A stretch of DNA of 32,849 nucleotides from Desulfurococcales archaeon. Lineage in GTDB: Archaea; Thermoproteota; Thermoprotei_A; Sulfolobales; NBVN01. The stretch spans positions 1-32,849 of the forward strand of contig JAGGUC010000067.1 in assembly GCA_021158735.1 (NCBI GenBank), given 5' to 3'. This document shows positions 1 through 32,849 of the stretch, piece by piece (the first letter of the stretch is position 1; the number at the start of each line of letters is the position of its first letter). The notes beneath the pieces were generated by a model. It was not told the origin of the DNA. It made no database searches and saw only the letters and a list, made by a program, of their open reading frames with translations. A program made the translations under genes and the position numbers.

Positions 1-904
1 ACACAACGTATACCCGCCTTAACGTACTACACTTCTGCATACACATCCTTATGTAATTCACATAACGACTCCACTCCTCAAGTAGCACCTTCTCTAGCTT
101 TCCAACTCTGACAATAGTTATGGAGATATAGTGCCCACAAACCATAGGCGCACTTATATCAAGTAAGGAGCCAACAATCTCAATAAGCTTCTCAACATCT
201 TCTTCAAGCTTATTTCTATCTACATGACCATTGTATTCCTCTAGAACTCTCTTCAACTCGTGAAGCACTATATGTTTGTATAGCGATACATCGTCAGCTC
301 TATTGATGTACTCTATGAGTTTCCTAAACTCTTCATTCTCCTCGTAGACTTTTCGTACATACTGCATGAACTCCTTCAACACGTTAACATCCCTGCTAGC
401 GTATTCACGTGCTATAGAGATTGAGAGTAGCTGTGCTAGCCTAGAACCGAAGACAGGTTCTAGGTACTGCGAGACTGCGTATGGTGCCGCCATGAGGAGC
501 GTCTTAGCTATTACTTGGTTTAGATTAGTGGTATAGGGTATTCTAACAAGCAATACACCTCTCTCAAGGTCGAGTAGAACTCCTTCCTCACTAGACCACT
601 CTACATCTACATCATACTCAATACCGAGGCCGGGAGCAGCTGACCGCCTAGATACAAGGTTCTTCAGGTACTCCCTAACGTACTCCTTATGCTTACGCTT
701 AACCAAGTGGGAAGCCAGGGGGTAGTAGACCTTAAGCTTTACGTAGCGTATAGCATTCTCAACACTTCTAAACAGCTTCATCAACACCTTGAGGATTAGG
801 TAGATAGCAAAGATAATACCAAGTACTGTAAACAACGACCTTAGAGGCTCAGGTAGCTTATCAAGTATCTCAAGTATCCTAACAATATAGCTCAAGTCTA
901 TCAA
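1..904 (-). CDS. Hypothetical protein with N-terminal hydrophobic segment, 3' end runs off the window
   Basis: My own translation of the minus strand from TTG at 904-902 (LIDLSYIVRILEILDKLPEPLRSLFTVLGIIFAIYLILKVLMKLF...) stays open to base 1. It is absent from the ORF track, probably because it is truncated. A TATA-like TTTATAA lies about 25 nt upstream, consistent with a leaderless transcript. Confidence 0.7.
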   Translation of the reverse strand, partial: MIDLSYIVRILEILDKLPEPLRSLFTVLGIIFAIYLILKVLMKLFRSVENAIRYVKLKVYYPLASHLVKRKHKEYVREYLKNLVSRRSAAPGLGIEYDVDVEWSSEEGVLLDLERGVLLVRIPYTTNLNQVIAKTLLMAAPYAVSQYLEPVFGSRLAQLLSISIAREYASRDVNVLKEFMQYVRKVYEENEEFRKLIEYINRADDVSLYKHIVLHELKRVLEEYNGHVDRNKLEEDVEKLIEIVGSLLDISAPMVCGHYISITIVRVGKLEKVLLEEWSRYVNYIRMCMQKCSTLRRVYVV

Positions 905-967
905 GAAATCATTAACAGCAACGAATTATAAAGGATACCGGTTAATACTCATAACCTCTATACTACG

Positions 968-1076
968 TGGCATATCATACTTCAGTTAATACATGTTTTG
1001 ATAGCACTAATTGAATATCAGTTACATCTGTTTGGCATATCAGCTATATGCCAGCTAAGTTGGTTCTGGCATATGT
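968..1076. promoter_or_regulatory. Candidate integrase arm-type sites, TGGCATATCA family
   Basis: TGGCATATCA at 968-977 and 1033-1042, an inverted copy (tATATGCCA) near 1045-1052, and TGGCATATGT at 1067-1076 directly abutting the 42-bp core. Confidence 0.5.
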
Positions 1077-1118
1077 CTGGAGCCCCGTGGTCCGGGGTTC
1101 AAATCCCCGCGGCCCCAC
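1077..1118 (+). repeat. att-like core, copy 1: 3' half of a tRNA (probably tRNA-Pro)
   Basis: CTGGAGCCCCGTGGTCCGGGGTTCAAATCCCCGCGGCCCCAC, followed by CA. It contains a T arm (CGGGG TTCAAAT CCCCG), a TGGTC variable loop and a GGCCCC-A-CCA acceptor end, but no 5' half upstream. Identical 42 bp at 7259-7300. Confidence 0.85.
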
Positions 1119-1170
1119 CACATCAAATTTATATGAATTCTGATATTGTTCTAATTGGTGGTAGTTGCCT

Positions 1171-1202
1171 TGTTATATCACTATTTTCAGATTGTTATGT
1201 CA
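1171..1202. promoter_or_regulatory. Candidate arm-type sites, left inner end
   Basis: TGTTATATCA at 1171-1180 and TGTTATGTCA at 1193-1202. Confidence 0.5.
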
Positions 1203-1283
1203 GGTTCTAATGTGTAAGCTGAATTCAAAAGTGAATTCCTTGATTAGGGGTGGTGCTTCTTTGTTGACGTCAGGTTTATTGAT

Positions 1284-1823
1284 TTGAGGAGTATTCCTGA
1301 TGATGTAAGGTATAGGATATTCAACTATCTCTGGAATGTTAGGAGGGTTGGTAGTAGGAATTTAGGTATATCTTCTGCTTTAGCTAACATGGTTAAGAAC
1401 CGGAAGAGGAGAGTTACTGATAGCTTATTGAAGTGCATGTTAGAGCTACTTACACCTGAGGAGTACGCTGAGCTTGTTGAGGAAGTTACTGCTGTTAGAG
1501 TTGATTCTAATACATTTGTTAAGATTCTTGTATCAGCAGTTGCAGATCCTGCGCTAAAGCCTATCTTAGTAGAGTTCGTAAAGAATAGACTCGCGGCGGA
1601 GATGTTAGCTGAAACAACGAGGTACACGGTTACGAAGCAGGACTTGCAGGAGTTTAGGTCTGTTCTTGAGAAGAAGGTACTTGGTGAGATAATTGCGGTA
1701 TTAACAGGTCAGACAGACCTAGCTAAGGTGGAGATGGTTATCAGGCACTACTTTGGTGGATCAATAGAGAAGATGAGGGAATTTTACGATGAAAACGCGC
1801 CCCAAATATTGGAAGAAATCTAA
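1284..1823 (+). CDS. Integrase-N-terminal-like (HTH) protein, no catalytic domain
   Basis: 179-aa ORF starting about 165 bp after the tRNA fragment. N-terminal half resembles by eye the HTH/helical region of the recombinase at 24929-26212 (GDDVRLSILRAV.. vs PDDVRYRIFNYL..; ..LREEFESIV vs ..LTPEEYAELV). Confidence 0.5.
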   Translation: MRSIPDDVRYRIFNYLWNVRRVGSRNLGISSALANMVKNRKRRVTDSLLKCMLELLTPEEYAELVEEVTAVRVDSNTFVKILVSAVADPALKPILVEFVKNRLAAEMLAETTRYTVTKQDLQEFRSVLEKKVLGEIIAVLTGQTDLAKVEMVIRHYFGGSIEKMREFYDENAPQILEEI

Positions 1824-1828
1824 ATAAA

Positions 1829-1853
1829 TTTATATCTACTAGATAGATATAAA
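1829..1853. promoter_or_regulatory. Palindromic TATA region upstream of first phosphoesterase
   Basis: TTTATATCTA-CTAGA-TAGATATAAA, 10-bp perfect arms. A related sequence, TTTATATCTATCAGATAGGTAT, lies at 2688-2707 before the second phosphoesterase. Confidence 0.55.
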
Positions 1854-2705
1854 TTGGTGGAAGGGAAAGTGAAGATCTGTTGTGTCGGTGATATACACTA
1901 TCCGTATAGGGTAAGTTTGGAGGAGATAGTCGATAATATAGATGACGCTTGCTTTGATTCCGATATACTCGTTCTTGTAGGTGATATAACGTCTAGTGGT
2001 AACTTAGACTACGTTAGAAAGATGTTAACTAAAATTAAAGAAGCTGTTGACTCTCTCTGTTCTGGTAATTCCGGGTAACCACGACATTTATGTGGATTAT
2101 AGTGAATTATCTAGAGGCATTATCTCATTACTTAAACTGTCCATGTCCAATACTTTAGTTGAAAAGTTAGGCTGTGTAGCTTTAATGAAAGGATCGTTCA
2201 TCTTAAATAGTATAGGTTTTGTAGGTTCGATTGGATGGTATGATTACTCGTTTGCTCCCAATTGGCTCGGGCTTAGCTTAGAGGATTTTAGAGCTAAGTC
2301 TTATAGCTTGCAGGTGTGGGCTGATGAGAATTACATTAAATTGCCTTTCCAGATGAAGAATTCACGTTATATCTAGTTAATAAGTTAGAAGAAGATATCA
2401 GAAGGATCTACGATAAAGTAGATAAAATAGTTGTAGCTTTACACCATTTACCATTTAGAGAATTAGAACACTACAAGCTCAGAGCGGAATGAGACTACTT
2501 CTCGACTTTTATGGGCTCCGAAAGCTTTGGATACATCATTAAGAAGTATAGTGATAAGGTAAGGTTAGTGTTGTTCGGTCATCAACATAATGGTGTAGAG
2601 ACCAAGATATGAAAGGAAGTTAAGGGTGTTAAGTGCTGCAACTGCGCATCCTCGCTGCCACTTGTAGTTAAAAAACCTAAGACTAGATTTATATCTATCA
2701 GATAG
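1854..2705 (+). pseudogene. Calcineurin-like metallophosphoesterase, degraded
   Basis: Motifs spread over frames: GDIHYP, VGDI, GNHD, HHLPF, GHQHNG. Frame changes near 2047-2078 and 2350-2376, and in-frame TGA stops after ..YKLRAE and ..GVETKI. Confidence 0.85.
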
Positions 2706-2707
2706 GT

Positions 2708-3451
2708 ATGTATCTATGTGGGGATGGGAAAATGAAAATAATGGTTATAAGCGACTTGCATTATGATAAGCGTGTATTTAAAGGAATTGACGGGTCTAGG
2801 GCATGGGAGTGGCTGTTATCAATAGTAGATTATTATGGGCTTGATTATCTGTTAAGCTGTGGAGATTGGGGTACTGGTATTAGCTTCGAGGAATTCTATG
2901 AGTTGCTTGAGAAAACTATTGTCTTGAGTGTCTACGGCAACCACGAGAACATGGATGTTCTAACCAAACTGTACAATGTTAAGACTAGTGAATACCTACC
3001 TGTACTCATGGAAGATGCTAGAATATATGAATTTAGTGAGTTAAGGATAGCAGGTATAAGCGGGGTCATAGCTAAGAAGAGGAAGACGAAGAAGGGAGTT
3101 CCGAGACGAACACCTGGAGAATTCCTAGAAGCTGCCGAGAAGCTAAGGAACAAGAACATAGATGTACTACTCATACATTAGACACTCTACCTCCCAAACC
3201 TGTTCCCGTTCACGGCGCAGGGTTTCCGCTCGTTAACTGCTTTAGAAACCGTAAGAATAATTAAACCAAGACTAGTAATTAACGGGCACATGCATAGTGG
3301 AGGCTATAGGACACATGATTTTCCGTGGAGAACAAAGTATATCTACATAGATTCTTCGCAGAAGGAGAGACATTACCTAATATTAAATACAAATAATATG
3401 GACTTAGAAGTGTGGAGAGACTTCGAAGTAGTTGATGAAGTTGAGGTGTAG
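2708..3451 (+). pseudogene. Second metallophosphoesterase, interrupted by one in-frame TAG
   Basis: ISDLHYD, CGDWG, YGNHE, LLIH, then TAG (3179-3181), then the same frame continues TLYLPNLFPF..VINGHMHSGGYR.. to a stop at 3449-3451. Confidence 0.85.
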
Positions 3452-3480
3452 AAAGCTTTATACCTTATTTAAACATTATA

Positions 3481-3513
3481 TGTTACTGGAGTAACAACTG
3501 TTACAGTTGTTAC
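3481..3513. repeat. Overlapping perfect palindromes
   Basis: TGTTACT-GG-AGTAACA (3481-3496) overlapping GTAACAACTG-TTA-CAGTTGTTAC (3491-3513); four TGTTAC/GTAACA units in 33 bp. Confidence 0.85.
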
Positions 3514-3575
3514 CGCCGCGGAGTGGCCCCCACGGTGAGGGAGGGATGAGTCGTGGGCTCTGCCGTGACGCGGCG
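3514..3575. other. GC-rich hairpin / candidate structured RNA or origin element
   Basis: CGCCGCG (3514-3520) pairs with CGCGGCG (3569-3575), with inner CCCACG (3529-3534) pairing with CGTGGG (3552-3557). GC-rich island in AT-rich surroundings. Confidence 0.5.
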
Positions 3576-3582
3576 ACTTTCT

Positions 3583-4049
3583 CTACTTTTCGAATCTCCT
3601 GAGCTCTTCCCTAAACCTCTTAGGATTGTTCTTGAGAAGAATCCTGAAGTAATTAGCTAGATTATCTGTTATAGTTATCAGGTTGTTCATGTACTTAGCC
3701 TTGGGTTCGCTTTCAAGCACCTTAGGTTCGTAGCTTATGTACCTGCTGAGTTTGTTGTCCGCAATTATTAGTGCAGGTCTATAGCGATGTAGAAGGCTTT
3801 CCACAGCATCTATTGATTGGACAACTTGGGCTAAGTCAATCACCTCTCTTAACTTGCTGTACCTCCTAGAGAAGAACCTTAGATAACTAGCTCTCCTACT
3901 AGAAGAAACCCTACGAAAATGTCTTAGCCCAGTACAGAGACGGCCAAACACCCTACTCTTCAAAACGTGCTCTCTCATGCCAACTAGAGCTATTATTCTA
4001 GGACCGTCCTCACTAAGGTCTATAGCTATTATTAAGTTGCTTAAATCAC
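3583..4049 (-). pseudogene. Possible RNase H-fold protein; start region appears frameshifted
   Basis: 131-aa ORF (3583-3978) extends upstream in frame to ..SNLIIAIDLSEDGPRIIALVGMREH.., an RNase H-like first strand with Asp. It meets a TGA before any start codon, while GTG at 4049-4047 is out of frame. A second candidate acidic motif is ALIIADN. Confidence 0.35.
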
Positions 4050-4066
4050 ATCACCTATAGTTTTTG

Positions 4067-4420
4067 CTATAGCTTTAGGTTCTTAAGCTTGTAGTACTTC
4101 CTATGTAATTTCTTTTCTGCCCATACTTTTGCTGCTTCCACAATTTCTGTTGGTAGTTTTTCTAAATCTACAGGCCTAGATAGCTCTAGTTCACATGTTA
4201 TATTGTGTTTCTCACACTTAAGATAGAGTGATAGTGCAAATGCTAGCTCTAGCCCTCTATCGGGAAACAAGAAATACACATAGTCTTGTGAGTAAGCGAT
4301 TTCACCTTGTAATTTGATGTGCTTCCTCTTCTGATTTCTCCTGAACTTCTTGATGTTATTGAGAATGAATTCTCTTAGGTTTTTATTCTGTACTTTCCTT
4401 GGAATTCTCAGTATTATCAT
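4067..4420 (-). CDS. Hypothetical basic protein
   Basis: 117-aa ORF, same strand as and just upstream of the possible RNase H-like ORF. Confidence 0.6.
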   Translation of the reverse strand: MIILRIPRKVQNKNLREFILNNIKKFRRNQKRKHIKLQGEIAYSQDYVYFLFPDRGLELAFALSLYLKCEKHNITCELELSRPVDLEKLPTEIVEAAKVWAEKKLHRKYYKLKNLKL

Positions 4421-4506
4421 AATTCTTACCTGTTTTAATTATGCTGAAGTTAATATATAAATTGATGACTATGGTAGTAGTTGATATTTATTTGTAGATA
4501 TTAGCG

Positions 4507-5520
4507 TTGTTTTGTTGGGGCAACGGCGTGAGGGCTGCGTCGCAACTGCTGGCGCTGTTGATTTCGGAGGCTATAGTTGTTGGGCTAGCTGTTGCTGGGA
4601 GTGGAATTTTAAGTAATATTTTGCTTAGGCAGTCGCCGAGAGGTGGGAGTTTAGTTTTGGCTGGTTTCGAGTGGTGGTGGGAGGAACGTGAAGGTAATGG
4701 TTTTGTTATTTATGTGCGCGGAGTCGTTTCTAACATAGGTGTTGATGAGGTTAATATAACGGGCGTGTGGGTAGCTATTAATGGTGTTAACTATAATTTA
4801 AGATTCACTGCTAATGCTAACTTAAAATCTAACGAGTGGACAGAGGTTTTTGCTAACGGAAAAATAGTTTCTCTACCAAACAATAGTAGACTTACAGTAT
4901 TTGTTAGGTACTGTACAATAAGTAAATGTTCAGTTAGCTTTGTAGGTGCCAATATAAAGAGTTCTAGGTATTTAGTGAGGGAGGTTTACTATACAATTAC
5001 ACTTCCTGGGTACACTACTGTTACTAGAACGAGGACTTACACTGTAACTTATACTTATACAGTTACAAGTAATGTTGGGGAAACTAGTACTGTTATTAGT
5101 ACGCTTACTGAAACTGTAACTAGTGTTGCGACAGCTACGCAAACAAATACAGTTACAGTAACTACAACTGTTATTACTACAGCTACTGCAACTAAACCTG
5201 CGTGGCCTGTTAAGTTTGAAGCATGTTATGATGTTAATAATAACATAAATGTATATGGGGTGCTACAAAAACCTGTGCGCAAGGAGCCTATTCCTTATAT
5301 TGTTAAGTACTTAAGGTGTAACGTGTTTGGGTGCGATGTTCTTGCTGTAAAGGTGTTTGAATGGAAGACTGACCGAACATTCTATAGCAGGTACAGACCC
5401 GTATCAGTCGGTTCTCTGAGTTCTCTAAGAATAGAGATATGGAGTGTTGATTGGTACAGTAGTAAAATTATTCAGAAAATTTATGATCAGACTGTTGACA
5501 CCAGTATTAGATGTGCTTAG
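4507..5520 (+). CDS. Secreted or membrane-anchored protein with Thr-rich region
   Basis: 337 aa; hydrophobic N-terminus (ASQLLALLISEAIVVGLAVAGSGI), beta-rich middle, TVT/TYT-rich stalk. Confidence 0.7.
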   Translation: MFCWGNGVRAASQLLALLISEAIVVGLAVAGSGILSNILLRQSPRGGSLVLAGFEWWWEEREGNGFVIYVRGVVSNIGVDEVNITGVWVAINGVNYNLRFTANANLKSNEWTEVFANGKIVSLPNNSRLTVFVRYCTISKCSVSFVGANIKSSRYLVREVYYTITLPGYTTVTRTRTYTVTYTYTVTSNVGETSTVISTLTETVTSVATATQTNTVTVTTTVITTATATKPAWPVKFEACYDVNNNINVYGVLQKPVRKEPIPYIVKYLRCNVFGCDVLAVKVFEWKTDRTFYSRYRPVSVGSLSSLRIEIWSVDWYSSKIIQKIYDQTVDTSIRCA

Positions 5521-5547
5521 CAGTATACATTAATAAGTTGAATGCTA

Positions 5548-5953
5548 TTAAGTACATTTTGCGTTTTTGCTTGTTTTAAGCTGTTGTTGCAGTGCCTGTT
5601 GTAGGTGTTGTATAAATAGCTGTAGCTGTATTTCTCTCTGCAATCCTTCTCTAAATGGGGAATGTTTGAATGATATCATGCATTTGTTGCTGTTAGTTAC
5701 GTGTATTAATACGTGCGGGTGCTGTATTGTGTATGCGTCTCGCAACTCTATACCGTACTTTTTAAGTACATGTTCTAGTTTTTGTACCGCCTCTAGCGTT
5801 AGGCATACTTTATGCCCTGCTTTTATTAGTTGCACTATTTTGTGCTATTTTGTGCGCGAACTCATTGTCGTTTTGTATCTTAAATATTTTCTTCATTTCG
5901 TCATAGAGATCTTCCGTTTGTGCTTGTGCGCGTTTAACTGGCATAGCTCCCAT
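5548..5953 (-). pseudogene. Small element protein frameshifted by a 10-bp tandem duplication
   Basis: CTATTTTGTG occurs twice in tandem (5835-5844, 5845-5854). Removing one copy joins MGAMPVKRAQAQTEDLYDEMKKIFKIQNDNEFAHKI to VQLIKAGHKVCLTLEAVQKLEHVLKKYGIE.. in one frame. Confidence 0.75.
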
Positions 5954-6086
5954 TTTATTGCTTACTACGTTTAAAAAAGGTGTGAGTAGCTGTGTGCAAG
6001 TAGTTTTGCGGTATTTAATTATTTATTTGTTTTTTACCGTTGTCTTCTGAGCTGTCATAATAATTAAAAAATGCGGGGCTGGGAGG

Positions 6087-6638
6087 ATGCATGTTCAAAG
6101 AAGTACAGCAAAATCCGTTTATAAAATTAAGCGTGTTAGTTATGATGCTAGCTCTTCTAGTTCTGGTAATGGTGCTTCTGTATATTATAGTATATATAAT
6201 ATGACATGGTTGAGGGGTGGGCGCTGGTGGCTGTTTCCTGATGAGGTTGTTTCGGGTTCTAGGTTTGTCGAATCTGTTGGTGGTGATGTTTATTGGTTGA
6301 TGAGGCGTTTTGTTGATAGGGGGTTTAATGTTGATGTTCTTGGTGTTGATGCTACTGCGGGGTACGGTAAGAGTCTTGCTGCGGTTAAGCTTTGTGTTGA
6401 TCTTAGCTATGATGGTTGGCTCATTATTATCGCTTTCCATAGTCACGAGCTTGGTCGTAAATTGTTTGAGTATGTTCTTCGCTATGCGTTTATTCGTGAG
6501 CACTTGGTTGGTAAGAACTGGATTGGTAAGGTTCTTGCTCGGGGTTCTCTTGTTCTTCCTCGTGTGATCTATGTTGGTGGTATGGAGCGTTACTGCCCGC
6601 TGATGTGGTTGCTGGCAACTACATTAATATGTCGTTAA
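6087..6638 (+). pseudogene. N-terminal fragment of a P-loop, probably XPD/DinG-like, helicase
   Basis: Walker A in VLGVDATAGYGKSLAAVK, then VIYVGGMERYCPL, resembling the segment around the first Fe-S Cys (compare SFIYSGRKMCPLLRG in the ORF at 18699-20513). Terminates shortly afterwards without motifs II-VI. Confidence 0.55.
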
Positions 6639-6823
6639 TTAACGCTATAGTTAATAATATAAACGATGTTGCGCTGGGTGGTACGCTCAGTAGCGATTTT
6701 GTTTATGTTGCTATAGTGTTTATTGTGCTGTTTTGCAGTTCAGTGTTTTGTATTCCGTACCTAATCCGAAAGAAATTTCGGATTTCAGAATCCGACCATA
6801 AGCTCAAGCAAATTCGCGCATGA
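6605..6823 (+). CDS. Small putative membrane protein
   Basis: 72-aa ORF with one hydrophobic segment (FVYVAIVFIVLFCSSVFCIPYLI). Confidence 0.3.
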   Translation: MVAGNYINMSLINAIVNNINDVALGGTLSSDFVYVAIVFIVLFCSSVFCIPYLIRKKFRISESDHKLKQIRA

Positions 6824-6851
6824 GGGCAGCCAAGGTCGGATTCCGCCCTCA
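6763..6851. repeat. Inverted-repeat cluster with hairpin and pseudoknot topology
   Basis: AATCCGAAA-GAAA-TTTCGGATT (6763-6784). GAATCCGACC (6788-6797) pairs with GGTCGGATTC (6834-6843). TGAGGGC (6821-6827) pairs with GCCCTCA (6845-6851), interleaved with the previous pair. Confidence 0.8.
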
Positions 6852-6894
6852 ATTCGAAAAGAAAAGTAACGGGATGAATTAAAGTCTTAAGTTT

Positions 6895-6923
6895 TTGGCA
6901 CAAACTTAAATAAGTTGTGCCAA
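6895..6923. promoter_or_regulatory. Palindromic promoter/operator upstream of AbrB-like gene
   Basis: TTGGCACAAACTT-AAAT-AAGTTGTGCCAA: 12-bp arms with one extra A, centred on a TATA-like CTTAAATA. Confidence 0.6.
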
Positions 6924-6973
6924 GCCTTTTCTCAATTTTAAAGAATTTGTTTCCTCTTTTGCTGAGTGATAGT

Positions 6974-7150
6974 ATGAGTCTCGTAGAGTTACTGAAGTCA
7001 CGTAAGCTATTACCCCTAGGTCAGCGTAGAATTTCCAGGCTTGGTAATGATAGGTACATTGTTTACTTACCAGCGGAATTAAATGATTTATGGAAAGAAT
7101 TGAATGAGACTAGAGCTAAGGTTAAGGTATACATAGAGCTGGAAGCATAG
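6974..7150 (+). CDS. Small AbrB-like regulator
   Basis: From ATG 6974: MSLVELLKSRKLLPLGQRRISRLGNDRYIVYLPAELNDLWKELNETRAKVKVYIELEA. Confidence 0.55.
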   Translation: MSLVELLKSRKLLPLGQRRISRLGNDRYIVYLPAELNDLWKELNETRAKVKVYIELEA

Positions 7151-7151
7151 T

Positions 7152-7258
7152 TGTTATATCACCCATGAGTTAATAGTGTATTTGAATTCAGCTATGAATT
7201 CGTATTTGCTACCATGTTATATCAATTATATCACAGTTACGTAGCTTCTGTTATATCA
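7152..7258. promoter_or_regulatory. Candidate integrase arm-type sites, TGTTATATCA family (right inner end)
   Basis: TGTTATATCA at 7152-7161, 7215-7224 and 7249-7258 (abutting the core), plus AATTATATCA at 7224-7233. Confidence 0.55.
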
Positions 7259-7300
7259 CTGGAGCCCCGTGGTCCGGGGTTCAAATCCCCGCGGCCCCAC
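7259..7300 (+). repeat. att-like core, copy 2: same tRNA 3' half
   Basis: 42-bp exact match to 1077-1118; no tRNA 5' half upstream. Confidence 0.85.
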
Positions 7301-7351
7301 TAAATAAACTAATACAAGTTCTGACATGATTCTACTCGGTGGCAGTCACCT

Positions 7352-7384
7352 TGTTATTTCACCATTTTTCAGACTGTTATATCA
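7352..7384. promoter_or_regulatory. Candidate arm-type sites beyond copy 2
   Basis: TGTTATTTCA (7352-7361) and TGTTATATCA (7375-7384), at spacing similar to the pair at 1171-1202. Confidence 0.45.
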
Positions 7385-7439
7385 AGTTCTAAGCTATGAA
7401 CTGAGTTCAGCTTTGAATTCATTATTCAAAGTGATGGTT

Positions 7440-7570
7440 ATGGTTGATAATTAAGTATATTGATTTGGGGATTCCAATGATATTTATTATATAGTGCTTG
7501 ACCACTCCCTGGAAGGTTAGGAGGGCTGACAATAGGAGTCTAGGTATATCTCCTAGCTTAACTAACGCCT
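7440..7570 (+). pseudogene. Degenerate second copy of the integrase-N-like gene start
   Basis: TTGATTTGGGGATTCC..CCCTGGAAGGTTAGGAGGGCTGACAATAGGAGTCTAGGTATATCTCCTAGCTTAACTAAC parallels the 1275-1390 region; no open frame. Confidence 0.65.
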
Positions 7571-7857
7571 TATTAGAAAGCTCGGAAGCCTAAAAATTAT
7601 TATGGAAGCATAGGATTTAGAAAACTGTTTGAGAATTATATTGAAATTAGGCTTAGGAAATTCGGGCGGGATATTGTGTTTGACAGGAGGAACTTGCTAT
7701 GCCTGTAGGTGTTACTAAGCAAAAATAATAATTATTGAGAGGAAACATCTTTCATCACCAACACTAGCTTTGAAAATAACTCGCTTCTTTAATGTGCCTG
7801 TTGGAGAAATATTTAAGCTTAAAGGGAAATCCTACCTAGGAGAAGGGTTGCAAAACA

Positions 7858-8322
7858 ATGAGTAGGCCTTGGATAAACTATTTCCTACAGAGCTTCCTAG
7901 CTATGGTGGCTATTTTCGTAGTCTTAGTTACTCTTAGCTTACAGCACATAGTTATAGTTGCTTCAATAGGTGCCTCGGCATTCATAGTTTTCATAATGCC
8001 TAAAAGCAAAACTGCTAGACCAAGAAACGTTATTGGGGGGCACCTAATAGGTTTCATGAGCGGTGCTCTATGCTGGTATATTAGCAAATTCTTTCATCAA
8101 GCGGAGCCTATAGCTACGTTAGTTATGTATTCTTTAGCAGTAGGGTTATCTACACTGCTAATGGTGATTACAGGTACGGAGCACCCACCAGCTTCCGGAA
8201 CAGCATTAGCTACAGCCATTAGTGGCTTTAGTTTTAAAATACTTGCAGCATTAATTATAAGTACTTGTGTTCTTTCAGCAATAAAGTATGCGCTAAGGCA
8301 TTACCTTAAGGACCTAGTTTAG
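7858..8322 (+). CDS. HPP-family integral membrane protein
   Basis: 154 aa, multiple hydrophobic helices, motif GTEHPPASGTALA. Confidence 0.75.
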   Translation: MSRPWINYFLQSFLAMVAIFVVLVTLSLQHIVIVASIGASAFIVFIMPKSKTARPRNVIGGHLIGFMSGALCWYISKFFHQAEPIATLVMYSLAVGLSTLLMVITGTEHPPASGTALATAISGFSFKILAALIISTCVLSAIKYALRHYLKDLV

Positions 8323-9278
8323 CCTTTAAAACTCCGCATTTTCGGCTTTAGGAATTTTAATAGCACGTTTAAAGCCAACTACCCTAAGTAAGGCATGCTA
8401 GTGTGAGATCTTGAAATAGCATTACTAATTGATATAGCTAACGTTATGGACTATAATTTCTGTTAGTTTCTATCAAGGTGTGCATATAATCGGTGATGGT
8501 GTTGAAGAGCTTGACTTTTTAGGTTCTACGAGTACTTGCAGATGTTTGTGAGGTCTCGAAGCATCATATTGAGGTTTAGGCGCTAACGTTCCGTAAGAAA
8601 GGCATGGTTAAGTGCAGGAATGACCTTATGGTTCTTCCACATAAAGCAACTAAGGATTTTCATGCATGTAATCCCCCTGTAGTTCAGGTAGTGGAGAATT
8701 TGTTGAGAGCGCTCTAAGAGATCAAATGAATGTACTTCAAGAGTTCGGAACTATACCAACTGATTAACGAGTTGTTGTGAAAGGCAGCGTGATTACTGCG
8801 GCTAGGATTTCAGCTTCTATAGTTCTAGGATTAAAACTAATCGAGATCTTACTAAGCAAATATGTAAGTTGCTAAATACATCGGGTATTATAATGACTTA
8901 AAAGAGCAGGCAAATTGCGTATTCTTTATAAATTTATTTAAATTTATTACTGTTCATGTTAATCCTTTAATGTTACTAAATAATGCTACTAAAAGTAGCA
9001 TCATAGTTAAAACTTAGACATTACTGTAACCCTAGAGATTTTTCATACTATTCTTTTTATTAGTGCTTTTAGACTCATGCTAACAAGCCTTTCTAGAAGT
9101 ATAAGATATTTTCTGCTTTTTTGAAGATTGAAACCGGGATTCAGCGTGAGATTGAAGTTAATATTATTGCTAACGTAGGTCTACCTACCCTAAAAATGTG
9201 TTAAATGATACTTGAAAGTATGTACGAAACAGTTAAATATGGTGCACTTTTAATTATGTATAGTGCACATATCTGTAG

Positions 9279-10436
9279 GTGGTTGGGGTGGCGGGTAAGA
9301 CTAAGTTGGCTCTGGTATTGGGTATTGTCCTAGTTATTTTAGTTATTATTATATCGTACTCAGCCTACGTAGTAGTGCAGCCTAAGCAGAGCTCAAACAC
9401 AAGCAGTGGGTACATCGAGGCCGTCGACTTCATCAATAGGACCGTTAAGGTACCTAATAACGTGTCAAGGATCGTCGCTCTAGGTCCAGGAATGCTTAGG
9501 TTGGTTACATACCTTAATGCCACAGACCTTCTTGTGGGTGTTGAGGCTTCAGAGCAACTATGGGACCCTTTAGGAAGGGACTATGCAATAGCTTATGCAG
9601 AATTATTTAAGAAGCTGCCAGTCGTTGGTTTAGGAGGTCCTAGAAACCCTCCGGACCCTGAGAAAATAAGGTCTGTTAGTCCTGACCTCGTAATAGTACA
9701 TAAACTATATGCTCAAATGTACGACCCAGATAGGCTCTCTAGGGAGGTTGGTACCCCTGTTATAGTGCTTGATTATGGTAGGGCGGGTTACCTGGACATA
9801 GACTCTATTAAGAAGGCTCTGAAACTTCTGGGTGAGGTGCTGCACCGTGAGGAGAGGGCTGATGAGCTCTGTAGGTACATTGATGAATTAATTAGTGACC
9901 TGAAGAAGAGGACAGAAGGAATTAAGGAGAAGCCTTCAATTTACGTTGGTGCGGTCTCCTATAAGGGCAGGCAGCCATTTACTTCATCACAGTCACCATT
10001 TTCACCCCTCACACTGCTTAATACATCAAGCATCGTTGATGAAGTAGCTGTTAAGCCGGGCTTGATTTCTGTAGATTTCGAGTACCTACTAAGGAAGCAG
10101 CCAGACATTATTTTCATAGACCTTAATAATCTGGATATTGTAGCTCAGGACTTCAAGAAGGACTCAAGTAAGTACTGTGCCTTAAAAGCCTTCAGGGAGG
10201 GGAGAGTATGTACTATACTTCCTTTTAATTACTACCACACAAACATAGCTACTGCGCTAGCAGACGCCTATTACATAGGTAAGGTATTGTATCCAAGCAA
10301 ATTCGCTGATGTAGACCCTGTGAAAAAAGCAAATGAGATATTCAAGGTCTTCCTGGGTAAGCCTCTGTATGATGAGTTCGTTAGGGGCTACGGTATTGGT
10401 TTCAGTAACATAGCGAACATGTTTAGGTGCAGCTAA
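9279..10436 (+). CDS. ABC transporter substrate-binding protein (FecCD-type system)
   Basis: N-terminal lipoprotein/TM segment, periplasmic-binding fold segments (VSRIVALGPGMLRLVTYL, PDLVIVHKL, GLISVDFEYLLRKQPDIIFIDL); operon with permease and ATPase. Confidence 0.85.
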   Translation: MVGVAGKTKLALVLGIVLVILVIIISYSAYVVVQPKQSSNTSSGYIEAVDFINRTVKVPNNVSRIVALGPGMLRLVTYLNATDLLVGVEASEQLWDPLGRDYAIAYAELFKKLPVVGLGGPRNPPDPEKIRSVSPDLVIVHKLYAQMYDPDRLSREVGTPVIVLDYGRAGYLDIDSIKKALKLLGEVLHREERADELCRYIDELISDLKKRTEGIKEKPSIYVGAVSYKGRQPFTSSQSPFSPLTLLNTSSIVDEVAVKPGLISVDFEYLLRKQPDIIFIDLNNLDIVAQDFKKDSSKYCALKAFREGRVCTILPFNYYHTNIATALADAYYIGKVLYPSKFADVDPVKKANEIFKVFLGKPLYDEFVRGYGIGFSNIANMFRCS

Positions 10437-11503
10437 GCATGAGTAAGAAGATCGATCAAGAGTATGTGACCAACTCGTCACTTCGTAAAATACTTATTTT
10501 AGCTGTACTACTTGTGGTTTTAGCCCTCTTAATTCCATTATCAGCATCTATAGGATTATACAATGTGTCATTTTTTGATGCTTTCAAGGTATTGCTGGGG
10601 TATAAATTACCGGGGAATGAAGCAGTTGCTCTTTGGCTTAGGTTGAGGAGATGCCTTGTAGGAGTTATTACAGGTATGTTACTAGCTGGAGGTGGAACCA
10701 TCATGCAGGCTGTTCTGCGTAATCCACTAGCATCACCCTTCACGTTAGGAATCTCTCACGCTGCAGCTCTAGGAGTTGCCATAGCCCTCATAACGGGATC
10801 TGCAGGCTACACGACTATGTGGTTTATGGAGATTACCTCTCCTTATGTGCTACCTATTTTTGCCTTTGTTTTTGCATTATCTCAGTCACTGCTAATACTC
10901 CTGCTGGCTCAGAAAGAAGGGCTAGAGCCGCGTGCAATAATTCTCTCAGCTATAGCTATGGCTTTCACATACCAAGCAATTTTAGCTCTACTGCAGTACT
11001 TAGTACTTAATGAATTGCAAATTGCGACAATAGTTTTCTGGATGTTCGGCGACTTATCTAGAGCTGGTGATGCAGAGCTTCAAATACTCTCACTTACATT
11101 TCCTGCTCTAGTAGCTATGTATATGCTGCTACACGCCGACCTAGATCTAGTCTCGATCAGTGATGACGTGGCTCTTTCCTCCGGCGTGATTCCTTGGAGG
11201 GTCAGGTTAGTAGCGGTAGTGGTCTCAACTCTGGGGGCAGCACTCGCTACGTCTTTCGTAGGGATCTTAGCTTTTCTCTGCCTAGTTTCCCCCCACATAG
11301 CTAGACTACTCATTGGTGCTTCCCACCGCTATCTAATTCCCACCGCTATGATCGTTGGTTCAATACTGCTTCTAATAGCCGATATTGCCTCAAGGACTGT
11401 ACTGTCACCAATAACGCTTCCTGTCGGTATAGTTCTGTCATTTATTGGTGCACCGGTACTGATCGTGCTATTAATGAAGGGTGGTGGGCATGGTCATTAT
11501 TAA
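10427..11503 (+). CDS. FecCD/BtuC-type ABC permease
   Basis: LRLRRCLVGVITGMLLAGGGTIMQAVLRNPLASPFTLGISHAAALG, a characteristic FecCD motif; multi-TM. Confidence 0.92.
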   Translation: MQLSMSKKIDQEYVTNSSLRKILILAVLLVVLALLIPLSASIGLYNVSFFDAFKVLLGYKLPGNEAVALWLRLRRCLVGVITGMLLAGGGTIMQAVLRNPLASPFTLGISHAAALGVAIALITGSAGYTTMWFMEITSPYVLPIFAFVFALSQSLLILLLAQKEGLEPRAIILSAIAMAFTYQAILALLQYLVLNELQIATIVFWMFGDLSRAGDAELQILSLTFPALVAMYMLLHADLDLVSISDDVALSSGVIPWRVRLVAVVVSTLGAALATSFVGILAFLCLVSPHIARLLIGASHRYLIPTAMIVGSILLLIADIASRTVLSPITLPVGIVLSFIGAPVLIVLLMKGGGHGHY

Positions 11504-12245
11504 GGTAGTTAATATTGACGTATACTATAACAGCTACAAAGCCCTAGATAGAGTCTCAATTACAGCTAGACCTGGGGAGGTGGTTGGAATAATAGGCCCT
11601 AATGGTAGCGGCAAGACAACACTTCTAAGAACCATAGACGGTATCCTCAGACCTAAAATAGGTTCTGTATATATTGATGGAAAGAAGGTAACTTCTATGA
11701 AGAGACGTGAAGTAGCTAAGCTAGTTGGCTACGTACCTCAGAGAACAGAGTTCTCTACATACATGACTGTCTTAGACTTCGTCTTGACTGGTAGGAGACC
11801 ATACATAGGGCTTAGCTATACTAATAAGGACTTCAAGAAAGCAGTAAATGCCTTAAAAATGGTTAGTGCCCACCACTTAATAGATAGGAGACTAGATCAA
11901 TTAAGTGGTGGCGAGCTTCAGCGAGTTATAATAGCGCGTTCGTTAGCGGCAGAACCTAGTGTACTTCTACTTGATGAGCCAACCGCAAACCTAGATCCCC
12001 GATATCAAATTGAGGTACTGGAACACATCAGGAGTTTAGCAGAGGAGAAAAGAAATACCATTTTAGTAACCCTTCATGACTTAACACATGCCTACAGGTA
12101 CTCAGACAAGGTTATTATGATGAAGAATGGGAGAGTGTTTGCTATGGGTGACCCGCAAGAAGTCATTACATCTGAGAACATCAAGAACGTCTTTGGTTTA
12201 GAGGCACTCGTACTAAAAGAATTGAAAGCTGTTATTTTTAGGTAG
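11481..12245 (+). CDS. ABC transporter ATP-binding protein (FecE/BtuD type)
   Basis: Walker A GPNGSGKTT, signature LSGGELQR, Walker B VLLLDEPT, H-loop LVTLHDL. Confidence 0.95.
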   Translation: MVGMVIIKVVNIDVYYNSYKALDRVSITARPGEVVGIIGPNGSGKTTLLRTIDGILRPKIGSVYIDGKKVTSMKRREVAKLVGYVPQRTEFSTYMTVLDFVLTGRRPYIGLSYTNKDFKKAVNALKMVSAHHLIDRRLDQLSGGELQRVIIARSLAAEPSVLLLDEPTANLDPRYQIEVLEHIRSLAEEKRNTILVTLHDLTHAYRYSDKVIMMKNGRVFAMGDPQEVITSENIKNVFGLEALVLKELKAVIFR

Positions 12246-12968
12246 AACCGCCTGATTCCTCAGAGCTTTATATATTGGTGGATGCAGTACTGATATTCCG
12301 CGGCCAACAACAGCATTCAGAGTTCTCCCTGCACACGCTAGACACAACGGCTCATCATCTACGTAGACCACTCGAGCGGACATCACAAGCTCTCCACACC
12401 TAGAACATCTAATACTTTCAAAAATAGGGGCTCTTTCAACCTCCCTAACAATCTCTACCTCATGAATTACGAACTCATCTTCAGTTATCTCCGCCATCAT
12501 GTAGCCTATTTCCTCCCATAGCTCCTGTAGCTTATGGATCTCCTCCTCAGAACCCTCCCTTCTAACAACCACCTTCTCGAACAGTTCATGAACCTCCTTT
12601 GAAAAATACTTCTTCCTAAGTTCCTCAGCATCAATGTATACTCTAACGCCTCTTTCTTCACCCCTCTTAAGTAATGTCAGCGCGTTCTTCCCTAAATCAA
12701 TATACACTAAGGAATTATTACCGAAAGTACATCCAGTAGCTACCTGGACGCCATCGGCAAAACAGTTATTTACCTCAACAATAGCTAGGACGTCCTCCCT
12801 CACAGTCTCAACTACTCCCGACTTCTTCAAGCCCAGCTTCTTCATAGCTATTTCGGAAGCCCTTAAACCTAGAACTAAGAACGGGCATACATGGCCATGG
12901 AACATCCTAGCTTTTTCTATCAACTCCTTACTAACCATATGTGCACCCAATAATTTTATGATGTACAC
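12213..12968 (-). CDS. FmdE-family protein with zinc ribbon
   Basis: FHGHVCPFLVLGLRASEIAM, VEVNNCFADGVQVATGCTFGN, C-terminal CSRCGE..CLAC. Confidence 0.85.
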   Translation of the reverse strand: MYIIKLLGAHMVSKELIEKARMFHGHVCPFLVLGLRASEIAMKKLGLKKSGVVETVREDVLAIVEVNNCFADGVQVATGCTFGNNSLVYIDLGKNALTLLKRGEERGVRVYIDAEELRKKYFSKEVHELFEKVVVRREGSEEEIHKLQELWEEIGYMMAEITEDEFVIHEVEIVREVERAPIFESIRCSRCGELVMSARVVYVDDEPLCLACAGRTLNAVVGRGISVLHPPIYKALRNQAVLPKNNSFQFF

Positions 12969-13086
12969 TATATAATATGTATTACTTCAGTCACAAGAAA
13001 CTACGGTTGTGAGGCAGATGTCTAAAGTACTAGTACTCTTACACGTGATTTACCTGTACATTATTCATTACAATACGTCTTGGATT

Positions 13087-13853
13087 TTAATTACACTCTA
13101 GAAGTTTACCGAATCCTTTAATGTTCGGGCTAATCCCTAATTCATGCAGCGCTAACCACACAGACGCAGTATTACTTGATACGACAGGTTTCCTCAGGTC
13201 TCTTTCAAGAGGCTCTATCACTTCTATAGTTCTGAAATTAGTGTAGCTAATTAATACCCCATCAGCTTCAGGCACAAAGACCTCTCTTACGAGCCCTATA
13301 CGCTGTCCATGGTGGCTGACGCCCTATGTCCGTGTTTTTAATTATGTTCAAACCCTTTATGTTAAGTACCTTAAACCCGCTGTCTTCAAGAAATTTCTTT
13401 TCTAGTTGATTGAGCTCCTCTATGTAGGGGGTAGCCACCACTAATTTAGAAATATTGAGGGCGTGCAGAGCTTCAATAATAGCGAGTGCTGTAGTTATAG
13501 TCTTTATTCCTGCCCCTTGCTTCAATAGATTTTCTCAGCTTCTGCTCCCACTCAATACCCTCCAGTAAAGACCCCGTCGTACATCCATAAACTATAATAT
13601 CTACTTCAGCAGTGGCTAGATCCTCTGCCGCTTTTAATGACTCCCTTGCCATATCTCAAAGTGCTTTCGGCGTTACCTCCACCAGCCGAATCCTAGATGT
13701 GTGAGTGGTCACACCTTCAGGAACTAATTCCCAGAACTCGCTTTCCATTGTTGTATTTGATGAAGGCACAATTAAACCTACCCTGTTACGCCACCCATAC
13801 ACCAATACCACCACAGTAGTACAAAACTCCTGATTTCTTAATAGTATATTCAT
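13087..13853 (-). pseudogene. Maleate isomerase / arylmalonate decarboxylase-family (Asp/Glu racemase-like) pseudogene
   Basis: RVGLIVPSSNTTMESEFWELVP; in-frame TGA after VTPKAL; IIVYGCTTGS; frameshift to QGAGIKTITTALAIIEAL; another frameshift before PEADGVLISYTNFRT, where an SC-TNFRT-type Cys is expected. Confidence 0.9.
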
Positions 13854-13941
13854 AATATTCTTTATGTATTACTCAGAGTTACAACCTTCTTACAGGAATG
13901 ACCAGTGTAGATCCTCAATTGAAGTTCAAAATGATATACGA

Positions 13942-14907
13942 TCATGTAATGTAAATTAATGGGGTAGATGTAGTAACCAGTACCTTCTTATCTCTGTAGC
14001 ATGGTGCCTTAACATTGAATTCGCTAATTAATCTAATTAATAATTTAAGTCCTTGAATAACCCCGCTAATAATATTCGCATAGCATGTACTCCCTTTCGA
14101 GACCATAACGTATGGCGTACCTAGTTTTGAGAGAATACCTGAGAGACTTAATGCTTTACTAGTTCTCTCGCTAGGGAAGACCACCGTAAGAGCACTCCTG
14201 GATATGCTATATATAGGTGCATGCAGGAACTCCTCCAGTAGGTATGTTCTGCAGGGTAGGCAAAGTGTTTCATATAGCTTTAAGCATGTAAAATACGCTG
14301 GTACTAACCCGCTTCCCTCACCTACGGTAATAACTTCGCTTATGCCTCTAGCGCTCACTAACCCATGCATCCTGACCTCACGTATGAGCACGTTGTTAAG
14401 CTGCGACTTCAATGTACTTGCATTCAATTCTACTCCAAGAAGTTTGGCTACTGCTGCAACCGTAGCTATGAAACTTGATACCCCGACAGGGAACTCCTCA
14501 CACGTACTAGTAACTTCGACTACATTACTTACGACTGAAGCTAGCGGGGAATGAGGATCTGATGTAATTGCCACTACCTCCCATCCTAAAGACCTCAATT
14601 TGTCGGCAGACTTGACTACCTCTCTAGTTCTTCCCTTATATGAAATAGCCAGTGCTGTTTTTCTGGTGTCAAATGATTTATTTACATAAATTGATAAGCT
14701 TAATGGGTCAATAGCTAAGAATTTGAGTGAGGATAAATATTGAGTAGCAAGCGCAGCTGCGAAGGAATCACCAGCACCAAATGCATAACCGTGCTTGACC
14801 CCGGCTAAATTTATGTTCATGGGTTTCTTGAGCTGGCATGCGATAACTTCAGTAAACTTCGAGATTTCATGTCTAATGAAGTCAGCGAGATCCGTACGTA
14901 TCACCAT
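13942..14907 (-). CDS. SIS-domain (phosphosugar isomerase/binding) protein
   Basis: 321 aa; GAGDSFAAALA, AISYKGRTREVVKSADKLRSLGWEVVAITSD, typical SIS motifs. Confidence 0.8.
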   Translation of the reverse strand: MVIRTDLADFIRHEISKFTEVIACQLKKPMNINLAGVKHGYAFGAGDSFAAALATQYLSSLKFLAIDPLSLSIYVNKSFDTRKTALAISYKGRTREVVKSADKLRSLGWEVVAITSDPHSPLASVVSNVVEVTSTCEEFPVGVSSFIATVAAVAKLLGVELNASTLKSQLNNVLIREVRMHGLVSARGISEVITVGEGSGLVPAYFTCLKLYETLCLPCRTYLLEEFLHAPIYSISRSALTVVFPSERTSKALSLSGILSKLGTPYVMVSKGSTCYANIISGVIQGLKLLIRLISEFNVKAPCYRDKKVLVTTSTPLIYIT

Positions 14908-15033
14908 GACAAATCATACGGGGATTGCTTTTAAAGAATAGTGACCAAAGTAGTTTTTAAGGAGGCTGCAAGTTCGGGAATCAAGGCCTGTAGGCAATGC
15001 AGTAATATATGGTGTTCATGAACCCGCCAGCCA

Positions 15034-16314
15034 TCAACTAATGTCTATGAGTAGGTTATCACCATTAACTGGGAAGTATATATCTACATCAGTAAGGTGT
15101 TCCTGCAACTTCTCTTTAAAGATCATTCCAGTCTCTTCCTCGCTATGCACCAAGATTACCTTAGATAGGCCTCTAATAGACCTTGCAAGCCTAATGAGTC
15201 CATCAGCCCCGGCATGACTTGAGAAGTCAAACCACTGCACTCTAGCTTTCACACTCTCCCCGTTCTCAGTATAGCAGCCGTCCTCAAGCAGTAATCTGCC
15301 AGGAGTTGTCGGGCCTTGATACGACACGAGGAAAATGGAGTTGCTTGGGTCACTGCTTAACTTCTTAAGATAGTATACTGCTGGACCGCCCTTCAACATC
15401 CCAGCTGAGCTAACTATAATATTCCCCCTGCTCTTAACGATCTTCCTCCTCTCACTCGAACTCCTCACCATCCTGAACTCCTTCAGCGCTCTCACCAGTA
15501 AGTCATATCTATTCAGGTACTCAGGGTGGCTCACTAAAATGTCATTTATAACCCTGATCATGCCGTCATAGTAGACGTTAGCCCATCTCAACCTCTCGTA
15601 CAGTAGTAGGAGAACCTCCTGGGACCTACCTAAACTAAAGGCAGGTATAAGTACATTACCTCCTTCATCAATTACCTCCTTCACAGACTCTATGAACTCC
15701 TTCTCAATTTCCTCCCTTTTCGGGTGAATGGAATTCCCGTAAGTCCCCTCAGTGATCAGTACGTCTGCCTCTAGACCGTCCATGAAGGCACCTTTCACGA
15801 GCCTAGTGTCAATGGTGTTTATGTCACCCGTGTATAGTATTTTAGCACCTCCTATCTCAACATAGATCATGGCACTGCCCGGTATATGCCCTGCATTAAC
15901 TAACTTGATATTGTAGTCGCCGAACCTCACTTCACTGTCATAGTACAGATCCAGTGTGCTGTCCAGCATCACCTCGATATCTACCTGTTCATAGGGGAGG
16001 TAGTACCCTGAGATCTTCAGGAAGTCAGACAACATTATTTTAGACAGTTCCTTAGTTACTCTCGTCATTACGGCGGGGATCTTGAATGACGTATAGAGCA
16101 TCGGTAAAGCACCGATATGGTCCAGGTGCGCGTGCGATACCGCTACAGCAGCAAGCTCGCTAGGTCTTATGTGTAATGGAAGTTGCGGAATATCTTTCTC
16201 ATCGAAATTAATTCCGTAATCTAGTAGCAGGTACCTACTATCACTTCTCACAGCCACTGCCGCACGACCTACCTCACGACCACCTCCCAAGATCCTGATC
16301 TTCATCTGAGCCAC
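15034..16314 (-). CDS. Beta-CASP metallo-beta-lactamase ribonuclease (aCPSF2-like)
   Basis: HAHLDHIGALP, GHIPGSAMIYVE, YTGDINT, SSAGMLKGGPAVYYL, DFSSHAG; no N-terminal KH region. Confidence 0.9.
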   Translation of the reverse strand: MAQMKIRILGGGREVGRAAVAVRSDSRYLLLDYGINFDEKDIPQLPLHIRPSELAAVAVSHAHLDHIGALPMLYTSFKIPAVMTRVTKELSKIMLSDFLKISGYYLPYEQVDIEVMLDSTLDLYYDSEVRFGDYNIKLVNAGHIPGSAMIYVEIGGAKILYTGDINTIDTRLVKGAFMDGLEADVLITEGTYGNSIHPKREEIEKEFIESVKEVIDEGGNVLIPAFSLGRSQEVLLLLYERLRWANVYYDGMIRVINDILVSHPEYLNRYDLLVRALKEFRMVRSSSERRKIVKSRGNIIVSSAGMLKGGPAVYYLKKLSSDPSNSIFLVSYQGPTTPGRLLLEDGCYTENGESVKARVQWFDFSSHAGADGLIRLARSIRGLSKVILVHSEEETGMIFKEKLQEHLTDVDIYFPVNGDNLLIDIS

Positions 16315-16374
16315 TTCCTCACCTAGAGTAACTCTTTATATTTCTCAGATAATAAACTAAACTGAGGATGAGTA

Positions 16375-16749
16375 ATGCTCCCCTTCAACCCAAGAGAACT
16401 CAGGAGAATGCTCAGAAGAATGGGAATACGTGTTGAGGAGTTCAATAACGTTAGGTCCGTCAGCATCGTACTTGATGATAAAGAGATAATTATAAGGCAG
16501 CCGCAGGTGTCAGTAATGACTGTTCAAGGACAGAAGATATACCAGATTGTAGGAGGTCAGGAAGAGAGTGTGGATCTGTCTGCTGAGTCAGGAATTGTTG
16601 AGGAAGTTACTTTTAGTGATGATGATATTAAGTTCGTAATGGAGCAGGCTGGCGTTGATAGAGAGCTAGCTGTGAGAGCGCTTAAGGAGGCAGGTGGCGA
16701 CATAGCTAAGGCAATACTCTTGATCACTGAAGGTAAGCTAAAGAGCTGA
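16375..16749 (+). CDS. nac: Archaeal nascent polypeptide-associated complex protein
   Basis: NPRELRRMLRRMGI, NAC domain, C-terminal UBA-like VMEQAGVDRELAVRALKEAGGDIAKAILLI. Confidence 0.93.
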   Translation: MLPFNPRELRRMLRRMGIRVEEFNNVRSVSIVLDDKEIIIRQPQVSVMTVQGQKIYQIVGGQEESVDLSAESGIVEEVTFSDDDIKFVMEQAGVDRELAVRALKEAGGDIAKAILLITEGKLKS

Positions 16750-17451
16750 TGCCCTGACCCCCCTTAATGCCGAAACCAGTTCAGGTACATCCCCCTTGAG
16801 TGATAGAACCAGCGGTATGCCTTCCCTATCAGCCAGCCTGATAGCCATAGGATCGACTTTTTTAGGTCCGTGAAGTACCACCACTGCAGGTTTTACAGGT
16901 GCGACACGAACAGCTATCATGGGTGACCTCCCAGTTGTTACTTTAGTAAATATTAGTGCGCGGTTAGTGGTTAATCCCATTAACTGCCAGAACTGATCTC
17001 CACTTAATGACACTATGGCACCAATACTGTCTATGACGGTATAGCCGTAGAATTCCGTTCCTGAAATCCGGGAATTCACAATGATCCCTTCTACAGCTGT
17101 CACTAACTCGTCCAGAGTGAGGGGAGTGCTTAGATCCCTAGCATCTATTATAGCGCCCAAGTCTAAATTGAACATCTTAGCCAGTTGCCTAGACGTGATC
17201 CACCCTCTCTCTGAATCGATTTGGAATAGTGCGTCAACAAACCTTCTAAGGAACCTGACCCCAGGTAACCTCCTACTCTTTTCATAGTCAACTATCACAC
17301 TCGGTGTAATACCCATGGCTTTAGCAACTTCTACCTGCGTAGCCTTGAATGTCTCTCTCCATCTCTTTAAAGCCGCACCGCAATTATCACTCACTACAAT
17401 GTCACCAGCGATCCTACGTGCAATAACCTCCTTAACATAGTCGTTAACCAT
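16738..17451 (-). CDS. XRE-type HTH transcriptional regulator (archaeal)
   Basis: ATQVEVAKAMGITPSVIVDYEKSRRLPGVRFLRRFVDAL. Confidence 0.85.
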   Translation of the reverse strand: MVNDYVKEVIARRIAGDIVVSDNCGAALKRWRETFKATQVEVAKAMGITPSVIVDYEKSRRLPGVRFLRRFVDALFQIDSERGWITSRQLAKMFNLDLGAIIDARDLSTPLTLDELVTAVEGIIVNSRISGTEFYGYTVIDSIGAIVSLSGDQFWQLMGLTTNRALIFTKVTTGRSPMIAVRVAPVKPAVVVLHGPKKVDPMAIRLADREGIPLVLSLKGDVPELVSALRGVRASAL

Positions 17452-17510
17452 TTATACGACCAATTAATCATGTGTTAATTAAATAAAATAATTATATTGA
17501 AACTACCTGA

Positions 17511-18643
17511 ATGTTTGGAAATACGTATTTTCGAAGTTACTTAGTTTTCATTTCTTCAAGAACCGTCAAGAACGTATTAGCTATTCAGATGACTACTCTA
17601 AATGCGGCAGAGTACTTAGGTATCGGGGAGATCGGTGCTATAATTCCCAGTAGTTTCGCGGACATAGTAATACTTAACGACTTCAAGGAATTCAAAGTAA
17701 GTGAAGTGATCATGGAAGGGCAACTACTCATCAAGAACGGAAAGTTCCCCCGCGGTCTTGGCCCGAGATTTAAATATCCTGACAAAGTATACAAAACAAT
17801 AAATATGAGGAAGTTAGAGTCTCCATCAGACTTATTGATTAGGGTTGGTGTAGATGCTGGCGTAGCTGAGGTTATTGCTATAAGGGTGGTACCCGGCAAG
17901 ACCGTAACTAGAAGAGACAGGGTGTTAGTGAAGGTGCGTAATAAATACTTGAGGGTTACGGAGAGTCAGGACATTTCTCATGTCTGTGTTATTGAGAGAC
18001 ATCATGCGACAGGGGGTACTGGTCGTAGATTCGTAACGGGGCTTAGTTTAAGGCGGGTGCAGTAGCTCGGAGCATAGCTCATGACACGCACAACATAGTG
18101 GTTGTGGGTAAGAATCCAGTGGACATGTATGTAGCAGTCAATGAACTATCTATGATGAGTGGGGGTATGGTGTGCGTAGTTAATGGTAGGGTCGTCAGCA
18201 GTTTCTGAGGTAAGGTTTTTTATAGGTCTGTGTTGGTCTTTAGTTAGGAAGTACCTCCTAGATGTGTCCCCTGTGCCGTTGGGGACGAAGGGTGCCCATG
18301 ACCTCCACGTGAAGCGACTTGTAGCCACAATGAAGTGTGGAGTAGAGGCACAACCCGTCCTAGCAAGACCTACATAGACCTAGGACGGGAAACGGTTATC
18401 GGGAAAGTTACACTACCTACTGCTGGACTCATGTCAGATAAGAGATTTGAGGAGGTGGCTCAGGATATAGAGGATTTTGCTGGTGTAATGGGGACTGTGA
18501 ACTTAAGTTATCATGCAGTCTTCATGAACATAGCACTGTTGACACCTCCTGTAATTCCTGAGATAAGAATAACTGACAGGGGTTTAGTCGATGCTGTTGA
18601 AGGCAGACTTATCGAGCCCGTGCTGAATTTCAAGGAGTCATAG
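17511..18643 (+). pseudogene. Adenine deaminase, 5'-truncated, frameshifted and interrupted
   Basis: MTTLNAAEYLGIGEIGAIIPSSFADIVIL, ERHHATGGTGRRFVTGLSL; frameshift near 18045; SIAHDTHNIVVVGKNPVDMYVAVNELSMMSGGMVCVVNGRVV; then about 200 bp of foreign sequence; then GKVTLPTAGLMSDKRFEEVA.. Confidence 0.88.
18245..18389 (+). mobile_element. Remnant of an IS200/IS605-type (tnpB) right end
   Basis: Insertion inside the adenine deaminase pseudogene. Encodes a tail resembling some archaeal TnpB C-termini (SPVPLGTKGAHDLHVKRLVATMKCGVEAQPVLARPT*). The 3' end overlaps a perfect hairpin CCCGTCCTAG (18354-18363) / CTAGGACGGG (18380-18389). Confidence 0.45.
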
Positions 18644-18698
18644 AAGTTATTCAGCATTTCTGCAGAAATAATTGATGGTGACTATATACTGTACGACC

Positions 18699-20513
18699 TT
18701 AAATAAGTCCTTTAAAGAACTTCTTCATGAGGTGCGCGAGGGCTTTCCTAGAGGTGACTATGGCGTCGTAACGTACACTTAGGAGTGACCTCAGCTTAAG
18801 CGATAAGAATCTCCTGTCAGCTAGAACTATGAAGGCCCTATCACGTCCAGACCTAATGGCCCGGCCTACAGCTTGAAGAGACCTTATTGCAGCGGGAACA
18901 GCCGTGGTTAGGTCTGTAGCTAATTTGCTTCCCAGTTTCTCACTGAGGTTTCTTCGCAGGTCACTAAGGTAGTCATCAGGCTGGGGGTACGGAACACCCA
19001 TTAAGGCAACTACCTTAATTAGTGACCTGCCCTCACCATCTAAAAGCTCTATTCCTTCAGTAAACTTACCGCTTGCTACCGCGTGAATTACTGCTTTGCT
19101 GCCGCCACTGATTATTGCGTCCAGAACTTCCGCGTAAGTTGTTCCTCTACCCTCAATTACCTGCTCCTTTACGTCAACTATGTTTATGGTTACTTCATCC
19201 ATGAACTGATAGCTAGGGTACACTGCCAGTATCACGCCCTTGTCCAACGACTCATACATTGAAGTTAGTAAGTCAGCGTACTTTAAGTACATCTCCTTAG
19301 CTCTTAACCTATAACTTGATGAAACAAATGTAACAACGGCATAAAACGTATTTTCTCTGGGAAAGACATTCCCGAATTCTTCTTCAACATCAACGTACAC
19401 GGTCACCTCACCGCATACAGAATCCATTACTTCCTTTGGAGGCATGGTCCCCGACATGAGGAGAACGCCCTTAGCCTCTGACAGCCTCTCAGTAATTATG
19501 TCGTAGTTCGTGGGTATGACCTTTAACTTCCTAATACCCTCAGCTCTATCTACGACACCGTATACTTGGAAATCATTTCTCCTCACGTAGTCCAGGAACT
19601 TAAGTACCTTATTAAGTGATGAACCAAGCCTGACGAAGTCTGCAGGCCGGACAACCAACTCTCTGAGTTGCTTGAGCTTGATCTCCATTAGGGTGTCCTC
19701 CAAGAGTTGCAGGATCCCTTCTCCAGGATGTATGAGGGCTTTCTCAATCCGCCTCAAAAGCCTAGACCTTACGTTCTTCAGAAGCTCTCTTAAGCTTACT
19801 AAGTACTTAAGGACTTCCTCACTAGGGCAGAAGTGCTTTACTTCTTTGATCGCATTATCTAGTGTTAACTCATCTAACTCACCCTCTATAATGGATTGCG
19901 GATTAAGGATTGTATGAGCTTCATCAACTATAACGTAGAAGTCACTCAAGCTTAAGTCAGTAAATGCAGTTCTGAATATTTCTTCTTGAAATAAGTACGG
20001 GTACGTAACCACTACTACCTTACTGTAGTATGCCTTACCCACGAGCGCGAAGAAGGGACATACCTTAAGCTGCGTAACTATAGAGTAAACAATTTGACGG
20101 GGGTCGCTTTCACCACCCTCAAGGATACGGGTAAGCTCGTCCTGATAGGGCACGCGGTCGAGGCTACTATAGAAGTCACATAATCCTCTAGACCTTAGGA
20201 TCCTGCAGTTCACCCAGAAATCCTCAGGCCTCACCTCAGAACCCCTCAGGAGCGGGCACATTTTACGCCCGCTGTAAATGAAGCTGAAGTCATAGCCCAG
20301 TTTCCTTGCTTCACGAATTACTGGTACCATTTCATTTCTTGTTCTTACTGCGTAAAGCACTTTTTCGGCTTCTCTATGAGCGATTAAAGCAACTACGGTC
20401 TTTCCAAATCCTGTCGGTGCCTTAAGAACAATGACGCTGCCTAAGTTCTTCCTGAGAGCTGATATAGATTCCTTCTGTCCCTTCCTGAACTTCTTATAGG
20501 GAAATTCCTTCAT
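18699..20513 (-). CDS. XPD/Rad3-like (DinG family) DNA helicase
   Basis: Walker A APTGFGKTVVAL, Fe-S cysteines (RKMCPL, NCRILRSRGLCDF, CPFF), DEAH box VIVDEAHTI, QAVGRAIRS. Confidence 0.9.
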   Translation of the reverse strand: MKEFPYKKFRKGQKESISALRKNLGSVIVLKAPTGFGKTVVALIAHREAEKVLYAVRTRNEMVPVIREARKLGYDFSFIYSGRKMCPLLRGSEVRPEDFWVNCRILRSRGLCDFYSSLDRVPYQDELTRILEGGESDPRQIVYSIVTQLKVCPFFALVGKAYYSKVVVVTYPYLFQEEIFRTAFTDLSLSDFYVIVDEAHTILNPQSIIEGELDELTLDNAIKEVKHFCPSEEVLKYLVSLRELLKNVRSRLLRRIEKALIHPGEGILQLLEDTLMEIKLKQLRELVVRPADFVRLGSSLNKVLKFLDYVRRNDFQVYGVVDRAEGIRKLKVIPTNYDIITERLSEAKGVLLMSGTMPPKEVMDSVCGEVTVYVDVEEEFGNVFPRENTFYAVVTFVSSSYRLRAKEMYLKYADLLTSMYESLDKGVILAVYPSYQFMDEVTINIVDVKEQVIEGRGTTYAEVLDAIISGGSKAVIHAVASGKFTEGIELLDGEGRSLIKVVALMGVPYPQPDDYLSDLRRNLSEKLGSKLATDLTTAVPAAIRSLQAVGRAIRSGRDRAFIVLADRRFLSLKLRSLLSVRYDAIVTSRKALAHLMKKFFKGLI

Positions 20514-20616
20514 TGCGGTAGCACCGACACTATGCAGTCGTTAATGATGTGTTCTCCAGTGTAATAAATAGTAGGAGTTACTACTAACTTTATTTTTACT
20601 TACTTAGTCGTTTATT

Positions 20617-21516
20617 GTGGTAGAGGTAGGAGGTATGGGGATTGGACTCTACACTGTGGAGAATGTATCTAAGTACTCACTCTACATAGTAAAAGTAAAG
20701 AACGTGATCTTAACTACGAAGACAAAATACCAGGAGGTTCAGATAATTGAGCTTGAAGAGTATGGGAGAGCATTAATTTTAGATGGGTATATTCAGTCTG
20801 CAGAGGCTGATGAATACATATACCACGAGACATTAGTTCACCCTGTAATGGTGACTCACCCAAACCCGAGGAGGGTACTAATCATAGGGGGCGGTGAGGG
20901 AGCTACCTTAAGGGAAGTTCTCAAGCATGGCTGTGTGGAGGAGGCCGTCATGGTTGATATTGATGGGGAGCTTGTTGAGCTGGCCAAGAAGTACTTAGAC
21001 TTCATGCATCAGGGCGCGTTCTCTGACCCAAGAGCGAAGGTTATTATTAGCGATGGAATGAAGTACGTTAATGAGTGTGGTAGCTCAGTTTTTGATGTCG
21101 TCATCATAGACCTGACAGACCCTTACAGCTCGGAGATAGCTAAGTCACTGTATACTAAAGAATTCTACACCGATGTTAAGAATATACTGAAGGAGGATGG
21201 ACTAATAGTTACTCAGGCTGGCAACTCGTTCTTCTATACGGACGTATACTTGTACGTACTGAATAACTTGAAAGCAGTATTTCCTATAATCAGAGAGTAC
21301 TGGCAGTGGGTGCCGTCCTTCGGGTATGCGTGCAATTACATCATTGGTTCGCTAAAGTACGACCCGGCTGAGGTGGGTGAGGATAAGGTAGATGGGGTGC
21401 TCAGGGAGAGAGGTGTCAGAACAAAAATGTATTGTGGTGCCCACCACATAGCATTATTTAAGGAACCCATAGTTCATGGAAGGACTGTTGTTAGACAGCT
21501 GAAGTCGGACAGTTGA
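20617..21516 (+). CDS. speE: Spermidine synthase / polyamine aminopropyltransferase
   Basis: ALILDGYIQSAEADEYIYHETLVHP, VLIIGGGEGATLREVLKH, VVIIDLTDPY. Confidence 0.93.
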   Translation: MVEVGGMGIGLYTVENVSKYSLYIVKVKNVILTTKTKYQEVQIIELEEYGRALILDGYIQSAEADEYIYHETLVHPVMVTHPNPRRVLIIGGGEGATLREVLKHGCVEEAVMVDIDGELVELAKKYLDFMHQGAFSDPRAKVIISDGMKYVNECGSSVFDVVIIDLTDPYSSEIAKSLYTKEFYTDVKNILKEDGLIVTQAGNSFFYTDVYLYVLNNLKAVFPIIREYWQWVPSFGYACNYIIGSLKYDPAEVGEDKVDGVLRERGVRTKMYCGAHHIALFKEPIVHGRTVVRQLKSDS

Positions 21517-21544
21517 TATGAGCAGGTAATTGGTTCATACTACC

Positions 21545-22855
21545 CTATTTGGGTCTCACATGCCCCCATTTTCTCAGTGCTTCAGACAGCTCCTTATGTG
21601 TCTTAGCGTACTCCTCAAGCGGTGTGTTACTTAGGTAAGCCTCAATAGCCTGTCTGACTGCCATGCCCCCAGCTCTTGTCCCCCATGGATGCCCGGTAAC
21701 GCCTCCTCCCACCTGAATCAGTATGTCTACACCCATAAAGTCAAGTACTTGATGTAGGATTCCTGGGTGAAGCCCGCCTGAAGCTACGGGTAATACGGGC
21801 TTTAGTCCATACCATTTCTGCGTTTCTTTAATTGACTTAGCTTCTGGTTTGAATTCCTCTCTGGTCATAACATTCACGGTTTCCCGCAATTCTGCCATGT
21901 CGGCCTCCATCTTACCTACATTAGTGCCTACATGAATGTGGTCAACACCAGCTAATCTAGCTATCTTAGCTATTAAGTAAAACGAAACACCATGTTCCTT
22001 ACTTCTAGTGAATGCTGCATGGAATGCTCTGTGAGCATGGATAGCTAGTTTTAAGTCTTCGGCCTCCTCTCTCACAGTCTGAAGTGCTGCCCAGCCAGCA
22101 CATAAGATGTCGATCATGATGAAGTTATTGCCGTGATCAGCTACGGCCTTCATACGTCTAAGCATCTCACGTGTCTCAGCAGTTATGTTTACTAAGTAGC
22201 CTTTTCTCTCACCAGTTTCTTTTTCAGCTTTTTCTAGTGCCTTGACTACAGCGGCTAGTCTTTTCTCGAACTTATTGAAGCTTTGACTAGTCAGGTTTTC
22301 ATCATCTTTAATTAGGTCTACCCCTCCAGTAGCTATTTCGTACGCTACTTGAGCGTATTCTTCTGTTGTGAGTCCTACTTTAGGCTTAGGGACGGTAGCT
22401 AGTATGGGTCTGCCATGTACCTTCAGAATATCCCTGACACCCTTCACACCGAACTGCGGCCCTAGGAAGGACTTGACGTACTTTTCAGGGAACTTGATGT
22501 CAATAACTCTCAGTGCTTTGATAGCTCTCATGCCGAAGATATTGCCTAGGAGTGAGCTGAATAGCTGGGGTATGGAACCAAGCTCAAAGAGGTCTAACGG
22601 GTAAGCTACCTTAATTAGCCCGTCCTCACTCATGTAGTATACCTTCGCCATTAAATTCTTTATGTGGTCTTTGAGAGTAGTTAGTGTTGTCCAGGTGCCT
22701 ACACTGCTTTCTGAAGCAACCCTACCTGCAGCATCTGCTAAGCTGACACCTGGAGCTGGCCTTACCTTAAATACGGCGATTACATCGTGGGTTCCCGGAG
22801 TATATGATAAGTCGATGAAGTCTCTATACCATTCGAAATCTTGGTCTTCACTCAA
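21545..22855 (-). CDS. rbcL: RuBisCO large chain, archaeal (form III-like)
   Basis: GGVDLIKDDENLTSQSFNKFEKR, PVASGGLHPGILHQVLDFMGVDILIQVGGGVTGHPWGTRAGGMAVRQAIEA. Confidence 0.95.
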   Translation of the reverse strand: MSEDQDFEWYRDFIDLSYTPGTHDVIAVFKVRPAPGVSLADAAGRVASESSVGTWTTLTTLKDHIKNLMAKVYYMSEDGLIKVAYPLDLFELGSIPQLFSSLLGNIFGMRAIKALRVIDIKFPEKYVKSFLGPQFGVKGVRDILKVHGRPILATVPKPKVGLTTEEYAQVAYEIATGGVDLIKDDENLTSQSFNKFEKRLAAVVKALEKAEKETGERKGYLVNITAETREMLRRMKAVADHGNNFIMIDILCAGWAALQTVREEAEDLKLAIHAHRAFHAAFTRSKEHGVSFYLIAKIARLAGVDHIHVGTNVGKMEADMAELRETVNVMTREEFKPEAKSIKETQKWYGLKPVLPVASGGLHPGILHQVLDFMGVDILIQVGGGVTGHPWGTRAGGMAVRQAIEAYLSNTPLEEYAKTHKELSEALRKWGHVRPK

Positions 22856-22903
22856 GACCTAACCCATTTAGGTATTCTACACCACTGTATTTAACCCCTA
22901 ATA

Positions 22904-23863
22904 TTACACTTGTTCCGTAGTAGACTTGATCATCTCATGCACTCTCTTCGATATGTTAATGATTCTCTTACTAACTTCTGATTCAGGATATGCGAGTGTT
23001 ATGGGGGTGCCGCTGTCGTTTGCTTCAGCTATGCGAGGGTCCAAGGGTATTTCCCCTAGGAACTCTATATTGTACTTTTCAGCTATTTCTTTTCCTGTTC
23101 CCTTCCCCAGCAACTTGTAGAGGGTCTTGCACTTAGGGCAGTAGAATCCTGACATGTTTTCTATTACACCAATGGGTCTGATACCAACCTGCTTAGCGAA
23201 AGCTATAGACCTGCCGACAACCTCTATGGATATTTCTGAAGGTATCGTTACAAAAAGGGCGCCATCAACTTTAGGTAAGTACTGAGCTACTGTTAATGCC
23301 TCATCACCCGTTCCGGGAGGCATGTCAATTACTAGGAAGTCGAGCTCACCCCAATTAACATCACTTACGAACTGCATGATGGCGGTAGTCTTAAGTGGTC
23401 CGCGCCAGACGACGGGTGTGTCGCTACTGGGTAGGAGGAAGTCTAACGACATAACCTTAACGCCGAGTGGACCTACAGCAGGCTCTATACCTTCAGTAGT
23501 TACTATAAGTTTTCTTCCCTTCAGTCCGAGCATCTTGGGTGCGGATGGGCCGTGGAAGTCAACATCCATCAGTCCAACCTTAAGGTTCAGTGAGGCTAGG
23601 GCTACAGCTAAGTTGGACGCGATAAAAGACTTCCCTACACCTCCTTTACCAGACATTATCACCAACCTGTGCTTCACTAACTTCATTTTCTCCTCAATAA
23701 TCTTGAGCCTCTCACGTACTTGTGGCGGAATAAAACGTGGTTTGCTTTCACTGGACACGGTATTCACCAGAATTAAATGGGTGGTACGGTAATTTAAGTA
23801 ATTGCGTGGGTACTTCAAATGCACTTGAGTATAGCTCTGTTGGTCTGTTAGCTCGTAGTGCAT
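22904..23863 (-). CDS. Mrp/NBP35-family Fe-S carrier ATPase (true start probably downstream, about 23760)
   Basis: VIMSGKGGVGKSFIASNLAVALA, LMDVDFHGPSAPKMLG, DMPPGTGDEALTV, GVIENMSGFYCPKC. Confidence 0.92.
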   Translation of the reverse strand: MHYELTDQQSYTQVHLKYPRNYLNYRTTHLILVNTVSSESKPRFIPPQVRERLKIIEEKMKLVKHRLVIMSGKGGVGKSFIASNLAVALASLNLKVGLMDVDFHGPSAPKMLGLKGRKLIVTTEGIEPAVGPLGVKVMSLDFLLPSSDTPVVWRGPLKTTAIMQFVSDVNWGELDFLVIDMPPGTGDEALTVAQYLPKVDGALFVTIPSEISIEVVGRSIAFAKQVGIRPIGVIENMSGFYCPKCKTLYKLLGKGTGKEIAEKYNIEFLGEIPLDPRIAEANDSGTPITLAYPESEVSKRIINISKRVHEMIKSTTEQV

Positions 23864-24666
23864 TACCTCTCTATGACATGTATGGATCTTAGTTCTATTG
23901 TTGTTACACTGCCATTTATGCTGAGGATGAGTTTTACGGGTAATTTAAATTTGTTTTCATACCATACTGTAGCAGTAATGCTATACGCAGTGGTGTTGCT
24001 TAACGGTAGCGAGTAGGTGTACCTAATCTTAATCGTGCTCGCATTTCCTAGTTTACCTAAGTCAAGTACCTCACTTCCCATGAGCTCTTTACTTAAGTTA
24101 CCTCTCAAGGTTCGGTTAAGGACTTCATAATTTAAGAACATATTTGAGATATTGTCTGTGTAGCCGTATAGCGTGTTAACCCCTGTCAGCATCAGCAGGT
24201 CAATTAAGTATGGTGCTCTAAGGTATAGTATGTGGTAGCCGCTGATAGTCTTATTTTCTGTTGTCGTCTCATTACCGACCTTTGTTCCTGCAGGTATTGT
24301 TACTTCGTAGTAAAAGATCCTGACTTGAATAAAATCCTTAACACCCATGACATAGTTTCCGCAGGGCACGTCCCCCCTTACGTAGTACCATAAGTCAATA
24401 CTAACATTGCTGTTATTCTGCACAACGACTTTCTCCAAACCTTCATATAGCCTACTGATGTCCTCCACAGCTTCTATGCCTTCCTGCTTCTGCATTGAAG
24501 CATAAACAAGATTATAGCCCACATAAGCAATCACAGCAATAATGACTATCACAGCTACTATGTCCCACCGCACACGCTTCAACCTGAGAGAAGGACCCTT
24601 CCTAACCTTCTTTTTCTTAATTATCTTACCTGTTTCCTTTTCCTTGCGTTTACCCACAACAAGCAC
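23863..24666 (-). CDS. Hypothetical membrane-anchored extracytoplasmic protein
   Basis: Basic N-terminus, single TM (WDIVAVIVIIAVIAYVGYNLVY), long polar beta-rich domain. Confidence 0.7.
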   Translation of the reverse strand: MLVVGKRKEKETGKIIKKKKVRKGPSLRLKRVRWDIVAVIVIIAVIAYVGYNLVYASMQKQEGIEAVEDISRLYEGLEKVVVQNNSNVSIDLWYYVRGDVPCGNYVMGVKDFIQVRIFYYEVTIPAGTKVGNETTTENKTISGYHILYLRAPYLIDLLMLTGVNTLYGYTDNISNMFLNYEVLNRTLRGNLSKELMGSEVLDLGKLGNASTIKIRYTYSLPLSNTTAYSITATVWYENKFKLPVKLILSINGSVTTIELRSIHVIER

Positions 24667-24779
24667 CTCAACTACAGATTAAGTTAGCGTAAACCCTATT
24701 TAATATTTAAGAACCAGAAATAATAATCACAGAGAAAAATTTAACTACAGAGTAGATAAAGTAGTTAGTGCTGAAGGAA

Positions 24780-24855
24780 GCCGCCGTAGCTCAGCCGGTA
24801 GAGCGCCGGCCTCGTAAGCCGGTGGTCGCGGGTTCAAATCCCGCCGGCGGCTCCA
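24780..24855 (+). tRNA. tRNA-Thr (anticodon CGT), CCA encoded
   Basis: GCCGCCG TA GCTC AGCCGGTA GAGC G CCGGC CTCGTAA GCCGG TGGTC GCGGG TTCAAAT CCCGC CGGCGGC T CCA folds as a complete 76-nt cloverleaf. Confidence 0.97.
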
Positions 24856-24898
24856 CTCACCCTAAGTTCTTCATGAAAACTTATATACCCCTCAGGCG

Positions 24899-24926
24899 GT
24901 TCCCGTTTCTTGGAGGTTCCGGGAAC
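24899..24926 (+). promoter_or_regulatory. Inverted repeat bracketing the integrase Shine-Dalgarno
   Basis: GTTCCCG (24899-24905) / CGGGAAC (24920-24926), with GGAGGT (24912-24917) in the loop and GTG start at 24929; TATA-like TTATATACC near 24881. Confidence 0.5.
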
Positions 24927-24928
24927 TC

Positions 24929-26212
24929 GTGTTCGAACTCGGTTCTGATGTTGAGTGGTATGAGAGGGTTAGGGTTGAAGCTTTAGGTGACGATGTTAGG
25001 CTTAGTATTTTAAGGGCTGTTAAGAATAAGCTTGGATTTAATGGGGCTTGTAGTGCTTTAGGTATTGCTAAGTCAAGCCTCCATAGGTATCTTTCAGGTA
25101 AGCGTAAGATACCTAGTGATGTTGTTAAGAAGGCGCTTAGACACCTTGAGAGGGAGGAGTTTGAATCCATTGTTAGTGAATGGGATAAACTCAGGGCTCT
25201 AGGTGTTATAAGCGATAAGGGAGTTGTAGATTATGGTCTTGCACTTAAGATACTGGGGCTAGCATCTAAAGACGAGTACTTAAAGAATGCTATCTTGAAA
25301 TTTGTCGTCCAAGAATTTAGAGACGATCTTAGGAAAATGCTTGGAATAAGTTTTGTAGGAATTAAGCTGGAGTGGAGTGAGAATTTCGAATACTTCCTCA
25401 TGGAGCGTAAGAAACGTAGGAAAGTAAAAGACCCAGAAACACTAAAATACTATAAAAGCCTATTCGAAAAGTACTTGCAGGGTAAGGAGCTTTCAGAGAA
25501 GCTAATAGACTATGTAGTTAACCATCCAAATAGGTGGCTTAGAAACGTGTTTAGACACTACATACAGTACCTATACTTTAAGAGGAAAATATCACCTGAA
25601 ACATTTGGTTGGATTATGGAGGTTGTTCCTAGCAGGAGCTACAAGCTAGATGTGAGGCCATACCAGATATCTCTAGAAGACTTGAGGAAAACATTAGCAT
25701 TCCTTAAAGAGAAACACCAGCTATACTACACGATCTACAAAGCCATGCTTGAGTCAGGTGCTAGGTTCGAACATGTACTTAGGATGTTTGAAAAATGGAA
25801 TCCTAGCGAAGTAATTGAAATCCCAGGGTTAAACATTATTACCAAGAGGCTTGTATGTTTCGAGGATAGAGGTTTCTGCAGATACTACATGGGCTTAAGG
25901 GGTTCTGAGAAACCATGTGAGTGGGTGTACTTCAGCGCAGACACACTCAAACTACTACGGGAATTCGCTTCTAAACACGTCAACAGACACCAGGTCAGTA
26001 AGTACGCTAAGAGGCACAACCTGATACTGCCCAAATACATGAGGAAGGCTTCGTGGAGGCTTATGGTGAAGGCCGTGCCTAGGGAAGTAGCTAGGTTCAT
26101 CCAGTCTAGGTTCGGGGAGCTTAGAGTTAGTGAGGCGAGGTACGAGGACTTACTTGGTGAGGCTGATGAGGAGTATCCCAAATATCTAGGGATGGTTAGG
26201 GAGTACCTGTAA
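24929..26212 (+). CDS. Archaeal tyrosine recombinase / integrase with N-terminal HTH
   Basis: 427 aa starting 74 bp after the tRNA-Thr 3' end. Candidate catalytic residues: Arg in LESGARFEHVLRM, KYMRKASWRLM, Tyr in EARYEDL. Confidence 0.8.
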   Translation: MFELGSDVEWYERVRVEALGDDVRLSILRAVKNKLGFNGACSALGIAKSSLHRYLSGKRKIPSDVVKKALRHLEREEFESIVSEWDKLRALGVISDKGVVDYGLALKILGLASKDEYLKNAILKFVVQEFRDDLRKMLGISFVGIKLEWSENFEYFLMERKKRRKVKDPETLKYYKSLFEKYLQGKELSEKLIDYVVNHPNRWLRNVFRHYIQYLYFKRKISPETFGWIMEVVPSRSYKLDVRPYQISLEDLRKTLAFLKEKHQLYYTIYKAMLESGARFEHVLRMFEKWNPSEVIEIPGLNIITKRLVCFEDRGFCRYYMGLRGSEKPCEWVYFSADTLKLLREFASKHVNRHQVSKYAKRHNLILPKYMRKASWRLMVKAVPREVARFIQSRFGELRVSEARYEDLLGEADEEYPKYLGMVREYL

Positions 26213-26373
26213 TTTAATTCACTAGGTACTCAAGACTTCAGGGGGACACAGGTCTATACGACCTAAGCATAACCGCACACTGCTCAACAACCAGCAAAGG
26301 TAGCTAACCTAGAGTTCTTTGCCGTAGTAACTTATTAGGTTCTGGCGGTAGCTTAGGTGGGTAGTAGATTTGC

Positions 26374-26523
26374 GTGCTAGGTGTTGTTAAGTTAGAGGAA
26401 GTCTACGTTAAAGCACCTACCGGTACGGAGGGGGCTGTGGGTGTGTACCTAGTTAAGTGCCTTAACTGCAGAGAGCTCTACATACTACCCACACGGATAC
26501 ACCCAATCCCTGCAGTACCCTAA
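26374..26523 (+). CDS. Small CxxC protein (49 aa)
   Basis: My reading from GTG: VLGVVKLEEVYVKAPTGTEGAVGVYLVKCLNCRELYILPTRIHPIPAVP*. Not in the ORF track. Confidence 0.35.
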   Translation: MLGVVKLEEVYVKAPTGTEGAVGVYLVKCLNCRELYILPTRIHPIPAVP

Positions 26524-26681
26524 ACGGCGTAAGAACCTACCTCTAAGTGATGTACGTTGAGTAAGGATAGTTGACTATACATACCTATGTTTAATGATTA
26601 TCCATTGATGACGCCTTCGCCGACTGACACCTCCCACGCTACGTAACCCAATTACATTATTAGGAGTAACTTTTTGTCTGA

Positions 26682-27593
26682 ATGCAGCTATGTTATCTTG
26701 AGGTGTTAAGTGTGAGTGGACCTAAGCTTAGGGCCTTAGTTATAGGGTTAATAGCCTCACTCCTGCTATGCCTTAGTATGTTAGGTACTCCCATGTTAAC
26801 AGCCGCTTCATCCTCTATAGAGACTAATAAGGATGTGTATAGGGTAGGGGACGTTATGACTATTACTGTTAGAGATCCTAATGCAAACGTTAATAGATTC
26901 TTTGCTGATACAATTGAGGTTATAGTTAAGTCAACAAGCGATCTCGGAGGGATTAAGGTAGTATTAACTGAGACTGGGGCCGATACTGGAGTGTTTAAAG
27001 GTAGTGTGCTCTTGTCGGGTGCATTAGCAGTAGGACTTAATACATTATACGTTAAGCCTGGGGATGAAATAACGATAGTTTATGGTGGCATCACACATAA
27101 GGTACGGGTAGCATCTCATGAGGCTGTGATTGTAACCACAACTGCGACTACAGCACCTACTAAAACTGCGCCTCCTAAGACTATAAGTAGAACCGAGGCT
27201 TTAGTGCCTAGCGAAATTACGAATGTTACTATCACCACCAACGTCACTATACCGGTAGCTCCACCGGTAAAAGTAGTTAACGAGTCCCTTGAAGAACTAA
27301 TCTTAATGCTTAAGGAGCTTAAGGAGGATCTAAAGACCCTTAAAGATTCTAAGATGGCTCTAGTGAGGATTCAAGCAGTTGCTTCAATAATAGCTGAGAA
27401 GGCGTATGAGGAGGCTAAAGCCGGTAATTTAGAGGATGCTAAAGAACTAGCCTTAACTGCTCTAAACATGACACGTGGAGTTATAAAAGCTTATGATGAA
27501 AAAGCTGAGGTAGTTAAGAAGTATTCAGAATCATTTGAAAACATATGTGAAGCACTAGCAGAGCTCATTAGAGCATACACAGGGTCAAGCTAA
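26682..27593 (+). CDS. Secreted Ig-like/S-layer-type protein with helical C-terminus
   Basis: Signal-like hydrophobic N-terminus, SSIETNKDVYRVGDVMTITVRDPNAN, Thr/Pro linker, long charged helix. Confidence 0.7.
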   Translation: MQLCYLEVLSVSGPKLRALVIGLIASLLLCLSMLGTPMLTAASSSIETNKDVYRVGDVMTITVRDPNANVNRFFADTIEVIVKSTSDLGGIKVVLTETGADTGVFKGSVLLSGALAVGLNTLYVKPGDEITIVYGGITHKVRVASHEAVIVTTTATTAPTKTAPPKTISRTEALVPSEITNVTITTNVTIPVAPPVKVVNESLEELILMLKELKEDLKTLKDSKMALVRIQAVASIIAEKAYEEAKAGNLEDAKELALTALNMTRGVIKAYDEKAEVVKKYSESFENICEALAELIRAYTGSS

Positions 27594-27812
27594 GCATGGT
27601 TTAACGCCCATGTCATTGTAATGCCATAAACCCCAAACACTCTTTTTACCTTCATGGATTTCTACGCATAATGTGAGACTACCTACAATCCAATGTAATG
27701 TAGAACAGTAACTACCTCATAGAGTCTGGGGCGAGTTTATGAGTAACTCCTCATTGTGAGTTAGTATGTGAAATTTTATGTGAAAAGCCTTCATTCATGC
27801 TTTGCTAAAGCT

Positions 27813-28649
27813 TTAGCTTTCGGTGTGCTCGATTCCTGCTAGAAGATATATTAGAGCGTACCATCTGCCTACATTGTCGCTCCACAGCTTATCATCGCAG
27901 TAGTATGTTCTGTGGAATGGTGAGCCTCGAGGGCTGTCCTTAAATGTATTCATTACATGATCTTTTTCCATCAATAGGTACGTGTATATTCTCTCCATGC
28001 CACGGCACTTAAAACAGTACTTTATGAAACGTTCCGATAGTGGAGTCTGCATTAGAGCAAGAAATTCTAATCCTTCATTATCTATTGTTGTAAATGCCTT
28101 ACCGCACTTAAGACATGAAACTTTAATGAGCCTATTCTTTGCCCATTCGATATGCTTCGAAGCTTCGGGCTTCACATCCGATACTAACTCCTCCCATTCC
28201 TCCTCTATCAGCCTCTTTATCTCGCCGCACCAATATAGCACGATCTGAGCGAGCTCCCCTAAGCTATCCCTTCTCTTGCTGTAGTCCTCAGCTACACCGT
28301 TTACGAGCTTTATAGCTAAACCTCTAGCTCTGCTAGGATTAAGCATTACCGAAGGTGAGTGAAGGAGGGTTGAGGCATAATCAAGTACATGATGTAGGAG
28401 AAAAGCTCCTACACACTGCTTCCTAAATTCCTCACAATAACCACCGCATACCTCGTTGTAATATCTACTTAGCTCCTCATGTAGGTAATAAAATACCCAT
28501 GTCCCATCTATTATTACCCTACCGTAATCATGAAGCTCAGGATGCCCTATACTATCAATTTCCCTATTAATCTCATCAGCAATTCTGTCATCAATTCCTA
28601 GACGACGAGCCCACTTATTATGGATAGCCCAACTAGGCATAACCTTCAC
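27813..28649 (-). CDS. Hypothetical protein with His-rich helical N-terminus and Cys pairs
   Basis: 278 aa; MPSWAIHNKWARRLGI, HHVLDYASTLLH, CLKCGK..CFKC. Confidence 0.65.
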   Translation of the reverse strand: MKVMPSWAIHNKWARRLGIDDRIADEINREIDSIGHPELHDYGRVIIDGTWVFYYLHEELSRYYNEVCGGYCEEFRKQCVGAFLLHHVLDYASTLLHSPSVMLNPSRARGLAIKLVNGVAEDYSKRRDSLGELAQIVLYWCGEIKRLIEEEWEELVSDVKPEASKHIEWAKNRLIKVSCLKCGKAFTTIDNEGLEFLALMQTPLSERFIKYCFKCRGMERIYTYLLMEKDHVMNTFKDSPRGSPFHRTYYCDDKLWSDNVGRWYALIYLLAGIEHTES

Positions 28650-28949
28650 CTAGGATTGCAATTATTGGGGTTCAAGACATAAGTTTAAAATTAAAATTTA
28701 AAAATAATCAAAAACTGTCAATCTAGACAATAGGATGTATGGTCAAACATAGACCTATTTCAATACACTCACATTAATCATAAGGACAGGCAACTATACA
28801 TTGTCACGTTTAAGGAGCCCATAGGCGAGGTGGTCAGGGAGAACAGGGGCAACCCCGAGAGAGCTAAGGAACTCAGTGAAGGAGCTAGAAGATCTTCTAG
28901 AAGCAGATCCACACCTATGAATCGGTGAAAAAAGTTTGAGGGTTTAGGA

Positions 28950-29359
28950 TCAGGGTCTCCTAATGCTTACAGTCGCGGCAACGACCGTGGCTACTACCAC
29001 AGCTCCGAGGATAGCTAACGCAGTAGCACCCCGAGCGCTCTCCCACTCCGGAGCCTCTAGCTCACCACCAACGATATAAGCGATAACCGTGGTGTTCACG
29101 TCATACGTTCCTAGGGCTTGACAGGATGGATCAGCATATAGATCGGTGCAGTTCTCTAAGGTTACCTCCCATGTGTAGGTACCTGCCTGTGTGGGTGTGT
29201 GGGCTGTGAAGGTTACGTCGGTATCAGCTGTCACCTGCTCAGGCGTTAGAGATACAGTGATATTAGGGCCCTGCATCTGAGCTGCGGCAATGACCCCGCA
29301 AGAATCACAGCAACTACAGCTATGGTAGCAGAGATGTAGAGCAACCTCAATACATTCAT
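28950..29359 (-). pseudogene. Secreted Ig-like, C-terminally anchored protein; signal peptide out of frame
   Basis: ORF 28950-29276 has a C-terminal TM (ALAILGAVVVATVVAATVSIRRP). Upstream MNVLRLLYISATIAVVAVILAG (from 29359) is offset by one base at the Ala/Gly junction near 29290. Confidence 0.55.
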
Positions 29360-29489
29360 CACAGCAACAGAGAAACCCTAGAAAATAAATCTTTCGAGAA
29401 GTTTCTAGCTGTTCTCGAGGCTGAGGGCAGGATAGAGTGTGGATCCGTCGGCAAGGCCAAGCTCTGCAGGGCTAGGGAGAGGTGATGCC

Positions 29490-29606
29490 GTGGATCCCAT
29501 GGACCTGCTCCTAACTACCCTAGCAGTAGTGATCCTCAACGCTACAGCAACAGCCTTTACGGGGCATGCGCTGAGGAAGCTCGAGAGGAGAACCCTTAGC
29601 AGCTAA
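29490..29606 (+). CDS. Small membrane protein (38 aa)
   Basis: GTG GAT CCC ATG GAC CTG..: VDPMDLLLTTLAVVILNATATAFTGHALRKLERRTLSS*. Not in the ORF track. Confidence 0.35.
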   Translation: MDPMDLLLTTLAVVILNATATAFTGHALRKLERRTLSS

Positions 29607-29656
29607 CCAAAGAACCTTACGGTCAGGGACATGCATGACGTCATGTCGCACATCTA

Positions 29657-29916
29657 TTTAAGACGTATTTAAGACAGTTTTAAGAGGTATCTGCGGTAGC
29701 TTAAAGTACATTTAAGACAGAGTGAGACATTTGTCGCAAAACGTCTTACTTTGTCGTAAATACGCTTCTCAAGCTGGGGAGTTTGAGAACATGTATTATC
29801 AAATGTTACGAAATGTTTCGAAATGTTCGCAAAACTGCGGGGTTTAAGACAGTACATTAAACAATTAGTGGGAGGTAGCTTCATCATCGAGCAGTTCCTG
29901 CTCGATTATTTAAGAC
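29657..29916 (+). repeat. Iteron-like field: five TTTAAGAC direct repeats and a 3 x 10-bp AAATGTT array
   Basis: TTTAAGAC at 29657, 29668, 29711, 29843 and 29909 (plus TTTAAGAG at 29679), all same strand. AAATGTTACG/AAATGTTTCG/AAATGTTCGC at 29801-29830. TTTGTCG(C/T)AAA at about 29730 and 29750. Confidence 0.75.
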
Positions 29917-30131
29917 ATGTTTTAAGTGTTCCCGGACTTAGCGTGGGTGGAGTTCTGGGTGTGGTATGTTTTGCTCTCATATTTACTCTACAAGAGTTTA
30001 ACTCAATAATCGCTCCAATGCTAACTATACTTCTCAGAGTCAATATAGGGGTTAACGTGGGAGTCAATATCGCAAAAACACTTAATAGTTTTTATAATTC
30101 TTTTACAGCAGAGTTTATGGCGATTTCGTAG
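29823..30131 (+). CDS. Small membrane protein (start uncertain)
   Basis: 102-aa ORF; hydrophobic LSVGGVLGVVCFALIFTL and SIIAPMLTILLRVNIGVNVGVNIAKTL. The repeat field runs into its 5' end. Confidence 0.4.
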   Translation: MFAKLRGLRQYIKQLVGGSFIIEQFLLDYLRHVLSVPGLSVGGVLGVVCFALIFTLQEFNSIIAPMLTILLRVNIGVNVGVNIAKTLNSFYNSFTAEFMAIS

Positions 30132-30587
30132 AGTCTTAATACTGAAACTGCGGTGCTTCTATGCAGTTAAGGCGGGAATGGGCTTAAAGAACGTGTAGAA
30201 CTTTTCGAAAATGAACCACATTAGTGATTACCTAATAATAATTATACAATTAGCTTAGAGCTAATCCTAAATTAGGTTCTTTAATTAGATCCTTGTAGTC
30301 GAGGCTTAAGATGCCAGAAATAAATGAAGTAGAGTACGAAGGCCCACTAAGAAGTGAGGCTAAATAGTCTATACTCTAAAACGCTTATATCGATCTTGAC
30401 AACCCTTAGAATGGGATGAGGAGTAGGTAGACCGTAGACATTTACCTGCTAATGGTCTTGTACGCATCTGTGCTAAGCAATGGCTTACCGCATATGTTGT
30501 TACGTGGAGTTGAAGCGAATTATCTTGAAGAATCAATTATTTGACTAAGGTCGAATAAGCTTTATAAGAACATACTATTTGTGAAAC

Positions 30588-32384
30588 TTACGATATCCAT
30601 TCTATAATCCGTTCTCCATTTCTTGTTTTTCTTACTTTACGTACTTGTACTAGGTATTCTATAACTCCCTTAATATCTTCCTCCCTATACTCTTCATCTC
30701 TAACTTCTTTTCCTAACTTCTTCACTTCCTCAATTAATTCTCTTTCACGTATTCTCTTTCTTTCGCGTATGGTTGTTTCAACATCGTCTAGAAGAGAGTT
30801 ATATGATATTGATGGTATACCTAGTAGTAGAGCATATGTTCTAAGCTCTTTATCGTTTGTGAAGAGCACAGCATTCCTCCTTAAAGCTTCTAGAAGAACC
30901 GCGGTATCCACTAAGTCTCCACTTGCCATCTTTGCTATTTCAGAAGCCCCTCGGAGAGCCTGAGCTATAACCGCAGCTTGAGACACGGACTTAGAGGTTG
31001 GCTCCTCCAACACTTTTAATCTAATGTATCCTGCTCCGCTTATTTCATAAAGCCTAGTCAACGATCTTATTATGTTGTTCATTTCTTTTTTAATACTAAA
31101 CTTTCTCTTCAATTCATAGATAACTGGAGTAGGGATAATAATTTCCCTACCTGACATGAAGGTTTTGAAGAATGAGCCTCGAGGATTATAGGGGTAAGTT
31201 AGTGTAGTGATTATATTTGTATCCATTACTATGGGCTTTTTCCTATCGAATAGGGGATTTGTGAAAAGCTCGATTTCCACTTCCGTACTAAGATCTATTT
31301 CCGGAAAAACTTCATAGCTAATTACCTGGCCATAAGGGGTGGGTTCAACGAAGGGCTTCACCATTTCATCATATACTTCAAATTCCTTTACTTTAGCAGG
31401 GGATGTAAAGGGTAGGAGAACATCACCATAAAGGTAGATGCTCTTGTATTCGAGCGTTTCATATACTTTCCTCCTAACCCAGTTTATTGTACCTTCCTCA
31501 CCACCTTGAATTAATTGGCTAACTATTTTCGAAGGATTATATACCTTTAGCTTAACCTTTTTAGCCTTTTTAACCCAGTCATTATCAGCTCTCAACGGAA
31601 CCATAGTTATTGGGAGAAGGCTGGGCTTAAGCTCTTTATTGCTAAGCTTGAAAATGCTAGAAATAACCCAGAACGCCATGAATGGGTTGGCTGTTAAAGC
31701 ACGCAGAGGATTAGGGTGATAAGCGAAAGAGCCTACGTCTATGCCTGATATTAGGAAGGATTCTTCGATAGGAAAGTCTATGGATGAGAAGAAGGAACCT
31801 ACACCAACCACTACATCAGCTTCCTTTAAAGCATGCTTAATCAGGTCTTTCACTTCGCTAGTAGCTCCATCCACAATCTTCATTAATTCTTCTTTAGCGC
31901 TCTTCATCTTGGGATCGGTCATGGCCAGTATGGTCGTAGGTTCTATGTTCTTCTCTGTTCTAAGGTACATAGTAAAGTCTATAAACTTCTCCTCAACTAA
32001 TGAGTAGACTTTCTTAAACACTTTATATTCCTTAGAGTTCTCTCTTAGCTTATCGAAAGCTGGTATTTTTAAGATGTAATCGTATTGATGAGGTTTCCAA
32101 CCTACTTTCTCAGTAAAACCAAATTCTGTTAGGAAATAGTAGTGCTGATTTGCAATATGGTCGAAAACACTTAGCAACATACGTGCCTCTTTATCAGGGT
32201 CTATTTCCTTAAATTCTCTAACTTTTTCAATAGTAGTACGGCTTCTAAAAGAAGGTCTATTAAGTTCAAAACCCACTTGATCACCAAACTCAACCTTCAA
32301 TTCGTTCTTTACATTATCCTTGATGAAGATTCCATGTTCAAACCATAAGCTTACCCAAGCTCTATAAGACTTCATGTTTTTCAT
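30588..32384 (-). CDS. 598-aa protein: unassigned N-terminal region plus C-terminal PIN nuclease domain
   Basis: PIN acidic residues in order: PIVMDTNIITTL, TPVIYELKRKF, GDLVDTAVLLEAL, LFTNDKELRTYALLLGIP. About 380 aa upstream match nothing I recognise. Confidence 0.85.
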   Translation of the reverse strand: MKNMKSYRAWVSLWFEHGIFIKDNVKNELKVEFGDQVGFELNRPSFRSRTTIEKVREFKEIDPDKEARMLLSVFDHIANQHYYFLTEFGFTEKVGWKPHQYDYILKIPAFDKLRENSKEYKVFKKVYSLVEEKFIDFTMYLRTEKNIEPTTILAMTDPKMKSAKEELMKIVDGATSEVKDLIKHALKEADVVVGVGSFFSSIDFPIEESFLISGIDVGSFAYHPNPLRALTANPFMAFWVISSIFKLSNKELKPSLLPITMVPLRADNDWVKKAKKVKLKVYNPSKIVSQLIQGGEEGTINWVRRKVYETLEYKSIYLYGDVLLPFTSPAKVKEFEVYDEMVKPFVEPTPYGQVISYEVFPEIDLSTEVEIELFTNPLFDRKKPIVMDTNIITTLTYPYNPRGSFFKTFMSGREIIIPTPVIYELKRKFSIKKEMNNIIRSLTRLYEISGAGYIRLKVLEEPTSKSVSQAAVIAQALRGASEIAKMASGDLVDTAVLLEALRRNAVLFTNDKELRTYALLLGIPSISYNSLLDDVETTIRERKRIRERELIEEVKKLGKEVRDEEYREEDIKGVIEYLVQVRKVRKTRNGERIIEWIS

Positions 32385-32567
32385 AAAAGGCGCCCTTCAC
32401 GGACTTATCTCGATTTCATAATATATTTTTGTAAAAAGTTAAAATATCTAACCATAACCTTCTCCCTTAGCCTACAACCTTCTCAACCCCGTTAGGTATG
32501 ACTAGACTTTAAATTATATGGTTAAATTTATGAGTTCTAATGTTTTAGAGTTAGTATTGGTGTTAAC

Positions 32568-32849
32568 GTGGCTAGTAGTAAGGGGGAAACGTATCATCAG
32601 AGGTGGAGGCGTGAGCACCCTAGGCTTCAGATATATCTTTCTAAAGAAGAGTATGAGTGGCTTAGGAAGAGAGCTGATGCTAAAGGGGTATCGATGAAGG
32701 ACATTGTTCTAGAGGCTATTAAGCGTGAAAGGGATGTGGAGCTTGAAAAGAATTTGGAGTTTCTTAGGGGGTTTTATAGAGCATTAGATCTGTTTATTGA
32801 TGATCCATGGGAATTCTATGTGAGGGTTATTGATAGAGCTAGGAGTAGG
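32568..32849 (+). CDS. Ribbon-helix-helix-like protein, truncated by window end
   Basis: GTG at 32568: VASSKGETYHQRWRREHPRLQIYLSKEEYEWLRKRADAKGVSMKDIVLEAIKRERDVELEKNLEFLRGFYRALDLFIDDPWEFYVRVIDRARSR, open to the end. Confidence 0.65.
   Translation, partial: MASSKGETYHQRWRREHPRLQIYLSKEEYEWLRKRADAKGVSMKDIVLEAIKRERDVELEKNLEFLRGFYRALDLFIDDPWEFYVRVIDRARSR

Follow-up and report, generated by a model that had tools for sequence, protein, structure and literature searches.

A rare PIN-domain fusion protein, conserved over its full length, in an integrase neighbourhood of a Desulfurococcales archaeon

The window analyzed here is an entire contig of 32,849 nucleotides from a Desulfurococcales archaeon. 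It carries a tRNA-Thr(CGT) gene (24780..24855, forward strand), the probable integration target, followed by a gene for an archaeal phage-type integrase (24929..26212, forward strand; PF16795, E 5.5e-22), in agreement with the original prediction that the region bears an integrase. Downstream of both lies the gene of interest, which encodes a 598 aa fusion protein containing a PIN domain (30588..32384, reverse strand). Next to it, at a distance of 183 bp and in divergent orientation, is an ORF with weak similarity to ribbon-helix-helix proteins (32568..32849, forward strand; sub-threshold matches to RHH_1, ORF56 and RelB) that is cut by the end of the contig; on this side, the contig end limits the original remark that the gene sits alone. 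In a congener, a degraded copy of the integrase occupies the same place, at the same tRNA and adjoining the same Mrp-like gene. Three genomes from another genus of the family possess the tRNA-Thr(CGT) gene together with the same two neighbors, and in the approximately 9 kb beyond this tRNA neither the integrase of the window nor the PIN gene nor the intervening genes are found. Given that the same tRNA and neighbors occur in related genomes without these genes, the arrangement fits an insertion at tRNA-Thr, with rearrangement as the alternative. Downstream, the tRNA end does not recur within the contig, which ends before the far end of the putative element.

Several other features of the contig were recorded. 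The integrase-linked region includes a gene for a predicted secreted-type protein (26682-27593, forward strand) with weak similarity to an S-layer glycoprotein (E 3e-12, far below the family cut-off), and a 278 aa protein (27813-28649, reverse strand) with two CxxC pairs and several histidines has no family match but a weak match on a Thermococcus plasmid (E 0.2). Elsewhere, the window encodes a RuBisCO large subunit with both domains (21545-22855, reverse strand; E 5e-93 and 2e-41) and contains a direct repeat of 90 nt, 83% identical between its copies (1037-1126 and 7219-7308, forward strand), whose end resembles the 3' portion of a tRNA gene (T-arm, acceptor strand and CCA or CTA). No 5' tRNA half was detectable near the repeat and no tRNA was called there; the copies may be what is left of the att sites of a 6.2 kb element, or else the 3' halves of tRNA genes that are split or contain introns.

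The 598 aa ORF is a single frame in the window that starts with ATG; its start region is the sole plausible one, and the open frame comprises 602 codons. When the region was resampled 500 times with a Markov model, the longest run free of stop codons had 183 codons, which excludes a chance origin. Furthermore, residues 4-593 are conserved at the protein level in a different class of the same phylum, which identifies the ORF as a gene. Its GC content (38%, and 36% at the third codon position) is below that of most neighboring genes.

A sample of 400 genomes from the same phylum contains, besides the window itself, exactly one full-length relative, which comes from genome G287, an archaeon placed in a different class (E 2.4e-59, with 32% identity across residues 4-593); the next-best matches are either short PIN-only proteins or chance similarities. 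The relative is encoded on a 4.4 kb contig, and its gene also has a low GC content (35%). Altogether, the full-length gene is present in 1 of the 231 genomes of the window's class, namely its own, and in 1 of the 81 genomes of the relative's class. It was not detected among 201 sampled genomes of a third class, where an empty answer is weak, or in any of the 11 members of the family with a completeness of 90% or more; several of the surveyed genomes, including the window's own (77%), are incomplete. Phage and plasmid collections yielded nothing significant for this protein, exact-peptide-pattern scans of GTDB contigs, which by their method are weak evidence, gave no hits, and the viral structure library produced no match at E <= 0.001. 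Comparison of the PDB sequences with the whole protein, its profile, the PIN and winged-helix part, and the N-terminus gave chance-level scores only. The sporadic distribution speaks for horizontal spread rather than a housekeeping role, and the gene is probably a horizontally acquired, non-housekeeping one. In particular, a crenarchaeal housekeeping family with universal synteny, the finding that would have refuted the original prediction, is not borne out by these counts.

The PIN domain occupies residues 382-529 (30798..31241, reverse strand), as indicated by profile matches, alignments and structure comparison. The Pfam profile PIN_4 matches residues 385-528 with E 1.5e-6 and 29 bits, above the curated cut-off of 21.9 bits, which the relative also exceeds (23.2 bits), and PHROG 2765, which corresponds to the PIN region of a PhoH-like family, is the best PHROG match (E 1.9e-9). 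An alignment of ten PIN sequences, those of the fusion protein and its relative together with eight further PIN proteins from archaea, shows that the acidic catalytic set is intact, as had been claimed: the catalytic-type aspartate D388 (codon 31221..31223), E424 (31113..31115), D493 (30906..30908) and D511 (30852..30854; all on the reverse strand) are invariant. Alignment also reveals an additional stretch, at approximately residues 450-490, relative to short single-domain PIN proteins. With the eight PIN sequences added, AlphaFold modeled the core blocks of the domain with fair to good confidence, mostly at pLDDT 58-84, except for residues 451-490, and in a Foldseek search the model matches AF0591 (TM 0.65) and other PIN structures. 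The domain is the part most clearly aligned with the relative (z 41 against shuffled sequences), and its isoelectric point is 9.8 in both proteins. Because its acidic set is intact and its PIN domain, like that of the relative, is basic, the fusion protein is likely to cut RNA; the gene product would be a soluble, probably metal-dependent ribonuclease of the PIN family.

The matches of the PIN domain bear directly on the possibility that the protein is a lineage-restricted nuclease of RNA processing or decay, similar to PhoH2 or HARP, with an N-terminus that binds substrate RNA and with no role in conflict. This reading draws on the PhoH-like PHROG, on weak matches to PRK04358, which we take to be a HARP-related family, and on HARP PIN structures among the top Foldseek matches. 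The PRK04358 scores, however, are 14.3 and 18.1 bits against a cut-off of 260, the HARP superpositions mostly have an rmsd of 12-18 A, and Pfam detects no ATPase family in the protein. Moreover, the gene is missing from nearly all relatives, which would not be expected of an RNA-maturation enzyme. We consider this explanation unlikely, and the sporadic distribution also makes improbable the "novel RNA-processing nuclease" that had been proposed for this gene, in the housekeeping sense of the term.

VapC toxins are characterized by PIN domains, and an ORF with sub-threshold similarity to RHH_1 and RelB is close at hand, so the protein might be the toxin of an element-borne toxin-antitoxin pair, the antitoxin being either this ORF or the protein's own N-terminal half. 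We regard this scenario as rather improbable: the ORF is divergent and truncated instead of being co-directional and overlapping, the relative has no recognizable ribbon-helix-helix neighbor on its 4.4 kb contig, and the protein is about four times as long as VapC.

The remainder of the protein is no less a part of its conserved architecture. The approximately 380 residues that precede the PIN domain were originally described as unassigned, and residues 1-381 indeed have no matches in Pfam, NCBIfam, PADLOC or the PDB sequences and only chance-level scores against PHROGs. Residues 1-187 (31824..32384, reverse strand) are predicted, from a low-confidence model, to be mostly alpha-helical, and residues 188-381 (31242..31823, reverse strand) to be mixed alpha/beta, likewise from low-confidence secondary structure. 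Both align with the relative, at 30-31% identity (30% for residues 1-187), with z values of 16 and 27, respectively, against shuffled sequences, so this front half is a conserved part of the protein rather than junk. The conserved motifs of the second segment are AD..(V/I)G.G(S/T).FS and LT.NP. With two sequences, AlphaFold reached an overall pLDDT of 39 and did not fold residues 1-381, and most of residues 1-360 stayed below 50 even when the eight PIN sequences were added; the quality of the N-terminal model does not permit interpretation, and the Foldseek output pertains to the PIN and winged-helix parts only. The N-terminal half may represent a new fold.

Three readings of this half were considered and rejected. 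The glycine-rich hydrophobic stretch is not a transmembrane segment (the best 19-residue Kyte-Doolittle mean is 1.28). The likeness of ADVVVGVGS to an apparent precorrin methyltransferase was judged coincidental, its score being around the chance expectation among 400 genomes, and weak N-terminal matches to a GatB/E-like protein, an ABC ATPase and a secreted protein are attributable to chance.

The PIN domain was originally placed at the C-terminus of the protein; it does lie in the latter part, at residues 385-528, but a winged-helix domain that had been missed extends beyond it, over residues 530-598 (30591..30797, reverse strand). AlphaFold models these residues confidently as a winged helix, with pLDDT of about 70-93. 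The best Foldseek matches of this tail are cullin WHB, F93 of an archaeal virus and Z-alpha winged helices, at E 0.002 and weaker, and none reaches E <= 0.001. The tail aligns with that of the relative at z 7, and its degree of conservation is similar to that of the two N-terminal segments. Conservation of the front half and the tail between the two proteins points to one fixed architecture; the 598 aa protein is a rare, full-length-conserved, accessory PIN fusion.

The combination of a PIN domain, a winged helix and a predicted alpha/beta segment at residues 188-381 raises the possibility of an ancillary effector of type III CRISPR, in which a very divergent CARF-like ligand-binding domain in this segment would drive the PIN domain. 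Two CARF families are linked to PIN domains, and a winged helix is a frequent component of CARF proteins (PMC4012209). In most described CARF proteins, however, the winged helix directly follows the CARF domain and the effector comes last (PMC4012209), whereas in the fusion protein the winged helix forms the C-terminal end. The protein matches none of the CARF or SAVED models of Pfam, NCBIfam and PADLOC, the structural model of residues 188-381 being of low confidence, and annotation of part of the window identified no cas gene. This reading appears very improbable. Another reading is that the protein is a mobile, previously undescribed archaeal sensor-effector of immunity in a single polypeptide, with an N-terminal sensor of new fold that would control the PIN ribonuclease and a winged helix that would attach the protein to nucleic acid. 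This reading is doubtful, albeit conceivable.

The surroundings of the relative provide a modest, second-hand hint at defense. It is flanked by two ORFs without Pfam matches in which motifs resembling PD-(D/E)xK nucleases (ECK in one, PD...DAK in the other) were read by eye. The family of one of these ORFs is itself sporadic (10 of 300 genomes). In genome G178, one member of this family is found on a stretch with defense genes of the TmtA-like and DUF1156-type methyltransferase kinds, and another adjoins the same kind of methyltransferase; outside this genome, most members sit among ordinary genes. Proteins related to this neighbor form a sporadic family of approximately 380 aa (loci L071-L081 in G163, G135, G191, G096, G180, G103, G178 and others), which starts with a conserved GGTRGS.Y.Y-like motif, apparently ends in a PD-(D/E)xK domain and is solitary in most genomes.

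Taken together, distribution and context suggest N-terminal sensing or targeting and a role in conflict. The explanation that we favor, to which we would give an even chance, is that the protein is a ribonuclease of a mobile island that has its own part for binding nucleic acid, and probably parts for sensing or targeting, and that most likely serves in conflicts with viruses or plasmids. In its favor are the PIN match with its invariant acidic residues, the basic PIN domain, the winged helix, the conservation along the whole length, the sporadic distribution, the integrase neighborhood at tRNA-Thr, the surroundings of the relative and the low GC content of both genes. Under this scenario, the gene would be an accessory one, acquired together with the integrase-bearing element at tRNA-Thr. 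The N-terminal 380 or so residues, helical and then alpha/beta, and the winged helix would recognize a target or trigger and would direct or restrain the basic PIN domain; the outcome would be cleavage of RNA on infection, or the protein might act as a toxin-like effector borne by the element. Against this explanation stand the lack of a match to PADLOC models (at E up to 1), the single relative on its short contig, which is too little for statistics on neighborhoods, the reading of the PD-(D/E)xK motifs by eye, the ordinary neighbors of that family elsewhere, and the absence from the contig of both the far end of the element and a repeated tRNA end. Putative, too, is the "sensor-effector defence protein" of the original prediction, given the lack of a PADLOC match, the poor model of residues 1-381 and the single relative, whose neighbors resemble PD-(D/E)xK nucleases by eye.

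Archaeal defense outside CRISPR-Cas and restriction is poorly catalogued. In Thermoproteota, the prevalence of defense systems is reported to be generally lower, with the exception of restriction, CRISPR-Cas and argonautes (2026 survey, PMC12988326). A rare PIN fusion conserved over its full length and located in apparently acquired DNA is the type of gene that surveys of defense systems miss.

Comparison with known PIN-containing systems places the protein as follows. With VapC of the VapBC systems it shares a PIN domain with four conserved acidic residues; VapC, however, is a short single-domain protein with an upstream, co-directional and co-transcribed antitoxin, whereas the fusion protein has 598 aa, extra domains on both sides of the PIN domain and a divergent neighbor. 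PhoH2 consists of a PIN_4 domain fused to a PhoH RNA helicase, with the PIN domain N-terminal and the ATPase following it (PMC7390352). Its PIN domain is the closest one by PHROG, and both appear to be multidomain PIN ribonucleases, but in the fusion protein the PIN domain is C-terminal and is followed by a winged helix in place of the ATPase. HARP, a protein-only RNase P, is a nuclease whose PIN domain contains additional residues (PMC8266387), a feature that the fusion protein shares along with the weak profile and Foldseek signals; the HARP chains in the PDB are approximately 155-205 aa long and lack a comparable N-terminal half. CARF-PIN effectors have in common with it the winged helix, the PIN domain and possibly a sensor-like N-terminus, and differ in domain order. 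PDC-S70 is a candidate defense protein with a PIN nuclease domain, found mostly in archaea (PMC12988326), so that both are archaeal PIN-bearing candidates for a role in conflict; no model in PADLOC-DB, which may not hold PDC-S70, matches the fusion protein. Finally, PIN proteins of the AF0591/Fcf1 type are the most similar single-domain sequences in the phylum, and the fold match to AF0591 is fair, but, unlike the fusion protein, they comprise approximately 150 aa and no additional domains. We regard the protein as a new architecture inside the known PIN superfamily.
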